This document shows positions 1 to 64,000 of a stretch of DNA of 64,000 nucleotides, piece by piece; within the stretch, counting starts at the first letter, position 1; each line of letters starts with the position of its first letter. The stretch lies in contig NZ_CP106738.1 in NCBI RefSeq assembly GCF_025639885.1, positions 1,302,001 through 1,366,000 of the forward strand, given 5' to 3'. The stretch comes from Roseovarius pelagicus (GTDB lineage: Bacteria; Pseudomonadota; Alphaproteobacteria; Rhodobacterales; Rhodobacteraceae). The position numbers and the translations under genes are program-made. The notes below the pieces were generated by a model, which saw only the letters and a program-made list of their open reading frames with translations, was not told the DNA's origin and searched no databases.

Positions 1-402
1 CGCGGGGCCTATAACAGCACAAAATTTGCGCTCGAAGGACTGAGCGATACGCTGCGCATCGAAATGGCAGGCACCGGAATCGACGTGATCCTGATTGAAC
101 CCGGTCCGGTCACATCAAAGATCCGGCAAAATGCGATTCCGCATTTCGAGCGGTGGATAGATTGGGAAAACTCCCCGCGTGTTGAGGCCTACCGCGCCGG
201 ACTGCAAAAGCGGCTCTATCAGGATAACGGCCCCGACAAGTTCGAGCTGCCTGCCTCTGCCGTTACCAAAAAGCTGATCCATGCAGTAGAGGCGCGCCGA
301 CCGCGCGCGCGCTATTACGTGACCACCCCCACCTACCTGATGGGCGTGCTGAAACGACTGCTACCCACACGTGCGCTTGATTGGGTGCTGAGGCGTAGCT
401 GA
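1..402 (+). CDS. SDR family oxidoreductase, C-terminal part (gene cut by window start)
   Basis: The reading frame is open from base 1, so only the C-terminal half (about 133 residues) is present. The first codons encode the short-chain dehydrogenase catalytic pair YNSTK (YxxxK), followed by the helix ALEGLSDTLRIEM and then IDVILIEPGPVTS, the PGxxxT-type segment that closes the cofactor pocket in this family. It should be a cytosolic NAD(P)-dependent oxidoreductase; the C-terminal region gives no substrate clue. The Rossmann glycine motif lies outside the window. The next gene starts about 80 bases later. Confidence 0.85.
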   Translation, partial: RGAYNSTKFALEGLSDTLRIEMAGTGIDVILIEPGPVTSKIRQNAIPHFERWIDWENSPRVEAYRAGLQKRLYQDNGPDKFELPASAVTKKLIHAVEARRPRARYYVTTPTYLMGVLKRLLPTRALDWVLRRS

Positions 403-484
403 ACGTTGTTCAGCCGACATTTTCCGGTTCGCTTTTGCCGCGTGTCAGTCTACATCAATCCCAGACGCAACCAGAGGACGCATC

Positions 485-694
485 ATGCTGACCGATCCGC
501 TTTTCCTGCTTGTTCTCGTCGCCTGTGGGGCGGTCGCCCTTATACTCGGGCTAGGTATCAGCACCTTCGGCAAGGGCGGCGCGGACAATGGCAAACGCGC
601 GAATAAATTCATGCGCTGGCGGATCATCGCACAGTTCGTTGCTGTGGTAGTGATCCTCGCCTTCGTGTTCATCCGGCGACAAATGGGGGGCTGA
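485..694 (+). CDS. Small twin-helix membrane protein, HIG1 domain family
   Basis: A 69-residue protein with two hydrophobic helices (about residues 6-25 and 46-63) joined by a short basic, glycine-rich loop containing ISTFGKGG and NKFMRWRI. This matches the bacterial 'twin transmembrane helix small protein' group of the HIG1 family, whose mitochondrial members associate with respiratory complexes. A similar role in the cytoplasmic membrane is inference. GAGGACGCATC just upstream supplies a Shine-Dalgarno-like sequence. It ends 5 bases before the adenosyltransferase gene, so the two are probably cotranscribed. Confidence 0.75.
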   Translation: MLTDPLFLLVLVACGAVALILGLGISTFGKGGADNGKRANKFMRWRIIAQFVAVVVILAFVFIRRQMGG

Positions 695-699
695 GGCCA

Positions 700-1275
700 A
701 TGGTAGTCCTGAACAAGATTTACACGCGCACCGGGGATGGTGGCGATACGGCGCTTGGCAATGGCACGCGCGTGGCAAAGCATTCAATGCGCGTCAATGC
801 CTACGGCACGGTGGATGAAACCAACGCGACCTTGGGCCTCGCGCGCCTGCATGCGACCGGCGATGTGGATACCGCATTGGCACGCATTCAGAACGATCTC
901 TTTGATCTGGGGGCTGATCTCTGCCGCCCCGACATGGCCCGCGACGCAGAGGCCGAATATACACCCCTCCGGGTCACAGATGCGCAGGTTGCACGGCTCG
1001 AGGCGGAAATTGACGCGATGACAGCGGTGCTGGAACCATTGCGCAGCTTTATTCTGCCCGGCGGGTCGGCCCTTGCTGCGCAACTGCATCTTTGCCGCAC
1101 CGTGTCACGACGCGCCGAACGCCTGACCGTAGAACTTGCCGGGGTCGAGGACGTGAACGCCGCGGCGGTCAAATACCTCAACCGCCTCAGTGACTGGTTC
1201 TTTGTCGCGTCGCGCATGGCCAATGACGACGGGCGCGCGGATGTGCTGTGGGTTCCGGGCGCGAACCGCGAATAG
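700..1275 (+). CDS. pduO: Cob(I)yrinic acid a,c-diamide/cobalamin adenosyltransferase, PduO type
   Basis: The 191-residue product has the PduO-type signatures: N-terminal IYTRTGDGGDTALGNG (ATP-binding loop), RVNAYGTVDETNATLG, FILPGGSALAAQLHLCRTVSRRAER, and the C-terminal YLNRLSDWFFVASR. This family transfers the 5'-deoxyadenosyl group from ATP to Co(I) corrinoids in the cytosol, the step that makes coenzyme B12. Length is normal for the family. It lies close to etfBA; adenosylcobalamin would serve ethylmalonyl-/methylmalonyl-CoA mutases, and the de novo corrin genes are about 45 kb away in this window. Confidence 0.93.
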   Translation: MVVLNKIYTRTGDGGDTALGNGTRVAKHSMRVNAYGTVDETNATLGLARLHATGDVDTALARIQNDLFDLGADLCRPDMARDAEAEYTPLRVTDAQVARLEAEIDAMTAVLEPLRSFILPGGSALAAQLHLCRTVSRRAERLTVELAGVEDVNAAAVKYLNRLSDWFFVASRMANDDGRADVLWVPGANRE

Positions 1276-1536
1276 CGGCGGGCGGTCCAGTGCACGGACC
1301 GGCAACCGGTAGGGCGGAACCCCGCGCCGTGAGGCCGGGCGCGAACCGGTAAGCCACACGCATTTACCCCGACGGCTCGAATTTTCTGCCCAACGAATAA
1401 AACGCGACGTCTTGAGCACGTTAAATGACGATTTTTCCCTGTTTTCCGCCCACCCGAACCTATATGAAACCGCGTGAGAGCGAGAAATTGGGAGTCGCGT
1501 CGCGGCTCTTGGTATGAATTTGAGGAGACCATGCCA

Positions 1537-2295
1537 ATGAAGGTGCTAGTACCTGTCAAACGTGTGATCGACTATAACGTGAAAGTCCGCGTCAAGGCGG
1601 ATGGCAGCGGTGTCGATCTTGCAAATGTGAAGATGTCAATGAACCCGTTTGACGAGATTGCCGTCGAACAGGCGATCCGCCTGAAAGAGGCCGGTCAGGC
1701 CGATGAGGTCATCGCGGTTTCCATTGGCGTGAAGCAAAGTCAGGAAACGCTGCGCACCGCGCTGGCGATGGGTGCCGATCGCGCGATCCTCGTGGTTGCC
1801 GCCGACGACGTGCACACCGATATTGAGCCGCTGGCTGTCGCCAAGATCCTCAAAGCCGTGATCGACGAAGAGCAGCCGGGCATCGTGCTGGCAGGCAAAC
1901 AGGCGATCGACAACGACATGAACGCCACCGGTCAGATGCTGTCGGCGCTGATGGGTTGGTCTCAGGGCACATTTGCCAGCGGTCTGGAAATCGAAGGCGA
2001 TCACGCCCTCGTCACCCGCGAAGTTGACGGCGGCATGCAGACCATCAAGGTCAAGATGCCCACGATCATCACCGTGGACCTGCGCCTGAACGAGCCGCGC
2101 TATGCATCGCTGCCCAACATCATGAAGGCCAAGAAAAAGCCGCTGGATGAGAAAACCGCCGCCGATTACGGCGTCGACGTGACGCCGCGTCTGGAAATCA
2201 CCGGAACGGCAGAACCAGAGGCACGCGCCGCTGGTATCATCGTGGGCTCGGTCGACGAGCTGGTAGAGAAACTCAAAGAAGCGGGGGCTGTATAA
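1537..2295 (+). CDS. etfB: Electron transfer flavoprotein subunit beta
   Basis: The 252-residue product begins [20 protein letters not shown] and contains [16 protein letters not shown], the [10 protein letters not shown] segment and the recognition region [20 protein letters not shown], all typical of EtfB. It binds AMP and docks acyl-CoA dehydrogenases. Two in-frame ATGs lie 6 bases apart (1531 and 1537); GAGGAG at 1522-1527 is only 3 bases from the first but 9 from the second, and 252 residues from 1537 is the usual family length, so 1537 is chosen. etfA follows with a one-base TAATG overlap, showing translational coupling. Confidence 0.96.
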
Positions 2296-3221
2296 TGGCT
2301 GTTCTTCTTCTCGCAGAAGTCAACGACGGCGAACTGGCAATGGACGCCACCGCCAAGGCCGTGACCGCGTCGAAATCGCTGGGCGACATCACGGTTCTTT
2401 GCGCTGGTGGCTCTGCCGCCGCCGCAGGCGAAGCCGCCGCCAAGATTGATGGCGTATCCAAGGTACTGGTTGCCGAGGATGCGTCGTTGGGGCACCGCAT
2501 GGCCGAATCGACCGCCGCGCTGATCGTCAGCCTTGCAGGCGATTATGAGCATATCGTCGCCCCCGCGACCACGGATGCAAAGAACGTGCTGCCCCGCGTG
2601 GCCGCACTTCTGGACGTGATGATCATCTCCGATGCTTCCGGTGTCGTGGATGCCAACACGTTCGAGCGTCCGATCTACGCAGGCAACGCGATCCAGACGG
2701 TCAAATCCTCGGACGCCAAGAAAGTCATCAGCTTCCGTACATCGACATTCGATGCGGCCGGTGAAGGCGGCTCTGCCTCGGTCGACACCGCATCCGTTCC
2801 CGCCGATCCCGGTCTCAGCGAATGGGTCGAAGACAAGGTCGCCGCCAGCGATCGCCCCGAGCTGACCTCGGCTGGCGTCGTTGTCTCCGGTGGCCGTGGC
2901 GTCGGCTCCGAAGAGAATTTTGCCCTGATCGAGAAACTGGCTGACAAGCTGGGGGCCGCCGTCGGCGCCTCGCGCGCTGCTGTCGACAGCGGCTACGCAC
3001 CGAACGACTGGCAGGTTGGCCAGACCGGCAAGGTGGTCGCCCCTGATCTTTATGTCGCCGTCGGCATCTCGGGTGCGATCCAGCACCTTGCAGGCATGAA
3101 AGACAGCAAGGTCATCGTCGCGATCAACAAGGACGAAGAGGCACCGATCTTTCAGGTTGCTGATTTCGGCCTCGTCGCCGACCTCTTTGATGCTGTGCCA
3201 GAACTGACTGAGAAACTCTGA
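2295..3221 (+). CDS. etfA: Electron transfer flavoprotein subunit alpha
   Basis: A 308-residue EtfA. The N-terminal domain (about 1-180) packs against EtfB; the C-terminal FAD domain shows [47 protein letters not shown] and [18 protein letters not shown], which contact FAD. The heterodimer carries electrons from acyl-CoA dehydrogenases to ETF:ubiquinone oxidoreductase. It overlaps the etfB stop by one base. A clear rho-independent terminator follows 41 bases after the stop. The Mcd-like dehydrogenase at 11.1 kb is a plausible electron donor. Confidence 0.96.
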
Positions 3222-3262
3222 TACGGGGGGAGAGTCGTTCCTCCCCTAAGTAGTACCGATCA

Positions 3263-3291
3263 TGGCCCGCCATCTCTGGCGGGCCATTTTT
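3263..3291 (+). terminator. Rho-independent terminator of etfBA
   Basis: A perfect 10-bp stem (TGGCCCGCCA at 3263-3272 with TGGCGGGCCA at 3277-3286), a four-base loop TCTC, and a run of five T. It lies just after etfA and is the clearest intrinsic terminator in the window. Confidence 0.93.
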
Positions 3292-3307
3292 CGTTTGCAC
3301 CGACGCG

Positions 3308-3369
3308 TGCCGGGCTGAAGCCCGACCTACCCATATGCGGCCATTCGTAGGCCGGGCTTCAGCCCGGCA
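3308..3369. repeat. Inverted pair of REP-like palindromic repeats
   Basis: Two 23-base units in opposite orientation, 3308-3330 and 3347-3369, separated by 16 bases. Each contains a palindromic core of the form CCGGGCTTCAGCCCGG flanked by GTAGG and CA. The left unit differs from the reverse complement of the right at one base. Single copies recur at 5288 and 12852. The pair lies between the etfBA terminator and the end of the convergent DUF6473 gene, a position typical of REP/BIME elements. Confidence 0.85.
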
Positions 3370-3399
3370 AACTGCTCAACATCGAATCGCCCGCTGCGC

Positions 3400-4233
3400 T
3401 CAGCCCCCGACCAGTTCACCGATAACTGGCACCAGCGCCTCTGCCGCATCTTCGTGCGCGGCAGGCCCCAACAGTTCTGACGCCGCTGCGACCTCGAACT
3501 GAGAGAACACCATGCGATCTGTGCCGCAGGCCAGCGCCTCTGGGCGCGCCGTTGCATCAATGATCTGCAACACTTGCGGTCGTAGCGCCTCCAGCATGCC
3601 CGCCGTCACAAACGCGGGGTCGCTCGACACGCTGGGCTGATCAGCGACCTCACCGGGTCCGTGCGATGACAGCCAGAGCAACACCACAGGCGAGCCCAAG
3701 TGATGCAACAACAGTTTCATCCGGGCGACCCACGCGGTTTGCAGTTCCTCGCGCACCAGCGCAAATCGCTCTTCGGACACGGCCCGCAGACGGTGCAGCA
3801 TATGCCGTGTGAAATGAAACTCGGTAAAATCCACCTCGCGGTAAACGCTACGCAACACCGGCGATGCCTCGACAAACCGATCGTTGCGGCGCGGATGAAC
3901 TGAATAGAACCGGTTCGACATGTTCTGCGCCGGTAGCACTTGTAACACAGTCACCTGCGCCCGCGCGGCGGCCGCCAGAATATCCGGATCGTGCAAAAAC
4001 ACGTCGATACCTGCATTTGACCAGCCGAGATTGACACATTTCACGCCGGTCCGCGCCTCGACCAGTGCCGGGAACGGGTGCGCAATGAACTTGCCATAGG
4101 TTTCCGTACCACCCAAGAAAGCCGCGTAGCGCCCGCTCAACCTGCGGCGCGGACCTCGGAATCGCAGTTTTGACGCGCCGTATCGGCACGGCATGTAATT
4201 CAGGGGGACATCCCCCAGCTTTTCATAAGCCAT
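3400..4233 (-). CDS. DUF6473 family protein of unknown function
   Basis: About 277 residues starting MAYEKLGDVPLNYMPCRYG, with SKLRFRGPRR, FLGGTETYGKF, CVNLGWSNAGIDVFLHDP, VTVLQVLPAQNMSNRFYSVHPRRNDRF and LLWLSSHGPGE. I recognise the N-terminal LxYxPCRYGxSKLxFRGP pattern as that of DUF6473, common in Rhodobacteraceae; its function is unknown. The GGTETYG and NLGWSNAGID blocks resemble the arrangement in GDSL/SGNH-like or sulfotransferase-associated proteins, but I see no full catalytic set. A second in-frame ATG lies 12 bases upstream at 4245; neither has a strong Shine-Dalgarno sequence, so the exact start is uncertain. It is monocistronic and convergent with etfA. Confidence 0.75.
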   Translation of the reverse strand: MAYEKLGDVPLNYMPCRYGASKLRFRGPRRRLSGRYAAFLGGTETYGKFIAHPFPALVEARTGVKCVNLGWSNAGIDVFLHDPDILAAAARAQVTVLQVLPAQNMSNRFYSVHPRRNDRFVEASPVLRSVYREVDFTEFHFTRHMLHRLRAVSEERFALVREELQTAWVARMKLLLHHLGSPVVLLWLSSHGPGEVADQPSVSSDPAFVTAGMLEALRPQVLQIIDATARPEALACGTDRMVFSQFEVAAASELLGPAAHEDAAEALVPVIGELVGG

Positions 4234-4391
4234 AAAACCCACCATAAACTTACCCGCGAACGAACCTGCAGCAGGCGCGTTTAGAAATTCCTAATGCGAA
4301 AATTCACCGCGTTTTTTAACGGACTGCGCCCCTTGCAGGCACCCGGTTACGGGGCGTATTGTCAAAGCGCAGTAGTAATCGGGACAGGTAC

Positions 4392-5267
4392 ATGGCAATC
4401 CAGAAAATCGGCGTCGTCGGCGCGGGCCAAATGGGCAACGGGATCGCTCATGTGATGGCTCTGGCCGGGTATGAGGTGCTGCTGACCGACGTCAGTCGCG
4501 ATGCGTTGGACAGCGCGATGGACCTGATGCGCCACAACATGGAACGCCAGGTGAGCCGCGACAAGATCAGCCAATCCGAAATGGATGACGGCATCGCCCG
4601 GATCGGCACCACGCTGACGCTGACCGATCTGGGGCAGACCGATCTGGTGATCGAAGCCGCGACCGAGCGAGAAACTGTCAAACAGGCAATTTTCGAGGAT
4701 TTGCTGCCGCATCTCAAACCCGATACGATCCTGACATCCAATACCTCGTCTATCTCGATCACGCGCCTCGCCAGCCGGACGGATCGGCCCGAACGGTTCA
4801 TGGGGTTTCACTTCATGAACCCAGTGCCCGTCATGCAACTGGTGGAACTTATTCGTGGCATCGCCACTGACAAACCCACTTATGAAGCTTGCCTTGGGGT
4901 CGTGGAAAAGTTGGGCAAGACAGCCGCCTCAGCCGAGGATTTTCCCGGCTTCATCGTCAACCGCATTCTGATGCCGATGATAAACGAGGCGGTTTATACG
5001 CTCTACGAGGGTGTCGGGAACGTGTATTCCATCGACCAATCCATGAAACTGGGTGCCAATCATCCCATGGGCCCGCTGGAACTGGCCGATTTCATAGGGT
5101 TGGACACTTGTCTGGCAATTATGAACGTACTGCATGACGGATTGGCGGATACCAAATACCGCCCCTGCCCGCTCTTGACCAAATACGTCGAGGCCGGCTG
5201 GCTGGGCCGCAAGACGGGTCGGGGGTTCTACGACTATCGCGGCGACGCGCCGGTTCCGACCCGCTAG
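4392..5267 (+). CDS. hbdA: 3-hydroxybutyryl-CoA dehydrogenase
   Basis: The 291-residue product, the normal family length, starts MAIQKIGVVGAGQMGNGIAH with the NAD-binding GxGxxG motif. It continues with LTSNTSSISITRLAS, the catalytic region FMGFHFMNPVPVMQLVE, and the C-terminal domain motifs FPGFIVNRILMPMINEA, GANHPMGPLELADFIGLD and GWLGRKTGRGFYDY. It oxidises or reduces the 3-hydroxyacyl-CoA/acetoacetyl-CoA pair in the cytosol. The open frame extends upstream, but the ATG at 4392 preceded by GGGACAGG is the natural start. The gene stands alone; a REP-like repeat follows the stop by 20 bases. Confidence 0.95.
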   Translation: MAIQKIGVVGAGQMGNGIAHVMALAGYEVLLTDVSRDALDSAMDLMRHNMERQVSRDKISQSEMDDGIARIGTTLTLTDLGQTDLVIEAATERETVKQAIFEDLLPHLKPDTILTSNTSSISITRLASRTDRPERFMGFHFMNPVPVMQLVELIRGIATDKPTYEACLGVVEKLGKTAASAEDFPGFIVNRILMPMINEAVYTLYEGVGNVYSIDQSMKLGANHPMGPLELADFIGLDTCLAIMNVLHDGLADTKYRPCPLLTKYVEAGWLGRKTGRGFYDYRGDAPVPTR

Positions 5268-5287
5268 ACAGGCGCAAAATCAGCGGC

Positions 5288-5309
5288 GCAGGCCGGGCTT
5301 CAGCCCGAC
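5288..5309. repeat. REP-like palindromic repeat, single copy
   Basis: Core CCGGGCTTCAGCCCG with a flanking GCAGG, matching the units at 3308-3369 and 12852. It lies just 3' of the hydroxybutyryl-CoA dehydrogenase stop. Confidence 0.8.
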
Positions 5310-5404
5310 CGCCCCATATCCATTGCAAGCAACGCATGGCGGGATTGCGAAACTGGCACTGGCGTTATGCAATCCAATCCATAGTTTAGTCAGCAAGGGA
5401 GGAG

Positions 5405-5662
5405 ATGACCCCGAGACAGGATAAATCTCCGATGGCTTTTACGACCACGAAATCAACTCACTCTTTCAACCTGATGCGCGCGATCTACGGCGCGCTGGCA
5501 ACTGTCGGGCACGCCATGATGCGCCCTGCCGATGCCAAAGCCGAAAACGCGCGGCGTCAGATCAGTCACCTGCGCGCGCTCAGCGACGCAGAGCTTGAGG
5601 CCCGCGGCATCCGTCGCGAGGATATCGAGTATCGCGTTTTTTCGGGCAGCTACTACGCCTGA
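5405..5662 (+). CDS. DUF1127 domain-containing small protein
   Basis: An 85-residue (or 76-residue) protein ending with QISHLRALSDAELEARGIRREDIEYRVF, the arginine-rich LSDxELxxxGIxRxxI pattern of DUF1127. In other Alphaproteobacteria small DUF1127 proteins bind RNA and affect phosphate and carbon regulation; that role here is inference. Start is ambiguous. GGGAGGAG directly abuts the ATG at 5405, which is tight spacing, while the in-frame ATG at 5432 (MAFTTTKST) has only a weak AGGAT upstream. The strong ribosome-binding site suggests high expression. Confidence 0.72.
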   Translation: MTPRQDKSPMAFTTTKSTHSFNLMRAIYGALATVGHAMMRPADAKAENARRQISHLRALSDAELEARGIRREDIEYRVFSGSYYA

Positions 5663-5688
5663 ATGACACAGGGCACGACGGCCCAAAT

Positions 5689-5729
5689 CGTTTCGCGCAG
5701 GCGCTGGTTGACGCGTGCTGCGCGAAACG
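5689..5729. repeat. Perfect 12-bp inverted repeat after the DUF1127 gene
   Basis: CGTTTCGCGCAG at 5689-5700 is the exact reverse complement of CTGCGCGAAACG at 5718-5729, with a 17-base spacer. There is no T-run after it, so it is not a classic intrinsic terminator. It could be a protein-binding dyad or a rho-associated 3' structure. Confidence 0.75.
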
Positions 5730-5755
5730 CTCTTGTCATCCGTATCTCTTCGACA

Positions 5756-6025
5756 TCACGGCAGACGCTTTGCACGCATGTGATCGCCAAAATGCATCAG
5801 GTCGCGGTGCTGCCGAAATGCATGCCCCGTCAGAGGTGACACAGAGGACGACCATGCATTCCAGCCAAAATGGCGAAACTCGTCGCCCTTGTTTGGCCTA
5901 AAGAGACGATGCACTATCTGGCCGTATGTCTTTGACATGGGATCGACAACAGCCGATCCGTCCGGTTGCACCCCATAGGGGCTGAGCAGCAAGGTAAAGG
6001 GGACACTCTCCACCACTGCTTTCAT
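5756..6025 (-). CDS. Doubtful small hypothetical protein
   Basis: An open frame of 89 residues from the ATG at 6025 (105 from a GTG at 6073) in an otherwise gene-free stretch between the DUF1127 gene and trpB. Its composition looks protein-like (for example LLLSPYGVQPDG and FRHFGWNAWSSSV), but I do not recognise a family and neither start has a Shine-Dalgarno sequence. An opposing open frame overlaps it. It may be a remnant or not coding at all. The rest of 5663-6179 holds only the inverted repeat at 5689-5729. Confidence 0.25.
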   Translation of the reverse strand: MKAVVESVPFTLLLSPYGVQPDGSAVVDPMSKTYGQIVHRLFRPNKGDEFRHFGWNAWSSSVSPLTGHAFRQHRDLMHFGDHMRAKRLP

Positions 6026-6179
6026 CGCCGGTTTCGGTCTCGCGACACCGAGACATGCACCTACATCCTCCACCAGAGGGTGACTCAGTGTCGTGTTGAA
6101 TTAATTTCGGAGTTTACAGCGGCGTCATTCGCACAGGCACGGCACATCCGGTTGGGACCGGGTGCGCCGATCTTGGATG

Positions 6180-7409
6180 TCAGTCGGCCTCTTCCATGCC
6201 GAACCCCAGATGCTTGGCGACGGTAAAGATATCCTTGTCGCCACGGCCGCACATGTTCATGCAGATCAGGTGATCCGCAGGCAATTCCGGCGCGATCTTC
6301 ATCACATGAGCCAGTGCATGGCTCGGCTCAAGCGCAGGGATGATCCCCTCTTGCTCGCAGCACAGCTGAAACGCCTCGAGCGCTTCCTTGTCGGTGATCG
6401 AGACATATTTCGCACGGCCGATTTCGTGCAGCCAGCTATGCTCGGGACCAATGCCGGGATAATCAAGGCCCGCCGAGATCGAATACCCCTCCAGAATTTG
6501 TCCGTCATCGTCCTGCAACAGGTATGTGCGGTTGCCGTGCAGCACGCCGGGCCGCCCGCCAGTCAAGGACGCGCAATGTTCCATTTTGGCGTTCACGCCC
6601 TTGCCGCCGGCCTCGACGCCGATGATGTTCACATCCTTGTCGTCCAGAAACGGAAAAAACAGGCCCATCGCGTTAGAACCACCACCAATCGCGGCGATCA
6701 ATGTGTCGGGCAGACGGCCCTCCGCGGCCTGCATCTGTTCCTTGGCTTCCTTGCCGATGATTGCCTGAAAATCACGGACCATCGCGGGATAGGGATGCGG
6801 ACCCGCCACCGTGCCGATGCAGTAGAACGTGTCGCGCACATTCGTGACCCAGTCACGCAGCGCATCGTTCATCGCATCCTTCAGCGTGCCGCGACCGGAC
6901 GTCACGGGAACCACCTCCGCGCCCAGCAGGCGCATACGGAATACGTTCGGCTTTTGCCGCTCGACATCGTGCGCGCCCATGTAGACCACACATTTCAACC
7001 CGAACTTGGCACAGACGGTTGCGGTCGCGACACCGTGCTGACCTGCACCCGTTTCGGCGATGATGCGTGTCTTGCCCATACGGCGCGCCAGAATGATTTG
7101 GCCCAGCACGTTGTTGATCTTGTGCGCGCCGGTATGATTCAGCTCGTCACGCTTGAGGTAGATTTTAGCGCCGCCCAGGTGCTGCGTCAGCCGATCCGCA
7201 TAATATAGTGGACTGGGGCGACCCACGTAATGCGTCCACAGATCATGCATTTCGTCCCAGAAGCTTTGGTCGGTCTTGGCGAATTCATATTGCTTTTCCA
7301 GCTCCAAGATCAGCGGCATCAGTGTTTCCGACACGAAACGCCCGCCAAAATTGCCGAACCGTCCCTTTTCATCAGGGCCGGTCATGAAAGAGTTGAAAAG
7401 ATCGTTCAT
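6180..7409 (-). CDS. trpB: Tryptophan synthase subunit beta
   Basis: A 409-residue TrpB. Visible motifs are [14 protein letters not shown] near the N terminus, [12 protein letters not shown], the PLP-lysine motif [32 protein letters not shown], the phosphate-binding GGGSNAMG and [15 protein letters not shown] at the C terminus. It condenses indole with L-serine to L-tryptophan in complex with TrpA, which is not in this window. In many relatives trpF lies directly upstream of trpB; here a methyltransferase and an acetyltransferase separate them. Length is normal. Confidence 0.97.
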
Positions 7410-7536
7410 CGCGTTCGCCTTGCCATTTCACGGGTTTCCCGTTGCATAGGCGACACCGGGCGGATTTTCCAGCGCAAAGCGGTCATCGCCCGGAGTTCGT
7501 TGTGGCCAATGCGCGCAATAGCCCGCCCTTTTACCC

Positions 7537-8166
7537 TCAAAGTCTGCGCACCGCGTAGATCCGCGTGGTCAGCTCGGGCTCTGCCAACAGGTAGGCGCGA
7601 AAAGGTCGGCTGCGCTCTTCGACACGAAGCAGATCACGCTCCTCCAATGACTTTATCATCTGGCCAAACCCCTGCTCTTTGTAGGTCGCCTCGATAACGT
7701 TGAAAACGCCGATCCCGCCGGGGCATGTGACCCGCATCAAATGGTCCAGAGATTCAGGTGGCGCGTGGCCCGGCCCAAACGATCCGATACAGGTAAACCC
7801 GGTAAACGCCGCATCGTCGAATGGCAGGCCCGCGCCCATGTCTGCCTCGGCGAACCCGGCATAGGCCCCGGTGCCTTCGGCCATGCGGATCATCTCTGGT
7901 GACAGGTCGCAGCCGGTGATTGGGCCGTATCCCATCAGGCTCAACGATTGCCCGACCAGCCCCGTACCGCATCCTGCGTCCAGAACTGCCCCCTCGGCCC
8001 GGCCCATGTGACGGGCATACACGCCCGCAGCCACAATCGGGAGCCAGAACCCCTTGGCCAAATTCTCGGCGTCGTAGCTGTCCGACCAGTCATCATAGAG
8101 CCGCCGGGACGCTTCTGGCGTGGTCGCGCCATAGACGGCATCCAGATCTTCAGTGTTCTGAGCCAT
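7537..8166 (-). CDS. Class I SAM-dependent methyltransferase
   Basis: A 209-residue protein with the SAM-binding motif I VLDAGCGTGLVGQSL, an acidic residue at the end of strand 2 (ITGCDLSPEMIRMA), motif II-like EADMGAGLPFDDAAFTGF and a motif III-like CPGGIGVFNVIEATYKEQG. The N-terminal YDDWSDSYDAE pattern is typical of Williams-Beuren/TehB-like small-molecule methyltransferases. Substrate unknown. It reads toward trpB, 127 bases away, and sits in the gap between trpF and trpB, apparently an insertion into the usual trpFB pair. Confidence 0.85.
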   Translation of the reverse strand: MAQNTEDLDAVYGATTPEASRRLYDDWSDSYDAENLAKGFWLPIVAAGVYARHMGRAEGAVLDAGCGTGLVGQSLSLMGYGPITGCDLSPEMIRMAEGTGAYAGFAEADMGAGLPFDDAAFTGFTCIGSFGPGHAPPESLDHLMRVTCPGGIGVFNVIEATYKEQGFGQMIKSLEERDLLRVEERSRPFRAYLLAEPELTTRIYAVRRL

Positions 8167-8225
8167 GCTGCGCCCTCCTTGGGTGGCATCACATCACCGC
8201 TGAATACACACTGTCAACATGCGCG

Positions 8226-8675
8226 TCAGTCGAGGGTGCGTTTGAATCCGGTATGCGACGGGATAAAGCCCAACGCATGATAGAACTGATTGCTCTCTGT
8301 GCGGCTCTGGTTCATGGTCAGTTGCATCAACGAACACTCTGCTTCGCGTGCCCGCGCCTCTGCATCCGCAAACATCTGCCGACCGACCCCCTGCCCGCGC
8401 AAATCGCTCGCGACGCGCACGCTTTCGATCTGTGCCCGGCGCGCGGCACGCAAGGACAACCCGCTGATAAAGGTAATCTGGTAGGTCGCCAGTATCCGCC
8501 CGGTACCATCCTCACCCACGATCAGGTGATTACCACCCTCAGATTGCATCGCATCAAACGCGGCCAAATAGACCGACATATCGCCCTGTTCGCGCGCCTT
8601 GCCCAGATCATCGTCAACCAACAGCGCAATTACGGCGGGAACATCGGTTCGCGTGGCGGGCCGGAACCGGATCAC
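8226..8675 (-). CDS. GNAT family N-acetyltransferase
   Basis: A 149-residue protein starting [19 protein letters not shown], with the acetyl-CoA pyrophosphate-binding motif [21 protein letters not shown] (R/QxxGxG/A) and the C-terminal [19 protein letters not shown], the GNAT motif B pattern for amino-group acetyltransferases. Substrate cannot be inferred. The start is GTG at 8675, overlapping the trpF stop as GTGA, so it is translationally coupled to trpF. Confidence 0.88.
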
Positions 8676-9316
8676 CCTTGCGCCGCCTGAACAAAGGCGC
8701 GCATCAGATCGGCATCCTTAATCCCCGGCGCCTGCTCGATCCCCGAAGCCACATCAACCTGTCTCGCGCCCGTTGCACACACGGCCTCTGCCACATTCTG
8801 CGGGGTCAGGCCGCCCGCCAACATCCAGGGCAGCGACCAACGGCGCCCCGCGATCAACGCCCAGTCAAAGGAAACGGCATTGCCGCCCGGACGATCGGCG
8901 CCCTTAGGCGGTTTCGCATCCACCAATAACTGATCGGCCACCTGTGCGTAGGTATCCAGCCGGGTCAGATCTGCCGCCTCGGCGATACCCACCACCTTCA
9001 TCACCGGCAGGCCATAACGCGCTTTGATTTCGACCACGCGCGCGGCACTTTCGGAACCATGCAGTTGCAGCATATCCAGCGGTACGGTTTCCGTCAGGGC
9101 ATCCAGCGTCGCATTGTCCGCGTCCACCGTCAGGGACACCTTGGCAATCCCCTCGGGAACGGCCTGTGCGATCTCGCGCGCGGCATCCAGCGTCAAATAC
9201 CGGGGTGATCTGGCAAAGAAGTTCAGACCGATATACGCCGCGCCCGCATCGGCAGCCGCGTCAACGTCCTTCAGGCGGGTCAGCCCGCACATCTTGATCC
9301 GAATGTCGCGTGTCAT
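8672..9316 (-). CDS. trpF: Phosphoribosylanthranilate isomerase
   Basis: A 214-residue TIM-barrel enzyme. The catalytic cysteine motif [19 protein letters not shown] is at the N terminus, [12 protein letters not shown] follows in the middle, and [16 protein letters not shown] with [15 protein letters not shown] form the phosphate-binding end and catalytic Asp region. It converts N-(5-phosphoribosyl)anthranilate to CdRP in tryptophan synthesis. It sits 8 bases after lapA and is coupled by a 4-base overlap to the GNAT gene, within an ihfB-lapA-trpF transcription unit. Confidence 0.96.
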
Positions 9317-9324
9317 GGCTCGGC

Positions 9325-9675
9325 TCAGCTGGCTTCGTCCAGCAGCGCCAGAACGTCATCCTTGCCCTCGTGCTTTTCACCCTTCAGACGGCGCAGTTCG
9401 GCGCGCAGGCGTTGCAGCTCGCGGGCCTGACGCGCGGCGGCGGCGCGTTCGCCCGCCTCGCGAATCCACTCCCAGATGAATCCCAGAACCAGTCCAGCCA
9501 GCACACCGCCAAACATCACGACAAAGAGCGGCACATCATAGGCAGGCGTCATCGCCGCAAGGCGCGCAATCTCTCCGGGCAACACTTTGACTGTCACGAA
9601 CTCGCGATTGGCGAGCGCAATCAGGATCAGCGCCACCGCAAAGATGGCGATGCTGGCATAGCGAATGTAGCGCAT
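9325..9675 (-). CDS. lapA: LapA domain (DUF1049) membrane protein
   Basis: A 116-residue protein with two transmembrane helices (about residues 7-24 and 47-67) followed by a charged coiled-coil tail rich in Arg, Glu and Ala ([20 protein letters not shown]). This is the LapA/DUF1049 layout; in E. coli LapA works with LapB in controlling lipopolysaccharide assembly. It lies between ihfB and trpF, only 3 bases after ihfB and 8 before trpF, the usual arrangement in Rhodobacteraceae. Confidence 0.85.
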
Positions 9676-9678
9676 GGT

Positions 9679-9960
9679 TTACTTCCCGTTCAGACGGTCC
9701 CTGAGCAGCTTGCCCGTCTTGAAGAATGGCACATGCTTCTCCTCAACGTAAACCGATTCGCCGGTGCGGGGATTTCGGCCGGTCCGTGCATCCCGCTTTT
9801 TGACGGAAAACGCGCCGAAGCCGCGCAACTCGACACGATTGCCACCAGCCATCGCGTCGGTAATCTCGTTAAAGATAGTATTCACGATCCGTTCGACATC
9901 GCGTTGGTAAAGATGCGGATTCTCGTCCGCAATTTTCTGAATGAGCTCCGATCGGATCAT
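9679..9960 (-). CDS. ihfB: Integration host factor subunit beta
   Basis: The 93-residue product begins [19 protein letters not shown] and has [25 protein letters not shown]. That last part is the DNA-bending arm with the conserved GRNPRTG, followed by [16 protein letters not shown]. As a heterodimer with IhfA it bends DNA in transcription, replication and recombination. It heads the minus-strand unit ihfB-lapA-trpF. The 239-base region upstream (9961-10199) contains no gene and an AT-rich stretch near 10010-10080 that probably holds its promoter. Confidence 0.96.
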
Positions 9961-10199
9961 CGAGCAAGTCCCCCGGTCTTCTGTTTTTTTGGCGCAAGCA
10001 GCACAGCCCGACTATAGATATAATTGTGCAGAAGAAAACGGAAAGCATGCCGACAGATGTCAATTTTTGCGTTTTTACGACGCCAAGCCGTGGCAATTCG
10101 GCGCGAATCCGCGCCTGCCCCCGCGTCAGCCGGTCCCCTTGCGACACTGTTGGCGAATTGCGCTCAGATGATTCGGAGCATCTCTTGACCAGTTTGCGT

Positions 10200-10988
10200 T
10201 CAAACGAGCATCACCCCGCGCCGCAGTAGATTGACGCCAGCGACCAGCAAAACAAACAGCGTGACCCTGCGAAACACAGCCTGATCAATGCGGTCCTGAA
10301 TCGCAAACCCCATCCACATCCCCAGCAGTGCTGGCGGCACCATCGCCAGCGAGAATGGCATCGTTTCCGCGCGCAGGATCCCCGACCCGAAATGCGCCAT
10401 GGCGAGCAGAATCGCACCTGACCCATAGATCACCCCCTGAACCCGCATCTGTTCGCGTTTTTCCGTGCCTTGCGCCGTCAGCATCGCCACTGTCGGCGGT
10501 CCCCAAACGGCGGTCAGCCCGCCCATTGCGCCCGTCAGCAGGCCAATGCCCACCTCCAGCCGCGGACCGGGGTTGGGCGGCAGGCGCAGACCACGCCCCA
10601 GCAGCGTCATGGCGGCATATAGTGTGACCGGCACACCAATCAGCAGGTATAGCGCGGATGATGGCAATAGTGGCACCAACTGCGCCGCCGCGACCAGCAT
10701 CGCCGCCGCCGACATCAGGAACAGTCGGAACCGTCGCACCGATTGCCATGCAGCGCCGAGACCCTGCCGCAACGCCTGCCAGATGTTCGTCACCAGCGTC
10801 GGTAGGATCACGCCCGCCAACGCCAGTTCCGGCGCCATGACCGAGCCGAGACACGAAATCATCACCATCGGCAGAGCAAAACCTACGAGGCCCTTGATCA
10901 TCCCCGCGAACAAGGTGACGGTCAGCGCGAACACCCAGATGATCATGGCGTCCGGACCGACGGAAACGGGGGCTGTGAAAATCTCCAT
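10200..10988 (-). CDS. Sulfite exporter TauE/SafE family permease
   Basis: A 262-residue polytopic protein of about 7-8 hydrophobic segments. It has the N-terminal half motif GMIKGLVGFALPMVMISCLG and the second-half motif LLTGAMGGLTAVWGPPTVAML, matching the duplicated TauE/SafE pattern (G-x-G-x-P). Family members move anions such as sulfite, sulfoacetate or thiosulfate across the inner membrane; which one is unknown here. It is divergent from the Mcd-like gene, with 148 bases of AT-rich spacer between them. Confidence 0.85.
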   Translation of the reverse strand: MEIFTAPVSVGPDAMIIWVFALTVTLFAGMIKGLVGFALPMVMISCLGSVMAPELALAGVILPTLVTNIWQALRQGLGAAWQSVRRFRLFLMSAAAMLVAAAQLVPLLPSSALYLLIGVPVTLYAAMTLLGRGLRLPPNPGPRLEVGIGLLTGAMGGLTAVWGPPTVAMLTAQGTEKREQMRVQGVIYGSGAILLAMAHFGSGILRAETMPFSLAMVPPALLGMWMGFAIQDRIDQAVFRRVTLFVLLVAGVNLLRRGVMLV

Positions 10989-11023
10989 CGCGCCTGTCTA
11001 ACACTGCTTGAGTATGCTGCGCT

Positions 11024-11042
11024 GCAAAAAAAATTTGCGCAA
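11024..11042. promoter_or_regulatory. Candidate operator dyad in the TauE/mcd divergent spacer
   Basis: GCAAA at 11024-11028 and TTTGC at 11034-11038 form an inverted repeat with a 5-base A spacer, overlapping the palindrome TTGCGCAA at 11035-11042. The spacer is markedly more AT-rich than its surroundings. TTTGCAA-like motifs are used by short-chain acyl-CoA pathway regulators (PccR/RamB type) in Rhodobacterales; assignment to such a regulator is inference. Confidence 0.35.
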
Positions 11043-11136
11043 TAAACAATCAAAAATGCGCGCTTCTTGGTTAAATTGTTGCGCTGCACCTGCAAAGTGG
11101 CTAGGACAAAGCGCGACAAAAGAAGGATGCACTAAG

Positions 11137-12831
11137 ATGGCCCATGATGGACAGGATCTCGCGACAACCAAAGAGCCGCTTCTAGACGATCTGACCCGCC
11201 TTACGGCGACGGCGCTGCCTGCGGTCGACGCAGTGCTGGATGCCGCCAAGGAGGCGCTGCGCGCCCTTCTGGTGCAGGACGGTCGCGTGTCGGGCGCAGC
11301 ACTCGAGACCCATCAGAGTGCCGCGCATGGTCTGGCATGGCTCGCCACCTATCGTGAGGCGCTGCACCAGATGCAGAAATGGGCCGAGCGGCTGTCGGAG
11401 ACAGGTCAGTTTGGCGAAGTCGAGGCGCTGATTCACCAGATCGCATTTGGCGAATACCTGCACCAGATCGCCGGCGGCATCCCGATGAATCAGGGCGAAG
11501 TGGTCCGCCTGGCCGAGCTTGGCCTCGGCTGGAGTGCCCTTGGCGGTTTCCAGTGCGATGAGGTTCAGACCCTCATGGCACGCGGCAACACGCAAGCTGC
11601 GCGCACGCAACTGGTCGCGCTGATGCAGGAACGCAGCGCCGAAATCACCGTCGGGCACAGCGGTCTGGACGAAGAGCTTGAGATGATCCGCGAACAGTTC
11701 CGCCGCTACGCGGTCGAGCGCGTCGAACCACACGCCCATGACTGGCATCTCAAGGACGAGTTGATCCCGATGGAGATCATCGAGGAACTGGCAGAGATGG
11801 GCGTTTTCGGTCTGACGATCCCCGAGGAGTTTGGCGGGCTTGGCCTCAGCAAGGCATCAATGGTCGTTGTCTCCGAGGAACTCAGCCGGGGATACATCGG
11901 CGTCGGCTCTCTCGGCACCCGATCCGAAATCGCGGCAGAACTGATCATCTGCGGCGGCACCGACGCGCAAAAGGCACAGTGGTTGCCCAAGCTGGCCAGC
12001 GCCGAAATCCTGCCCACTGCCGTCTTTACCGAGCCAAACACCGGCTCTGATCTGGGTGCTTTGCGCACCCGTGCGGTCAAGGATGGCGATGATTACCGCG
12101 TGACCGGAAACAAGACTTGGATCACCCACGCCGCACGCACTCATGTGATGACGTTGCTGGCGCGCACTGACCCGGACACGACGGACCATCGTGGCCTGTC
12201 GATGTTCCTCGCTGAAAAGACGCCGGGCACCGACGACGCCCCCTTCCCGACCGAAGGTATGAGCGGCGGCGAAATCGAAGTCTTGGGCTATCGCGGGATG
12301 AAAGAATACGAACTCGGCTTCGACAACTTTCACGTCAAAGGCGAGAACCTGCTCGGCGGGGAAGAAGGCAAAGGGTTCAAGCAACTCATGGAGACGTTCG
12401 AGAGCGCGCGCATCCAGACCGCCGCCCGTGCCATCGGCGTGGCGCAATCCGCGCTCGACGTGGGGATGCAATACGCGCAGGACCGCAAACAATTCCGTAA
12501 ATCACTGATCGACTTCCCACGCGTTTCCAGCAAGCTGGCGATGATGGCGGTCGAGATCATGGTGGCCCGGCAACTGACCTATTTCAGCGCATGGGAAAAG
12601 GATCAGGGACGCCGTTGCGATCTAGAGGCCGGTATGGCCAAGCTGCTGGGCGCGCGTGTCGCGTGGGCCGCGGCGGACAACGCGCTGCAAATCCACGGCG
12701 GTAACGGTTTTGCGCTGGAATACAAAATCAGCCGTATTCTATGCGACGCACGCATCCTGAACATCTTTGAAGGGGCCGCAGAAATTCAGGCACAGGTTAT
12801 CGCCCGGCGCCTGCTGGATCAGCGAAACTGA
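11137..12831 (+). CDS. mcd: Acyl-CoA dehydrogenase, probably (2S)-methylsuccinyl-CoA dehydrogenase
   Basis: A 564-residue protein, much longer than the roughly 380 residues of ordinary acyl-CoA dehydrogenases. It has a helical N-terminal extension (about 1-160, including LAWLATYREALHQMQKWAE and IHQIAFGEYLHQIAGGIPMN) ahead of the normal fold. The later part shows FGLTIPEEFGGLGLSKASM, TEPNTGSDLGALRTRA, YRVTGNKTWITHA, QIHGGNGFALEYKISRI and catalytic-Glu IFEGAAEIQAQVIARR. The extension matches methylsuccinyl-CoA dehydrogenase of the ethylmalonyl-CoA pathway, which makes mesaconyl-CoA and reduces Etf. The start at 11137 follows AGAAGGA; upstream frame is non-coding. A REP-like repeat follows the stop. 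Confidence 0.82.
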   Translation: MAHDGQDLATTKEPLLDDLTRLTATALPAVDAVLDAAKEALRALLVQDGRVSGAALETHQSAAHGLAWLATYREALHQMQKWAERLSETGQFGEVEALIHQIAFGEYLHQIAGGIPMNQGEVVRLAELGLGWSALGGFQCDEVQTLMARGNTQAARTQLVALMQERSAEITVGHSGLDEELEMIREQFRRYAVERVEPHAHDWHLKDELIPMEIIEELAEMGVFGLTIPEEFGGLGLSKASMVVVSEELSRGYIGVGSLGTRSEIAAELIICGGTDAQKAQWLPKLASAEILPTAVFTEPNTGSDLGALRTRAVKDGDDYRVTGNKTWITHAARTHVMTLLARTDPDTTDHRGLSMFLAEKTPGTDDAPFPTEGMSGGEIEVLGYRGMKEYELGFDNFHVKGENLLGGEEGKGFKQLMETFESARIQTAARAIGVAQSALDVGMQYAQDRKQFRKSLIDFPRVSSKLAMMAVEIMVARQLTYFSAWEKDQGRRCDLEAGMAKLLGARVAWAAADNALQIHGGNGFALEYKISRILCDARILNIFEGAAEIQAQVIARRLLDQRN

Positions 12832-12851
12832 ATCACGATCAAACACATTGC

Positions 12852-12874
12852 GTAGGCCGGGCATCAGCCCGGCA
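12852..12874. repeat. REP-like palindromic repeat, single copy
   Basis: Core CCGGGCATCAGCCCGG with flanking GTAGG and CA, the same family as at 3308-3369 and 5288. It begins 20 bases after the mcd stop codon. Confidence 0.8.
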
Positions 12875-12927
12875 CACAGATCCAAGCAAACATTGCGTCT
12901 CGGAAGGCGGTCCCGCAAACTGCCGCC

Positions 12928-13302
12928 ATGGCACAGATATACATCCCGACCCACGGCCCGCTCGACTGGCGCGCATTGCTGGCAGACCCCCAAAAGCAAT
13001 GGCGCGCAGGCTATTCCGCACAGGCTGCCGCGCGATCCTGGGAGGATGCAAAGGGGTTGCCACCCGAAATCGCCACCATCCTTGGACCTGACGCTGAACT
13101 GCTGTTGGCATTTCCCGAGCATAAGGTCGCGCTGCCCGGCGGATCACGACCCAGCCAATGCGATATCTTCGCCCTCGCGCGCACCCCAGACCAGACCATC
13201 GCATTGAGCGTCGAAGCCAAGGTCAACGAACCTTTCGACCGCAGCCTCGCCGATTGGATGGGCGACCGGCGATGCGCGGCATCTGGAAGATGCAAAACCT
13301 GA
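12928..13302 (+). pseudogene. C-terminally truncated gene resembling DUF6946 proteins
   Basis: 124 residues starting MAQIYIPTHGPLDWRALLAD, with AGYSAQAAARSWEDAKGLPPEI, LLLAFPEHKVALPGGSRPSQCD and IALSVEAKVNEPFD. These blocks resemble the N-terminal half of a family of about 200-residue proteins I know as DUF6946 (assignment from memory, moderate certainty). After DRSLADWMGD the sequence becomes a basic tail GDRRCAASGRCKT and stops. None of the three frames downstream restores the expected C-terminal half, so this looks like a deletion rather than a point frameshift. The 11-bp iterated repeat starts 35 bases after the stop. Confidence 0.5.
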
Positions 13303-13336
13303 TCACCAAGGGGCATTGCCGGGCAGTTGACGGCGC

Positions 13337-13380
13337 ACCGACGCAATACCGACGTTTTACCGACGCAATACCGACATCCC
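13337..13380. repeat. Iterated 11-bp repeat, four units (locus A)
   Basis: Four consecutive 11-base units: ACCGACGCAAT, ACCGACGTTTT, ACCGACGCAAT and ACCGACATCCC at 13337, 13348, 13359 and 13370. The first and third are identical. It lies between the truncated DUF6946-like gene and the end of dctM. A second array of the same motif is at 20931-20974. Confidence 0.88.
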
Positions 13381-13389
13381 AATTTGCCG

Positions 13390-14711
13390 TCAGTGAAACA
13401 ACCTGAGCAAACACAGCGTGATGCCCGGAAACGCCACGAGGATCACCACCCGTACCAGATCGGACGCCACGAACGGCAGCACCGCTCGGTAGGTCTCTAC
13501 CATCTTCGTGCCCCGGTCCATCGCATTGATAACAAACAGGTTCATCCCCACCGGCGGCGTGATCAGGCCCACCTCGACCACGATCAGTACCAGAATGCCG
13601 AACCAGATCGCCAGTTCCTCTCCGGTCATGCCAAAATCGAGTTGGATGACAATCGGAAAGAAAATCGGGATCGTCAACAGGATCATCGACAAGCTGTCCA
13701 TCACACAGCCAAACACCAAATACAGCACAAGGATGATCGACAGGATCACCCACGGGCTATAGCCCGTCGCCAGCACGTACTCGGCCAGCGCCTGTGGCGT
13801 CTGGGTCAACGCCAGAAATCCGTTGTAGAAGGCCGCGCCGAAAATGATGAAGAAAATCATCGCACTGTTCCGCGCCGTCGCCAGAAAGCTGTCGATCAGT
13901 GTTTTGGCCGTCAGCCCACGATTGAGCAACGCGATGATACCCGTGCCCGCCGCCCCAACGGCTGCGCCTTCGGTCGGTGTGAACCAGCCTCGATAGATGC
14001 CGCCCACAACCAAAGCAAAAACCAACAGAACCGGCCAGACCGCGATCAGTGCGCGCCAGCGTTCCTGATATGGTATCGGATCGCGTAGACCCGCCGCCCC
14101 CGGGTTCATCCGGACATAGATCGCAATGGTGATCATGTAGCCAATCGCGGCTAACACACCGGGAATAAAGGCGGAAAGGAAAAGTTTGGCGATGTTTTGC
14201 TCGGTCAGGATCGCGTAGATCACCAGAATCACCGACGGCGGAATAAGGATACCAAGTGTACCCCCCGCGGCCAGTGTGGCCGACGAAAACCCACCCGAAT
14301 ACCCATAGCGCCGCAACTCTGGCAGGGCCACCTGCCCCATGGTCGCCGCCGTTGCCAATGAACTGCCACAGATCGCGCCGAACCCTGCGCAGGCCCCCAC
14401 GGATGCCATCGCGACGCCGCCCTTGCGGTGACCCAGCCACGCCTCGGCTGCCTTGAAGAGCGCGGTGGACATGCCGCCCAATGTGGCGAACTGCCCCATC
14501 AGCAGGAACATTGGCACGATGGTCAGCGAATAGTTGGAAAAGGTCGAATAGGTCTCGGTTTTCAGCTTTGACAGGCCGACATTCATGCCGCCCGTCACCA
14601 TATAAAGCCCCCCAGCCCGACCAGAAACATCGCCAGCCCGATTGGAACACGCAGGAAAATCAGAGCCAAAAGCACAGGGAAGGAGGTGATCCCAATGGCC
14701 AGATCGCTCAT
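13390..14711 (-). pseudogene. dctM: TRAP transporter large permease (DctM-like), one-base frameshift
   Basis: The start ATG at 14711 overlaps the dctQ stop (ATGA) and encodes MSDLAIGITSFPVLLALIFL then GLAMFLVGLGG. There the frame hits a stop. In the adjacent frame the protein continues as LYMVTGGMNVGLSK to a normal C terminus at 13390. The break is in a C6 run at 14608-14613 (G6 on the coding strand); one more base restores a 440-residue DctM. Conserved permease segments such as AGFGAICGSSLATAATMGQVALPE and AAGGTLGILIPPS are intact. DctM is the Na+-coupled membrane pump of TRAP systems. This is either a genuine null allele or a homopolymer sequencing error. Confidence 0.88.
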
Positions 14712-15292
14712 GCTTCGGATCCGTCCTGCGTGCCTAGGATACGCTGCCCGGTCAGCGTTTCGACCAACCGGGCCAGCGCCACATAGATCCCCACAACAGC
14801 AGCCAACGCGGCGGCCAAGAAGCTGGCGAGGTAGGACCACCAGATCGGCATCTGCAACATGAATGTCGTCTCGTTGTACCGCATCTTTCCCTGCATTCCC
14901 TCGAACAGCCGCCAAGCGATCAGCGCAAGCACGAGGGCGAAAACAACATCAATCACGATTTGCAAAACGCGGCTCGCACCGTCAGGCAGACGCGCGGTGA
15001 ACAGATCCACGGTCGCATGGCCACCACTGATCTGGCAGATCGGAAGAAAGGCAAAGATCGCAAAGGCCACGCCCGCCTCGACCAATTCAAACGCACCCAG
15101 AACCGGGCCGAAACCTGCATCCAGCAGACGCTGGGCAACCTTGGCGAACACGTCGGATGTGACCGCGTTGTGCAGCAGCCCGTTCGCCAGCCGTCCGAGG
15201 ATCGAAACGCAGGTCAGCGCAATGAGCAAGGTCAGGACCGCGCCACCCAGCACGGCCATGGCGCTGGCGACAAAAGTGACAATCCGGTGCAT
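14708..15292 (-). CDS. dctQ: TRAP transporter small permease (DctQ-like)
   Basis: 194 residues with four hydrophobic segments (about 5-25, 68-92, 100-125 and 145-170), including ILGRLANGL, EAGVAFAIFAFLPICQISGGHATVDLF and MQMPIWWSYLASFLAAA-like signatures of DctQ (FLQMPIWWSY region). It forms the membrane unit with DctM. The start at 15292 (MHRIVTFVAS) is chosen because the longer frame runs back into the hairpin behind dctP. The stop overlaps the dctM start. Confidence 0.87.
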   Translation of the reverse strand: MHRIVTFVASAMAVLGGAVLTLLIALTCVSILGRLANGLLHNAVTSDVFAKVAQRLLDAGFGPVLGAFELVEAGVAFAIFAFLPICQISGGHATVDLFTARLPDGASRVLQIVIDVVFALVLALIAWRLFEGMQGKMRYNETTFMLQMPIWWSYLASFLAAALAAVVGIYVALARLVETLTGQRILGTQDGSEA

Positions 15293-15312
15293 CAATGCAG
15301 GTCCCTGACTGG

Positions 15313-15337
15313 GTGGGCCGACATGGCATCGGCCCAC
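15313..15337 (-). promoter_or_regulatory. Intercistronic hairpin between dctP and dctQ
   Basis: GTGGGCCGA at 15313-15321 pairs perfectly with TCGGCCCAC at 15329-15337 around a 7-base loop, 7 bases after the dctP stop on the coding strand. It has no T-run. Such a structure in this position would protect the upstream message and favour binding-protein expression over the membrane subunits. Confidence 0.6.
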
Positions 15338-15344
15338 TGCTGGA

Positions 15345-16385
15345 TCACATAGAGTTCTTTTCGATCAATGACTTGGCCTGATCAACCAGAGCCTGCCCAT
15401 CAAAACCCTTGGCATCCATGTCAGCGATCCAACCCGCCTCTACCGGGTCGGCGGCCTCTTTCCATTCTGCCACCTGTTCGGGGGTGAGGTCGATGATGTT
15501 GTTACCGCGATCCTCTGCCGCCTTGCGCGCGGGACCGTCCGATTCCGCCATTGTCTTGCCTGCCAGCGCCGAAAGGTCTGCACCTGACTGGCCGTCGATG
15601 GCCGCTTTCAGATCATCGGGCAGGCTGTCGTATTTGTCCTTGTTCATCGCGAAAATGAACGCGGTGGTATACAGCGCCTCATCACCAAACGTCGTGTGGT
15701 TGGTAACCAGTTCCGGCACTTTCAGCGCCGCCGTCACCTCCCACGGGATCACGGTGGCGTTGATCACACCCTTGGACAATGCCTCTGGGACGGCCGGGAC
15801 GGGCATACCGACAGGGGTTGCGCCCAACTCTCCCAGCATACCAGTGATGATCCGCGTCGGGCCGCGCACGGTTTTACCATTTAGATCGGCGATGGAATTT
15901 ACCGGATCCTTGGAATGGATCACGCCGGGGCCATGCACCCATACGCCGAGGATTTTCATCTCGGCAAAATCGGCGTCCATCATGTTTGCTTCGGCAAACT
16001 GCCAGAACGCGCGGCTCGTATCCTCGGCATTGGACATAATGAACGGCAATTCGAATACTTCGGCCTGCGGAAAACGGCCCGGCGTATATCCGGCGACGGT
16101 CCAGATTATATCTGCCACACCGTCCACGACCTGAGTGGCCAGTTCGGGCGGCTTGCCACCCAGCTGCATCGACGGGAAATGGTCGATCTTGATGCGCCCG
16201 CCAGACGCCTCCATCACGCGCTCGGCCCAAGGCACGAGGATCAGTTTGGGCACGTTGGCCTGTGGCGGCAGGAACTGGTGCATTTTCAGTGTCACATCCT
16301 GAGCGGCGGCAAAGGTTGCCCAGCAAGCGGCGATCGCAGTCAACGCCCCGGCACGCGCAGCACCGGTAAGGGTAAAGTGTTTCAT
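15345..16385 (-). CDS. dctP: TRAP transporter substrate-binding protein (DctP-like)
   Basis: 346 residues with a signal peptide (MKHFTLTGAARAGALTAIAA to about AAA-QDVTLKM). The mature protein has LKMHQFLPPQANVPKLILVPWAE, PSMQLGGKPPELATQVVDGVADI, IADLNGKTVRGPTRI (the arginine that binds carboxylate substrates in this family), and GVINATVIPWEVTAAL. It captures an organic acid in the periplasm. The Shine-Dalgarno GGGAGGAAAA is strong. Order on the minus strand is FAH-family gene, dctP, dctQ, dctM, suggesting import and breakdown of one compound. Confidence 0.93.
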   Translation of the reverse strand: MKHFTLTGAARAGALTAIAACWATFAAAQDVTLKMHQFLPPQANVPKLILVPWAERVMEASGGRIKIDHFPSMQLGGKPPELATQVVDGVADIIWTVAGYTPGRFPQAEVFELPFIMSNAEDTSRAFWQFAEANMMDADFAEMKILGVWVHGPGVIHSKDPVNSIADLNGKTVRGPTRIITGMLGELGATPVGMPVPAVPEALSKGVINATVIPWEVTAALKVPELVTNHTTFGDEALYTTAFIFAMNKDKYDSLPDDLKAAIDGQSGADLSALAGKTMAESDGPARKAAEDRGNNIIDLTPEQVAEWKEAADPVEAGWIADMDAKGFDGQALVDQAKSLIEKNSM

Positions 16386-16529
16386 GGTATTTTCCTCCCT
16401 TTAACACCGGGACCGCGCGGGCGATCCCGGACAGCGGGCTCTGGCCCGTCTTATCATGTACTACACATGCATGCGTACGAGTTTGCAACCATCAAGCGGC
16501 GCAAGACATTGGTGCAACAGGATCGTATC

Positions 16530-17225
16530 TCAGCGAGTGATGCCCAGCTCGACCGGGGACAGCCCGTCAATCTGGCCTTTCAACGTTGCGCCGGGCGCGA
16601 CCGGGCCGACGCCTGCGGGCGTCCCTGTGTAGATCAAGTCACCGGGTGACAGATGATAAAACCGCGACAGATGCGCAATGATCTCTGGCGCAGACCATAT
16701 CATATCACTCAGCGTCGCATCCTGCACACGCGTGCCATCCATATCCAGCGTGATTGCCTGATCCGCGATCAGACCAAACTCCGTCGCAGGGGTGATCGCG
16801 GCCATGATAGCCGCGTTCTCGAAATCCTTGCCCAGATCCCACGGACGACGCTTGTCCTTGGCTGCGGCCTGCAAATCGCGCCGCGTCAGGTCGATACCAC
16901 ATGCATACCCATAGACCGCCTGCATGGCATTTTCGACTGTCGCCTCAAAGGCTGCGGCCCCGAGGGCCATCACGAATTCCATTTCATAGTGGCAGTCCGA
17001 CGTGCCCGGCGGATAGGCAATATCTGTCCCGGACAGAATCAGCGCATGTGCAGACTTGGTAAAGTAAAACGGCGCCTCACGGTCGACTTCGTTGCCCATC
17101 TCGGCGGCATGCGCTGCATAGTTCCGCCCGACACAAAAGATGCGGCGAACAGGAAAAAGAGCGTCCGATCCGGTGATCGGCACGGCAGGCGCGGCGGGCA
17201 AGTCAAAGAGCATGTTGGCGGGCAT
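16530..17225 (-). CDS. Fumarylacetoacetate hydrolase family protein
   Basis: 231 residues. RRIFCVGRNYAAHAAEMG is the family opening; FYFTKSAHALI and the metal-ligand region CHYEMEFVMALG (two Glu) follow. Later come YGYACGIDLTRRDLQ, AKDKRRPWDLGKDF and the C-terminal LIYTGTPAGVGPVAPGATLKG. Members hydrolyse or isomerise C-C bonds of 2,4-dioxo acids, for example acylpyruvases and oxaloacetate decarboxylases; the exact substrate is not shown. It is transcribed toward the TRAP genes 144 bases away and probably acts on the imported acid. Confidence 0.88.
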   Translation of the reverse strand: MPANMLFDLPAAPAVPITGSDALFPVRRIFCVGRNYAAHAAEMGNEVDREAPFYFTKSAHALILSGTDIAYPPGTSDCHYEMEFVMALGAAAFEATVENAMQAVYGYACGIDLTRRDLQAAAKDKRRPWDLGKDFENAAIMAAITPATEFGLIADQAITLDMDGTRVQDATLSDMIWSAPEIIAHLSRFYHLSPGDLIYTGTPAGVGPVAPGATLKGQIDGLSPVELGITR

Positions 17226-17409
17226 GGACGCACCTGTGTTATGGGAGTTATCGTGCCTTTATGCGGGGCACAAAGGGGGCTGTCAAAGCCTTGCATACGT
17301 ATCAGCACAGCAGAACTTCAGCCCGCCGCACCAGTCGTCATTGGCGCCCGCACCAACCTATGCCAAGAACGAGCCTGCCCCATACGCACTGAAATGCCAG
17401 AGGATGCCC

Positions 17410-18093
17410 ATGTTCCGCCGCTATGCCATCTATTATACGCCCCCCGACGGCGCGCTGGCAGATTTCGGCGCTGCGTGGCTGGGCTGGGACATCGCGCGCG
17501 GGGTGAGCGTGCCGCATCTGGTGATGGACGGACTGCCTGCCCCGGTGTGGGACATCACCGAACGTCCGCGCCGGTACGGGCTGCATGCGACAATCAAGCC
17601 GCCATTCACGTTGGCGAAAGCAAGACATGTCGAGGAATTGCAGGCGGCCTTTGACGCATTTTGCGCGACGCGTGCGCCCGTCACCCTGCCCGCTCTGACA
17701 CTGGCGCCGCTTGGGCGGTTTCTGGCGCTGATCCCTTCGACCCCATGCGCTGCCGTCACGGATCTGGCTGCGCACGCCGTACGTCATCTCGATGACTTTC
17801 GCGCGCCGCCAGATCGTGAAACGTTAGATCGTTACCGAACAGGCCTGCTGACCGCTGCTCAGGAGCAGAACCTGCAAAACTGGGGATACCCGCATGTGAT
17901 GGATGCCTTTCGGTTCCACATCACGCTCAGTGGCAAACTGCCAAAGCGACAGGTGGCCGTACTAACCGCTGCGCTCGCCGCGCATGTAGAGCCGCTCTTA
18001 CCTGCGCCGTTCGTCCTTGACGCCCTGAGCCTCGTGGGCGAGGACGAGGATGGTCGTTTTCACCTCATCCGCCGCGTTGCATTGTCGAGATAG
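17410..18093 (+). CDS. DUF1045 family 2H phosphoesterase-like protein
   Basis: 227 residues starting MFRRYAIYYTPPDGALADFG, with GWDIARGVSVPHL and PRRYGLHATIKPPFTL, then FRFHITLSGKLP. The two HxT/S motifs (LHATIKPPF and FHITLSG) are those of 2H phosphoesterases. DUF1045 proteins are often found in phosphonate (phn) operons; no phn genes are nearby, so a phosphonate link is not supported here. An in-frame ATG lies 6 bases upstream; AGAGG at 17399-17403 fits 17410 better. It diverges from the FAH-family gene. Confidence 0.82.
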   Translation: MFRRYAIYYTPPDGALADFGAAWLGWDIARGVSVPHLVMDGLPAPVWDITERPRRYGLHATIKPPFTLAKARHVEELQAAFDAFCATRAPVTLPALTLAPLGRFLALIPSTPCAAVTDLAAHAVRHLDDFRAPPDRETLDRYRTGLLTAAQEQNLQNWGYPHVMDAFRFHITLSGKLPKRQVAVLTAALAAHVEPLLPAPFVLDALSLVGEDEDGRFHLIRRVALSR

Positions 18094-18140
18094 ATCGGGT
18101 CGTTACCATAGCCAGATACATATCGCGGCCATCCAACGGG

Positions 18141-18986
18141 TCACCCTTTGGACAATCGCAACAAGGCCACCCCGATAAGCGTAAGAAACGTCGAAAAAAC
18201 CTTGGCCAGATCGAGCCGTTCCTTCAGCTTGAACACCCCGATCAATAGTGCAAAGACGATGCTGGTCTCGCGCAGCGCCGTCACCAGCGCAATGGGAGCC
18301 AATGTAAAGGCGTAGACAACCAGCGCATACGCCGCAAAAGACGCGCCGCCGCCCACCACCATCAGCGTGCCGGACCGTGGCAGCGCGCTAAGTGCGCCGC
18401 GCTCCCAAAATGGAACAAACACGGCAAAAGCCGCCGCATTGAGCAGCGCCATCCAGCCATAGAACCCCAGCGGGCTGCCCGCCAGCCGCGCGCCCAACCC
18501 GTCATTGAGCGAATAGGCCGCGATGAAACACCCCGTGATCAGCGCCAACATCGTGCCCGCGCCACCGCGCGTTCCACCTGCGCTGCGCACCAGCCCAAGA
18601 CTGATGATCCCGCAGACAATCAGCCCCACCGCCAGCAATTGCGGCAGATCGAAACTGACGCCCAGAACCGTGACAGAAACCACCGTGACAAGAACCGGCG
18701 CGATACCGCGGGCGATCGGGTAGACTTGGGTAAGGTCGCCCACCTTGTAGGCCGAGATCAGAAACATCTGATAGCCCAGATGCAGCGCGACGCCGATGAG
18801 CAGATAGGACCAGCTTTCAATTGCTGGAGCAGGTACAAACGACAACATCAGACCGCCAAATGCGCCCTGTCCGATGACGACCGCCGCCATGCTGCGGGTT
18901 TTGTCCAATCCGCCCTTGACGAGCGCGTTCCAGCCCGCGTGTAAAAGAGCCGCCAGCAGGACAATTCCGAAGACGCTGACATTCAT
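18141..18986 (-). CDS. EamA/DMT family transporter
   Basis: 281 residues with about ten hydrophobic helices in two halves. It opens FGIVLLAALLHAGWNALVKGG and has YPIARGIAPVLVTVVSVTVLG in the first half and LAPIALVTALRETSIVFALLIGVFKLKERLD, the EamA signature, in the second. These are inner-membrane drug/metabolite exporters. It faces away from the TetR-family gene across a 241-base spacer that contains a 14-bp palindrome, so regulation by that TetR protein is plausible. Confidence 0.88.
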   Translation of the reverse strand: MNVSVFGIVLLAALLHAGWNALVKGGLDKTRSMAAVVIGQGAFGGLMLSFVPAPAIESWSYLLIGVALHLGYQMFLISAYKVGDLTQVYPIARGIAPVLVTVVSVTVLGVSFDLPQLLAVGLIVCGIISLGLVRSAGGTRGGAGTMLALITGCFIAAYSLNDGLGARLAGSPLGFYGWMALLNAAAFAVFVPFWERGALSALPRSGTLMVVGGGASFAAYALVVYAFTLAPIALVTALRETSIVFALLIGVFKLKERLDLAKVFSTFLTLIGVALLRLSKG

Positions 18987-19061
18987 CGTGCGCGTCTCAG
19001 ATGCGTGATTTCAGAGCTATATCCTTGCATTGGCCGCTCCACCTCCACGCCCGCCTGCCAT

Positions 19062-19075
19062 GCCTATGCATAGGC
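19062..19075. promoter_or_regulatory. Perfect 14-bp palindrome, candidate TetR-family operator
   Basis: GCCTATGCATAGGC is a perfect palindrome in the divergent spacer between the EamA transporter and the TetR-family gene (153 bases before the tetR start, 76 after the transporter start). Its size and symmetry suit a TetR dimer. Binding is inferred from position only. Confidence 0.5.
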
Positions 19076-19227
19076 TGGTTTTTACGTGACGCGCAAGCGT
19101 ATGCACCTGCAAAGACGCTAGTATGGCACAGCGTGTGCAACAGGTATTTGAAGAAAGATGAAAAGGTATTGGCTGATTGCCGCCACCGCACTTGAAGCGG
19201 CACTGACCCCACTCTAGGTAGCGACGC

Positions 19228-19791
19228 ATGAACAAGCAACGAACACAACGTCTGACCAGACAGGACTGGCTTCGCACCGGATTGAACGCGCTGGCGTCGG
19301 ACGGTTCCAGTGCGTTGCAGGCTGAACCCCTCGCGCGGCGGCTGGGCACGACAAAAGGTTCATTTTATTGGCATTTCGCAGATCTTCCTGCCTTTCAAGC
19401 CGAGCTGATCGAGCGCTGGGAAGATGAAGCAATCGAGATGGTGCACGCAGCGAAATCCAGCCCCCAAGGCGACGCCGCCCGGTTGCGGCATTATGCACAG
19501 ACCATCATGGATATGTCGGCAAGCGATGCCGCAGCGATATTCCCGGTCGAACCTGCGATCCGGGCATGGGGGCTGAGCCATGATGGTGCGGCCGCCGCCA
19601 TCCGCCGTGTAGATGCCAAACGGCTGGACCATCTGGGTTCCCTGCTGGGTGCCATCGGTGTCAGCAATCCTGAAATGGCCCGGATCATCTACAGCGCAAG
19701 CCTCGGGATGGAGGCGCTCGGCCCAGAGGAGGCAAACCGCAACAAGGGCGCAATCGGGTCTCTCGTCGATCTGGTGCTGGCCCTGCGGTGA
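19228..19791 (+). CDS. TetR/AcrR family transcriptional regulator
   Basis: 187 residues. The N-terminal helix-turn-helix spans about 8-54: TRQDWLRTGLNAL, then ALQAEPLARRLGTTKGSFYWHFADLPAF with the TetR recognition helix pattern TKGSFYWHF. The C-terminal part is the ligand-binding domain. It is divergent from an EamA transporter, the usual arrangement for a local repressor of an exporter. The stop overlaps the following gene as GTGA. Confidence 0.9.
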   Translation: MNKQRTQRLTRQDWLRTGLNALASDGSSALQAEPLARRLGTTKGSFYWHFADLPAFQAELIERWEDEAIEMVHAAKSSPQGDAARLRHYAQTIMDMSASDAAAIFPVEPAIRAWGLSHDGAAAAIRRVDAKRLDHLGSLLGAIGVSNPEMARIIYSASLGMEALGPEEANRNKGAIGSLVDLVLALR

Positions 19792-20180
19792 AGGAACTGG
19801 CAGCGATCATCGCGGCGCTACTATCCCTGAATACCTGTCAAAAAGACGAAACCGTGACCGCCTATGGCGGCATGGGCAGCTGGCAGTTGAGCAAGGTCAG
19901 CAATACGCAGGTTCAGCAAAATATCGTACTGCAACTGGGTGCGCATGGCGACGTTTCGGTAATCACCCCTTGCACCGTCATGACGGCGCGGCAAATCGCA
20001 CCGTACCCTTGGTTTCAACTGGATGATGTTCGGGAATATAGTCGGAATTGCCCGCCGACCTCAGTCGATACGCGCGCGGTGTCCACCATACGACGCGCGA
20101 CACTGGTCGAAGTTGTGGGGGATGTATTGATCCTATCGACAGACAACGATTTTGATCTGGAGTTTTCGCGCCGGAACTAA
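19788..20180 (+). CDS. META-domain-like secreted or lipoprotein
   Basis: 130 residues from a GTG overlapping the tetR stop. A short hydrophobic N terminus (KELAAIIAALLSLNTC) looks like a signal; Cys17 follows Leu-Asn-Thr, which is a poor lipobox, so lipidation is uncertain. The body has GSWQLSKVSN, NIVLQLGAHGDVSVITPCTVM, IAPYPWFQLDDV and RRATLVEVVGDVLILST, matching META (HslJ-like) proteins of Rhodobacteraceae in order and spacing, with PCxxM in place of the common PCNRY. Function unknown; envelope location likely. Translational coupling ties it to the regulator. Confidence 0.62.
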   Translation: MKELAAIIAALLSLNTCQKDETVTAYGGMGSWQLSKVSNTQVQQNIVLQLGAHGDVSVITPCTVMTARQIAPYPWFQLDDVREYSRNCPPTSVDTRAVSTIRRATLVEVVGDVLILSTDNDFDLEFSRRN

Positions 20181-20183
20181 CCG

Positions 20184-20918
20184 TTAGCGCGTTGTCGAGA
20201 CAGCAAATCGATCCACGAAACGCTGGCGCGCCTCGGGCAGTGGCCTGTTCCCAAGCTGCGGGGCAAGATGATTTCGCAGAAAGTGACCGGTGGTTCTGAA
20301 GCCGTCTGCGATCTCTGAATCTGATGCGTTGCCATGCCCCATCAGGCAGGGTGGCAACGGCAGAAGCCGATCGGCCCATTCGCCCGCACCCGCACGCGAC
20401 ACCGCCCGCCCGCTGCGCGGCGAGACATAGCTGAGGTCGTTGGCCTGCACGCCCATCACCGCGCATCCACTGAGATCAAGACCGAAGCCCAGCTCTTCGA
20501 GCAGCGCCAGTTCCCATTGCAGATAGGCCAAAGGCCAGATATCGCCCTGCCCCAGCAGGTCGAGCAGCGCCTCCGTGCGTCGGTAGAGATAGGGGTGCGC
20601 CTCGCGTTCCGGCAATGAAAACAATAACAAAGCTGTCACCGCATTGAGACCTGCCAATGCCATCCGGTCCCCCAGAGAGGCCGACGCCCGCGAGCGGACC
20701 GGTTCGACCTTATAGGCACCTATGTGATCCTCCAGCCGTGCCCGCCACACCAGATCCAGCTGCGCCCCCGGTTGCAGGATCGGAGCCATTCGTCGCGACG
20801 TTCCACCGCGCACAATGCCCGCGTGGCGACCGTGCGACGGCGTAAACGTCTCGATGATCGCGGCATTTTCGCCGTGGGTGCGGACGGACAACAAGATGCC
20901 CTCTTCGCGCCATTCCAT
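20184..20918 (-). CDS. recO: DNA repair protein RecO
   Basis: 244 residues starting [20 protein letters not shown], with [35 protein letters not shown] (OB-fold domain), then the helical part containing [29 protein letters not shown] and the zinc-region remnants. RecO helps load RecA onto SSB-coated DNA. The open frame continues upstream through the 11-bp repeat array, but the ATG at 20918 gives the normal family length and start. In relatives recO follows era and DUF1491 directly; here a vWA gene and a VOC gene on the other strand separate them. Confidence 0.93.
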
Positions 20919-20930
20919 GACCGTTATCCC

Positions 20931-20974
20931 CATCGGTAACACGTCGGTAATACGTCGGTAATGCGTCAGTATCG
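20931..20974. repeat. Iterated 11-bp repeat, four units (locus B)
   Basis: CATCGGTAACA, CGTCGGTAATA, CGTCGGTAATG and CGTCAGTATCG at 20931, 20942, 20953 and 20964 repeat with an exact 11-base period. The core CGTCGGTA is the reverse complement of the core in locus A (13337-13380). The array ends 13 bases upstream of the recO start, inside the recO/vWA divergent spacer. Confidence 0.88.
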
Positions 20975-21076
20975 CATTGGCGCACAGGCAATGCCAGCCG
21001 TGCATCCTGCGGCGCGGTAGAGAATCAGCGCAAAGTATGGTTCACTTTGCTCAACCGTTTTGATGTGAGGATTTCC

Positions 21077-23875
21077 ATGACCCGTTTTTCCGTACTGCTT
21101 GCGAGTATCTTGACCCTTGCCGCTCCTGCCGCACACGCCGACGAGGATGTAATGGTCGTTTTTGACGGGTCCAATTCGATGTGGGGCCAGATCGATGGCG
21201 TCGCCAAGATCGAGATTGCGCGCGATGTCATGGATAACCTGCTGGGTGAATGGACAACCTCGCGACAGGTCGGGCTAATGGCCTACGGTCACCGGCGACG
21301 CGGCGATTGCACCGATATCGAGACGTTGATTGCCCCCGCAACCGGAACAGCGGGTGACATTCAGGCACAAATCAACCAGATCACACCGACGGGCAAGACA
21401 CCGCTGACCGACGCGGTCGAGATGGCCGCGCAGCAACTGGCGTATACAGATCGGCCCGCGACGGTCGTGCTGATATCAGACGGGCTGGAAAGCTGCGAAC
21501 GCGATCCATGTGCGTTGGCGCGTGCGTTGGAAAAGGGCGGTGTCGGCTTTACCGCGCATGTGGTGGGTTTCGGTCTCGGCGGGTCCGAGGATGCCGCATC
21601 ACTGGCGTGTATTGCCGAGGAAACTGGCGGACAGTTCATTCAGGCCAGCAATGCCGACGAGCTGGGCGCGGCACTGAGCACCGTGGGCACCGCCGTTGCG
21701 GCAGCGCCCGAGCCTGAACCTGAGCCGGAATTGCCCGAAGTGACGCTCACCGTGCCCGAGACGGCCGTGATCGGATCGCTCTTTGCCGTGGCTTGGGACA
21801 AAACCAACCATCCCGAAGATTTCATCACCATCGTACCTGTCGGCGCTGATGATCAGATTTATACTGACACAGTTCTGACCGGCGACACGCTGACGGCGCT
21901 GCTGCGCGCGCAGAGCAAGCCGGGCCTCTATGAAGTGCGCTATATGGACCGTGAAAGCTATGCCGCGCTGGGTCGTGCCGATATTGAACTGGTGGATGCC
22001 AATGTCACGATCAGCGGGCCCGAGTCGGTACTGGTCGGCACCACGTTCGATGTATCCTGGACCGGTGCGGTTCATCCCGAAGATTACGTCACGATCGTGC
22101 CCGCGGGAGCAGATGAAGGCTCTTACGCCGGTTACGAGTATGTCCGCGACGCCACGGATGGCAGCGGTACACTGTCCGCAGGCGCTGAACCGGGCCTGTA
22201 TGAATTGCGCTACGTTCTGGACAAGGATGCCCGCACCCTCGCAACCCAACCGATCGAAGTCACCGACGCGCAGGTTACAGTTAGTGGCCCCGAAACCGCG
22301 CTGGCAGGTAGCAAGGTCAAGGTGAACTGGACCGGGGCCGTAGATGACAACGACTTCGTCACCGTCGTGCCGATGGGCGCGGATGAGGGCAAATACACCC
22401 GCTACATCCGGGTCAAGGACAAGTCCGAGGACATGTTGCAGATGCCCGCAGAAACCGGGCTCTATGAGTTGCGTTACGTGCTGTCGGAAGGTGCCCGTAC
22501 ATTGGCCTCGCAACCCATCGAAATCACTGCGCCTGAAGTCACCGTCGGCGGTCCAGACACCGCGCTGGCAGGCAGCAAGGTCAAGGTGAACTGGACCGGG
22601 GCCGTGGATGGCAACGACTTCGTCACCGTCGTGCCGATGGGCGCGGATGAGGGCAAATACACCCGTTATGTCCGGGTCAAGGACAAGTCCGAGGACATGT
22701 TGCAGATGCCCGCAGAAACCGGGCTCTATGAGTTGCGTTACGTGCTGTCGGAAGGTGCCCGTACATTGGCCTCGCACCCTATCGAGGTGGTTGCACCCGA
22801 AGTAACCGTTAGCGGTCCAGACACCGCGCTGGCAGGCAGCAAGGTCAAGGTGACCTGGACGGGGACCGTCAATAGTCGTGACTTTGTCACGATCGTCCCG
22901 ATGGGCAGCGAAGAGGCGACCTATGCCGCCTATGTCCGCGTACAAGAGAAAACCGAAGGCATGCTACAGATGCCTGCCGACGCGGGCATGTATGAATTGC
23001 GTTACCTATTGGACGAAGGCCGCAAAACGATGGCGCGTCAAACCATCGAAATCACCGAGCCTGAAGTGACGGTCAGCGGCCCCGCATCAGCGGTGGCTGG
23101 CAGTAACGTCAAGATCGGCTGGACCGGTGCGGTAGATCGTCGGGACTATGTCACCATTGTTCCAATGGGTGCGGATGAAGGAACCAATGGCAGCTATGTC
23201 AGGGTGCAGGAGACAACCGAAGGCATGCTGCAGATTCCTGCCGATCCGGGCCTGTACGAGTTGCGCTACATCCTCGACGAGGGTCGTAAAACAATGGCGC
23301 GTCACACAATAGAGGTCACGGAACCAGAAGTAACCGTGACAGGCCCAGAAGAAATACGCGCGGGTGATAAGCTGCGGTTTTCATGGACTGGCGCAGTCGA
23401 TTCACGAGACTATATCCGCGTAGTCCCAATGGGCAGTGACGATGACTATAACAAGGGCGATTATGCCCGCGTGGGCGACAAGTCAGAGGCCGAATTGACC
23501 GCGCCCGAACAAACCGGGTTCTACGAGTTGCGTTATACGCTGGATGAAGGGCGGCGCGTGATCGCACGACACCGGTTCGAGGTGCTGGCCGCAGATGCCG
23601 CGCTGAACACCGGGGCAAGCCTGACGGCCCCCGATACGGCCAAGCCGGGCAGCATCATCGATGTGGGCTGGAGCGTCGAGAGTGCGGGCGGCGACCAACG
23701 CATCACGCTGGCGCGGGGCGATCAGGCGATCTTTACCTGGATCACCGCGATCAAGACCGGGGATGGTCCGCCTGTTAAGATGCCTCTTCCGGATGAGCCG
23801 GGCAGCTACGAGTTGCGTTTCCTTGACGTGAGCAAACAAGAGGTGCTGGCGCGCAAAGTGATCGTGGTGGAATGA
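21077..23875 (+). CDS. Secreted vWA-domain protein with eight C-terminal beta-domain repeats
   Basis: 932 residues. Signal peptide MTRFSVLLASILTLAAPAAHA (21 residues), then a von Willebrand factor A domain (about 24-205) with MIDAS motif FDGSNSMWG, a TGKTPLTDA threonine and LISDGLES. An acidic EPEPEPELPE linker (about 212-221) leads to eight tandem domains of about 88 residues, each of the form EVTVSGP..AGSKVKV.WTG..FVTIVPMGADEG...GLYELRYVL. The start at 21077 follows TGAGGA. The protein is likely periplasmic or exported and may bind divalent metal and protein partners; its target is unknown. Repeats 3 and 4 are nearly identical in DNA. It is probably transcribed with the VOC gene 4 bases downstream. 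Confidence 0.85.
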   Translation: MTRFSVLLASILTLAAPAAHADEDVMVVFDGSNSMWGQIDGVAKIEIARDVMDNLLGEWTTSRQVGLMAYGHRRRGDCTDIETLIAPATGTAGDIQAQINQITPTGKTPLTDAVEMAAQQLAYTDRPATVVLISDGLESCERDPCALARALEKGGVGFTAHVVGFGLGGSEDAASLACIAEETGGQFIQASNADELGAALSTVGTAVAAAPEPEPEPELPEVTLTVPETAVIGSLFAVAWDKTNHPEDFITIVPVGADDQIYTDTVLTGDTLTALLRAQSKPGLYEVRYMDRESYAALGRADIELVDANVTISGPESVLVGTTFDVSWTGAVHPEDYVTIVPAGADEGSYAGYEYVRDATDGSGTLSAGAEPGLYELRYVLDKDARTLATQPIEVTDAQVTVSGPETALAGSKVKVNWTGAVDDNDFVTVVPMGADEGKYTRYIRVKDKSEDMLQMPAETGLYELRYVLSEGARTLASQPIEITAPEVTVGGPDTALAGSKVKVNWTGAVDGNDFVTVVPMGADEGKYTRYVRVKDKSEDMLQMPAETGLYELRYVLSEGARTLASHPIEVVAPEVTVSGPDTALAGSKVKVTWTGTVNSRDFVTIVPMGSEEATYAAYVRVQEKTEGMLQMPADAGMYELRYLLDEGRKTMARQTIEITEPEVTVSGPASAVAGSNVKIGWTGAVDRRDYVTIVPMGADEGTNGSYVRVQETTEGMLQIPADPGLYELRYILDEGRKTMARHTIEVTEPEVTVTGPEEIRAGDKLRFSWTGAVDSRDYIRVVPMGSDDDYNKGDYARVGDKSEAELTAPEQTGFYELRYTLDEGRRVIARHRFEVLAADAALNTGASLTAPDTAKPGSIIDVGWSVESAGGDQRITLARGDQAIFTWITAIKTGDGPPVKMPLPDEPGSYELRFLDVSKQEVLARKVIVVE
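22271..22798 (+). repeat. Near-identical 264-bp tandem duplication inside the vWA gene
   Basis: Units 22271-22534 and 22535-22798 encode repeat domains 3 and 4. Over about 215 bp from CCGCGCTGGCAGG to TTGGCCTCGCA I count about six mismatches, far fewer than between any other pair of the eight domains. Confidence 0.88.
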
Positions 23876-23879
23876 TCCC

Positions 23880-24257
23880 ATGCGACAGCCGCACAAACCC
23901 GAAGGGTATCCGGATGTGTCGGCCTATCTGATCGTGGATGACGCCGAGGCAGCGCTGGCTTTCATGGTGGCGGCGTTTGACGCAGAGCATCTGAGAGTGA
24001 TGCGCCGCAACACCGGTGAGATCATGCATGCCGAAGCGCAGATAGGTGACAGCGTGGTGATGGTCGGGCAGATGCCGGGCGGACCAAACGCACATATGCA
24101 CCTCTATCTGTCCGATCCGCAGGCAGCGTTCGACCGTGCCATCGCAGCGGGAGCCGAAGCAGTGCAGGAGCTAGAGGTGAAAGACGACGGCGAACGGCGC
24201 GGGGGAGTACGGGACACGAACGGCACCACATGGTGGATCGCAAGTGCTGCGGGTTAG
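23880..24257 (+). CDS. VOC (glyoxalase/bleomycin resistance) family protein
   Basis: 125 residues with the paired beta-alpha-beta-beta-beta pattern. The first half has VSAYLIVDDAEAALAFMVAAFDAE and IMHAEAQIGDSVVMVGQMPGG; the second has HMHLYLSDPQAAFDRAIAAGAEAVQE and GGVRDTNGTTWWIA. The PhnB-like layout suggests a metal-dependent or ligand-binding cytosolic protein; function not defined. It starts 4 bases after the vWA stop, so likely shares its message. Confidence 0.82.
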   Translation: MRQPHKPEGYPDVSAYLIVDDAEAALAFMVAAFDAEHLRVMRRNTGEIMHAEAQIGDSVVMVGQMPGGPNAHMHLYLSDPQAAFDRAIAAGAEAVQELEVKDDGERRGGVRDTNGTTWWIASAAG

Positions 24258-24322
24258 TATGGCGAGACGTCACACCAAGCGAAGGTCATCGGTTGTACAG
24301 CTTTTTAGGACTGCGCACGTTT

Positions 24323-24655
24323 TCAGCCGCCAAGGCCGTCTTCGTCCAGCAGGTGCCGTCCGGCGCGGTCCTCTACTTCGATCACCCACAGATCGGGGTC
24401 AAAGCCACGCTGGCGAGTTATGGCGGCGTCCACGTCTGTCTCTGCTCCCGCGGTTAACTCTGCCCAGTGCCGGGCACCGGTCATCAGATCAAAACTGCGT
24501 TGATAGGCTGTGGCGCGACCATCAAGGGTATTGAGCTTAACCAGCACCGCGCCGGCGGTGTTGTCCCCATGCGCCACCACAAAGGCAGGGATCGCGACCG
24601 AACGCAGACGCGTGAGATAGGCCTGCACCCAGAATTCTGCGGTCAGGCGCGGCAT
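24323..24655 (-). CDS. DUF1491 family protein
   Basis: 110 residues starting MPRLTAEFWVQAYLTRLRSV, with AFVVAHGDNTAGAVLVKLNTLDGRATAYQRSFD and ITRQRGFDPDLWVIEVEDRAGRHLL. This is the DUF1491 pattern, a small protein that commonly follows era in Rhodobacteraceae. Function unknown. The frame extends upstream into the end of era, but that part is the shadow of era in another frame; the ATG at 24655 gives the family start. Confidence 0.82.
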   Translation of the reverse strand: MPRLTAEFWVQAYLTRLRSVAIPAFVVAHGDNTAGAVLVKLNTLDGRATAYQRSFDLMTGARHWAELTAGAETDVDAAITRQRGFDPDLWVIEVEDRAGRHLLDEDGLGG

Positions 24656-24707
24656 AAGGCCCGTTCGGATTGAGTATTTGTAGAAAGATGAAAAACGGGT
24701 GCGGGCA

Positions 24708-25613
24708 TCAGTTTCCGTCTTTGAAATCGAGGCCCATTTCCTTGTAGCGCTCGGCCTCTTCCAGCCAGTTGGGGCGCACTTTGACCTGCAGGAAAAGATG
24801 GACGCGGCGATCAAGGAACGCCTCCAATTCTTCGCGCGCGGCCTTGGACACGGCCTTGGCTGTTTCGCCGCCTTTGCCCAGCACGATGCCCTTGTGGCCG
24901 TCACGCATGACATAGACGATCTGATCAATCCGGGCTGATCCGTCCTGACGTTCTTCCCAATTCTCGGTTTCGACGGTCAGTTGGTAGGGCAGTTCCTGAT
25001 GCAGCCGCAGCGTCAGCTTTTCGCGGGTGATCTCGGCAGCAATCATACGCATCGGCAGGTCAGCAATCTGATCCTCGGGATAGAGCCACGGACCCTCGGG
25101 CACCATCTCGGCGAGCCATTGGCGCAATGCATCAACGCCGTGGCCCTTCTCGGCGGAGATGAGATAGGTCTCGGTAAAATCAAAGCGTTCGTTCAGGTCC
25201 TTGGTCAGCGCCAGCAGCGCCTCGGACTTGACGCGGTCGATCTTGTTGATGACCAGCGCCACCTTACGGCCGCGGGTTACATCACCAAGGCCCTCAAGAA
25301 TACGCTCGACGCCTTCGGTCACGCCGCGATGGGCCTCGACCAGAAGCAGCGTGATATCGGCGTCCGCCGCCCCGCCCCATGCGGCCGCGACCATCGCGCG
25401 ATCCAGACGGCGGCGCGGTTTGAAAAGGCCCGGCGTATCGACAAACACCAACTGGCTATCGCCCTCGATCGCCACGCCGCGAATGCGCGCGCGCGTGGTC
25501 TGCACCTTATGCGTGACGATGCTGACCTTGGCCCCGACCATACGGTTGAGGAGCGTGGATTTGCCTGCGTTGGGCTCTCCGATCAGGGCGATAAAACCGG
25601 CGCGGATGGTCAT
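24708..25613 (-). CDS. era: GTPase Era
   Basis: 301 residues from the ATG at 25613 (MTIRAGFIALIGEPNAGKST). G1 is GEPNAGKST, G3 FVDTPGLFKP, G4 VINKIDRV and G5 ISAEKG; a C-terminal KH domain has VLGKGGETAKAVSKAAREELE followed by HLFLQVKVRPNW. Era binds 16S rRNA near its 3' end and assists 30S assembly. It is downstream of rnc in the conserved lepB-rnc-era order. A 112-base gap separates it from rnc. Confidence 0.97.
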   Translation of the reverse strand: MTIRAGFIALIGEPNAGKSTLLNRMVGAKVSIVTHKVQTTRARIRGVAIEGDSQLVFVDTPGLFKPRRRLDRAMVAAAWGGAADADITLLLVEAHRGVTEGVERILEGLGDVTRGRKVALVINKIDRVKSEALLALTKDLNERFDFTETYLISAEKGHGVDALRQWLAEMVPEGPWLYPEDQIADLPMRMIAAEITREKLTLRLHQELPYQLTVETENWEERQDGSARIDQIVYVMRDGHKGIVLGKGGETAKAVSKAAREELEAFLDRRVHLFLQVKVRPNWLEEAERYKEMGLDFKDGN

Positions 25614-25725
25614 ATAGTTCTCTTTCCTTGCGAAGCCCAAGCCATTAGCGCATCGCGCGGCACTTTGCCAGCAATCTTGGGCCGTGGCGTGCTGTTGTCT
25701 GCGGCGTGCCGTGCGTGTGCGATCA

Positions 25726-26418
25726 CTAGCTATGCGGATCGTTTTCCAACCGTTTGAGCAGCGCCTTGGCGGCGGCCTGTTCGGCCTGACGTTTTGAACC
25801 GGCGGTCGCGGCTTCGGACTGGCCGTTTTTCAGGGCAGCCAGTATCGTGAAATGCGGCGCGTGATCAGGTCCGGAACGGGCGGTTTCGGTGTAGCTGGGT
25901 GGCGGTAAACCGCGCGCCTGCGCCCATTCCTGAAGCGCGGTTTTCGCGTCGCGGGCATCGGCCTTGACTGCGCCGATCCGATCCCCCCAGAGCCGCAGCA
26001 CCATGTCGCGGGCCGCATCGAATCCGGCATCCAGATAGACAGCGGCAATCACCGCCTCCATCGCATCACCCAGAAGCGCCTGTTTGCGCCGCCCGCCCGA
26101 GAGCATTTCAGAGCGGCCCAGTTTCAACACAACCCCAAGGTCAATTTGACGGGCCACATCGGCGCAGGTTTCCTTGCGCACCAGCGCGTTGTAGCGCGGG
26201 GCCAGCATCCCTTCGCTGGCTTCTGGATCACGGTCCAGCAGGGCCTCGGCCATTACCAGCCCCAGCACCCGGTCACCCAGAAATTCCAGCCGCTGATTGT
26301 CGCGGCGGGTGGTAGAGGACATTGACGCATGGGTGATCGACTGCACCAGCAGTGCGGGCTGGTCGAACTCATGGCCCAGCCGGTTAGCGAGGGCTTTCAG
26401 ATCGGCAGAGAGTTTCAC
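25726..26418 (-). CDS. rnc: Ribonuclease III
   Basis: 230 residues. The signature [20 protein letters not shown] carries the catalytic Glu and Asp; [19 protein letters not shown] has the second acidic pair. A double-stranded RNA-binding domain follows ([19 protein letters not shown] to the C terminus, with [17 protein letters not shown]). It processes rRNA precursors and structured messages. It overlaps the end of lepB by 4 bases. Confidence 0.97.
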
Positions 26419-27251
26419 TCAAGCCTCTTGAAGAAGCGATCCCCCCGCCATGTCCAGAAATAGAACATCCGGCTGCCCGCAGAAGAGAAGATCACCCGGT
26501 TCGCGCGGCCGATCAGGTTCTCGTAGGGGACGAAACCGACGCCACCCACGGCCTGCGGGAAGCGGCTGTCGGTGGAATTATCGCGGTTATCACCCATAAA
26601 GAAGTAATGCCCCGCCGGAACGGTAAAGATACCGGTGTTGTCCGAGCGTTGATTGGTGATGTTGAGGATCGAATGGCTGTGCCCGCCCGGCAAAGTCTCG
26701 GTCTGGCGCGACTTGCTACACAACGCGCCCTCACCGACGACGCCGTTTTCGCAACGCGGACGCGAGCGCAGTGGGCCTTGGGCGGCAAACATCTCGTCAA
26801 AGCTGCCGGCATCTGCCAATTCAACGGGTGCGTCGTTGATGTGCAGAACGCCTGCTTTCATCTGGACCTTGTCACCCGGCAGGCCCACCAGACGCTTGAT
26901 AAAGTCGGTGCCTTGCACCGGGTGGCGGAATACGACGATATCGCCGCGCTCTGGTTCGCTGCCCAGAATACGAGAGTTGTCACCGTCGAGAAAACCGCAA
27001 AGATCGGTCGCGTCGATGTCGATGCCCAGTGCGCCAATGCGAATCGAGGGACAGGACGCGTAGGAATAGCCATAGGCCATCTTGTTGACGAAGAGAAAAT
27101 CACCGATTAGCAGCGTGTCCTTCATTGATCCTGAGGGAATCCAGAAAGGTTGGAAGAACAGCGTGCGGAATATCCCTGCAATCAGCAGAGCATAGACGAC
27201 AGTCTTGATCGTCTCGACGATCGAATTGCTCTTTTTTTCGTCGCTGGCCAT
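26415..27251 (-). CDS. lepB: Signal peptidase I
   Basis: 278 residues from the ATG at 27251 ([20 protein letters not shown]), with one N-terminal transmembrane helix (about 16-36). Catalytic Ser is in [22 protein letters not shown] and catalytic Lys in [16 protein letters not shown]; box E is [14 protein letters not shown]. It cleaves Sec/Tat signal peptides at the periplasmic face. The upstream open frame is the shadow of acpS and is not included. It precedes rnc with a 4-base overlap. Confidence 0.96.
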
Positions 27252-27325
27252 GCATGGTCTCCGCCTGAAATCGGTCGCCTGCTTCATGGTCGCGCCCGGC
27301 GCGGGAGTCAAGGTGGGTAGGCGTG

Positions 27326-27739
27326 TTACATCGCCGGGTTGGTCATCGGGCGGGCCTCTATCACGACAAAGGCCTGCGCCCAAGGATGATCGTCGGTCAG
27401 GGTGACGTGAATGATTGCCTCGAACCCGGCGGGCGTCATCTCGGCCAGACGTGTCGCGGCCCAGCCAGTCACCTGCATCACGGGCTGGCCGGTGTCGAGG
27501 TTGCTGACGGCCATATCCTTCCACGCGATGCCCATGCGCAGGCCGGTGCCCAGCGCCTTGGAACATGCCTCTTTGGCGGCCCAGCGTTTTGCATAGGTGC
27601 CCGGCGTGTCTGCGCGGCGTTCCGCCTTGCGCTGCTCAACATCGGTAAAGACCCGATTGCGGAAACGGTCGCCAAAGCGGTCAAGCGTTGCGGCGATGCG
27701 ATCGATATTGGCCAGATCTGTGCCGATGCCAAGGATCAT
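27326..27739 (-). CDS. acpS: Holo-[acyl-carrier-protein] synthase
   Basis: 137 residues beginning [20 protein letters not shown] with the Mg-binding Asp, then [11 protein letters not shown] and [19 protein letters not shown], the second metal/CoA motif. It transfers 4'-phosphopantetheine to ACP. It lies in the usual pdxJ-acpS-lepB neighbourhood, but the gene immediately upstream is an unrelated coiled-coil protein overlapping it by 4 bases. Confidence 0.95.
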
Positions 27740-28602
27740 TTTGATCCTTCACCCAAGCCCACAAGCTCAAGGATGGAATTGCGCCCGTTTAACATCCATT
27801 CATATGTCGCCCCTGACGACCATTCGGGTAGGTCACTGTACATTGACCGCGCGCCATCCCAGACGTCGCGCGGACTTTCGCGAACGGCACGCCAGACCTC
27901 TTCCGCAGTCGGCGGCTTCATTCCGCACACGCCGTCATCATCAATCGCATTCTCTGGGTTGAACGCTACATCAAGCTCATAAAGATCTTTCATTAGTTCA
28001 CAAGAATCTTTCAATTCCCATGCTGTCGCCCCAACGATCACTGAGATGCCTACGAACGGCATCGCCTCCGCCACAGCGGAACCGGCATTTCGGGCCGACG
28101 CAATTGCCACTCGACGAGAAATCCTCTGCGCAGCATCAGAGACAGCCTTTTCAGCCCGTCGTTTCTGACCACGGTATACAACAACCTGCCCAACAATCTT
28201 TTTCTGCAGCTTAGCGTTCTGAGATTTGAGGGAAGCTAATTCTTGTCTTGAGTTTAGGATCGTATTGCGCTGCTGACTGTTCGCCAGTTCTAGTTTCAAC
28301 TTCTCATCAGACAAACTGGCTTTCGCGCTTTTCAGGGTTTCTATTTCCGCCGCCTTACTCTGCAACGCCACCGTCTGCCTGCCTTTCACACCAGCCATAG
28401 AGGTCGCAGTCGATACGATTTTTGATGCTATAGAAAAAGCAAAATCAAATGAAACAATTGAAAAGTTGATCAGTAACAAAGACAAGCAAATCAGCTGCAA
28501 TGCGCCCTTGGAAAGAGACTGGACCGCTCGAAACGGAAGGGCCAAAAGATATGAAATGCGCCGCCATTTATTGTCATTATCTTTGATTGTTTTGTTTCTC
28601 AT
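27736..28602 (-). CDS. Coiled-coil membrane protein of unknown function, AT-richer than its neighbours
   Basis: 288 residues, no family recognised. A basic N terminus precedes a hydrophobic segment (about 35-60, [20 protein letters not shown]). A long charged heptad-like region follows (about 75-155, with [20 protein letters not shown]), then a second hydrophobic patch (about 168-195, [20 protein letters not shown]). The acidic C terminus contains [20 protein letters not shown]. Base composition and codon use are visibly more AT-rich than flanking genes. It overlaps acpS and the next upstream gene by 4 bases each, so it is stitched into the operon despite looking foreign. No RNA- or DNA-binding motif is evident. 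Confidence 0.75.
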
Positions 28603-29033
28603 TTCAAGCGTGCACCGATTACACCGGTCGCTTGGTTCAGGGTGAAGCGCAACCAGCGCGGCACGAAGTCGATGCCGTCATAGACCCGGACGTTGAGATC
28701 AAAGATCAGCCCGACAGCAGGATCATATCCGGCGTCGAGGCTGCTCCAGTCCACATCGGAAAAGCCGACATTTTCCGACGCCCCCAATGTCCGGCATTGC
28801 CGCCCACCCATTTCATCGCTCGGAGGGGACAGGATCAGGATGTGAAACGCGCCAGCGGCGGGTTCGATCACGTCCATCAACGCAAGGCGCACCTTGCCAT
28901 TGGCAAAGGTGGCGGTGTTATCCTCCCACGGCTCGACAATGGCATCCGCACGCGCGACCCAATCGCACGGTACCGCCTGTTGTGCAGCGGCAGGTGTGGC
29001 CAGCAGGCATAGCATCAGGGCTGTACGCAACAT
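28599..29033 (-). CDS. Secreted conserved hypothetical protein
   Basis: 144 residues with a signal peptide (MLRTALMLCLLATPAAAQ). The mature part has CDWVARADAIVEPWEDNTATFANGKVRLALMD, FHILILSPPSDEMGGRQCRTL and LDAGYDPAVGLIFDLNVRVYDG. Two Cys in the mature protein could form a disulfide. Similar proteins occur near pdxJ/acpS in Rhodobacteraceae; function unknown. It overlaps the downstream coiled-coil gene by 4 bases. Confidence 0.72.
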   Translation of the reverse strand: MLRTALMLCLLATPAAAQQAVPCDWVARADAIVEPWEDNTATFANGKVRLALMDVIEPAAGAFHILILSPPSDEMGGRQCRTLGASENVGFSDVDWSSLDAGYDPAVGLIFDLNVRVYDGIDFVPRWLRFTLNQATGVIGARLK

Positions 29034-29036
29034 CGG

Positions 29037-29660
29037 TCAGACCTCCAGTCTGGTGGTGAGGATTTTCAATCCGGCCGCACCAAAAAGGACGGCGAACGCA
29101 GCATCGAATCCGCGGCGCAGGCGCGTGTAGCCGCGCGCGATGCGTGGCGCGGAAAAGAGCAGGCCGTAGCCGAAGAATACGACCGCAGAGGTTGCGATCA
29201 GCATGGCAAAGAGCCACCACACCGCTGCCGGGGTCGCGCCGGGTGGCAGCGCGATGGCATAGATCGCGCCCCATGACAGGATTGCCTTGGGGTTGGTGAC
29301 GTGAATGAGCGCGCCCTTAAGCCAGAGACGACGCAAGCCGGAGGCCGCACGCATCCGAGCCGCAGCGGGTGGGTGCAGGGCGCGTTTGAACGCCTTGAAC
29401 GCCAACCACATCAGATAGGCCGCACCAGCGTATCGGATCACCTCGAATACCCACGCATTGGCGAGCATGACAGCACTCATTCCCGCACCTGCCGCGATCC
29501 CCCAGAAGGCCGATCCGCAGAAAATTCCGGCGGCGATGCTCAGACCTGCAACACGCCCCTCATCCATAGCCGTGCCCGAGATCGCCAATGTTGCAGGCCC
29601 CGGGCTGCCCCCCGCAACGGCCCATGCGATCAATAACAAGACCGTCTCATAGCCGCTCAT
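29037..29660 (-). CDS. LysE family translocator
   Basis: 207 residues, about six transmembrane helices. The N-terminal family motif is GGSPGPATLAISGTAMDEGR, followed by GIFCGSAFWGIAAGAG, YLMWLAFKAFKRAL and GALIHVTNPKAILSWGAIYA (LNPK-type motif). LysE/RhtB proteins export amino acids. The start overlaps the upstream ABZJ_00895 gene stop by 4 bases. Substrate unknown. A second LysE-type gene lies at 38.3 kb. Confidence 0.88.
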   Translation of the reverse strand: MSGYETVLLLIAWAVAGGSPGPATLAISGTAMDEGRVAGLSIAAGIFCGSAFWGIAAGAGMSAVMLANAWVFEVIRYAGAAYLMWLAFKAFKRALHPPAAARMRAASGLRRLWLKGALIHVTNPKAILSWGAIYAIALPPGATPAAVWWLFAMLIATSAVVFFGYGLLFSAPRIARGYTRLRRGFDAAFAVLFGAAGLKILTTRLEV

Positions 29661-30088
29661 TTGTTATCCTTTTGCGCCTGCCGGCCCAGTTCGGTCGATG
29701 TGCCGATACCATAGAAAAACCGGTTCGAGATCAGGTAGGCTCCGGTATAGATGCCCAGCAGGATCAAAAACTGCTGCGAGCCAAAGCTGGCGATCGTCAG
29801 CTTGCCGAATTCCGGCAGCAACCCGCCCGCCAGATAGGCCAGCGCAAGGTTAAGCGCCGTCGCCAACGCGGTGGCAATCCAGACGAATCCCCACAACTCG
29901 GCGCGCGGGACCCTCTGCCGATGGGTGCGCGCATAACGGTGCCCCTCGATCAATGCCGCGACCATCGCAGGAACGATCAGTTGCGTGGAGGCCCCCAGTT
30001 CTGACACCCGCCCTTCAAGCAAACGCACCACCACCCCCGCCCCAAGGGCCACGGCCAGAAAAACGAGAGAGTAGCGCAGATAGATCAT
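29657..30088 (-). CDS. ABZJ_00895 family membrane protein
   Basis: 143 residues with four hydrophobic helices (about 5-22, 36-52, 68-90 and 105-125). Distinctive parts are STQLIVPAMVAALIEGHRYARTHRQRVPRAELW and FVWIATALATALNLAL, which match the ABZJ_00895 family. No biochemical role is known. It is coupled by 4-base overlaps to pdxJ upstream and the LysE gene downstream. Confidence 0.72.
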   Translation of the reverse strand: MIYLRYSLVFLAVALGAGVVVRLLEGRVSELGASTQLIVPAMVAALIEGHRYARTHRQRVPRAELWGFVWIATALATALNLALAYLAGGLLPEFGKLTIASFGSQQFLILLGIYTGAYLISNRFFYGIGTSTELGRQAQKDNK

Positions 30089-30855
30089 GCCGTGGATTTC
30101 AACGCATCACCGCGCGCCGCGTCCATCAGCCCGCGCATTTCAGCGATAGCCGGTTGCAAGCCGCGAAAGATGGCCTCGCCGATCAGGAAATGCCCGATAT
30201 TGAGCTCGCGCACTTCGGGGAAGGCCGCGACTGGACCGACAGTATCATATGTCAGGCCGTGCCCGGCATGCACCTCAAGCCCGAGCGAATGGGCATAGGC
30301 CGACATTTCGCGCAAGCTTTGCAATTCAGCATCTCGGGCCATGTAGCGTTCTTCGGCATGGGCATCGCAATAGGCGCCGGTATGCAATTCGATCACCTCG
30401 GCCCCGATCCGGGCGGCAGCCTCGATCTGGGCCGGTTCGGCGGCGATAAAGATCGACACGCGGCAACCTGCCTCGCGCAGCGGCGCGATGTAATGCGCCA
30501 GTCGGTTTTCCTCGCGGGCCACTTCCAGCCCACCCTCTGTGGTGCGCTCTTCGCGTTTTTCCGGCACGATGCAAACCGCGTGGGGTTTGTGCCGCAGGGC
30601 GATCTGCATCATCTCATCAGTCGCAGCCATCTCAAAATTGAGTGGCACCGTCAGACTATCCATCAGTGCGTCAATATCGCGATCAGAAATGTGGCGGCGA
30701 TCCTCGCGCAGGTGGGCGGTGATGCCATCAGCGCCGGCCTCCTCGGCCAGTTTGGCGGCGCGAAGTGGGTCAGGCGTGTCACCGCCACGGGCGTTGCGAA
30801 CAGTCGCAACGTGGTCAATGTTGATGCCGAGGCGGAGGCGGTCGCTGAATGACAT
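30085..30855 (-). CDS. pdxJ: Pyridoxine 5'-phosphate synthase
   Basis: 256 residues. RLGINIDHVATVRNARGGDTPDPL is the N-terminal signature; then ITAHLREDRRHI (active-site His and Arg), LNFEMAATDEMM, VEHTGA-like IELHTGAYCDAH and LEVHAGHGLTYDTVGPVA, which bind substrate phosphate. It joins deoxyxylulose phosphate with aminoacetone phosphate to form PNP. It follows the DUF2062 gene by 87 bases and leads the tight chain ending at acpS. Confidence 0.97.
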   Translation of the reverse strand: MSFSDRLRLGINIDHVATVRNARGGDTPDPLRAAKLAEEAGADGITAHLREDRRHISDRDIDALMDSLTVPLNFEMAATDEMMQIALRHKPHAVCIVPEKREERTTEGGLEVAREENRLAHYIAPLREAGCRVSIFIAAEPAQIEAAARIGAEVIELHTGAYCDAHAEERYMARDAELQSLREMSAYAHSLGLEVHAGHGLTYDTVGPVAAFPEVRELNIGHFLIGEAIFRGLQPAIAEMRGLMDAARGDALKSTA

Positions 30856-30942
30856 GGTAGGTTCCTTCGGGCAGAATGACGAGTCGGTGACAGACTAAGC
30901 CCATTGCCCGGCATGCGGAAAGGCGAAAGTCCGCCGCACCAC

Positions 30943-31620
30943 CTATCCCTCTGGTTCCTGATCCACGTCAGAGCGATCCGCATCTTTGAGTGCGGCCTTC
31001 CTCTTGAGCTCGTCCCACTTCTTCTTCAGTCGTTTTTTGCGGCGATTCTGGTAGACGATCAACAAAGGCAGGCTGAAGTAATAACAAGCAATCCCCGCGA
31101 TCAGCCCCGGAATGATCCCACCGATCATGTAGGGAAAGAACACGTCGTCATAGAAAACATGCAGCTTGCTCCAATGCGCCACGTCATCGTTGAAGAGCGC
31201 AAAGAGGTTTTGTTTGAAATCGTTGCCCGCATCGATGAATTTTCCGCCCAGAGATCGGTGCGATTCCTCTGGCAACGTCCCGCCCTTGCCAAGCATGAAG
31301 TGCCCGGTCTGAAGCGAGATGGTGGCAATGGCCAGAAAGGTCAGCGGGTTGCCAAAGAACGTCGCCAATAGTGACGCCAGAATATTACCGCGCATCACCC
31401 AAGCAACGAATGCCGCAGCAAAGAAGTGAAACCCGAAGAACGGTGTGAACGAGACAAAAACACCGGCAAAGATTCCGCGCGCTATACGGTGAGGAGGATC
31501 CGGCAGACGGCGCAAGCGGTGCTTAACGTAAAGTGCAGCGCGGCCCCAGCCGCCTTTTGGCCAAAAGAAACCGCCGACGGCTTTCCAAACAGGTCGCTTG
31601 TCTCGACGTTTGAAAACCAC
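30943..31620 (-). CDS. DUF2062 domain membrane protein
   Basis: 225 residues. The DUF2062 core is PHRIARGIFAGVFVSFTPFFGFHFF, then AWVMRGNILASLLATFFGNPLTF; GNPLT is the family hallmark. Three or four hydrophobic segments are present, with a long loop (about 125-165) and a very basic C terminus. Function unknown. It follows rsh by 12 bases on the minus strand. Confidence 0.82.
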   Translation of the reverse strand: MVFKRRDKRPVWKAVGGFFWPKGGWGRAALYVKHRLRRLPDPPHRIARGIFAGVFVSFTPFFGFHFFAAAFVAWVMRGNILASLLATFFGNPLTFLAIATISLQTGHFMLGKGGTLPEESHRSLGGKFIDAGNDFKQNLFALFNDDVAHWSKLHVFYDDVFFPYMIGGIIPGLIAGIACYYFSLPLLIVYQNRRKKRLKKKWDELKRKAALKDADRSDVDQEPEG

Positions 31621-31632
31621 TTGGGTCGGCTC

Positions 31633-33774
31633 CTAGCGTTCGGTTCGTGTTGCGGCTGCACCTTGCGCCAAATCTCGGTGACGTACCACCTCGGCGACAT
31701 CGCTTTCGGCTTCCAGTGTTGAAATGACACTGTGTAGCTGTTCGGCATCGCGCAGTTCCACCTCGACCAGCAGCCGATAGAAGTCCGGTTTTCGGTCAAG
31801 GAACGTCAGGTTGGAGATATTGGCGTTGCGTTCGCCGATCAAGGTGCAAATCCGTCCCATGACGCCGGCATCGTTGCCGATGGTCACATCAAGCGACACA
31901 TTATAGGCTGCCTCGTGGGTGCCCGCATGCCATTGCAGATCAACCCAACGGTTCGGCTGATCCTCAAACGCGGCCAGACCCGCGCAATCGATGGCATGCA
32001 ACACCACGCCGCGGCCACGATAGGTGATCCCCACGATCCGCTCGCCGGGGAGTGGCTGACAGCAATGGGCGCGATCGAAATGCTGATCGGCCTCCAGTCC
32101 GATCACCGCACGGTCGCGGCTGACCTCGTCGCCCTCGGCCGGGATCAGATCGGGATAAACCGCGTTCAGCACTTCGCGACCGGTCAGTTCGGCGCTGCCC
32201 ATCCGAGCAAGCAGTTCATTGGCGCCGCCGATGCGCAGGGTGCGCGCGGCTGCCTCAAGCGCCTTGTCGGTGGCGCGTTTGCCCACATGCTCGAAAGCGG
32301 AACGTGCCAGTTCGCGCCCCAGTTTGATGAACCGCCCACGGTCCAATTCGCGCAGCGCACGGCGAATGGCCGATTTTGCCTTGCCCGTGGTGGCAATGTC
32401 CAGCCACGTCGCCTGTGGGGTCTGGCCGTCCGCGATGATTACCTCGACCGACTGGCCGTTCTTGACCCGCGTCCAGAGTGGCACCCGCATTCCGTCAATC
32501 TTGGCCCCAACGCAGGCATTGCCGATGCGGGTGTGGATCGCGTAGGCGAAATCAATCGGTGTCGCGCCGCGCGGCAGTTTGACCACATCGCCCTTGGGGG
32601 TGAAGCAGAACACTTGGTCGGCGTACATCTCAAGCTTGACCGCCTCGAGAAAATCCTCGTGATCCTCTTCGGCGTCGAATTGTTCGGTCAACGAATTGAT
32701 CCATTTCGCCGGATCAACCGCGAACGGGTTTTCGGTGCGTACACCGTCACGGTATGACCAGTGTGCGGCAACGCCGGTTTCGGCAACATCATGCATCTGG
32801 CGGGTTCTGATCTGAACTTCGACGCGTTTGCCGTCACGGCCCGACACCGTGGTGTGGATCGAGCGGTAGCCGTTCGATTTGGGCTGACTGATGTAATCCT
32901 TGAACCGGCCCGGCACCGCGCGCCAGCGCTGATGGATCGCGCCAAGGACAGCATAGCAGTCCGCCTCGGTTTCGGTCACGATGCGAAAACCGTAAATGTC
33001 GGACAGACGGGAAAACCCCATCTCCTTTTCCTGCATCTTGCGCCAGATCGAGTAAGGTTTCTTGGCGCGGCCCAGAACCTCGGCAGTGATGCCGACCTTG
33101 CGCAGTTCCTTGCGCATATCGCCGGTAATCCGGTCAATCACGTCGCCCGATTCGCGTTGCAGCGTGATGAACCGACGCATGATAGAGGCGCGCGCATCAG
33201 GGTTGATCACGCGAAAGGCCAGATCCTCCAGCTCTTCGCGCATCCATTGCATGCCCATCCGGCCCGCGAGGGGGGCAAAGATGTCCATCGTCTCACGCGC
33301 CTTTTGCACCTGCTTGTCCGGGCGCATCGCCTTGATTGTGCGCATGTTGTGCAGCCGGTCGGCGAGTTTGACCAAAATCACGCGCAAATCCCGCGACATC
33401 GCCATAAACAGCTTGCGGAAATTCTCGGCCTGTTTGGTTTCGGAACTGGACAGTTGGAGATTGGTCAGTTTGGTCACGCCATCGACCAGATCGGCAACCT
33501 CGCGACCGAATTTTTCCGTGACGCTGGCATAAGAGGCGCGGGTGTCTTCGATCGTATCATGCAGCAGAGCTGTGACAATCGTCGCATCGTCCAGCCGCTG
33601 CTCGGCCAACACGGCGGCAACAGCGACGGGGTGCGAAAAATAAGGCTCGCCTGAATGGCGCACCTGACCTTCGTGCATGTCGCGACCATAGGCATAGGCC
33701 GCGCGCAGCATGTCTTCGTCGGTCTTGGGATTATAGGTGCGGACCAGATCAATCAGATCATCAACGGCGATCAT
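31633..33774 (-). CDS. rsh: Bifunctional (p)ppGpp synthetase/hydrolase
   Basis: 713 residues with the full RelA/SpoT order. An HD hydrolase domain (about 25-180) has YFSHPVAVAAVLAEQR and the intact LLHDTIEDT (HD at 72-73), so hydrolase activity is expected. The synthetase domain (about 235-345) has YGFRIVTETEADCYAVLG and KDYISQPKSNGYRSIHT. A TGS domain begins at KGDVVKLPRGATPIDFAYAIHT, and a C-terminal ACT domain has NISNLTFLDRKPDFYRLLVEVEL. It controls the stringent response alarmone. It is flanked by rpoZ, whose omega subunit takes part in the response in some bacteria. Confidence 0.97.
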   Translation of the reverse strand: MIAVDDLIDLVRTYNPKTDEDMLRAAYAYGRDMHEGQVRHSGEPYFSHPVAVAAVLAEQRLDDATIVTALLHDTIEDTRASYASVTEKFGREVADLVDGVTKLTNLQLSSSETKQAENFRKLFMAMSRDLRVILVKLADRLHNMRTIKAMRPDKQVQKARETMDIFAPLAGRMGMQWMREELEDLAFRVINPDARASIMRRFITLQRESGDVIDRITGDMRKELRKVGITAEVLGRAKKPYSIWRKMQEKEMGFSRLSDIYGFRIVTETEADCYAVLGAIHQRWRAVPGRFKDYISQPKSNGYRSIHTTVSGRDGKRVEVQIRTRQMHDVAETGVAAHWSYRDGVRTENPFAVDPAKWINSLTEQFDAEEDHEDFLEAVKLEMYADQVFCFTPKGDVVKLPRGATPIDFAYAIHTRIGNACVGAKIDGMRVPLWTRVKNGQSVEVIIADGQTPQATWLDIATTGKAKSAIRRALRELDRGRFIKLGRELARSAFEHVGKRATDKALEAAARTLRIGGANELLARMGSAELTGREVLNAVYPDLIPAEGDEVSRDRAVIGLEADQHFDRAHCCQPLPGERIVGITYRGRGVVLHAIDCAGLAAFEDQPNRWVDLQWHAGTHEAAYNVSLDVTIGNDAGVMGRICTLIGERNANISNLTFLDRKPDFYRLLVEVELRDAEQLHSVISTLEAESDVAEVVRHRDLAQGAAATRTER

Positions 33775-33806
33775 GCAGTCCGCGCCTCCGGTCGCAGGGT
33801 TTGGGC

Positions 33807-34163
33807 TCAGCCCTGCCCCTGCGCCTCCATCAGAGCACGCAGCAGTTTCTCTTCGGACATATCATCGTCCTGAGGTTTATCCGCTTCGCCGCCCCCCATG
33901 AGCAGCGCCATGCTGTCTTCTTCGGGTTCGTCGACTTCGATTTCCGTCTGGTTCGACTCGATCAGGCGTTCACGCAATGCGTCCGCGCCTTGGGTCTCTT
34001 CCGCGATCTCGCGCAGGGCCACGACCGGGTTCTTGTCATTGTCACGGTCCACCGTCAGCGGCGCACCTGCAGAAATCTCGCGCGCGCGGTGCGCGGCAAG
34101 CATCACAAGGTCGAAACGGTTCGGGACTTTGTCAACGCAGTCTTCGGTTGTTACGCGGGCCAT
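33807..34163 (-). CDS. rpoZ: RNA polymerase omega subunit
   Basis: 118 residues starting [34 protein letters not shown], the conserved omega fold, with [12 protein letters not shown]. The acidic C-terminal extension [20 protein letters not shown] is typical of the alphaproteobacterial form. It aids assembly of RNA polymerase. It is 32 bases upstream of rsh and 38 bases downstream of folK. Confidence 0.96.
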
Positions 34164-34201
34164 GAGACCTCCGGTCTAGTCATCCATCAGAAAGCCCGTA
34201 T

Positions 34202-34813
34202 TTACGCGCTCGAATCAGGATTTACAAGCGTCGGATCTCGGCCCGACCCAAGCGCGACAACCTCGCTGCGCGCCTGCGCCGGAAGGGCGTTCAGCATCTC
34301 GCTTACGGTGCGGCGCAGGACGGGATGGCACCAGTCGGGCGCAATATCCGCCAATGGCACCAACACAAATGCGCGATCCTGCAAACGCGGGTGCGGCACG
34401 ATCAGCTGATCCGGCGTGGCGCATATCTGATCCTCGGGTGGCAGATCGTGCCAATGGGCGAAAATCAGCGCATCGGGCAGCACCAAATCGCCGACTGCAA
34501 TCAGGTCCAGATCCAGCGTGCGGCGGCCCCATCGCTGTACCCGTTCGCGGCCGAACTCCGCCTCGACCCGGTGCAACACTGCCAACAGCTCTGACGGGGT
34601 GCCATCATAGTCTATTCGCGCGGCCGCATTGACGTAGTCAGGGCCTGCGCCCTGCGGAAAACAGGGTGTTTGATAAAATTCGCTGACACAGACCACACTG
34701 CAGCCCCATTTGCCGAATATCGCCAAGGCGTCCCGAAGTGTCTGCTCGGGAGGGCCTGCCGATGACGGCAAATTTCCACCCAGTGCGATCAAGAATCCAC
34801 TGCCTAACCCCAC
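34202..34813 (-). CDS. folK: 2-amino-4-hydroxy-6-hydroxymethyldihydropteridine diphosphokinase
   Basis: 203 residues. It opens GSGFLIALGGNLPSS and has SEFYQTPCFPQGAGPDYVNAAARI, VEAEFGRERVQRWGRRTLDLDLIAVGD (the HPPK signature with metal-binding Asp pair) and IVPHPRLQDRAFVLVPL. It pyrophosphorylates the pterin in folate synthesis. The start is a GTG at 34813: AAGGAGG lies 5 bases upstream, whereas the longer open frame has no ribosome-binding site. It is divergent from the NYN-domain gene. Confidence 0.94.
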   Translation of the reverse strand: MGLGSGFLIALGGNLPSSAGPPEQTLRDALAIFGKWGCSVVCVSEFYQTPCFPQGAGPDYVNAAARIDYDGTPSELLAVLHRVEAEFGRERVQRWGRRTLDLDLIAVGDLVLPDALIFAHWHDLPPEDQICATPDQLIVPHPRLQDRAFVLVPLADIAPDWCHPVLRRTVSEMLNALPAQARSEVVALGSGRDPTLVNPDSSA

Positions 34814-34954
34814 GTCAGCCTCCTTCGGGTCGACCTCTGGGTCTCTTGTCGCCAAGCACGATAGTGCTTAAATTCACACATCATCCCGCCCCTGTCCCCA
34901 ACCACTCACCCACTCACGCAGATCGGGCGGATATTCATTCGAAAGGAATTTCAG

Positions 34955-35509
34955 ATGTTTTACAAGGACGAACGGCTGGCGCTGTTCATCGATGGATCGA
35001 ATCTGTATGCAGCCGGAAAGTCGCTTGGTTTCGACATCGATTACAAGCTGCTCAGAACCGAGTTCATGCGGCGCGGCAAGCTGCTCCGCGCGTTTTATTA
35101 CACGGCATTGCTGGAAAACGACGAATATTCGCCGATTCGGCCTCTGGTCGACTGGCTGCACTACAACGGCTTTTCCATGGTGACCAAACCAGCCAAGGAA
35201 TACACCGACAGTCAGGGCCGCCGTAAGGTCAAGGGCAACATGGATATCGAGCTGGCCGTTGATGCGATGGAGCTGGCTCCGCGCGTCGATCACATTGTTT
35301 TGTTCTCCGGTGACGGCGATTTCCGCCCGTTGGTCGAGAGTCTGCAACGTCAGGGCGTGCGCGTTTCAGTCGTGTCGACCATTCGCAGCCAGCCGCCGAT
35401 GATCTCGGACGAGCTGCGCCGCCAAGCCGATAACTTTATCGAGCTGGACGACCTCAAGGACGTCATCGGCCGCCCGCAGCGCGAGGCATCCCCTGACCGC
35501 GACGACTAA
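34955..35509 (+). CDS. NYN domain protein (LabA/DUF88-like)
   Basis: 184 residues. The PIN-like NYN acidic residues are visible in LALFIDGSNLYAAG, KVKGNMDIELAVDAME and VLFSGDGDFRPLVESLQRQG, with PLVDWLHYNGFSMVTKP between. NYN proteins are predicted RNases; LabA relatives also affect gene expression in cyanobacteria. GAAAGGAATTTC upstream fits a ribosome-binding site. It is a single gene with an inverted repeat behind it. Confidence 0.9.
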   Translation: MFYKDERLALFIDGSNLYAAGKSLGFDIDYKLLRTEFMRRGKLLRAFYYTALLENDEYSPIRPLVDWLHYNGFSMVTKPAKEYTDSQGRRKVKGNMDIELAVDAMELAPRVDHIVLFSGDGDFRPLVESLQRQGVRVSVVSTIRSQPPMISDELRRQADNFIELDDLKDVIGRPQREASPDRDD

Positions 35510-35522
35510 GACCGGACACATA

Positions 35523-35549
35523 TGACCCACCACAACCAGTGGTGGGTCA
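35523..35549. terminator. Perfect 11-bp hairpin between convergent genes
   Basis: TGACCCACCAC at 35523-35533 pairs exactly with GTGGTGGGTCA at 35539-35549 around a 5-base loop. It sits between the NYN gene (+) and the FAD oxidoreductase (-). There is no clear T-run on either strand, so bidirectional terminator function is likely but not certain. Confidence 0.65.
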
Positions 35550-35557
35550 AGCCATGG

Positions 35558-36686
35558 TCAGGGTCGTCCCAGAACCGTGCCGATAACACCCTGCGCCACA
35601 CTCAGGCCATGGGTCATGCCCTGCCCGTTGGTCATCGTTACCACCGTCACGCCGGACTGCGGATGCAGCACCAGTGCATCGCGCCCCGGCAGATGGGCAT
35701 AGCACCCGATCCAACGATCCACAGCACCCGGCGTCGGCAACGTGACCAGCGCGGCCAGTTCGGTCAGCAGAAGGTCGTCGACCTCTTCCGATCTGGGCTG
35801 CACAGGATCATCGCCGTAATGGTGCGAGATCGCCGATGGTCAGGCTGCCGTCATCCTCCTGACAGGCGATCATGTGAATGCCATTCGCCAGATATGCCTC
35901 CTGCGCCGCCTGCTGGTGCGCTTTGAGTGCGGGCAATCCCGGGCAGTCAGCAAAAACACTGTAGCGCGTCATGCTGAGGCCGCCGAGCAGGAATGGCGCC
36001 AGTTGCCATGCCCCCGGCTGCGGCGCGGTGCGTAGCATCTGGAGCCGGCAGCGCGTTACACCGCTGGCCGCAAAGGCCTCTGGCAGAAGCGTGGCGAAAT
36101 CGTCGCCCGCGCACAGAATGATATGGCCGGCGTCGATCTCAAAGGTATCAGTCTGCACCGTCTGGCCCGATATCGCACGCACCTCTGTGCCAAAATGGAA
36201 GACAACACCATGTTCACGCTGCAACCAAGCGGCCATTTTCGCCATCGCCTGCCGCTGATCCACTTTCCAGGCGTCGGGGCTCCAGATGCCGCCCAACAGG
36301 CCATCCGCCAGTGGAACGCCCGCCCGGCGTTCCAGATCGGCTTGGGTGATGCGCTCGAACGCGTGCCCCTGCGATCCGGCACATTCCTCCAATACTTGCA
36401 TTTCCTCGGGAACACGCGCCGCAAAGAGACACCCGGCGCGACGCATTGAAATCCCGGCCCCGGCTGCGATTTTTTGCCAATCTGCGAGGGCCCGTTGAGC
36501 GCTCTGTAGTTCCGCCCCCGGTTTTTGTGCGACGATAGCCAGCATGCCGAAATTGCGCACCGATGCGCCGTTCGCTGTGTCGGAGCGCTCCAATACGGCA
36601 ACGGTTAACCCAGCCTGCGCCGCGTGGTAGGCATGGGCGAGGCCCATCACGCCAGCCCCGATGATAACCAGATCGTATTGCTGCAT
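35558..36686 (-). pseudogene. FAD-dependent oxidoreductase (DAO family, TIGR03364-like), one-base frameshift
   Basis: The N-terminal part from 36686 (MQQYDLVIIGAGVMGLAHAY) has the FAD-binding GxGxxG, ASVRNFGMLA and KVDQRQAMAKMAAWL, and reads to DDGSLTIGD. One base later it goes to LAPLRR and stops at 35808. In the next frame it would read SHHYGDDPVQPRSEEVDDLLL and continue to GMTHGLSVAQGVIG at 35558. Removing one base near 35825-35828 gives a continuous 375-residue protein of normal length. The family resembles glycine/D-amino-acid oxidases, some linked to aminophosphonate use. It is either a true pseudogene or a sequencing error. Confidence 0.86.
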
Positions 36687-36814
36687 TTTATCCCCCCACC
36701 GTGCCGATGGCACCCTGATCCGACGTGCTTCACCGTGTCAAGCGGCGCAATGTGGGCAAGTGGTGAAATCGGTGTAGAGTGAGCCCGACAGTCCTGATCA
36801 GCGGAGCCAACCAC

Positions 36815-37186
36815 ATGATTTCCTACAAAGCCGGCGACGATGTCGGTCCCTTGCAAAGCTGGCCATTGGACAACCCCGCCAGCGCCTACGTGGTGCGCGC
36901 AGGCGATCCGCGCACCTCGGGGCGGATTGACGCCGGTGGCCGGGGGCACAAGACACGCATGGGCCTCTGGCATTGTACGGTTGGTACATTTGACTGCACC
37001 GAACAGGGCGACGAGTTGATGACCATCCTCTCTGGCAGGTGTCGTCTGACGGACCATGCGAGCAATGTGACCTACGAACTGGGTCCGAATGACAGCCACT
37101 TTGTCATCGATGGCACCCGTGTGACATGGGAGATCGTCGAGGAGCTGACCAAGGTATTTTTCGGTTACAAGCGCGAGGGGTATTGA
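36815..37186 (+). CDS. Cupin domain-containing protein
   Basis: 123 residues from the ATG at 36815 (MISYKAGDDVGPLQSWPLDN); a GTG at 36779 would add 12 residues. The cupin barrel is seen in MGLWHCTVGTFDCTEQGDELMTILSGRCRLTD followed by YELGPNDSHFVIDGTRVTWEIVEELTKVFF. It belongs to the small DUF861-type cupins. Metal ligands are incomplete: Glu and one His are visible, the others doubtful. Substrate unknown. It is divergent from the FAD oxidoreductase, so a shared pathway is possible. Confidence 0.8.
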   Translation: MISYKAGDDVGPLQSWPLDNPASAYVVRAGDPRTSGRIDAGGRGHKTRMGLWHCTVGTFDCTEQGDELMTILSGRCRLTDHASNVTYELGPNDSHFVIDGTRVTWEIVEELTKVFFGYKREGY

Positions 37187-37329
37187 CGCGCGCGACACGT
37201 CAACTGGCGACGATGACCGATAGGGTCGATAAATACCGAGTGCGCCAAGCGAGCATAGCCGGGGAAAATCCTGTCCGCATGGTTTACCTCGACCGGGGAA
37301 AACCTTACCTCTGCCCCAACAGGAGATGA

Positions 37330-38283
37330 ATGATGACCAAGCCGCCTCTCACGCTCTATCTGGCCGCGCCGCGCGGGTTCTGCGCCGGTGTGGATCGGGC
37401 GATCAAGATCGTCGAGATGGCGTTGGAAAAATGGGGGGCGCCAGTCTATGTGCGCCACGAGATCGTGCACAACAAATACGTGGTCGACGATCTGCGCGCC
37501 AAGGGGGCTGTCTTTGTCGAAGAGTTGGACGATTGCCCAACGGACCGTCCGGTGATCTTTTCCGCGCATGGTGTGCCCAAGGCGGTGCCAGCCGAGGCCG
37601 CGCGGCGCGAGATGATTTATGTCGATGCCACCTGTCCGCTGGTCAGCAAGGTGCATGTTGAAGCAGAACGCCACCACGAGGCAGGACTACAGATCATTAT
37701 GATCGGCCATGACGGCCACCCCGAAACCATCGGCACGATGGGACAGTTGCCGGAGGGCGCCGTGCTGTTGGTGGAAACAGCAGAGGATGTGGCGAATCTG
37801 AACGTGCGTGACGAATCCGAACTGGCCTATGTCACACAAACCACGCTGTCGGTGGACGACACTGCCGGGATCGTGGCCGCGCTCAAAACGCGGTTCCCGG
37901 ATATTCGCGGGCCGCACAAGGAAGACATCTGTTACGCCACCACCAATCGGCAGGAGGCGGTCAAAGCGATGGCCGCGCAAGCCGATGCGATGCTGGTGGT
38001 GGGTGCGCCCAATTCGTCCAACTCGCGCCGTCTGGTCGAGGTCGGTGCGCGGGCCGGATGCACTTATGCGCAACTGGTGCAGCGCGCGAACGATATCGAC
38101 TGGCGCGCACTGGAGGGGATGCGCAGTCTCGGGCTGACCGCTGGAGCGTCGGCACCCGAAGTGCTGGTAAACGAAGTGATCGACGCATTGCAGACCCGCT
38201 ACGACGTGACCATCCAACAGGTCGAAACCGCAGTGGAAAATGTCGAGTTCAAGGTGCCCCGCGTCCTGCGGGTGCCCGCGTGA
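37330..38283 (+). CDS. ispH: 4-hydroxy-3-methylbut-2-enyl diphosphate reductase
   Basis: 317 residues. The three cluster cysteines are in [28 protein letters not shown] and [14 protein letters not shown]; also visible are [38 protein letters not shown] and [15 protein letters not shown]. It makes IPP and DMAPP, the last step of the MEP pathway, using a 4Fe-4S cluster. CAGGAG precedes the start. It overlaps the LysE-type gene by GTGA, heading a tightly packed run that continues to the TRIC-like channel gene. Confidence 0.97.
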
Positions 38284-38894
38284 GCCTGCAATTCGTGATA
38301 ACGGCGCTGGTGGTGGTGCTCGCCCCCGGCACGGGTGTGATCTACACACTGGCCATCGGGCTGGGTCAGGGGCGGCGTCCCGCGCTGATCGCGGCGGCCG
38401 GATGTACGATCGGCATTGTGCCGCATTTGATGGCGGCCACGTTTGGTCTTGCGGCGCTACTACATACCTCGGCACTGCTGTTTCAGATCGTAAAATTCTG
38501 CGGGGTGGCCTATCTGCTATACCTTGCGTGGCAGGCGCTGCGCACCGATGGCGCGCTCAGCGTCACCTCCGAACGCACGACACAACCCGGCTGGCACATT
38601 GCCCGGCGCGGCATGCTGCTGAACCTGCTCAATCCGAAGCTGTCGATCTTCTTTCTGGCGTTGCTGCCGCCATTTCTGTCCGGTGATCCCACACGGGCCA
38701 CAGGCGAAATGCTGTTGATGGGTGGCGTCTTTATGGTGCTGACATTTGCGGTATTCGTCCTTTATGGACTGTTTGCTGCAACTGCGCGCGACTGGGTGCT
38801 GCGGTCAGAACCGGTGATGCGCTGGCTCAATCGTGGTTTTGCCGCGATCTTTGCCGCGCTGGCTGCCCGTCTGACGATGGAGCGCGCCGCGTGA
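38280..38894 (+). CDS. LysE/RhtB family exporter
   Basis: 204 residues from a GTG that overlaps the ispH stop. The family motif is [31 protein letters not shown], then [19 protein letters not shown] and [24 protein letters not shown] (LNPK motif). About six helices. It likely exports an amino acid or derivative. Codon phase and overlap rule out the longer upstream reading. Confidence 0.88.
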
Positions 38895-39340
38895 ACGTTC
38901 CGCGCCCTGCCCTGTTGCTCGGCCTCGCTGGCCTGATCCCATTTCTGTGGGGGGCTATGACCGTACTGTTGCCCGATCTGGCGCTCTGGACAGCGCAGAC
39001 TGTCGGCGGTCGATTTGCCGGGCCGTACGTGATGCTGTTCTACGGCGCGATCATCCTGAGCTTCATGTCCGGGGTGCTCTGGGGCTTTGCCACCCGGCTG
39101 GAAGGCGCGCAGGCTGCGACTGGATACGCATTGTCGGTTATCCCCGCGCTCTGGGCGTTTTTCATGACCGGGGGCGGCCCAACAGGGGCGGGCATGTCGC
39201 TGATGGCGGGATTCGCCGGGTTGTTAGGGCTCGACTGGTTGTTCTGGCGCTATGACGCCGCACCGCCGTGGTGGATGGCGCTGCGGGTGCCGATGACGGC
39301 AGTGGTGTTGGCATGTCTGGGCATAGGAGTGTTTTTGTGA
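38891..39340 (+). CDS. DUF3429 domain membrane protein
   Basis: 149 residues with five hydrophobic helices. LLGLAGLIPFLWGAM, YGAIILSFMSGVLWGFA and GLLGLDWLFWRYDAAPPWW match DUF3429, whose function is unknown. It starts at a GTG overlapping the preceding stop by 4 bases and ends overlapping the next gene the same way. Confidence 0.82.
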   Translation: MNVPRPALLLGLAGLIPFLWGAMTVLLPDLALWTAQTVGGRFAGPYVMLFYGAIILSFMSGVLWGFATRLEGAQAATGYALSVIPALWAFFMTGGGPTGAGMSLMAGFAGLLGLDWLFWRYDAAPPWWMALRVPMTAVVLACLGIGVFL

Positions 39341-39933
39341 GCGCAGATGATGAAACTCTAAGCGTCTATGGCGCGCAGGCGGCGCGATACGCGGCGTTTA
39401 CCGACGGCAGTGTGGATGACCCGCACCTGAGTCGGTTCATTGCGGATGTTGTACCCGGCGGACGCGTGCTGGATCTGGGGTGTGGACCCGGCGCCGCGGC
39501 GGCACAGATGGCACAGGCCGGGCTGGTCGTGGACGCGACCGATGCTGTGCCAGAGATGGTGGATATGGCGACAGCCGCCCATCCCGGCGTGACGGCATGG
39601 ATCGCGACATTCGACGACATTGCGGGTGTCGATCTATACGATGGTATCTGGGCCAATTTCAGCCTGCTGCATGCACCCCGCACCCTGATGCCTGCCCATC
39701 TGGCAGCATTGCGGACAGCGCTGAAACCCGGCGGGCGATTTCACATCGGACTAAAGACGGGCAAAGGCGAGAAGCGCGATGCGATTGGCCGCCTCTATAC
39801 CTATTACGAGGCTGACGAGCTGTCCGATCTGCTGACCGCCGCCGGGTTCAGCCCACGCGATCAGTGGACCGGTGCCGATCCGGGGCTGGATGGCACTGTG
39901 GCGCCTTGGGTGGTGATTGCCGCCAATGGTTAA
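39337..39933 (+). CDS. Class I SAM-dependent methyltransferase
   Basis: 198 residues from the GTG at 39337, which overlaps the DUF3429 stop. Motif I is [19 protein letters not shown], followed by [14 protein letters not shown] and [24 protein letters not shown], then a [16 protein letters not shown] segment. A small-molecule substrate is likely but unidentified. Its last 8 bases overlap the rnhA start. Confidence 0.88.
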
Positions 39934-40396
39934 GCTGATTGCGTATACAGACGGTGCCTGTTCCGGCAATCCCGGCCCCGGTGGCTGGGGTGTGCTGATG
40001 CGCGCCTTGCAGGGCGATGCCGTTGTCAAGGAACGCGAGCTGTCAGGCGGCGCACCGGACACCACCAACAACCAGATGGAACTGATGGCAGCCATCAGCG
40101 CGCTCGAAGTGCTGGAGCGCGCCAGCACCCTGACGATCGTGACCGACAGCCAATACGTTAAGAACGGCGTGACCGGATGGATTCACGGCTGGAAGCGCAA
40201 CGGCTGGCGCACGGCGGCGAAAAAGCCAGTTAAGAATGCCGAACTATGGCAGCGGCTCGATGCGGCGCAGGCACGCCATGACGTGACATGGGAATGGGTC
40301 AAGGGCCATGCCGGTCACCCAGAGAACGAGCGCGCGGACGAATTGGCGCGTGCTGGCATGGCCCCGTACAAACCGGATGGAAAGACCACGACATGA
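39926..40396 (+). CDS. rnhA: Ribonuclease HI
   Basis: 156 residues starting [22 protein letters not shown] (first catalytic Asp), then [16 protein letters not shown] (Glu), [24 protein letters not shown] (Asp plus basic handle) and [19 protein letters not shown] (His and last Asp). It degrades RNA in RNA-DNA hybrids. It overlaps both neighbours: the methyltransferase stop upstream and the TRIC-like gene (ATGA) downstream. Confidence 0.97.
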
Positions 40397-41016
40397 GCGC
40401 GCTCACGTTTCTCGACTACGCTTCGGTTCTGGTCTTTGCGCTGACGGGCGCGCTGGTGGCGAGCAGGGCACAGCTTGATCTGGTGGGGTTCGCCTTTATC
40501 GCCTGTCTGACAGCGGTAGGCGGTGGCACGCTGCGCGACGTGATGCTGGACCGCAACCCGATCTTCTGGATCGCGGACCCGACCAATATCGGCGTTGCCG
40601 TCGGCGCGGCCGCGCTGGTGTTTTTCACCGCACATCTGGTCGAGAGCCGCTATCGCTGGTTGCTATGGTTGGACAGTTTCGCACTGGCCGTGGCGGTTCC
40701 CGCAGGCGTGGCAGTCGCGCTGCTGATGGCGCAATCACCGCTGGTGGTGGTGCTGATGGGCATGGTCACAGGCTGCATGGGCGGGCTGATGCGCGATGTG
40801 GTCGTCGGCCAAGTGCCACTGGTTCTGAAACAGGGCGAGCTATATGTCAGCGCCGCCTTTGCCGGGGCTGCACTGGCGGCTGGCATGGATCATCTGGGGT
40901 TTGAGCAGAACCTCGTGCTGATCGGCTGCGCCGCGCTTACCTGGACACTGCGGGCGGGATCACTGTTGTTCGGGTGGTCCTTGCCGGTTTATCGTGGTCG
41001 CCCGCCACGGGTCTGA
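40393..41016 (+). CDS. Trimeric intracellular cation (TRIC) channel family protein
   Basis: 207 residues, seven hydrophobic helices in two UPF0126 repeats. Each half has its glycine-rich signature: [22 protein letters not shown] and [22 protein letters not shown]. Prokaryotic TRIC proteins are K+-permeable homotrimers. The start overlaps the rnhA stop by ATGA. It is the last gene of the ispH run. Confidence 0.88.
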
Positions 41017-41020
41017 TCAG

Positions 41021-41257
41021 CTATCTGCGCCAGTAGGTTTGCCACAACCAGATCAGCAGAACCGCGCCAAGGACAGCCCCGACAAAGCCGCCCAGCATCC
41101 CGAAGACCGCTGCGACAAAGCGCAGGATCACCCCGCCGATGATTGCACCGATGATGCCGATGCCGATAGTGGTGACGACATTGGTATCGAGCCGCATCAA
41201 TCGGGTGGCAAGAAACCCGGCGGCAGCACCGATGATGATCAGCGCAGCGATGGGCAT
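41021..41257 (-). CDS. GlsB/YeaQ/YmgE-like small membrane protein (first of a pair)
   Basis: 78 residues, almost all hydrophobic: PIAALIIIGAAAGFLATRLM, then VVTTIGIGIIGAIIGGVILR and a third helix ending LIWLWQTYW. The GAAAGFLA...GIIGAIIGG pattern is that of transglycosylase-associated/YeaQ stress proteins. It starts inside the stop codon of the next upstream gene (TGATG), so the two are translated together. Confidence 0.8.
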   Translation of the reverse strand: MPIAALIIIGAAAGFLATRLMRLDTNVVTTIGIGIIGAIIGGVILRFVAAVFGMLGGFVGAVLGAVLLIWLWQTYWRR

Positions 41258-41505
41258 CAGCGGCGCCCCCGGCCGCGCCAGTGGGTCGGCACGATAATCA
41301 GTGCCCCGATCGACGACAGGATCGCGTCAACGCCGGGCGCGCCAAAACGCAGGCCGAACATGATCCGCAGGAAATAGAACAGGAACGCGCCACCCACGCA
41401 GATGATGATCGACGCGACATATCCATTGCGGGTAAAGCCGGACCTTTCCGACAGGTAGCCGACGATACCCGCGATCACCACTGTGCCGATCAATACTGGA
41501 AACAT
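41257..41505 (-). CDS. GlsB/YeaQ/YmgE-like small membrane protein (second of a pair)
   Basis: 82 residues from the ATG at 41505, preceded by GAGGGGA. FPVLIGTVVIAGIVGYLSER, YVASIIICVGGAFLFYFLRIMFGL and DAILSSIGALIIV make three helices in the same arrangement as its neighbour, though sequence identity is modest. Its stop overlaps the neighbour's start. It lies 14 bases downstream of fmt on the same strand. Confidence 0.75.
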   Translation of the reverse strand: MFPVLIGTVVIAGIVGYLSERSGFTRNGYVASIIICVGGAFLFYFLRIMFGLRFGAPGVDAILSSIGALIIVPTHWRGRGRR

Positions 41506-41519
41506 CGTCGTCCCCTCGC

Positions 41520-42425
41520 CTATAACCGCGTGCCGCGTGGCACTGGATGACCGCGCAGGAATGCCTCGCAATCCTGCGCCCGCCCCCCGGCCCGTTGCAA
41601 GCGCAAAAGCTGTACCGCGCCCTGCCCGCAAGCGACGCTCAGTGCATTATCCAATACTTCACCCGGCGCGCCGCAACCTCGGCCCAGCCGGGAGGCCAGC
41701 AGTTTCACGCGCGCGCCGCCGATTTCGGTCCATGCACCGGGAAAGGGCGAGAGCCCGCGGATATGCCTGTCGACCTCTGTCGCGCGCCATGCCCAATCTA
41801 TGCGGGCCTCTGATTTGTCGATCTTCTCGGCGTAGGTAACGCCATCCGGCGACTGCGGCTGCGGCGTCAGGCTGTTCAACTGCGCCAGCGCATCAATGAT
41901 CAGTACGGCCCCCATCCGTGACAGCCGATCATGCAACGCACCGGTTGTTTCCTCATCCCCGATGCTAGTGATGTCGCGCAGCAGCACAGGGCCAGTGTCC
42001 AGCCCGGCCTCCATCTGCATGATGCAGATGCCGGTCTCCGCGTCCCCCGCCATAATCGCGCGGTGAATGGGCGCTGCACCACGCCAGCGTGGCAACAACG
42101 AGGCATGAATATTCAGACACCCGTGCCGAGGCATATCCAGCACTGCCTGTGGCAGAATCAGGCCATAGGCGACAACCACAGCAACATCGGCACCGAGCGC
42201 CGCAAAGTCTGCCTGCACATCCGGCGATTTCAGGCTGATCGGGTGGCGCACATCCAATCCCAACTCCAGCGCACGTGCGTGCACCGGTGTCGGGCGGTCC
42301 TTCTTGCCGCGCCCGGCGGGCCGGGGCGGCTGACAATAGACTGCCGCGATTTCGTGACCGCCTGCGACCAGTGCATCCAACACAGGTACGGAAAAATCCG
42401 GCGTTCCCATAAAGATGATCCGCAT
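41520..42425 (-). CDS. fmt: Methionyl-tRNA formyltransferase
   Basis: 301 residues from the ATG at 42425 ([20 protein letters not shown]). It has [41 protein letters not shown] with the catalytic Asn and His, and [11 protein letters not shown]. The C-terminal OB domain has [28 protein letters not shown] [19 protein letters not shown]. It formylates initiator Met-tRNA. It follows the deformylase genes by 129 bases; that gap has a weak hairpin near 42530-42545. Confidence 0.96.
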
Positions 42426-42554
42426 CGCATCCCTTTCGATTTTCGCTCGGGTTTCTGCCGTTAGCTGTGAGAGTTTAGAGAACGGTGAAAGGCATGCATT
42501 CAACTGTCATCGTTCTTCAAACACTCAATACCCGGATCAGAACCGGGCACACCG

Positions 42555-43049
42555 TCAGCCCTTTTTGCGTGCCCGGCGCAACAGCATGTCGCGTTTCACC
42601 TTGCTTAGCCGGTCGAAATACATCCGCCCGTTCAGATGATCGATCTGGTGTTGCACGGATGTCGCCCAAACACTGACAAAATCGCGCTCTTCAATCTCGC
42701 CCTCGGCATTCAGAAACCGCACGGTGACAGCACGGGGGCGTTCGACCGGGGCCGAAACACCGGGCAGGTTCGGGCTTGCCTCGACATGACGCCGCAACGT
42801 CACGCTGGCGTGCAGCACTTCGGGGTTGGCCATACGCACCGCTTGGCCGCGGGCTTCGGAGGCGTCCACCACGGCAAGGCGCAACATCACACCAATTTGC
42901 GGCGCGGCGAGACCAAGCCCCGGCATCGCCTCCATCGTGTCGATCATGTCATCCCAGTGACCGCGTATGTCATCTGTGATGCTCTCAATCGGTTCGGCGG
43001 CAGTGCGCAGGCGTTTGTCCGGCCACGGAAGGCAACGACGTACAGTCAT
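42555..43049 (-). CDS. Peptide deformylase-like protein lacking key catalytic residues
   Basis: 164 residues with the deformylase fold. Motif 1 is intact (GLGLAAPQIG). Motif 2, normally EGCLS with the metal-binding Cys, reads EASPNLPG with no Cys. Motif 3, normally HEIDH, reads HQIDHLNG, so the catalytic Glu is replaced by Gln while both metal His remain. Hydrolytic activity is therefore unlikely. It is 4 bases downstream of an intact def and upstream of fmt. It may bind formylated peptides, the ribosome or Def as a non-catalytic partner; this is inference. Confidence 0.9.
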   Translation of the reverse strand: MTVRRCLPWPDKRLRTAAEPIESITDDIRGHWDDMIDTMEAMPGLGLAAPQIGVMLRLAVVDASEARGQAVRMANPEVLHASVTLRRHVEASPNLPGVSAPVERPRAVTVRFLNAEGEIEERDFVSVWATSVQHQIDHLNGRMYFDRLSKVKRDMLLRRARKKG

Positions 43050-43053
43050 CGGC

Positions 43054-43572
43054 TCAAACCCGCGCCTGTTCGCGCTTGAGCTTTTGCATGCGCCGCGTGA
43101 TCAGTTGCCGTTTCATCGGGCCGAGATAATCAATGAACAGTTTGCCGTTCAGATGGTCAATCTCATGTTGCACGCAGGTGGCCCACAGGCCGTCGAATGT
43201 GGCGGTCTGCTCTGCCCCGTCGCGGTCGATCCAGCGCACGTCAACTTCGGCCGGGCGGGTCACTTCGGCAAACTGGTCGGGGATGGACAGGCAGCCTTCC
43301 TCGTAAACGTTGGTTGTGTCGGAGCGGGCGATAACCTCGGGATTGAACATCACCATCGGGCGTGGTGCCTCACCCTCTTCCTTGACGCAATCAAGCACGA
43401 TCAGCCGCTCGATCACACCGACCTGCGGTGCCGCGAGGCCGATACCGGGCGCATCATACATTGTCTCCAGCATGTCATCCGCCAGCGCGCGCAAGGCATC
43501 GCTGAGATCGACAACAGGAGAACAGACCTTTTTCAGGCGCGGATCGGGATGGATGAGGATCGGCATTTTCAT
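43054..43572 (-). CDS. def: Peptide deformylase
   Basis: 172 residues with all three motifs intact: GIGLAAPQVG, EEGCLSIPDQ (metal Cys) and CVQHEIDHLNG (HExxH). It starts MKMPILIHPDPRLKKVC. It removes the formyl group from nascent proteins. It leads the def, def-like, fmt unit on the minus strand and is divergent from the MalY-type gene. Confidence 0.97.
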   Translation of the reverse strand: MKMPILIHPDPRLKKVCSPVVDLSDALRALADDMLETMYDAPGIGLAAPQVGVIERLIVLDCVKEEGEAPRPMVMFNPEVIARSDTTNVYEEGCLSIPDQFAEVTRPAEVDVRWIDRDGAEQTATFDGLWATCVQHEIDHLNGKLFIDYLGPMKRQLITRRMQKLKREQARV

Positions 43573-43673
43573 GGTGGTTCATGTAGGACATGGCGCGCAG
43601 GTCTGCAACGGGCTTGCACCTGCCCGGCAATCGGCTAGCGTGCGCCGCGTATGTACAAGAGGACCGTTTGCAA

Positions 43674-44846
43674 ATGAGTTTCGACCAGATCATCGACCGC
43701 CGTGGCAGCAACAGCAGCAAATGGGACCTGATGGAGACCGCCACCGGCGTCAGCCCGGATGACGGAATCGCCATGTGGGTTGCCGATATGGATTTCGCCG
43801 CGCCTGATTTTCTGCAGGACGCGGTGCGGGGTTTGCTGGACAAGGCCAACTATGGCTATTTCAGCGGCGAGCCCGAAATGAAACAGGCCGTCGCATGGTG
43901 GATGCAAGAGCGCCACGGCTGGACGGTTTCGCCCGATGCGATGTTCTCGACCTTTGGTCTGGGCAATGCGATTGCTATGTGCCTGCAGGCGTTTACCGAT
44001 CCGGGTGATGAAGTCATTATCTTTACCCCTGTCTACCACGAGTTCACCAACAAGATTAACAAGTGCGAACGCGTGGTGAAGGAAAGCCCGCTGGTGATCC
44101 GCGACGGCGTCTATCGCATGGACCTTGACGCGTTGGAGGCATCGCTCAGCGGGCGCGAGCGCGTGGTATTGTTTTGCTCACCGCACAACCCTGCGGGCCG
44201 CGTCTGGTCACGCGAAGAGTTGCGGGCGCTGGCCGCCTTTTGTGCGCGTCACGATCTGCTGCTGATCTCTGACGAGATTCATCACGATCTGGTCTATCCC
44301 GGACAAAAGCACATTCCGATGGCGGTCGCGGCCCCTGACGCCGTGAACCGTGTGATCATGCTGACTTCGGCCTCAAAGACGTTCAACATCGCGGGGGCGC
44401 GGCTCGGCATTGTGTCGGTGCCGGACGAGGCCCTGCGCACGCGCTTCGCGGCAGTTTTTCGGGCGCTGGACGTATCGCCCAACCTGCTGGGCGTGGTACT
44501 GACGCAGGCAGCCTATAGCCCGCGCGGGGCCGAATGGGTCGATGCGCTGGTGCGATATCTGGACGACAATCAGCATTTCTTCGTCAACGCCGTCGACGAG
44601 ATTCCCGGACTGTCGGCGATGCCGATGCAATCGACCTATCTGGCATGGGTCGATTTCACCAATACCGGCATGTCGATGGACGAGGTCACGACGCGGGTAA
44701 AGCAAACGGCGCGACTCGCCCCCAGTATGGGCGTCGTGTTCGGCTCCGGTGGTGAAAACTGCCTGCGGTTCAATCTGGGCATGCCCCAAGCACAGGTCAC
44801 AACTGCCGTCGAGCGTCTGCGCGCAGCGTTTTCCGATCTGCAATAA
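43674..44846 (+). CDS. MalY/PatB family PLP-dependent aminotransferase or C-S lyase
   Basis: 390 residues starting MSFDQIIDRRGSNSSKWDLM, the MalY/PatB opening (RRGTNSxKWD). It has MWVADMDFAAPDFLQDAV, PVYHEFTNKINKCERVV, SPHNPAGRVWSREELRAL, SDEIHHDLVYPGQKH and the PLP lysine in TSASKTFNIAGARLGIVSV. Such enzymes usually cleave cystathionine or cysteine conjugates (beta-lyase). The frame extends upstream, but the ATG at 43674 after AGAGGA is the family start. It stands alone. Confidence 0.9.
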   Translation: MSFDQIIDRRGSNSSKWDLMETATGVSPDDGIAMWVADMDFAAPDFLQDAVRGLLDKANYGYFSGEPEMKQAVAWWMQERHGWTVSPDAMFSTFGLGNAIAMCLQAFTDPGDEVIIFTPVYHEFTNKINKCERVVKESPLVIRDGVYRMDLDALEASLSGRERVVLFCSPHNPAGRVWSREELRALAAFCARHDLLLISDEIHHDLVYPGQKHIPMAVAAPDAVNRVIMLTSASKTFNIAGARLGIVSVPDEALRTRFAAVFRALDVSPNLLGVVLTQAAYSPRGAEWVDALVRYLDDNQHFFVNAVDEIPGLSAMPMQSTYLAWVDFTNTGMSMDEVTTRVKQTARLAPSMGVVFGSGGENCLRFNLGMPQAQVTTAVERLRAAFSDLQ

Positions 44847-44865
44847 CTGACGCTACCTTGTCGCG

Positions 44866-45219
44866 CTATCCGCCCTTGGTGATCAGCGCGACAGGGGCAT
44901 CCGGCGCGCGCACGAAATCGAGCGGCTGTTCGCCCGACACATCTGACCGCTGCTTGAAATCAAACAGGATCTCGCCCGCCTCCTCGCCGGAGGCGAAGAT
45001 CAGGCAATGAGCAAGGTGGCGGGGGCCGTCGTAAAGCTCGACCAGCCCACGCTGCGGCGGTGCATCCGCGGCCGCAATCGAGAACCCGCCGGGCCATGTG
45101 CGCAGGACCCGGTAGCTGACCTCGTCGGCGACGACCCTCAGGCGTTGCGATTTCATCAGCGCCGCCTTGCGCGCGGCGTCCAGCCCGGCCTGCACATCGG
45201 CTGGCAAATGCGTAATCAT
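44866..45219 (-). CDS. Conserved hypothetical protein at the end of the cob run
   Basis: 117 residues from the ATG at 45219: MITHLPADVQAGLDAARKAA, then LRVVADEVSYRVLRTWPGGFSIA, GLVELYDGPRHLAHCLIFAS and ILFDFKQRSD, ending DFVRAPDAPVALITKGG. The beta-rich middle, with RxLRxWxxGF, resembles small PilZ-like barrels, but the RxxxR/DxSxxG signature is missing. It occurs in Rhodobacteraceae without known function. It is 81 bases downstream of cobM on the same strand; a cobalamin role is not indicated. Confidence 0.7.
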   Translation of the reverse strand: MITHLPADVQAGLDAARKAALMKSQRLRVVADEVSYRVLRTWPGGFSIAAADAPPQRGLVELYDGPRHLAHCLIFASGEEAGEILFDFKQRSDVSGEQPLDFVRAPDAPVALITKGG

Positions 45220-45300
45220 GGCGCTCCCCCTTGAGAACTGCGCCAAGGGTGGAGCAATTGTGGTTCTGATCAAGTTAAGTTTTTGCGAAACCTGCCAGAG

Positions 45301-46074
45301 TCACCCATTTGCCACCACTTTCGGGCGCAGCACGTGCGGGATTTGCGGATCATATAACGCACTGTCCTTGAAATCGCGTACTTCACCCAACACTGGCCCG
45401 ACCAGTGTCAACGCGGTGCGGGTGATCTTCTCGGCGCGCACCTTGGCCTGAATGTCGCTTAGCGTGCCACGAATGAACATCTGGTCGGGCCAGCCAACAC
45501 GGTAGGCCACCACCACCGGACAGTCCGCCCCATAATAGGGCGACAGCACGCGCGATATTTCGCGCAGGTTCCGCACCCCCAGATGGATCGCCAGTGTTGC
45601 GCCGGTTCGGGCAAAATTCTCCAGCGTTTCGCCATCGGGCATTGACGTTGACTTCATCGACACGCGCGTAAGGATGATCGACTGCGCCACTTCGGGCACG
45701 GTCAGTTCCTGTCCCAGTGCCGCCGCCGCCGCCGCATAAGCCGGCACGCCGGGGATGATCTGGTAATCGATCCCATCAGTGCGCAGGCGTCTGATCTGTT
45801 CGGCAATGGCCCCATAGAGCGACGGATCGCCTGAATGCACCCGCGCCACATCCTGTCCACGCGCATGGGCCGCGACGATCTCGGCGTGGGTGTCGTCCAG
45901 CGTCATCGGCGCGGTGTCCATCACCCGCGCACCTGCGGGTGCACAATCCACCACCTCTGGCGGCACCAGACTGCCAGCATAGAGGCACACGGGGCAGGCC
46001 CCGATGATGCGCTGCGCCTTGAGCGTCAGCAATTCCGGGTCACCCGGACCAGCACCGATGAAATAGACCGTCAC
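45301..46074 (-). CDS. cobM: Precorrin-4 C(11)-methyltransferase
   Basis: 257 residues of the tetrapyrrole methylase family. VYFIGAGPGDPELLTLKAQR binds SAM; also YAGSLVPPEVVDCAPAGARV, ARVHSGDPSLYGAIAEQIR and IIPGVPAYAAAAAALGQELTVPEVAQSIILTR, the CobM/CbiF pattern. It methylates C11 of precorrin-4. It is the last cob gene of the minus-strand island, 39 bases after cbiG/cobJ. Confidence 0.95.
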   Translation of the reverse strand: MTVYFIGAGPGDPELLTLKAQRIIGACPVCLYAGSLVPPEVVDCAPAGARVMDTAPMTLDDTHAEIVAAHARGQDVARVHSGDPSLYGAIAEQIRRLRTDGIDYQIIPGVPAYAAAAAALGQELTVPEVAQSIILTRVSMKSTSMPDGETLENFARTGATLAIHLGVRNLREISRVLSPYYGADCPVVVAYRVGWPDQMFIRGTLSDIQAKVRAEKITRTALTLVGPVLGEVRDFKDSALYDPQIPHVLRPKVVANG

Positions 46075-46113
46075 CGCGCCCCTCCTTCTTTTTTGTGTAA
46101 AATGCTCAAATCG

Positions 46114-47913
46114 TCACCCTTGCCCTGCCAAATCGCCGTCGATCTTGCGCGCATAGCCCCGCGGGGTGAACATGCGCGGTCCCTCGCCCAGTTGCGCCAG
46201 CCGCGAGTTGCTAGACCCGATCAGAACGACGGTCAGCATATCAACCTCGTCGACCTCCAGCTGGTCCAGCCTGCGATAGCGAACGTTCTCCTCAGGGCGG
46301 CCCAGCGAACTGGCCAACATAACCGGCGTATCCGCCGGGCGGTGTTGCAGCAGAATGTCACGCGCCTCTGCCAACAGCGTCCGGCGGGTCTTGCTGACCG
46401 GGTTGTAGAAGGCGATGACAAAATCACCCTCAGCGGCGGCCTTCAGCCTGCGCAGGATGTCGGCGCGAGGCGTCAGCAGATCGCTGAGAGAAATCGTACA
46501 GAAATCGTGCCCCAGTGGTGCCCCGGCCCGCGCCGCGGCCCCTTGCAGCGCCGACACGCCCGGCGAGCAGATCACGTCGACCCGGTGGGCAGCATCACTG
46601 ACGCCCATTTCCTGGGGAGCGCGATCCAACAGCTCGAACACCAGTGCTCCCATGGCGTAGATCCCCGCATCCCCGGAGCATACCAGCGCCACGTTCTTAC
46701 CCAGCGCGGCCTGTTCCAAAGCATAGCGGCAGCGTGCTTCTTCACCACCCAGCGGGAAATCGCTGCGCGTTTTACCCGCAGCCAGCGGTCCCAGCAGATC
46801 GATGTAAAGGCCGTACCCCACCAGTTCTTCGGCATCCGCAATCAGGCGGCTGACCTCGGGCGTGCGCCACGCCGCCTGTCCGGGGCCAATGCCAACGACA
46901 CTCAGCCGTCCACGCGCGCGGCCCGGCATGGTTGTGATGACAGTGTCGCTGCGGCAAACGGCGCAGGTCGTCGTCGCGGTCTTGTGTTTCTCTACGACCA
47001 GCGCGCCGCCTGCCGCCAGTGCCGCGCCCTCGGCCACGCCGTGACAGCCCACCTCGGCAAAGACCACATCAGACGGATTCGCCAGATGCGCCGACTGCGC
47101 CTCCAGCTCTGCCGCAGTGAACAGACGCAGCGGCACACCCAGCCGGGCAGCGACCACGTTCATCGCAGGCTCGTCCGCCTTGAGGTCAATGGTGGCGACG
47201 CAGGCAATCGCACCGGGTGCGATCCCGGCCTCCGCCAGTGTATCGTTCACATGTGCCCACATCTCTTCGGGATCAGCGTTGCGCGCGCATCCCAACCCCA
47301 GAACGTGACACTGGGGATGATAAATCAGCCGCTCTTCATCGCCTGATTGGGGGGCCTCGGTGGTGATCAGTTCAACCTGTCCACCCGTGTCCGCGATGTC
47401 GAAAATATTCTCTCCTGTCACACGGACACCTGCCCCCGACAACATCGCTGCCATCGCGCCTTTGGCATGTTCCGGGTTGGCCAGCCGATAGCCCGGTGGC
47501 GGTGCATCCAGCGCCGCCCCCATTGCCACGTCACCTGCTGTCGTGACTGCCGCAACCGCACCCAGACCCGCCGCGATTTCAGTCGCCAGCCGATTGGCGC
47601 CGCGATGCCCGCCCAGAAGCGGGATCACCACCGCGCCATCATCGCTAACCGACACCACCGGCGGTTCGGTCCGCTTGTCCGACAAAAGCGGTGCCACCGC
47701 ACGGATAAGGATGCCTGACGCACAGACGCCCACGATGGGTACGCCCGCCGCAAAGAGATCGCGCGCGTGATCAAGCGCATTGGCAAAGTAAGCATCCGCC
47801 TGTGCAATACGGCCCTCACGGCCATGCACGGGCGCACCAATCAGGGTGGCGATACGGTGCGCGACCGCTTCGCCAGAGGCGCTGAGCGCCAGAACTACGG
47901 GGGTTACAGCCAC
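46114..47913 (-). CDS. cobJ: CbiG-CobJ fusion: cobalamin biosynthesis CbiG domain plus precorrin-3B C(17)-methyltransferase
   Basis: 599 residues from a GTG overlapping the end of cobI by 10 bases. Residues about 1-340 are CbiG: LALSASGEAVAHRIA, IVGVCASGILIRAVAP, VSVSDDGAVVIPLLGGHRGAN (CbiG N-terminal domain), HVLGLGCARNADPEEMWAHV and ATIDLKADEPAMNVVAARLG (CbiG/CobE C-terminal domain). A linker with CAVC leads to CobJ (about 345-599): RLSVVGIGPGQAAWRTPEV, VALVCSGDAGIYAMGALVFEL, VICSPGVSALQGAAARAGAPLGHDFC and FYNPVSKTRR. CobJ contracts the ring and methylates C17; CbiG opens the lactone in the anaerobic route. Fusion puts consecutive steps on one chain. Confidence 0.93.
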   Translation of the reverse strand: MAVTPVVLALSASGEAVAHRIATLIGAPVHGREGRIAQADAYFANALDHARDLFAAGVPIVGVCASGILIRAVAPLLSDKRTEPPVVSVSDDGAVVIPLLGGHRGANRLATEIAAGLGAVAAVTTAGDVAMGAALDAPPPGYRLANPEHAKGAMAAMLSGAGVRVTGENIFDIADTGGQVELITTEAPQSGDEERLIYHPQCHVLGLGCARNADPEEMWAHVNDTLAEAGIAPGAIACVATIDLKADEPAMNVVAARLGVPLRLFTAAELEAQSAHLANPSDVVFAEVGCHGVAEGAALAAGGALVVEKHKTATTTCAVCRSDTVITTMPGRARGRLSVVGIGPGQAAWRTPEVSRLIADAEELVGYGLYIDLLGPLAAGKTRSDFPLGGEEARCRYALEQAALGKNVALVCSGDAGIYAMGALVFELLDRAPQEMGVSDAAHRVDVICSPGVSALQGAAARAGAPLGHDFCTISLSDLLTPRADILRRLKAAAEGDFVIAFYNPVSKTRRTLLAEARDILLQHRPADTPVMLASSLGRPEENVRYRRLDQLEVDEVDMLTVVLIGSSNSRLAQLGEGPRMFTPRGYARKIDGDLAGQG

Positions 47914-48605
47914 GGGTCGGCCCCTTTCGTGAGCAGGATCATGGAAAAATAGGGCGCGTTTGTCGGCGCCTCGGCCAGTGGGCAAACCACCTCTTGGGGC
48001 AGGCTGGCGCGTTCGATATAGACAGCATGTTCGGTCAGGCCCAGCGTATCAATGACGGCGCGTATTTTGGGCAGGTGGCGGCCAACCTTCATGATAGCCA
48101 CGCTTTCGGCCCCCTCGATGCGGGCGCGCAATTCCGCTTCGGGCAGCGGGCCGGGCAACACTGTCAGACGCTCATTGCGCGCTGCCAGCGGCAAGCCTGC
48201 GCGCGCCGCACAGGCGGTAATGGATGTTACGCCGGGTATGACCTGCACATTGAACCGGTCCTTGAGACGGGCAAAGAGATACATGAACGAGCCATAGAAA
48301 AACGGATCTCCCTCGCAGAGGCAAACCACATCCTCACCGGCCTCCAACGCCACAGCGATCTCCCGCGCGCCCTTGTCATAGGCAGTCTGCGCCGGGGCCC
48401 GCGCCGTGGTCATGGGCACATCCATCACAATCTCGCGCGTGCCCGGGGCAATCGCATCCGCCGCAATCGCGCGGGCAAAACTCTCGCCGCCCGCCAGCGC
48501 CGGATAGGCGACGACCCGAGCGCCCGAAATCAACCGGTGCGCGCGCAGGGTCATCAGATCCGGATCACCGGGGCCAAGGCCCACACCATAAAGCACCCCG
48601 GTCAC
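47904..48605 (-). CDS. cobI: Precorrin-2 C(20)-methyltransferase
   Basis: 233 residues starting MTGVLYGVGLGPGDPDLMTLRAHRLI, with VVCLCEGDPFFYGSFMYLFARL, VIPGVTSITACAARAGLPL and VAIMKVGRHLPKIRAVID, the CobI/CbiL pattern. It is the first committed methylation of the corrin route after precorrin-2. It overlaps the fused cbiG/cobJ gene by 10 bases and is 55 bases after cobL. Confidence 0.95.
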   Translation of the reverse strand: MTGVLYGVGLGPGDPDLMTLRAHRLISGARVVAYPALAGGESFARAIAADAIAPGTREIVMDVPMTTARAPAQTAYDKGAREIAVALEAGEDVVCLCEGDPFFYGSFMYLFARLKDRFNVQVIPGVTSITACAARAGLPLAARNERLTVLPGPLPEAELRARIEGAESVAIMKVGRHLPKIRAVIDTLGLTEHAVYIERASLPQEVVCPLAEAPTNAPYFSMILLTKGADPWL

Positions 48606-48660
48606 GCGCGGCGCTCCACGAAGGGTTTCAATATTCCAACAATACTCGTCATCGCCGTCA

Positions 48661-49863
48661 TCATCGCTTGATCAGGCTCCATTGGGTGACCGGCATCAAC
48701 GGACGCCAGCCGGTGAGATTGCCGATCGGTTCGGCTCGGTTCACCTGTAGTTTCACCAATTGCCCGCCATGCGCCTTATGCAGCGCGATCAACACCGCTT
48801 CGCTCTCCAGCGTGACCGCATTGCACACCATTCTGCCCAACGGGCGCAGCGCCGCCCAGGCGGCATCAAAGGTCTCAACACTCAGCCCGCCACCGATGAA
48901 CACAGCATCCGGTGCAACCAACCCTGTCAATGCCTCCGGTACATGCCCCTCGACCAGTTGCAATTGCGGTGTTCCCAGCGCCAGCGCGTTGGCGGCTGCC
49001 ATCGCGCGACGATCCGCGCGCGGCTCGATCCCGATAGCGCGCGCATATCGTGCTGCGCGCATCCATTCGACTGCAACCGAGCCGCAACCAGTTCCGATAT
49101 CCCACAGCAAGGCACCGCGCATCGGCATCAGCTTGGCCAGCGTCGCAGCCCGCACGTCCTGCTTGGTCATGGTCCCGTCGTGCTGAAACATGTCATCCGG
49201 CAGCCCCGGCACCCGTGGCAGTAACGCCGCATCCGGCGCGGCGATACAGTCCACCGCCAAGGTGTTGAACGCTGGCACTGAATGGTCCCAATCCTGCGCG
49301 ATCCCGTCAAAACGGGCCTCTCGGTCGCCCCCCATGGCCGCCAAAACGGTCATGCGCGATGTCCCGAATCCACGTTGGGTCAAGAACCGCGCGATCTGCG
49401 CCGGGGTCTCTGCCCCCGTGGTCAGGATTAAGAGACGCGCACCCGGCTGAATGAAGGCAATCATCTGCTCAACCGGGCGACCATGCACAGTGAGTGTTTC
49501 GACATCCGCAATGCTCCACCCCATGCGGGCGGCAGCAAGCTGAAAGGCGCTGAGCTGCGGATGATAGACGATCTGCGCGGGATCGATGGCGCGCCCGATC
49601 CGTGCACCGACCGAGAACCAGAGCGGATCGCCGGTGGCGAGAACCACAACCCGCCGCCCCTTGTACCCACGCAGTACGTCGATCAGCGCATCGAACGGCG
49701 AAGGCCATGCGACACGCTCGGCGTCGATGGCGCTGGACAGATCATGGTGGCGGTCGCCGCCTATAATCACCTCGGCGGCGTCCACGATCGCGCGGGTCGC
49801 AGGGAGTAGACCGGCAAGCCCCTCTTCACCGATACCGACAATATGCAGCCACTGTTCAGACAT
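48661..49863 (-). CDS. cobL: Precorrin-6Y C5,15-methyltransferase (decarboxylating), CbiE-CbiT fusion
   Basis: 400 residues. The CbiE half (about 1-200) has LHIVGIGEEGLAGLLPATR, EVIIGGDRHHDL, VVVLATGDPLWFSVG and IVYHPQLSAFQLAAARMGW. The CbiT half (about 205-400) has QDVRAATLAKLMPMRGALLWDIGTGCGSVAVEW (SAM motif) and DAVFIGGGLS. It methylates C5 and C15 and decarboxylates the C12 side chain. Fusion is normal for the aerobic-type enzyme. An inverted repeat separates it from cobH. Confidence 0.96.
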   Translation of the reverse strand: MSEQWLHIVGIGEEGLAGLLPATRAIVDAAEVIIGGDRHHDLSSAIDAERVAWPSPFDALIDVLRGYKGRRVVVLATGDPLWFSVGARIGRAIDPAQIVYHPQLSAFQLAAARMGWSIADVETLTVHGRPVEQMIAFIQPGARLLILTTGAETPAQIARFLTQRGFGTSRMTVLAAMGGDREARFDGIAQDWDHSVPAFNTLAVDCIAAPDAALLPRVPGLPDDMFQHDGTMTKQDVRAATLAKLMPMRGALLWDIGTGCGSVAVEWMRAARYARAIGIEPRADRRAMAAANALALGTPQLQLVEGHVPEALTGLVAPDAVFIGGGLSVETFDAAWAALRPLGRMVCNAVTLESEAVLIALHKAHGGQLVKLQVNRAEPIGNLTGWRPLMPVTQWSLIKR

Positions 49864-49885
49864 GATGAATCCTCGGCGAAGCGTG

Positions 49886-49908
49886 CAGAAAATTCGGCGA
49901 ATTTTCTG
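49886..49908. repeat. 10-bp hairpin between cobH and cobL
   Basis: CAGAAAATTC at 49886-49895 pairs exactly with GAATTTTCTG at 49899-49908 with a 3-base loop; a second imperfect dyad around TCGCGA (49914-49934) is adjacent. The region is AT-rich and lies in the 72-base gap between the cobH stop and the cobL start. It may be a processing or attenuation structure. Confidence 0.6.
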
Positions 49909-49935
49909 GTGGGAAATTTTTCGCGAAAAGTTTTG

Positions 49936-50577
49936 TCACTGTGCCGTGACCTCCGGCAATCCGGCGGCAAGCGCGTTAACCGCCGCAGATGCGATGGCCG
50001 AGCCACCGCGCCGACCGCGCAGGGCGATGAAGTCGCAACCACGGGGGTTGGCGGCCAACTCTGCCTTGCTCTCGGCGGCACCGACGAAGCCCACCGGGAA
50101 ACCGAGAATCACTGCCGGGCGCGGAGCGCCCTGATCAATGAGTTCGAGCAGATGGAAGAGTGCCGTTGGGGCATTGCCGATTGCCACCACCGCGCCCTCC
50201 AGATGATCGGCCCAAAGCTCGACCGCCGCCGCCGAGCGGGTGTTACCGATACCCGCTGCGATGTCCGGCACACGGGGATCGTTCAAGGTAACGATGATCC
50301 GGTTATCGCGCGGCAGATACCGACGGATAATTCCCGCACCGACCATTTCGCAATCGCACAGCACCGGCGCGCCCGCCGCAAGCGCCGCGCTTCCGGCCTG
50401 ATAGGCGTCGTCGGAATACGCCAGACGGTCGGCAACCTCGATCATGCCACAGGCATGGATCAGCCGTACCGCGAGCGCCTCCATTCCGGCGTCGAACCGG
50501 TCGAGTTGCGCCTCGCGGCGGACGGTCGCAAAGCTTTGGGCGTAGATCGCCGAAGGGGATTTTTCGTAGGGGCGCAC
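49936..50577 (-). CDS. cobH: Precorrin-8X methylmutase
   Basis: 213 residues from a GTG at 50577 (VRPYEKSPSAIYAQSFATVR). Motifs are AIYAQSFATVRREAQLDRF, RLIHACGMIEVADRL with the catalytic His, GAPVLCDCEMVGAGI, AIGNAPTALFHLLELI and GFPVGFVGAAESKAEL, all typical of CobH/CbiC. It moves the C11 methyl to C12, forming hydrogenobyrinate. The frame is open to a TTG at 50637, but that stretch overlaps a common extragenic motif (SPPEASKG when translated), so the GTG is preferred; no strong ribosome site is seen. Confidence 0.92.
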   Translation of the reverse strand: MRPYEKSPSAIYAQSFATVRREAQLDRFDAGMEALAVRLIHACGMIEVADRLAYSDDAYQAGSAALAAGAPVLCDCEMVGAGIIRRYLPRDNRIIVTLNDPRVPDIAAGIGNTRSAAAVELWADHLEGAVVAIGNAPTALFHLLELIDQGAPRPAVILGFPVGFVGAAESKAELAANPRGCDFIALRGRRGGSAIASAAVNALAAGLPEVTAQ

Positions 50578-50600
50578 AATCGGACTTTCAGGTTTTGGGC

Positions 50601-50640
50601 AGCCTTTGGATGCCTCCGGCGGGGATATTTTAAGCAAGAA
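50601..50640. repeat. Common Rhodobacteraceae extragenic motif before cobH
   Basis: The segment contains TGCCTCCGGCGGGGATATTT followed by TAAGCAAGAAGAA. I recognise TGCCTCCGGCGGGxxTATTT as a sequence that recurs between genes in this family. It lies between the cbiX stop and the cobH start. Only this copy is seen in the window. Confidence 0.5.
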
Positions 50641-50646
50641 GAAATT

Positions 50647-51900
50647 TTAGGCGTTTGTTTTTCGGGCGCTTTCCGGGCCGTGCGGGTGGTTAGCATGCGG
50701 GTAGTGGGCATGCGCATGGTCATGATCATGATGGTGGTGATGATCGTGGGCATGATCGTGGTGGTGATCATGGTGATGGTGGTGATGGTGGTGGTGGCCC
50801 ACATTTTCCAGACGGCAGCGGCCCGTGCAAAATGTATCGCAGAGCGCACAATCGGCAACGTTGGATCCGGGGGCAGAGGCGCCCTGCCCTTCGACGTGGT
50901 GGTGGTGGCTTTCCTGCACCGCCCCCACTTCGGCCTCGAATCCCAGTACCTGAGTGCGGTATTTGCACAAGACACAAGTGGGCGGTGGCGTGGCACCGAA
51001 GGCCGGGTGACCGGTACCGTTGTCGCGGGCAATGGCAGCGCGCTCCGCCGGGCTGATCTTGCGCACTTCTTCGCCCTCGATGGCGAGGATTTGTGTACGG
51101 TATTGGCACGTTCCGCAATTCGGCGGTGGCACGTCGCCGATCTGCTCGGTCACGCGTTCGGCGAAGGTTTCCAAAACCTTTGGGTGATCGCCCAGATAAC
51201 CGGCCTTGACGAATTGCATATCCGGGTGCTGCGACGCGACCTGATCGGTGAAGCCATAGATGCGGTCAATCAGGATGCCGGAAAACAGAAAATAGGGAAA
51301 GACGATGACGCGCTTATAACCCAGTCGTGCGACGTGTTGCAGGCACGGCTCCACCAGCGGGAACGTAACGCCGGAATAGCCCACTTCGCACCAGCCAAAG
51401 CCGATACCTTCGTGCAGCATGCGCGCGATTTTCGAGACGTTGCCATTGGCGTCGGGGTCGGATGCACCACGGCCGATCACAACGAGGCAGGTGTCGTGCA
51501 GCGCCACCTCGCCCAGTTCGGCATTGGCGCGGTCCACGGCCTCTTGCACCCGCGCGCCTGCGGCGGTGATCATCTTTGGATCGACACCCAGTTCGCGCCC
51601 ATAGCGGACGTCGATTCCATGTCGGGCGGCGTAGGTGTTCAGCACTGTGGGGATGTCATTTTTGGAGTGCATCGCAGCAAAGAGCATGCCGGGCACTGCG
51701 AGGATCCGATCACAGCCCGAGGCCCGCAGACGATCCAGACCATCACGGATCACCGGGTTGGCGAATTCAAGATAACCATATTCCATTTCCCAGTCATCGG
51801 GCAGATAGGCAGGCAGTTTTTCCGCCAGAACGCTGAATTCATCCACGGCATCCTGACTGCGCGATCCGTGTCCGCAGATCATCACGCCCGTCTTGGTCAT
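50647..51900 (-). CDS. cbiX: Long-form sirohydrochlorin cobaltochelatase CbiX with Cys motifs and His-rich tail
   Basis: 417 residues from the ATG at 51900. The first CbiX half (about 1-125) has VMICGHGSRSQDAVDEF and LFAAMHSKNDIPTVLN, which carry the chelatase His residues. The second half (about 126-250) has LVVIGRGASDPDANGN, with Arg where His would be, so only one active site is likely. Two CxxC motifs follow at 262-265 (CGTC) and 309-312 (CVLC), then CALCDTFCTGRC (351-362). A tail of about 45 residues, mostly His and Asp, begins near 369. It inserts cobalt early; the tail probably stores or presents metal. The DUF6732 gene overlaps its start by ATGA. Confidence 0.93.
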   Translation of the reverse strand: MTKTGVMICGHGSRSQDAVDEFSVLAEKLPAYLPDDWEMEYGYLEFANPVIRDGLDRLRASGCDRILAVPGMLFAAMHSKNDIPTVLNTYAARHGIDVRYGRELGVDPKMITAAGARVQEAVDRANAELGEVALHDTCLVVIGRGASDPDANGNVSKIARMLHEGIGFGWCEVGYSGVTFPLVEPCLQHVARLGYKRVIVFPYFLFSGILIDRIYGFTDQVASQHPDMQFVKAGYLGDHPKVLETFAERVTEQIGDVPPPNCGTCQYRTQILAIEGEEVRKISPAERAAIARDNGTGHPAFGATPPPTCVLCKYRTQVLGFEAEVGAVQESHHHHVEGQGASAPGSNVADCALCDTFCTGRCRLENVGHHHHHHHHHDHHHDHAHDHHHHHDHDHAHAHYPHANHPHGPESARKTNA

Positions 51901-52121
51901 TGCGCTTCTGCTTCTTGCAGTTCTTCGTCCTGTTCGGCCTCTGCCGCGCGCGCCTTTGCCTTCTCGCGCAGACCGGCCCACAGGCCAATGGCGATGGCTG
52001 CACCGATTGCTGCCGCGCCAAGCCAATGGCCATGGCCTGCGGCCTCGGCCAAGTGTCCGGGATGTGCCTGAGCCATATCTGCGCCGACGCAAAGCGCGAC
52101 AATCATAAAGGTTTGTTTCAT
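51897..52121 (-). CDS. DUF6732 family small membrane protein
   Basis: 74 residues: an N-terminal signal-like segment (MKQTFMIVALCVGADMAQAH), then HPGHLAEAAGHGHWLGAAAIG running into a transmembrane helix, and an acidic cytosolic tail QDEELQEAEAQ. HPGHL and HGHW are metal-ligand-like. DUF6732 genes are regularly next to cbiX in this group, and here the stop overlaps the cbiX start. A role in metal handling is inference. It heads the minus-strand cob genes. Confidence 0.75.
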   Translation of the reverse strand: MKQTFMIVALCVGADMAQAHPGHLAEAAGHGHWLGAAAIGAAIAIGLWAGLREKAKARAAEAEQDEELQEAEAQ

Positions 52122-52462
52122 CTGCGGGTCCCTTCTCTTACACGTTTTGCGAAAAGGGGTCGCGGGACGCCATGCCTAGTGGCAGCCGCCTCATTGACGA
52201 TGCGGATCATGGTTCCCGATATGGGTCAACCGTTCCTCCGCGCACCTTTCCGGCCCGTTTCCGGGCGTCGTCGCCCCTTTCTATACCCAGCATAACGCGG
52301 GCTTGCAAACCAAGAAGCGACACGACGCGGTCCCTTTGCGTAGTCCAGACCGCCGATGGGACATGATGATACGGGTCGCGCTGGAAATGCTTGTGCCGCT
52401 CGTGGAAATCCGGTTGATAAGCACGAAACCGACGACCCACCAGCCAGACAGGGACCGCCCCG
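52122..52462. other. Divergent spacer between the two cobalamin transcription units
   Basis: 341 bases between DUF6732 (-) and DUF1636 (+). I find no complete cobalamin riboswitch here; TGCCACTAGG on the minus strand near 52180 only vaguely resembles a B12 box. A minus-strand open frame (52207 to a TTG at 52497) could encode about 96 residues including GAVPVWLVGRRFRAYQPDF and SLLGLQARVMLGIERGDD. It looks protein-like but has no ribosome-binding site, overlaps the DUF1636 start, and matches no family I know. Confidence 0.4.
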
Positions 52463-52840
52463 ATGACCACTTGGATAACGATCTGCGACACCTGCAAGCG
52501 CGACGATTGGCATGAGCAGACCCATCAGCGCCCCCATGGCGAGGATCTGGCGGAACTGGTCGAGGTGGCGGCCCAAGGACGTGGCGTGCGTACCCGCCGG
52601 GTGTCATGCCTGATGGGGTGCAAGCATGGTTGCAATATCGCGATACAGGCGCAGGGCAAGCTCGCGTATACGTTGGGCGATTTCCTACCCGATAGAGAGG
52701 CCGCAGCGGCCATCGTCGATTATGCCGAAATGCACGCGGAGAGCGACACAGGTCGGGTGCCGTTTCGGGAATGGCCACAGGGGGTCAAAGGACATTTCGT
52801 GACCCGCCATCCACCCCTGCCGGATACGGACGACGCCTGA
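52463..52840 (+). CDS. DUF1636 family metal-binding protein (first copy)
   Basis: 125 residues. ITICDTCKRDDWHEQT supplies CxxC and VRTRRVSCLMGCKHGCNIAIQ supplies three more Cys, giving the spacing of a thioredoxin-like 2Fe-2S ferredoxin; GKLAYTLGDFLPD and PFREWPQGVKGHF follow. DUF1636 proteins are linked to cobalamin loci in Alphaproteobacteria. It is 14 bases upstream of cbiB, and a paralogue lies beside cobW at 63.4 kb. Confidence 0.85.
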   Translation: MTTWITICDTCKRDDWHEQTHQRPHGEDLAELVEVAAQGRGVRTRRVSCLMGCKHGCNIAIQAQGKLAYTLGDFLPDREAAAAIVDYAEMHAESDTGRVPFREWPQGVKGHFVTRHPPLPDTDDA

Positions 52841-52854
52841 GAGATGGACGTCGA

Positions 52855-53766
52855 ATGAGCGTTTTCACCTGTCTTGTCGTGGCGCTGGTCCTGGACGCCA
52901 TGTTGGGCGAGCCGCGCTGGCTATGGTCACGCGTGCCCCACCCTGCGGTCGTAATGGGCCGTGCGGTTTCAGTGCTGGACCAGCATTGGAACACCGGCGC
53001 GGCCCGGCGGGCCAAGGGCGTCGCGGCTGTGGCGGTGTTATGCATCGGTGCGTGGATCATCGGGACGCTGCTGGGCGCATTGGGTGGGATGATCTCTGCT
53101 CTGATCGTGGCGGTTCTCGTCGCGCAACGCTCTCTCATGGATCATGTCGATGCCGTCGCGACCGCACTGCGCGTGTCGCTGGGGGATGGGCGTCGCGCCG
53201 TGGCGCAGATTGTCGGGCGCGATACGGCACCGATGAACCGTGCGGACATCTCACGTGCCGCCATCGAATCAGCGGCGGAAAATTTCAGCGACGGGGTGAT
53301 TGCGCCGATCTTCTGGTTTCTGGTCGCAGGCGTGCCGGGCATCGTTCTGTACAAAGTAGTCAACACTGCCGACAGCATGATCGGCTACCGGACCGAACGG
53401 CACCGCGATTTCGGTTGGGCGGCGGCGCGGCTGGATGACGTGCTGAACTGGATACCTGCCCGGCTGACGGCACTTTTCATCGCGGCTCTGGGCGGCGGGC
53501 TGCGATCATGGTCGCAGATCACCGCAGAAGCGCAACTGCATCGCTCGCCCAACGCCGGTTGGCCAGAGGCGGCGCTGGCACGAGCGCTGGGTGTGGCGTT
53601 GGCCGGTCCACGATCCTATGACGGCGCGTTGCGCGACTACCCTTTTGTCAATCCGGTAGGCGTACATCAGATCGGCCCCAACGAGATCGACGCAGCCACC
53701 CGCATGTTATGGCGGGTTTGGGGCGCGGTTTTGCTGGCGGCACTGTTCTGCGCGCTCGTGCTCTGA
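52855..53766 (+). CDS. cbiB: Adenosylcobinamide-phosphate synthase CbiB
   Basis: 303 residues from the ATG at 52855. It has LVLDAMLGEPRWLWSRVPHPAVVMG, RAAIESAAENFSDGVIAPIFWFLVAG, YKVVNTADSMIGYRTERHRDFGWAAARLDDVLNWIPARLTA, and GPRSYDGALRDYPFVNP. Several transmembrane helices are evident. It attaches the aminopropanol (or its phosphate) arm to adenosylcobyric acid at the membrane. It follows the DUF1636 gene and is divergent from the main cob run. Confidence 0.95.
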   Translation: MSVFTCLVVALVLDAMLGEPRWLWSRVPHPAVVMGRAVSVLDQHWNTGAARRAKGVAAVAVLCIGAWIIGTLLGALGGMISALIVAVLVAQRSLMDHVDAVATALRVSLGDGRRAVAQIVGRDTAPMNRADISRAAIESAAENFSDGVIAPIFWFLVAGVPGIVLYKVVNTADSMIGYRTERHRDFGWAAARLDDVLNWIPARLTALFIAALGGGLRSWSQITAEAQLHRSPNAGWPEAALARALGVALAGPRSYDGALRDYPFVNPVGVHQIGPNEIDAATRMLWRVWGAVLLAALFCALVL

Positions 53767-53889
53767 GGCCCGGCGCGCTGGTGACAGCCGGCACTGCGCG
53801 GATCGCGAAAAGAGTCCAATCGCCGAATTCGATTCAAATTTTCGCTTTGCCCGTCTAGGCTGTTGAAAACACCATATGATGAGGCCCCA

Positions 53890-55068
53890 ATGCGTTTATT
53901 CAAATGTCTTTCGACTGCCCTTCTGATCGGGACCGGCATGCCCGCTCTGGCCGCTGGCACCTGTGGCGGTTCATTTAACGGATTCGTGCAAAGCATGGCG
54001 AACGAGGCGGTATCGCGTGGGCACGATGCCGGTACGGTAAAGCAGTTCTTTGGGTCAGTACGACAGGACGGCAAGGTTCTGAAGGCGGACCGCGCGCAGG
54101 GCGTGTTCCAGAAACCTTTTACCGAGTTTGCACAACGCCTGATCAGTTCGAACCGGTTGACCACGGGGCGCGCCAAAGCCAAGCAATACAACAGCGTATT
54201 CAAACGGATCGAGCAGGAATATGGCGTCAGCCGGGGCGTATTACTGGCCTTTTGGGCGTTTGAGACCGATTTCGGCGGCTTTCAGGGTGATTTCAACACG
54301 CTGAATGCGCTGGTCACGTTGGCGCATGATTGCCGACGCCCGCATCTGTTCCGCCCACAGGTTTTTGCCGCGCTGGAGCTATACGAGAAGGGTGACTTTG
54401 ATCCGCGCCGCACCACGGGCGCGTGGGCGGGCGAGATTGGGATGGTGCAGATGTTGCCACGCGACATTCTGGTAAATGGCGTGGATGGCGATGGCGACGG
54501 ACATGTATCGCTGAAAACTTCGGCCCCCGACGCATTGCTGTCGGGGGGCAAGATGCTGTCGCATCTGGGCTGGCGCAAGGGCGAGCCGTGGTTGCAGGAG
54601 GTCGCGGTGCCTGCGAACCTCGACTGGTCACAAACCGGCCTGCGCACGACGAAGCGCGCATCGGACTGGGCCGCGCTGGGCGTGAAACCGCGCCATGGCA
54701 AACTCGCGGGGCATCTGCCCGCCAGCATCATTCTGCCAGAGGGGCGCAAGGGGCCGGCGTTCATCGCCTATCCGAATTTCAGTGTCTATTTCGAATGGAA
54801 CCAAAGCTTTACCTACGTTCTGACCGCCGCTTATTTCGCCAATCGGCTAGAAGGGGCGCCGGTGATGACGCGTGGCAACCCTGAACCGGGGCTGAGCAGC
54901 AGCCAGATGAAGCAACTGCAACGCAAGCTGACGGCACGAGGTTACAACGTGGGCAAAGCCGACGGAATTTTGGGGGCTGGCACCCGCGCGGCAGTGCAGG
55001 ACCTGCAGCAAAAGCTGGGCTTGCCCGCCGACGCGTGGCCGACCGGAGCGTTGCTGTCAAAGCTCTGA
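53890..55068 (+). CDS. Lytic murein transglycosylase with C-terminal peptidoglycan-binding domain
   Basis: 392 residues. Signal peptide MRLFKCLSTALLIGTGMPAL to about AA-GTCGG. The SLT/MltB-type catalytic domain (about 25-320) has KRIEQEYGVSRGVLLAFWAFETDFGGFQGDFNT, with the catalytic Glu in AFETDFG, and GAWAGEIGMVQMLPRDILVNG. A C-terminal PG_binding_1 domain (about 335-390) has LQRKLTARGYNVGKADGILGAGTRAAVQDLQ. It cleaves peptidoglycan in the periplasm. The start at 53890 gives a normal signal peptide. Single gene. Confidence 0.92.
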   Translation: MRLFKCLSTALLIGTGMPALAAGTCGGSFNGFVQSMANEAVSRGHDAGTVKQFFGSVRQDGKVLKADRAQGVFQKPFTEFAQRLISSNRLTTGRAKAKQYNSVFKRIEQEYGVSRGVLLAFWAFETDFGGFQGDFNTLNALVTLAHDCRRPHLFRPQVFAALELYEKGDFDPRRTTGAWAGEIGMVQMLPRDILVNGVDGDGDGHVSLKTSAPDALLSGGKMLSHLGWRKGEPWLQEVAVPANLDWSQTGLRTTKRASDWAALGVKPRHGKLAGHLPASIILPEGRKGPAFIAYPNFSVYFEWNQSFTYVLTAAYFANRLEGAPVMTRGNPEPGLSSSQMKQLQRKLTARGYNVGKADGILGAGTRAAVQDLQQKLGLPADAWPTGALLSKL

Positions 55069-55273
55069 CAGAACAACATAAAATCTGATATTCTGTAGCA
55101 AATTACAGTAGCGGCCCTGCACTCGCAAAACCTGTGATGCGGGGCCGCTTCACGCTGACGTGAACGCACGTTATCGCGCCAATCCGAAACTTTCCTGACC
55201 GGACCTGCGTGGCTCTGGGCAACACGCTTGAAACGGCACTCATGCCTCAAGCGCAAAACGGAAAGCGAAATCG

Positions 55274-56467
55274 ATGCGCGATGCGATCCAGGCCAGCCCT
55301 CTTGCCCCCGTCGAAACGGCGGGTTTGCGGGCACGGCTGGCCCCCGCCACTGTTGGCGCATTGCTGGCGTGGGGAGCAGTCCTGATCTATGCTGCATCGA
55401 ATTCCATCGTCACCCTGCTGGTCGGGATCGGGGCGCAGAACACGCTGCCCGGTGGGCACAATGCGATCACCTATGCCAATCTTCTCGTGCTCGGCTCGAT
55501 CATCTCGCTCGGTCCGATCGCGCTACTCTATCGCCGCGATCTGACACGCGCCAACCTACGCCGCCTGACGCGCCGCGATTGGCGCATTCTGATGTTGTCT
55601 GCCGTGTTGTCCTCGGCCCTGACACCGGGGCTGTTTTTCTACGCGTTGGAGCATACGACCGTTACCAATGTGGTCCTGATTGGCCGGATTGAACCGCCGC
55701 TGTTCCTGCTCGCGACGTGGCTATTCCTCAAAGAACGGCTGAACCCCTATGCGCTGCTCGCCGGATTGATCGCTTTGGCTGGTGCGATCGTGATCATCGG
55801 GGCAGGCCACGAGGGCGGGTTTACCTTCGGCAAGGGTGAGATCGCGACCATCGCTGCAACTTTGTCGTTCATCGCCTCGACGCTGGTTACACGGGTCGGG
55901 TTGCGCGATGTTCCGGTCGGCATCTTTTCGACCTTTCGCACGGTGATCGGTACGGCCGTCTACGTGGCATTGACGCTATGGCTGCGGGGCAGCGCACCGT
56001 TTCAGGGCATCCTGTCGCCGGTGCTCTGGAACTGGGTCTGGCTCTATGCCGGGATTGTCATTGTCGTGGGCCAATTGGTCTGGACACTGGCGCTGAAACA
56101 CGCCCGCGCGGATGATGTCTCGCTCGCCACATCGTTTTCGCCGCTGGCCGCGATCTTCTTTGCGATGCTGCTGCTGGGCGAGGTGCCCGGCCCCGGCCTG
56201 CTGCCCGGCGCAATGATCATCGTGCTGGCCATCGTGATCGGTCAGTATGGTCGGCGCGGCGAACCAACCCCAGCGCATCCCCAGCTCTTTGCCTCTCTGC
56301 CGGTCACGCCCCGCCCGGCACACCGCATTGCGACACGGCAAATCGAATTTAACTCAGACGAACCGACACGGGTTGATGCATGGCCAACATGGCGGGGCGG
56401 AACCGGCGATGCGGGGGGCGCCCCGCCAACGCAGCAGGTGCGCCGCGCGCGGTGGCGGCGCAGATAG
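55274..56467 (+). CDS. EamA/DMT family transporter with long basic C-terminal tail
   Basis: 397 residues. Ten hydrophobic helices fill about 25-325, with the first EamA repeat ending LFFYALEHTTVTNVVLIGRIEPPLFLLATWLFLKERLNPY and the second ending ARADDVSLATSFSPLAAIFFAMLLLGEVPGPG. The tail after YGRRGEPTPAHPQ (about 330-397) is rich in Arg, Pro and Thr and ends QQVRRARWRRR, which is unusual for this family. It may be genuine or arise from loss of the original stop. Convergent with smc. Confidence 0.85.
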   Translation: MRDAIQASPLAPVETAGLRARLAPATVGALLAWGAVLIYAASNSIVTLLVGIGAQNTLPGGHNAITYANLLVLGSIISLGPIALLYRRDLTRANLRRLTRRDWRILMLSAVLSSALTPGLFFYALEHTTVTNVVLIGRIEPPLFLLATWLFLKERLNPYALLAGLIALAGAIVIIGAGHEGGFTFGKGEIATIAATLSFIASTLVTRVGLRDVPVGIFSTFRTVIGTAVYVALTLWLRGSAPFQGILSPVLWNWVWLYAGIVIVVGQLVWTLALKHARADDVSLATSFSPLAAIFFAMLLLGEVPGPGLLPGAMIIVLAIVIGQYGRRGEPTPAHPQLFASLPVTPRPAHRIATRQIEFNSDEPTRVDAWPTWRGGTGDAGGAPPTQQVRRARWRRR

Positions 56468-56487
56468 ATCGGTCCGATCTGGAAATG

Positions 56488-56512
56488 ATCGTCGGAAGAG
56501 AACTCCGACGAT
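56488..56512. terminator. Hairpin between the convergent EamA gene and smc
   Basis: ATCGTCGGA at 56488-56496 pairs with TCCGACGAT at 56504-56512 around a 7-base loop, followed by TGTTG. The palindrome AGATCGGTCCGATCT lies just before it (56466-56480). Likely a terminator for the EamA gene; the T-run is weak. Confidence 0.5.
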
Positions 56513-56536
56513 TGTTGCGATTGCCTTCGGCAGGAA

Positions 56537-59500
56537 TCAGGCGACCATCGCCTCGGCCTTGCGCAGATCCACTGACACCAATTGCGACACGCCCTGTTCA
56601 GCCATCGTAACGCCAAAGAGGCGGTCCATGCGGCTCATGGTGACGGCGTTGTGGGTGATGGTGAGAAAGCGGGTTTCGGTGCGGCGGCACATTTCATCCA
56701 TCAGATCGCAGAACCGCGCCACGTTGGCATCATCGAGCGGCGCATCGACCTCGTCCAGAACACAAATCGGTGCGGGATTGGCAAGGAACACCGCGAAGAT
56801 CAGCGCCAGCGCGGTCAGGGTCTGTTCCCCCCCGCTGAGCAGGCTGAGCACACTGAGTTTCTTGCCCGGCGGCTGACACATGATTTCCAGCCCGGCCTCC
56901 AGCGGATCATCGCTCTCGACCAGAACCAGATTGGCCTCGCCACCGCCAAAGAGATGCTTGAACAGCAGCGAAAAGTTGCTGTTAACCTGCTCGAAGGCCG
57001 TCAAGAGCCGCTCTCGACCCTCGCGGTTGAGGCCCGAAATGCCGCCACGCAATGCCTTGATCGCCTCTTCGAGGTCGGTCTTTTCGGCAACCAGCGCGTC
57101 ATGCTCTTCCTGCACCTCCTTGGCGTCTTCTTCGGCGCGCAGGTTGACCGCGCCCAGCGCGTCGCGCTGACGCTTGAGACGGTTCACATCTGATTCGAGC
57201 GTGTCAGAGGCAGGCATGTTCTCAGGATCGGCATCGAGAGTTTCAAGCAGTGCCTCAGGCGTGCATTGCTGCTCTTCTTCGATGCGGTCGGCGGCAGTCT
57301 TGCGCGCCTCGCGGGCGGCATCCGTGCGAGCCTCTGACCGGGCGCGCGCCTCTCGCGCCTCGGAAGCGGCGCGTTCGGCATCGCGTTCGGCCAGACTGGC
57401 TGCGCGAGCAGCGGATTCACCCGCCGACAGGGCATCGGCGGCAGCGGCGCGGCGTGCTTCGGCAGTGCTGATGTTACCCGACATTTCGGCGCGGCTCTCG
57501 GCAATCTGGTCGGGCACTCCGGATGCATCCAGCAGTTCTGCCCCGGCGGCGTCCTTGCGCTCTGCCAGTTCGGCGCTGCGTTTTTCAGCAGTCTCAAGGC
57601 GATGGCGCCAACCGCTGATTTCCTTGGTCACTTCTTGCGTGCGGCGCAGACGCGCCTCGCCCTCTCGGCGCAGTTCGTCATGGGCAGAGCGGCGTGACAT
57701 CATGGTGATGCGCGCGGCCTCGACCGTCAGCTTGATATCCTCGACGCGCGCGCGCTCTGCGTCCAGATCCCCCAGATCGGCCAGCCCTTTCTCGGCTTCT
57801 TTCAATTGCGTGCGGGCGGCCATCGCCTCTTCTTCGTGGCGGGTCACGGCCAGTCCCAGCGATTCCAGTTTCGATGCGGCGAGGTTGCGGTCAGCCTCGG
57901 CACGGCTTAGCGCGCGGTTGGCTTCGTTTACGGCCGTATCGGCCGCACGACGCGCGTTACGCGCATCCTTGTCCGCCTGCGTTCGCTCGGCCAGTTGCGT
58001 GCCCAGCAGTTCATGGGCACCACGGGCCCCATCCGCGCGGGCACTGGCATGTTCCAAGAGTTGTTTCAGCTCTTCCAGACGGTTGAGCTGTTCCAGCCGG
58101 AGGGCAGCGGCGGTCGGTGCGTCCTCGGCCCACGCCCGGAACCCGTCCCACCGCCACAAATCCCCCGCCAGTGACACCAGACGCTGGCCGGGCAGCAGAT
58201 CCGCCTGCAGGCGCGGGCCATCCTCGGCCTCGATCAGGCCAATCTGGCCCATTCTGCGGGCCAGTACGCCGGGGGCCGTGACGTGGCGCGACAGCGGCGT
58301 CACACCGCCGGGCAATGCCTGCGGTGCTACGTATCCGGGCAGAATCGCCCAGCCGGACGGGCCGCTATCATCCACCTCAGGCGCGCGCAGATCATCCGAC
58401 AATGCCGCGCCCAGCGCCTTTTCAAACCCCGGCTCGACCTGAAGACGGTCGAGTATCTGACCGCCATCGCCGGTGTCGCGATCCACAAGCCGCGCCAATG
58501 CCGATACTTCGGCGCTAAGCGCGTTCACTTCGCCCTCGGCCTCGGAACGTTCAGCGCGTGCGTCGGCCTCTCTCGACTGGGTTTCGGCGCGCGCTTCATC
58601 CGCGGCGATCAGGGCGGCTTCGGCTTCTTGCGCGGCTTGTGTTGCCGCGGCCTCGGCGGCCCCTGCGGCGGCGTGGTCGGTGCCAGCCTGCTCCAACGCT
58701 GTGCGCTGGGTTGCCGCGGCGCTGCGGGCGCGCTCGGCCTCTGCTTCGCTACGGGTCAGCAGGGTGCGGCTGTCCGATAGCAATCGCTGTGCGGACTGGT
58801 GGCGCGCGGCGAGGCGTGCCACGTCTTCGGTCAAGGTGCTGAGATCGCTCTCGCGATCCTGCAAGACACCGGCCGCATCGCGCGCCTCGGCGGCAGCGGC
58901 CTCTAGCCGCTGGTCGTGGCCTTCGCTGGCGCGTGCCAGTTCGCGCGCCTCCCATTCGAGCCGCTCTATGGTCTCGCCCGCGTCACGGTTCAGGCCGCTT
59001 TCGCGATCGATGTCACGGGCCAGTTGCTCGATACGCGAGCCAAGTGTTTCGATCCGTGTGCGGGCAGCTTTTTCCTGATCATCGAGCGCGCCACGCTGCA
59101 CTTCCAGCCGTTGCAGAACGGCGGCGGCGATCGCCTCTTCTTCGCGCAGGGCGGGCAGCGCATCGTCGGCAGCAGTGCGCGCCTTGGACGCCTCGCGCGC
59201 GGCCCCCTCGGCGCGGGCTGTGGCGGTCGTGCGTTCGCGCAGTTCGGCTTGTGCAGCCGCCAGCGCCTCGTCCGCCTCTTTCCAGCGCCGGTACAGCAGC
59301 AACCCCTCGGCCTGCCGCAGTTCTTCGCCGATGGCACGATACCGGGCGGCCTGACGCGCCTGCCGACCCAGTTGTGCCAGTTGCGCCGCCAGTTGCTCGA
59401 TCACGTCATCGACGCGGGTCAGGTTAGTCTCGGCACCTTTCAGCTTCAGCTCGGCCTCATGCCGACGCTGGTAGAGACCGGAAATGCCAGCTGCCTCTTC

Positions 59501-59992
59501 GAGGATGCGTCGCCGGGCCTTTGGCTTGGCGTTGATCAGTTCGGAAATCTGACCCTGTCTGACCAACGCGGGGGAATGTGCCCCGGTGGACGCATCGGCA
59601 AAGAGCATCTGCACGTCACGCGCGCGTACATCCTTGCCATTGACCTGATAGGCGCTGCCCACGTCGCGGGTGATGCGCCGGGTGATCTCGATATGATCGG
59701 AATCGTTGAACCCGGCAGGCGCAAGACGGTCGGCATTGTCGATATGTATCGTGACTTCGGCGAAGTTGCGCGCCGGACGCGAGGCCGCCCCGGCAAAGAT
59801 CACGTCCTCCATCCCGCCGCCACGCATTGCAGTCGGGCGGTTTTCGCCCATGACCCAGCGCAATGCCTCCAGCAGATTCGATTTGCCACAGCCGTTCGGA
59901 CCCACGACGCCTGTCCGCCCATCGGCGATAATCAGGTCAGTGGGATCAACGAAGCTCTTGAAGCCGGTCAGTCTGAGTTTAGAGAAGCGCAA
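56537..59992 (-). CDS. smc: Chromosome segregation protein SMC
   Basis: 1151 residues, the usual length in this family. The N-terminal head has LRFSKLRLTGFKSFVDPTDL and Walker A GPNGCGKSNLLEAL. Long Ala/Glu/Arg-rich coiled coils flank a hinge (about 510-640, including LQVEPGFEKALGAALSDDL). The C-terminal head has LLSGGEQTLTALALIF (signature) and CVLDEVDAPLDDANV (Walker B). It condenses and segregates chromosomes as a dimer. The start is TTG at 59992: the family begins MRFSKLRL, and no ATG or GTG fits. AAAGGACAGG lies 10-12 bases upstream. Confidence 0.95.
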   Translation of the reverse strand: MRFSKLRLTGFKSFVDPTDLIIADGRTGVVGPNGCGKSNLLEALRWVMGENRPTAMRGGGMEDVIFAGAASRPARNFAEVTIHIDNADRLAPAGFNDSDHIEITRRITRDVGSAYQVNGKDVRARDVQMLFADASTGAHSPALVRQGQISELINAKPKARRRILEEAAGISGLYQRRHEAELKLKGAETNLTRVDDVIEQLAAQLAQLGRQARQAARYRAIGEELRQAEGLLLYRRWKEADEALAAAQAELRERTTATARAEGAAREASKARTAADDALPALREEEAIAAAVLQRLEVQRGALDDQEKAARTRIETLGSRIEQLARDIDRESGLNRDAGETIERLEWEARELARASEGHDQRLEAAAAEARDAAGVLQDRESDLSTLTEDVARLAARHQSAQRLLSDSRTLLTRSEAEAERARSAAATQRTALEQAGTDHAAAGAAEAAATQAAQEAEAALIAADEARAETQSREADARAERSEAEGEVNALSAEVSALARLVDRDTGDGGQILDRLQVEPGFEKALGAALSDDLRAPEVDDSGPSGWAILPGYVAPQALPGGVTPLSRHVTAPGVLARRMGQIGLIEAEDGPRLQADLLPGQRLVSLAGDLWRWDGFRAWAEDAPTAAALRLEQLNRLEELKQLLEHASARADGARGAHELLGTQLAERTQADKDARNARRAADTAVNEANRALSRAEADRNLAASKLESLGLAVTRHEEEAMAARTQLKEAEKGLADLGDLDAERARVEDIKLTVEAARITMMSRRSAHDELRREGEARLRRTQEVTKEISGWRHRLETAEKRSAELAERKDAAGAELLDASGVPDQIAESRAEMSGNISTAEARRAAAADALSAGESAARAASLAERDAERAASEAREARARSEARTDAAREARKTAADRIEEEQQCTPEALLETLDADPENMPASDTLESDVNRLKRQRDALGAVNLRAEEDAKEVQEEHDALVAEKTDLEEAIKALRGGISGLNREGRERLLTAFEQVNSNFSLLFKHLFGGGEANLVLVESDDPLEAGLEIMCQPPGKKLSVLSLLSGGEQTLTALALIFAVFLANPAPICVLDEVDAPLDDANVARFCDLMDEMCRRTETRFLTITHNAVTMSRMDRLFGVTMAEQGVSQLVSVDLRKAEAMVA

Positions 59993-60284
59993 ATCGCCTG
60001 CCTGTCCTTTGCTGGATGTGTTTATGTCGCGTCGGAATTGGCGCCCAATGTGGCGAGCGTTCAAAGGGCATGTCAACGCAAAACCACTGGATATACCCCA
60101 AAGCCCGCACTTATCCACAAGATATTGCGCATCATATCCCGTTCCACACGCATCGCCGCAGTCTTCAGTCGCGAGAATAGACCAAATTCGGGAAATATCA
60201 GTACCTCGCGCGGAACGTCCCAGATCACTTGTGATTGCGCGACGGAGCGCCCATGCTGAGATTAACAAATCAGGAGGCCATCGG

Positions 60285-61544
60285 ATGAAGATCATCGTTA
60301 TGGGCGCAGGCGTCATTGGGGTCACAACGGCGTATTATCTGGCCAAGCAGGGTGCCGAGGTCGTCGTGCTCGACCGTCAGGCCGGGCCGGGGTTGGAGAC
60401 CAGCTATGCCAACGCGGGCGAGCTGAGCTATGGCATGACATCGCCTTGGGCCGCGCCGGGCATTCCGATGAAGGCCGTAAAGTGGATGTTTATGAAGCGG
60501 CGACCGCTCTTTATCTGGCCATTGATCAGCCCGACCATGTGGAAATGGTGCGTGCAGATGGTCCGCAACTGCAACGAGGACGCCTACCGCCTGAACAAGG
60601 GGCGCATGGTCCGCGTCTCGAACTATTCGCGCGATGTAATGCCGGATCTGATTGCCGAGACAGGCATCGATTACGAGGGGCGCGAACAGGGTACACTGCA
60701 ATTGTTTCGCACGAAGAAGCAACTGAAGGGGTCGAAGGCGGATCAGGACATTCTGGCTGAATACGATTCGCCATACGAAGTGCTGGACCGGGATGGCTGT
60801 ATCGCCGTTGAGCCGGCCCTGGCCGAAGTGAAGGATAAATTCGTGGGCGGGTTGCGCCTGACCGCAGATCGCACCGGCGATTGCCGCCTTTTCACCATCG
60901 CGCTGGCCGAGAAATGCGCCGAAATGGGCGTCGAGTTCCAATACGGCCAGTCGATCCGATCCATCGCCATCGAAAATGATCAGGTAGCAGGCGTCGACAC
61001 CGAGATCGCCGGACGGATTACCGGCGACGCCTATGTTTGTGCGTTGGGCAGTTATGGCCCGCGCGTGTTGAACCCGATCGGGGTCAAGCTGCCGGTCTAT
61101 CCGGTCAAGGGATATTCCGTGACGCTGCCCGTGACCGAGGATCAATATGCGCCACAATCGACAATCATGGACGAGACCCACAAGGTCGCGATCACCCGGC
61201 TGGGCGACCGCATCCGTGTCGCCGGCACAGCAGAGATTGCAGGATTTTCCAACCGTCTGGGCCCGCACGCAACCGACACCGTCAAGCATGTGATCAGCGA
61301 TCTGTTTCCACGCGGCGGCGACATCTCGCGCGCGGAAGGCTGGACCGGCCTGCGTCCGATGACACCCGATGGCACACCAGTGCTGGGTCCGTCAAAATAC
61401 AGCAACCTGTTCCTGAATACTGGCCATGGCACACTGGGCTGGACGATGGCCTGCGGGTCGGGCCGGGCCGTGGCTGACGTGGTGCTGGGCCGCACGCCCG
61501 AAATCTCCTTCGACGGACTGACGGCGGACCGCTACGCGCGCTGA
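60285..61544 (+). CDS. dadA: D-amino acid dehydrogenase small subunit
   Basis: 419 residues from the ATG at 60285, with AGGAGG at good spacing. It begins KIIVMGAGVIGVTTAYYLAKQG (FAD-binding), has PGLETSYANAGELSYGMTSPWAAPGIPMKAVKWM, ITGDAYVCALGSYGPRVL, GYSVTLPVTED, and the C-terminal EGWTGLRPMTPDGTPVLGPSKYSNLFLNTGHGTLGWTMACGSGR. It deaminates D-amino acids (D-alanine) to 2-oxo acids, passing electrons to quinone. It is divergent from smc across a 292-base spacer and is followed by the cobalamin riboswitch. Confidence 0.94.
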   Translation: MKIIVMGAGVIGVTTAYYLAKQGAEVVVLDRQAGPGLETSYANAGELSYGMTSPWAAPGIPMKAVKWMFMKRRPLFIWPLISPTMWKWCVQMVRNCNEDAYRLNKGRMVRVSNYSRDVMPDLIAETGIDYEGREQGTLQLFRTKKQLKGSKADQDILAEYDSPYEVLDRDGCIAVEPALAEVKDKFVGGLRLTADRTGDCRLFTIALAEKCAEMGVEFQYGQSIRSIAIENDQVAGVDTEIAGRITGDAYVCALGSYGPRVLNPIGVKLPVYPVKGYSVTLPVTEDQYAPQSTIMDETHKVAITRLGDRIRVAGTAEIAGFSNRLGPHATDTVKHVISDLFPRGGDISRAEGWTGLRPMTPDGTPVLGPSKYSNLFLNTGHGTLGWTMACGSGRAVADVVLGRTPEISFDGLTADRYAR

Positions 61545-61605
61545 TCAGGGTCGCTCCACACCCGCGCCGTGTCGGAATCGTCCTTGACGCATTCGCGGGG
61601 GCGGG

Positions 61606-61816
61606 TCATACCAGAGGAGCTAAGGTTCCCCAAAGACGCAAAGCGTCCGGGGATGAATTGGGAATGAAGTGACGGTGGACCCATGCAGGGCGCCCAGTCT
61701 TCAGCCGCCCCCGCGACTGTCAGCGGTGAGCCCCTGCCATATGCCACTGAACCCCACTCGGGGGTTTGGGAAGGCGGCAGTCAGGTGATGACCCGCAAGC
61801 CAGGACACCAGCCCTA
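61606..61816 (+). ncRNA. Cobalamin (B12) riboswitch upstream of cbtB
   Basis: Conserved blocks appear in the right order: GGTTCCCC near 61624, GGGAATGAAGTGACGGTGGA, CCCCCGCGACTGTCAGCGG near 61710, the B12 box GCCACTG at 61743-61749, GGGAAGGCGGCAGTCAGG, and GATGACCCGCAAGCCAGGA near 61787-61804. A separate hairpin (CGCCTC 61831-61836 with GAGGCG 61843-61848) directly precedes the AAGGAG ribosome site of cbtB. It is probably part of the expression platform. B12 binding should shut off the cobalt genes downstream. Confidence 0.95.
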
Positions 61817-61864
61817 GCTTGGTTCAAACGCGCCTCGGGTGAGAGGCGAGAAGGAGACGACAAT

Positions 61865-62029
61865 ATGACTGCACTGGTTCAATCCGCCGCAAAATCCACT
61901 GTCCTGCCCGCGATCATGGCGCTGGGTCTTGGGCTTGGCATCATCACAATCGCTGGTCACGTTCAGGCATCTGCCCTGCATGACGCAGCCCATGATGTGC
62001 GCCACGCCACCGGCTTCCCCTGCCACTGA
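61865..62029 (+). CDS. cbtB: Cobalt transporter subunit CbtB
   Basis: 54 residues with one transmembrane helix (about 14-34, LPAIMALGLGLGIITIAGHV) and a C-terminal His-rich end HDAAHDVRHATGFPCH. This matches the CbtB pattern of one helix plus a histidine metal motif. AAGGAG is 8 bases upstream. It lies directly under the B12 riboswitch and is followed by cbtA 120 bases later; that gap holds a GCAGCAA/TTGCTGC dyad near 62095. Confidence 0.93.
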   Translation: MTALVQSAAKSTVLPAIMALGLGLGIITIAGHVQASALHDAAHDVRHATGFPCH

Positions 62030-62149
62030 CAGAGATCCGCATTCTATCTGACGACAGATCGAATGCTGTGTGCAGATAACGTCTGAAATCCGTGCAGCAA
62101 TTTTGCTGCCGATCAGCCGTTACTGCCAGCTAATGGGACTATTGAAACT

Positions 62150-62830
62150 ATGTTTTCCAAGATTGTAACCAGCGCATTGTTCGCTGGTTTCTGTGCTGGG
62201 CTGATTGCCGCCCTCGTGCAGATTGTATTCGTGCAGCCTGTGCTGCTACATGCCGAACTCTACGAGGGCGGCGATCTGGTGCATTTTGGTGCTGATGCCG
62301 TCAGCGCGCATCCAGACCTTGGTGGTTTTGACGTCATGCGCAACGGGCTGTCTGTGTTGTTCATGGCGCTGACCTATGTGGGCTATGCGTTCATTCTGGT
62401 CGCCGTGATGAGCCTTGCGGCAGAGCGTGGCGCAGTGATCAACACGCGCACTGGTCTGATCTGGGGTATCGCGGGCTTTGTCACATGGCATTTTGCGCCG
62501 GCCTTCTCATTGCCCCCCGAAGTGCCGGGCGTGGCCGCAGCGGATGTGTTCGTTCGTCAAATCTGGTGGTGGGGCACAGTGGCGGCAACCGGCGTTGCGC
62601 TGGCGCTCATTGCATTCGGACGTTCCGCCCTTGCGTGGGGCGCTGCGATCGCGCTGCTTGTCGCACCGCATCTGATCGGCGCACCGCATCCCGACAGCTT
62701 TACCGGGCCGGTTCCTCCCGAGATCGCCGCACTCTTTGCGTCACGCGCGCTTGGCTTCGGCTTTGCCACATGGGTGGCGCTGGGGGGCCTCTGCGGGTAC
62801 TTCTGGCAGCGCGAGAACGCGAACGCCTGA
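62150..62830 (+). CDS. cbtA: Cobalt transporter subunit CbtA
   Basis: 226 residues with about five to six helices. FSKIVTSALFAGFCAGLIAALVQ, VQPVLLHAELYE, RNGLSVLFMALTYVGYAFILVAVM, GLIWGIAGFVTWHFAPAFSLPPEVPG and VAPHLIGAPHPDSF fit CbtA, the membrane component of the putative cobalt uptake pair. The conserved HFAP and PPE-PG segments are present. Control by the upstream riboswitch is likely as part of the same message. Confidence 0.93.
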   Translation: MFSKIVTSALFAGFCAGLIAALVQIVFVQPVLLHAELYEGGDLVHFGADAVSAHPDLGGFDVMRNGLSVLFMALTYVGYAFILVAVMSLAAERGAVINTRTGLIWGIAGFVTWHFAPAFSLPPEVPGVAAADVFVRQIWWWGTVAATGVALALIAFGRSALAWGAAIALLVAPHLIGAPHPDSFTGPVPPEIAALFASRALGFGFATWVALGGLCGYFWQRENANA

Positions 62831-62886
62831 GCAATTAGTGTCCCGGCGGCCAGGCTGCCGGGACATGAACTTTGAGGGAGGCAGCC

Positions 62887-63402
62887 ATGCCCAAGACCTT
62901 CATGTTTCTGATCATCGGCCTCTTTTTCGGTGCCGGGTTCGGGTTTCTTCTGGCCGCCACGTCGGGTGCGGAGCTGACAGGGCACGCGCATGGCACGGAC
63001 GCCGCGCATGACCATAACGCCCATGACCACGGCGACGGGACGGGCGACATGGATGCTGACCACGCGATGCATGGCCAGTTGGTCGAGGCCGAAGCGCCGG
63101 TGCCCGACCTGATGCTACATGTGCTGCCCGACGGTCCGCAAAGCCGCAATCTGCATATCATGGTCAGCAACTTCGTCTTTGCGCCGCAAAACGTGAATGG
63201 CGGCCATGTGCCGGGTCAGGGACACGCCCATGTCTATGTGGACGGTGTAAAACAACCACGCGCCTATAGCCCCTACGTCCACCTACAGGCATTGCCCAAG
63301 GGCACACATGAGATTCGCGTCACGCTGAATGCCAACAATCACGGGCAGCTTGCGGTAGATGGCGTAGCTTTGACTGCCGAAACCACGATCACCATCGAAT
63401 GA
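62887..63402 (+). CDS. His-rich membrane-anchored periplasmic protein in the cobalt block
   Basis: 171 residues from the ATG at 62887, after GGGAGG. An N-terminal helix (FMFLIIGLFFGAGFGFLLAA) anchors or exports it. Next comes a His/Asp-rich stretch (about 37-65: HAHGTDAAHDHNAHDHGDG then DADHAMHG) that should bind metal. The C-terminal beta domain (about 75-171) has LHIMVSNFVFAPQNVNGGHV, GQGHAHVYVDGVKQPRAYSPY and GTHEIRVTLNANNHGQLAVDG, resembling cupredoxin-like YtkA or metal-chaperone folds. A periplasmic cobalt-binding partner for CbtAB is the natural inference. No specific family name is certain. Confidence 0.8.
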   Translation: MPKTFMFLIIGLFFGAGFGFLLAATSGAELTGHAHGTDAAHDHNAHDHGDGTGDMDADHAMHGQLVEAEAPVPDLMLHVLPDGPQSRNLHIMVSNFVFAPQNVNGGHVPGQGHAHVYVDGVKQPRAYSPYVHLQALPKGTHEIRVTLNANNHGQLAVDGVALTAETTITIE

Positions 63403-63406
63403 CCGT

Positions 63407-63736
63407 TCAGGCAGGCACCCGGCCGATCAGGCAATGGCGCAACCGCCCTGCCCCGCGCGCATCCTCGATCCAGCCATCGGCGCTGGTGGCGTACATGCGA
63501 GCAAAGGCGACGAGATCGGCCAGATCAGTAGCAGGCGCGACATCACCAAACAGATATGTCGCCTTGGCCGGAGCTTTGAACGCAACGCTAAGCGGGCGGG
63601 CGCAATTCGACATGCACTCCCAATCGCGCACGTCATATACCAACTCTGCCGTCGCCAATGCACGGCGCACGGCCCCTGCAAACCCCTTGCCATCCGCTCC
63701 GTCGCACGTAGAACAGATCACGATCTGGTGCGTCAT
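63407..63736 (-). CDS. DUF1636 family metal-binding protein (second copy)
   Basis: 109 residues starting MTHQIVICSTCDGADGKGFA (CxxC), then VRDWECMSNCARPLSVAFKA (two further Cys) and YLFGDVAPATDLADLVAFARMY. It follows the same Cys layout as the copy at 52463 but is shorter and clearly diverged. It lies on the opposite strand to both neighbours, convergent with the His-rich gene and divergent from cobW, 72 bases away. A 2Fe-2S or cobalt-binding role is possible. Confidence 0.83.
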   Translation of the reverse strand: MTHQIVICSTCDGADGKGFAGAVRRALATAELVYDVRDWECMSNCARPLSVAFKAPAKATYLFGDVAPATDLADLVAFARMYATSADGWIEDARGAGRLRHCLIGRVPA

Positions 63737-63808
63737 TGCCGCCTCTCCTTTGGGGTATGGCCTAGGCGATCCCCAAAACCCACGCAAGCCCCTCTGAGGA
63801 GCCACCCC

Positions 63809-64000
63809 ATGCAAGCCAAAATTCCCGCCACAGTCGTCACCGGTTTTCTTGGTGCGGGCAAAACCACGCTGATCCGACACATGCTGGAAAATGCCAAGGG
63901 CCGCCGCATCGCGCTCATTATCAACGAGTTTGGCGATCTCGGCGTTGATGGGGATATCCTGAAAGGCTGCGGCGACGAAACTTGCAGCGAGGATGATGTG
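63809..64000 (+). CDS. cobW: CobW family cobalamin biosynthesis GTPase, N-terminal part (cut by window end)
   Basis: The frame runs off the window after 64 residues: MQAKIPATVVTGFLGAGKTT contains the Walker A, followed by LIRHMLENAKGRRIALIINEFGDLGVDGDILKG and CGDETC. This is the COG0523/CobW opening; the GCxCC metal site would follow outside the window. CobW proteins deliver metal, here presumably Co(II) to cobaltochelatase. GAGGAG precedes the ATG. Confidence 0.93.
   Translation, partial: MQAKIPATVVTGFLGAGKTTLIRHMLENAKGRRIALIINEFGDLGVDGDILKGCGDETCSEDDV

Follow-up and report, generated by a model that had tools for sequence, protein, structure and literature searches.

A His-rich candidate helper of B12-controlled cobalt import encoded behind cbtA in Roseovarius pelagicus

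A riboswitch-led cobalt locus

The window analysed here is a 64,000-nucleotide stretch of the Roseovarius pelagicus genome (contig NZ_CP106738.1, positions 1,302,001 to 1,366,000). Near its 3′ end, a cobalamin (B12) riboswitch aptamer (61606–61830) is followed by cbtB (61865–62029, 54 amino acids), cbtA (62150–62830, 226 amino acids) and a gene for a 171-residue His-rich protein (62887–63402), which we call HRP. The first-pass annotation had the riboswitch opening cbtB, cbtA and the His-rich gene, and the module is real: all four elements were found in this order on the plus strand. The same annotation continued the series with a DUF1636 protein (109 amino acids), which does not belong to it, as its gene (63407–63736) lies on the minus strand and is therefore outside the riboswitch transcript. 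The first part of cobW (63809–64000, plus strand) runs past the window end; the gene is complete at positions 5810–6889 of the extended locus record L003, with a GNAT gene, cobN and cobO downstream of it.

The aptamer matches the full RF00174 covariance model (positions 1–189) with 114.9 bits against a gathering threshold of 31.5. Control of cbtAB by B12 riboswitches was reportedly described by Rodionov in 2003. A hairpin at 61831–61848 on the same strand (stem CGCCTC/GAGGCG, loop GGGTGA) lies directly 5′ of the ribosome-binding site and has a fold z of −2.9 when computed from 61832. A leader hairpin with the loop motif TCGGGT and a varying stem is present 5′ of cbtB in all 16 leaders compared (the window and 15 other loci), and this expression-platform hairpin is likely to act in translation control. 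Folding also gave a plus-strand stem-loop between cbtA and HRP (62838–62866), which has a 13-bp stem and no T-run 3′ of it, and no terminator-like site was found between 61400 and 64000. Among the modules of the family survey described below in which HRP lies behind cbtA, 16 of 18 are preceded by a riboswitch (the window and 15 of the 17 others). We infer that HRP is carried on the riboswitch transcript.

The identity of the flanking genes is given by Pfam and TIGRFAM models. CbtB matches PF09489 (74.6 bits, cut-off 27) and falls under the cut-off of TIGR02459 (58.6 versus 64.4 bits); its C-terminus is His-rich and, judged by eye, it has a single membrane segment. CbtA, the probable cobalt permease subunit, scores over the cut-off with PF09490 (153.6 bits) and TIGR02458 (234.7 bits). 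The complete CobW matches PF02492 (194.3 bits) and TIGR02475 (514.3 bits, cut-off 332.1), and its translation carries the CxCC motif as NGCICC. Passages of PMC2667541 and PMC4771312 term CbtAB a ‘predicted’ cobalt transporter and one of PMC2773004 terms it known, the latter also describing cobalt-limited Methylobacterium whose growth was not sped by extra CbtAB. In Methylococcus at 1 μM cobalt, growth was better under CRISPRi of cbtB, which the authors read as relief of toxicity (a passage of PMC13108547). The arrangement of cbtB and cbtA beside cobalamin genes is described in PMC2667541; HRP is an extra member here.

Occurrence of HRP with and without CbtAB

A survey of 149 genomes of the family gave 45 CbtA matches over the cut-off (G033, below it, was left out) and took in all 44 HRP matches. 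HRP directly follows cbtA at 18 of the 45 cbtA loci, with a gap of 26–149 bp and on the same strand in every case (18/18), and these linked proteins rank 1–17 and 19 among the 44 HRP matches. The cbtB-cbtA-HRP order is found in 66 of the best 80 of 556 GTDB HRP loci, a set dominated by close relatives, and the linkage recurs outside the family (G189 f41 and G213 f65, records from Thalassospira and Stappia, and one Methylobacterium MAG). Co-occurrence of the His-rich gene with cbtAB elsewhere, on which a refutation test had been set beforehand, is thus clear, and HRP is no chance neighbour of cbtA. It is not widespread, being present in only 11 of 240 in a survey of the class and 12 of 398 in one of the phylum. 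Furthermore, 27 of the 45 family cbtA loci, some of the 45 lying near contig ends, have no adjoining HRP match, so that CbtAB manages without HRP elsewhere, which counts against a general need.

The 14 loci without cbtAB among the best 80 of 556 fall into two groups of seven, one with a HupE permease and one without an adjoining permease. The first group displays the order riboswitch, HupE/UreJ permease, HRP. Roseovarius litoreus (L074) is one strain of the HupE type. The two of these seven permeases that were scanned match PF04955 over the cut-off (105.6 and 105.5 bits), and the other five were judged by likeness. No CbtA was found in the six HupE-type genomes searched, some of which are draft MAGs. 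On a tree of HRP sequences (L035, L036, L042, L045, L046 and L090, which are duplicates or fragments, were left out of both the tree and the column counts given below, and L005 and the short L075 additionally out of the tree), the HupE label changes four times, at least three of the changes being forced by well-supported branches, and the pattern may be that of one gain plus losses. These HupE loci rule out that HRP is specific to CbtAB. HRP is not generally needed with HupE either: none of the nine closest HupE orthologues of the family survey has HRP within about 1.5 kb, and five riboswitch-hupE-cobW loci of that survey are without it. The riboswitch-driven HupE loci also suggest that, for some Roseovarius HupE genes, cobalt transporter is a better reading than nickel transporter.

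Six HRP loci of Roseovarius have no riboswitch over the cut-off and no adjoining permease, cobW or cobN, and the persistence of HRP in them means that its job may exceed this import route. In four Roseovarius genomes with such an orphan HRP, the sole cbtA lies elsewhere and has its own HRP directly downstream. The dN/dS of HRP is 0.095–0.256 in nine pairs from cbtA loci, 0.158–0.252 in two HupE pairs and 0.130–0.235 in four orphan pairs, three of which come from one trio (a further orphan pair was dropped since its dS was not finite). HRP is under purifying selection of similar strength in all three contexts. The His-rich protein had earlier been proposed as a metal catcher for CbtAB. Given the clear co-occurrence with cbtAB, HRP is still best read as a metal-catching helper of cobalt import, and the restriction to CbtAB falls away, HRP being kept with HupE or alone.

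HRP architecture and a model of its function

HRP contains 16 histidines and no cysteine. Read by eye from the sequence, residues 8–24 or so form a membrane anchor with a G11-G15-G19 glycine zipper, which would leave the rest of the protein facing the periplasm. In the alignment, the anchor is followed by a His/Asp arm (residues 33–62) with little fixed sequence and by a C-terminal domain (about residues 70–171) with invariant H113, H115 and H152. Across 99 rows of linked, HupE or orphan HRPs, H113 and H115 are present in 99 and H152 in 98, and G11, G15 and G19 in 98, 99 and 99, respectively. The 17 unlinked rows have other residues at G15, and G11 and G19 are retained in 10 each.

No Pfam family covers the C-terminal domain, and the HRP profile has no PDB match up to an E-value of 10. 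Pfam matches of 61 aligned HRP members up to an E-value of 0.1 contain no cupredoxin family, most weaker matches being dropped by the HMMER filters. Together with the absence of cysteine, one of the type-1 copper ligands, from the HRP of the window, this leaves the label ‘cupredoxin-like’, given to the domain earlier, unsupported by sequence comparison. Some UniRef relatives carry the name DUF4399 (PF14347), which matches four of the 61 members weakly (at best 19.7 bits, in P0059, versus a Pfam cut-off of 28) and the HRP of the window not at all. In two of eight HRP-domain proteins scanned, both unlinked relatives, the domain is fused to a preceding PCuAC domain that scores over the cut-off. 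HRP thereby has a domain in common with fusions of the periplasmic PCu(A)C copper chaperones (PF04314), but it has no PCuAC domain itself in a Pfam scan of the window and lies in cobalt loci. These domain relatives point to copper rather than cobalt.

Considering (i) the linkage of HRP to riboswitch-led cbtBA, (ii) its retention with HupE and (iii) its anchor, His/Asp arm and invariant histidines, HRP is probably, in our judgement, a periplasm-facing, predicted cobalt-binding helper of B12-controlled import that is not tied to one permease. In the model that we propose, scarcity of B12 would lead the riboswitch to permit translation of cbtB, cbtA and HRP. CbtAB would be the cobalt permease in the inner membrane, to which a single glycine-zipper helix would anchor HRP, with the His/Asp arm and C-terminal domain located in the periplasm. 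The arm would gather Co(II) at low affinity, the three invariant histidines of the domain would hold one ion, and HRP would pass it to the mouth of the adjoining permease, which is CbtAB here and HupE in several relatives. Cobalt would then move onward to CobW and the CobNST chelatase. Both the identity of the metal and its hand-over to the permease are read from gene context and conserved residues, and are put forward as likely steps. A broader reading, which we offer tentatively as a possibility, makes HRP the founding member of a dedicated family of cobalt chaperones in the periplasm, portable and permease-independent, which would share a domain with copper-chaperone fusions and serve both CbtAB and cobalt-type HupE in marine alphaproteobacteria.

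HRP could instead buffer or detoxify cobalt in the periplasm, holding down free Co(II) during importer induction, and feed no permease. An arm with so little fixed sequence would suit such a function, cobalt import can be toxic (a passage of PMC13108547), and seven of the best 80 of 556 GTDB loci keep HRP without an adjoining permease; HRP, however, lies 3′ of a riboswitch that should open at B12 shortage, which is when uptake is wanted, and an invariant three-His domain on a fixed anchor exceeds a simple sponge. We regard a buffer as unlikely. Somewhat less likely still is that copper or zinc is the metal handled and that the place of HRP in cobalt loci is historical. The PCuAC domains of unlinked relatives and the survival of orphan copies without adjoining cobalt genes are what such a history would leave, but in the four Roseovarius genomes cbtA is again directly followed by HRP elsewhere, and the two genes are linked outside the family as well. 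A third, structural subunit of the permease complex, attached through the glycine-zipper helix and delivering no metal of its own, would account for a gene directly adjoining cbtA and for a zipper near-invariant in the 99 rows versus the loss of G15 in the 17 unlinked ones, but it is improbable for a protein that is kept with the unrelated HupE or with no permease at the locus under similar selection, and that is missing from 27 of 45 family cbtA loci.

In the favoured reading of HRP as an import helper, the protein would take part in capturing trace seawater cobalt ahead of the inner membrane. The accessory parts of ECF nickel/cobalt importers (CbiN, NikN, NikK and NikL) are small and membrane-anchored. 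A passage of PMC2667541 describes them as extra partners, of several types, beside a Ni/Co permease; their permease type differs from those found with HRP, and the functional likeness is by analogy. A literature search of abstracts and passages returned no treatment of HRP or DUF1636 in cobalt import. Being kept while the permease is exchanged, HRP provides a direct handle on whether periplasmic cobalt chaperones exist. According to PMC8831719, an alga obtains B12 from a marine Rhodobacterales species, which makes the cobalt-capture step relevant to marine vitamin exchange.

The DUF1636 protein

The DUF1636 protein matches PF07845 over the cut-off (75.4 bits) and displays four cysteines, C8, C11, C41 and C45, that are invariant in 19 aligned sequences and form CxxC and CxxxC motifs. 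It had been cast as a partner of CobW. Among the best 80 of 556 GTDB loci, it is present in 57 of the 66 with CbtAB and in none of the 14 without (57/9/0/14 counted by hand; a Fisher test on this table ignores kinship), although seven of these 14 carry cobW. The occurrence of DUF1636 follows that of CbtAB rather than that of CobW, and the proposed partnership is rejected. In the family survey, where its matches are those on a contig with cbtA, it was found at a minimum of 24 of the 45 cbtA loci (at least 24/45), and in the class survey it lies no more than 3 kb from CbtA in only 4 of 50 CbtA genomes; the DUF1636-CbtA link is thus mostly one of Rhodobacterales.

DUF1636 is proposed as a thioredoxin-like [2Fe-2S] ferredoxin in a passage of PMC4520260. 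Our sequences are like such ferredoxins in the CxxC plus CxxxC arrangement of four invariant cysteines, with the cluster predicted and a redox role putative. The protein probably resides in the cytosol, as a thioredoxin-like iron-sulphur or metal protein acting on the CbtAB side, and any step assigned to it there would be a guess. PDB entry 9jn8 (‘ORF378’) may be a DUF1636 structure; it scores 18.9 bits (E-value 0.018) to the protein encoded at 63407–63736 and 43.9 bits to a second DUF1636 copy in the window.

The riboswitch-led module and its leader

A full cobalamin riboswitch (RF00174; 61606–61830, + strand) lies upstream of cbtB, cbtA and the gene of the His-rich protein (HRP, 171 residues; 62887–63402, +), which follow in series on the same strand of the 4.27 Mb Roseovarius pelagicus genome, as the first-pass annotation had described. 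Riboswitch control of CbtAB was reportedly described by Rodionov in 2003. The next member of this series was said to be DUF1636. Judging by the gene layout, however, the riboswitch transcript can carry cbtB, cbtA and HRP but not DUF1636, because the latter (63407–63736) is encoded on the minus strand; cobW starts at 63809 (+), and GNAT, cobN and cobO lie downstream of it, beyond the window. The GNAT acetyltransferase gene (L003:6867-7346 in the host locus; many of the relatives' loci L047–L126) is often located between cobW and cobN. The HRP of Pseudohalocynthiibacter aestuariivivens RR4-35 is 99% identical to that of the window.

Directly 3′ of the riboswitch, a hairpin with the loop GGGTGA ends just before the cbtB ribosome-binding site. 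Because a hairpin of varied stem with the loop motif TCGGGT precedes cbtB in all 16 leaders compared (the window and 15 loci of the host family, Rhodobacteraceae), we propose that it controls translation; in the same comparison, the architecture of seven hupE leaders differs from that of the cbtB leaders. No terminator-like sites were found in 61400–64000. A strong 13-bp stem-loop with no T-run (62838–62866) separates cbtA and HRP and might set the CbtA:HRP protein ratio.

The host carries a second B12 riboswitch (L004:5329-5532; G000:C2:81328-81531). Downstream of it are a 92-aa open frame (L004:5662-5940), for which a Pfam scan returned no match, and an acetyltransferase-like frame.

Linkage of HRP to cbtAB and its persistence elsewhere

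HRP is present in 40 of 149 family genomes (44 matches), and CbtA exceeds the cut-off in 44 of the 149 (45 loci). In 18 of these 45, cbtA and HRP are 26–149 bp apart, and these HRPs occupy ranks 1–17 and 19 among the 44 matches. All 18 display the one-strand order cbtB-cbtA-HRP by tblastn, and RF00174 was found upstream of 16 (the window and 15 of the 17 others), but not before the modules of L014 and L021. A scan of GTDB species, each represented by a single genome, confirmed 556 relatives, and the same order recurs in 66 of the best 80 of these 556 loci. Co-occurrence with cbtAB elsewhere, whose absence the first-pass annotation had named as a ground for refutation, is thus borne out. In the class, 11 of 240 genomes have a match to the HRP profile, as do 12 of 398 in the phylum. 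In five of the 11, HRP is beside CbtA; these five span four families, and one of them (G225) has a short HRP match near a contig end.

In seven of the 14 non-cbtAB loci among the best 80 of 556 (L052, L064, L067, L074, L075, L078 and L120), the order is riboswitch, HupE/UreJ-like permease gene, HRP. Pfam confirmed the HupE identity in both loci scanned (two of the seven); cobW and cobN are downstream in six, with GNAT between them in five, and the sequence of L075 ends within HRP. A search of six of these HupE-type genomes, some of them drafts, found no CbtA. On a tree of 114 HRP domains the HupE label requires four changes, at least three of them forced, and the HRP of L120 (Alexandriicola) groups with a cbtA-linked HRP, apart from the Roseovarius ones. 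A general need for HRP is spoken against by the family survey: none was found at the nine HupE orthologues closest to these permeases, five of which have a riboswitch upstream and cobW downstream.

Seven orphan loci, also among the best 80 of 556 (L056, L065, L070, L076, L081, L083 and L091), have neither a riboswitch over the cut-off nor, among the open frames listed, a permease beside HRP. L091 still carries cobW, GNAT and cobN, whereas in the other six, all Roseovarius, only GNAT adjoins HRP, and neither cobW nor cobN is there. These six genomes encode a distant CobN elsewhere (39–45% identity), and in four of them the sole cbtA, also located elsewhere, has its own HRP directly downstream, so HRP accompanies cbtAB in these genomes. 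Judged from gene content, HRP is a gene that remains where cobalt genes have apparently gone. Its dN/dS is 0.095–0.256 in cbtA-linked pairs (n = 9), 0.158–0.252 in HupE pairs (n = 2) and 0.130–0.235 in orphan pairs (n = 4); the low values in the latter two groups indicate that HRP is still under selection without CbtAB beside it.

CbtAB is already known as a predicted cobalt transporter (PMC2667541), as are predicted cobalt-type HupE and hupE downstream of B12 riboswitches (PMC2667541, PMC2211319); PMC4771312 terms CbtA predicted and lists Roseobacter hupE/ureJ with the nickel transporters. Extra CbtAB gave no growth gain in Methylobacterium under cobalt limitation (PMC2773004), and cbtB silencing was beneficial in Methylococcus in 1 µM cobalt (PMC13108547). 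Our literature searches, in which papers were partly accessible, returned none that treats HRP. New here are the HRP family, its linkage, its persistence behind an exchanged permease, and the dissociation of DUF1636 from CobW.

HRP anatomy and domain relatives

We compared 99 HRP rows (85 linked, 7 HupE, 7 orphan) with 17 unlinked relatives. G15, G19, H113 and H115 occur in all 99 rows, G11 and H152 in 98 each, H62 in 94, H33 in 87, H35 in 82 and H41 in 77. The unlinked relatives retain H152 (17/17), H113 and H115 (16/17 each), H62 in 11 and H33 in 4; G15 is lost, G11 and G19 persist in 10 each, and 2 of 17, versus 97 of 99 other rows, have at least four His within the 50 residues N-terminal of the domain. 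Because the three domain histidines stay there while zipper and arm are less well kept, H113, H115 and H152 look like the metal site of the domain, and the glycine-zipper anchor and His arm look like features of the cobalt branch.

The cupredoxin-like label initially given to the C-terminal domain finds no sequence support. No Pfam family covers the domain, and DUF4399 and DUF2846 match a few HRP members, below the cut-off where scored. Among eight HRP-domain proteins scanned, a PCuAC copper-chaperone domain lies N-terminal to the HRP domain over the cut-off in L024 and L038 and below it in L030 and L034. This fusion behind PCuAC in some unlinked relatives points to a periplasmic metal-binding domain that was recruited to cobalt. 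In L040, also unlinked, the HRP domain is N-terminal to an extra stretch without any Pfam match. Next to L024, L030 and L034 (PCuAC-like N-terminal part, over the cut-off in L024), a neighbouring frame contains GVDVGGTFTD; presumably it resembles hydantoinase-type proteins.

DUF1636 and CobW

CobW is known as a Co(II) supplier (PMC7689651), and DUF1636 had been proposed as its partner. By profile search among the best 80 of 556 GTDB loci, DUF1636 is present in 57 of 66 with cbtA versus none of 14 without, a count weakened by the kinship of the loci. As it is absent from the 14 cbtA-less loci although seven of them have cobW, a cytosolic function alongside CbtAB appears likelier than a partnership with CobW. 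By its genomic distribution, DUF1636 is a gene that tracks CbtAB. Of the 45 family cbtA loci, at least 24 have DUF1636 no more than 3 kb away, at least 12 of them with HRP and at least 12 without; in the class survey, such linkage is rare, being seen in 4 of 50 CbtA genomes. In contrast to the window, nine Sulfitobacter loci (L079, L082, L084, L087, L093, L099, L101, L108 and L118) have DUF1636 on the plus strand, following HRP in the cbtB-cbtA-HRP series and preceding cobW.

The 19 aligned DUF1636 sequences, the window's second copy included, all share C8, C11, C41 and C45, and a thioredoxin-like [2Fe-2S] ferredoxin fold has been proposed for the family (PMC4520260). The second copy (52463–52840, +; PF07845, 98.2 bits), which is of another type, matches PDB 9jn8 'ORF378' with 43.9 bits. 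It is located just upstream of a cobD/cbiB-looking gene, named from its translation, within an apparent cobalamin cluster at ~45–54 kb of the window, as judged from translations.
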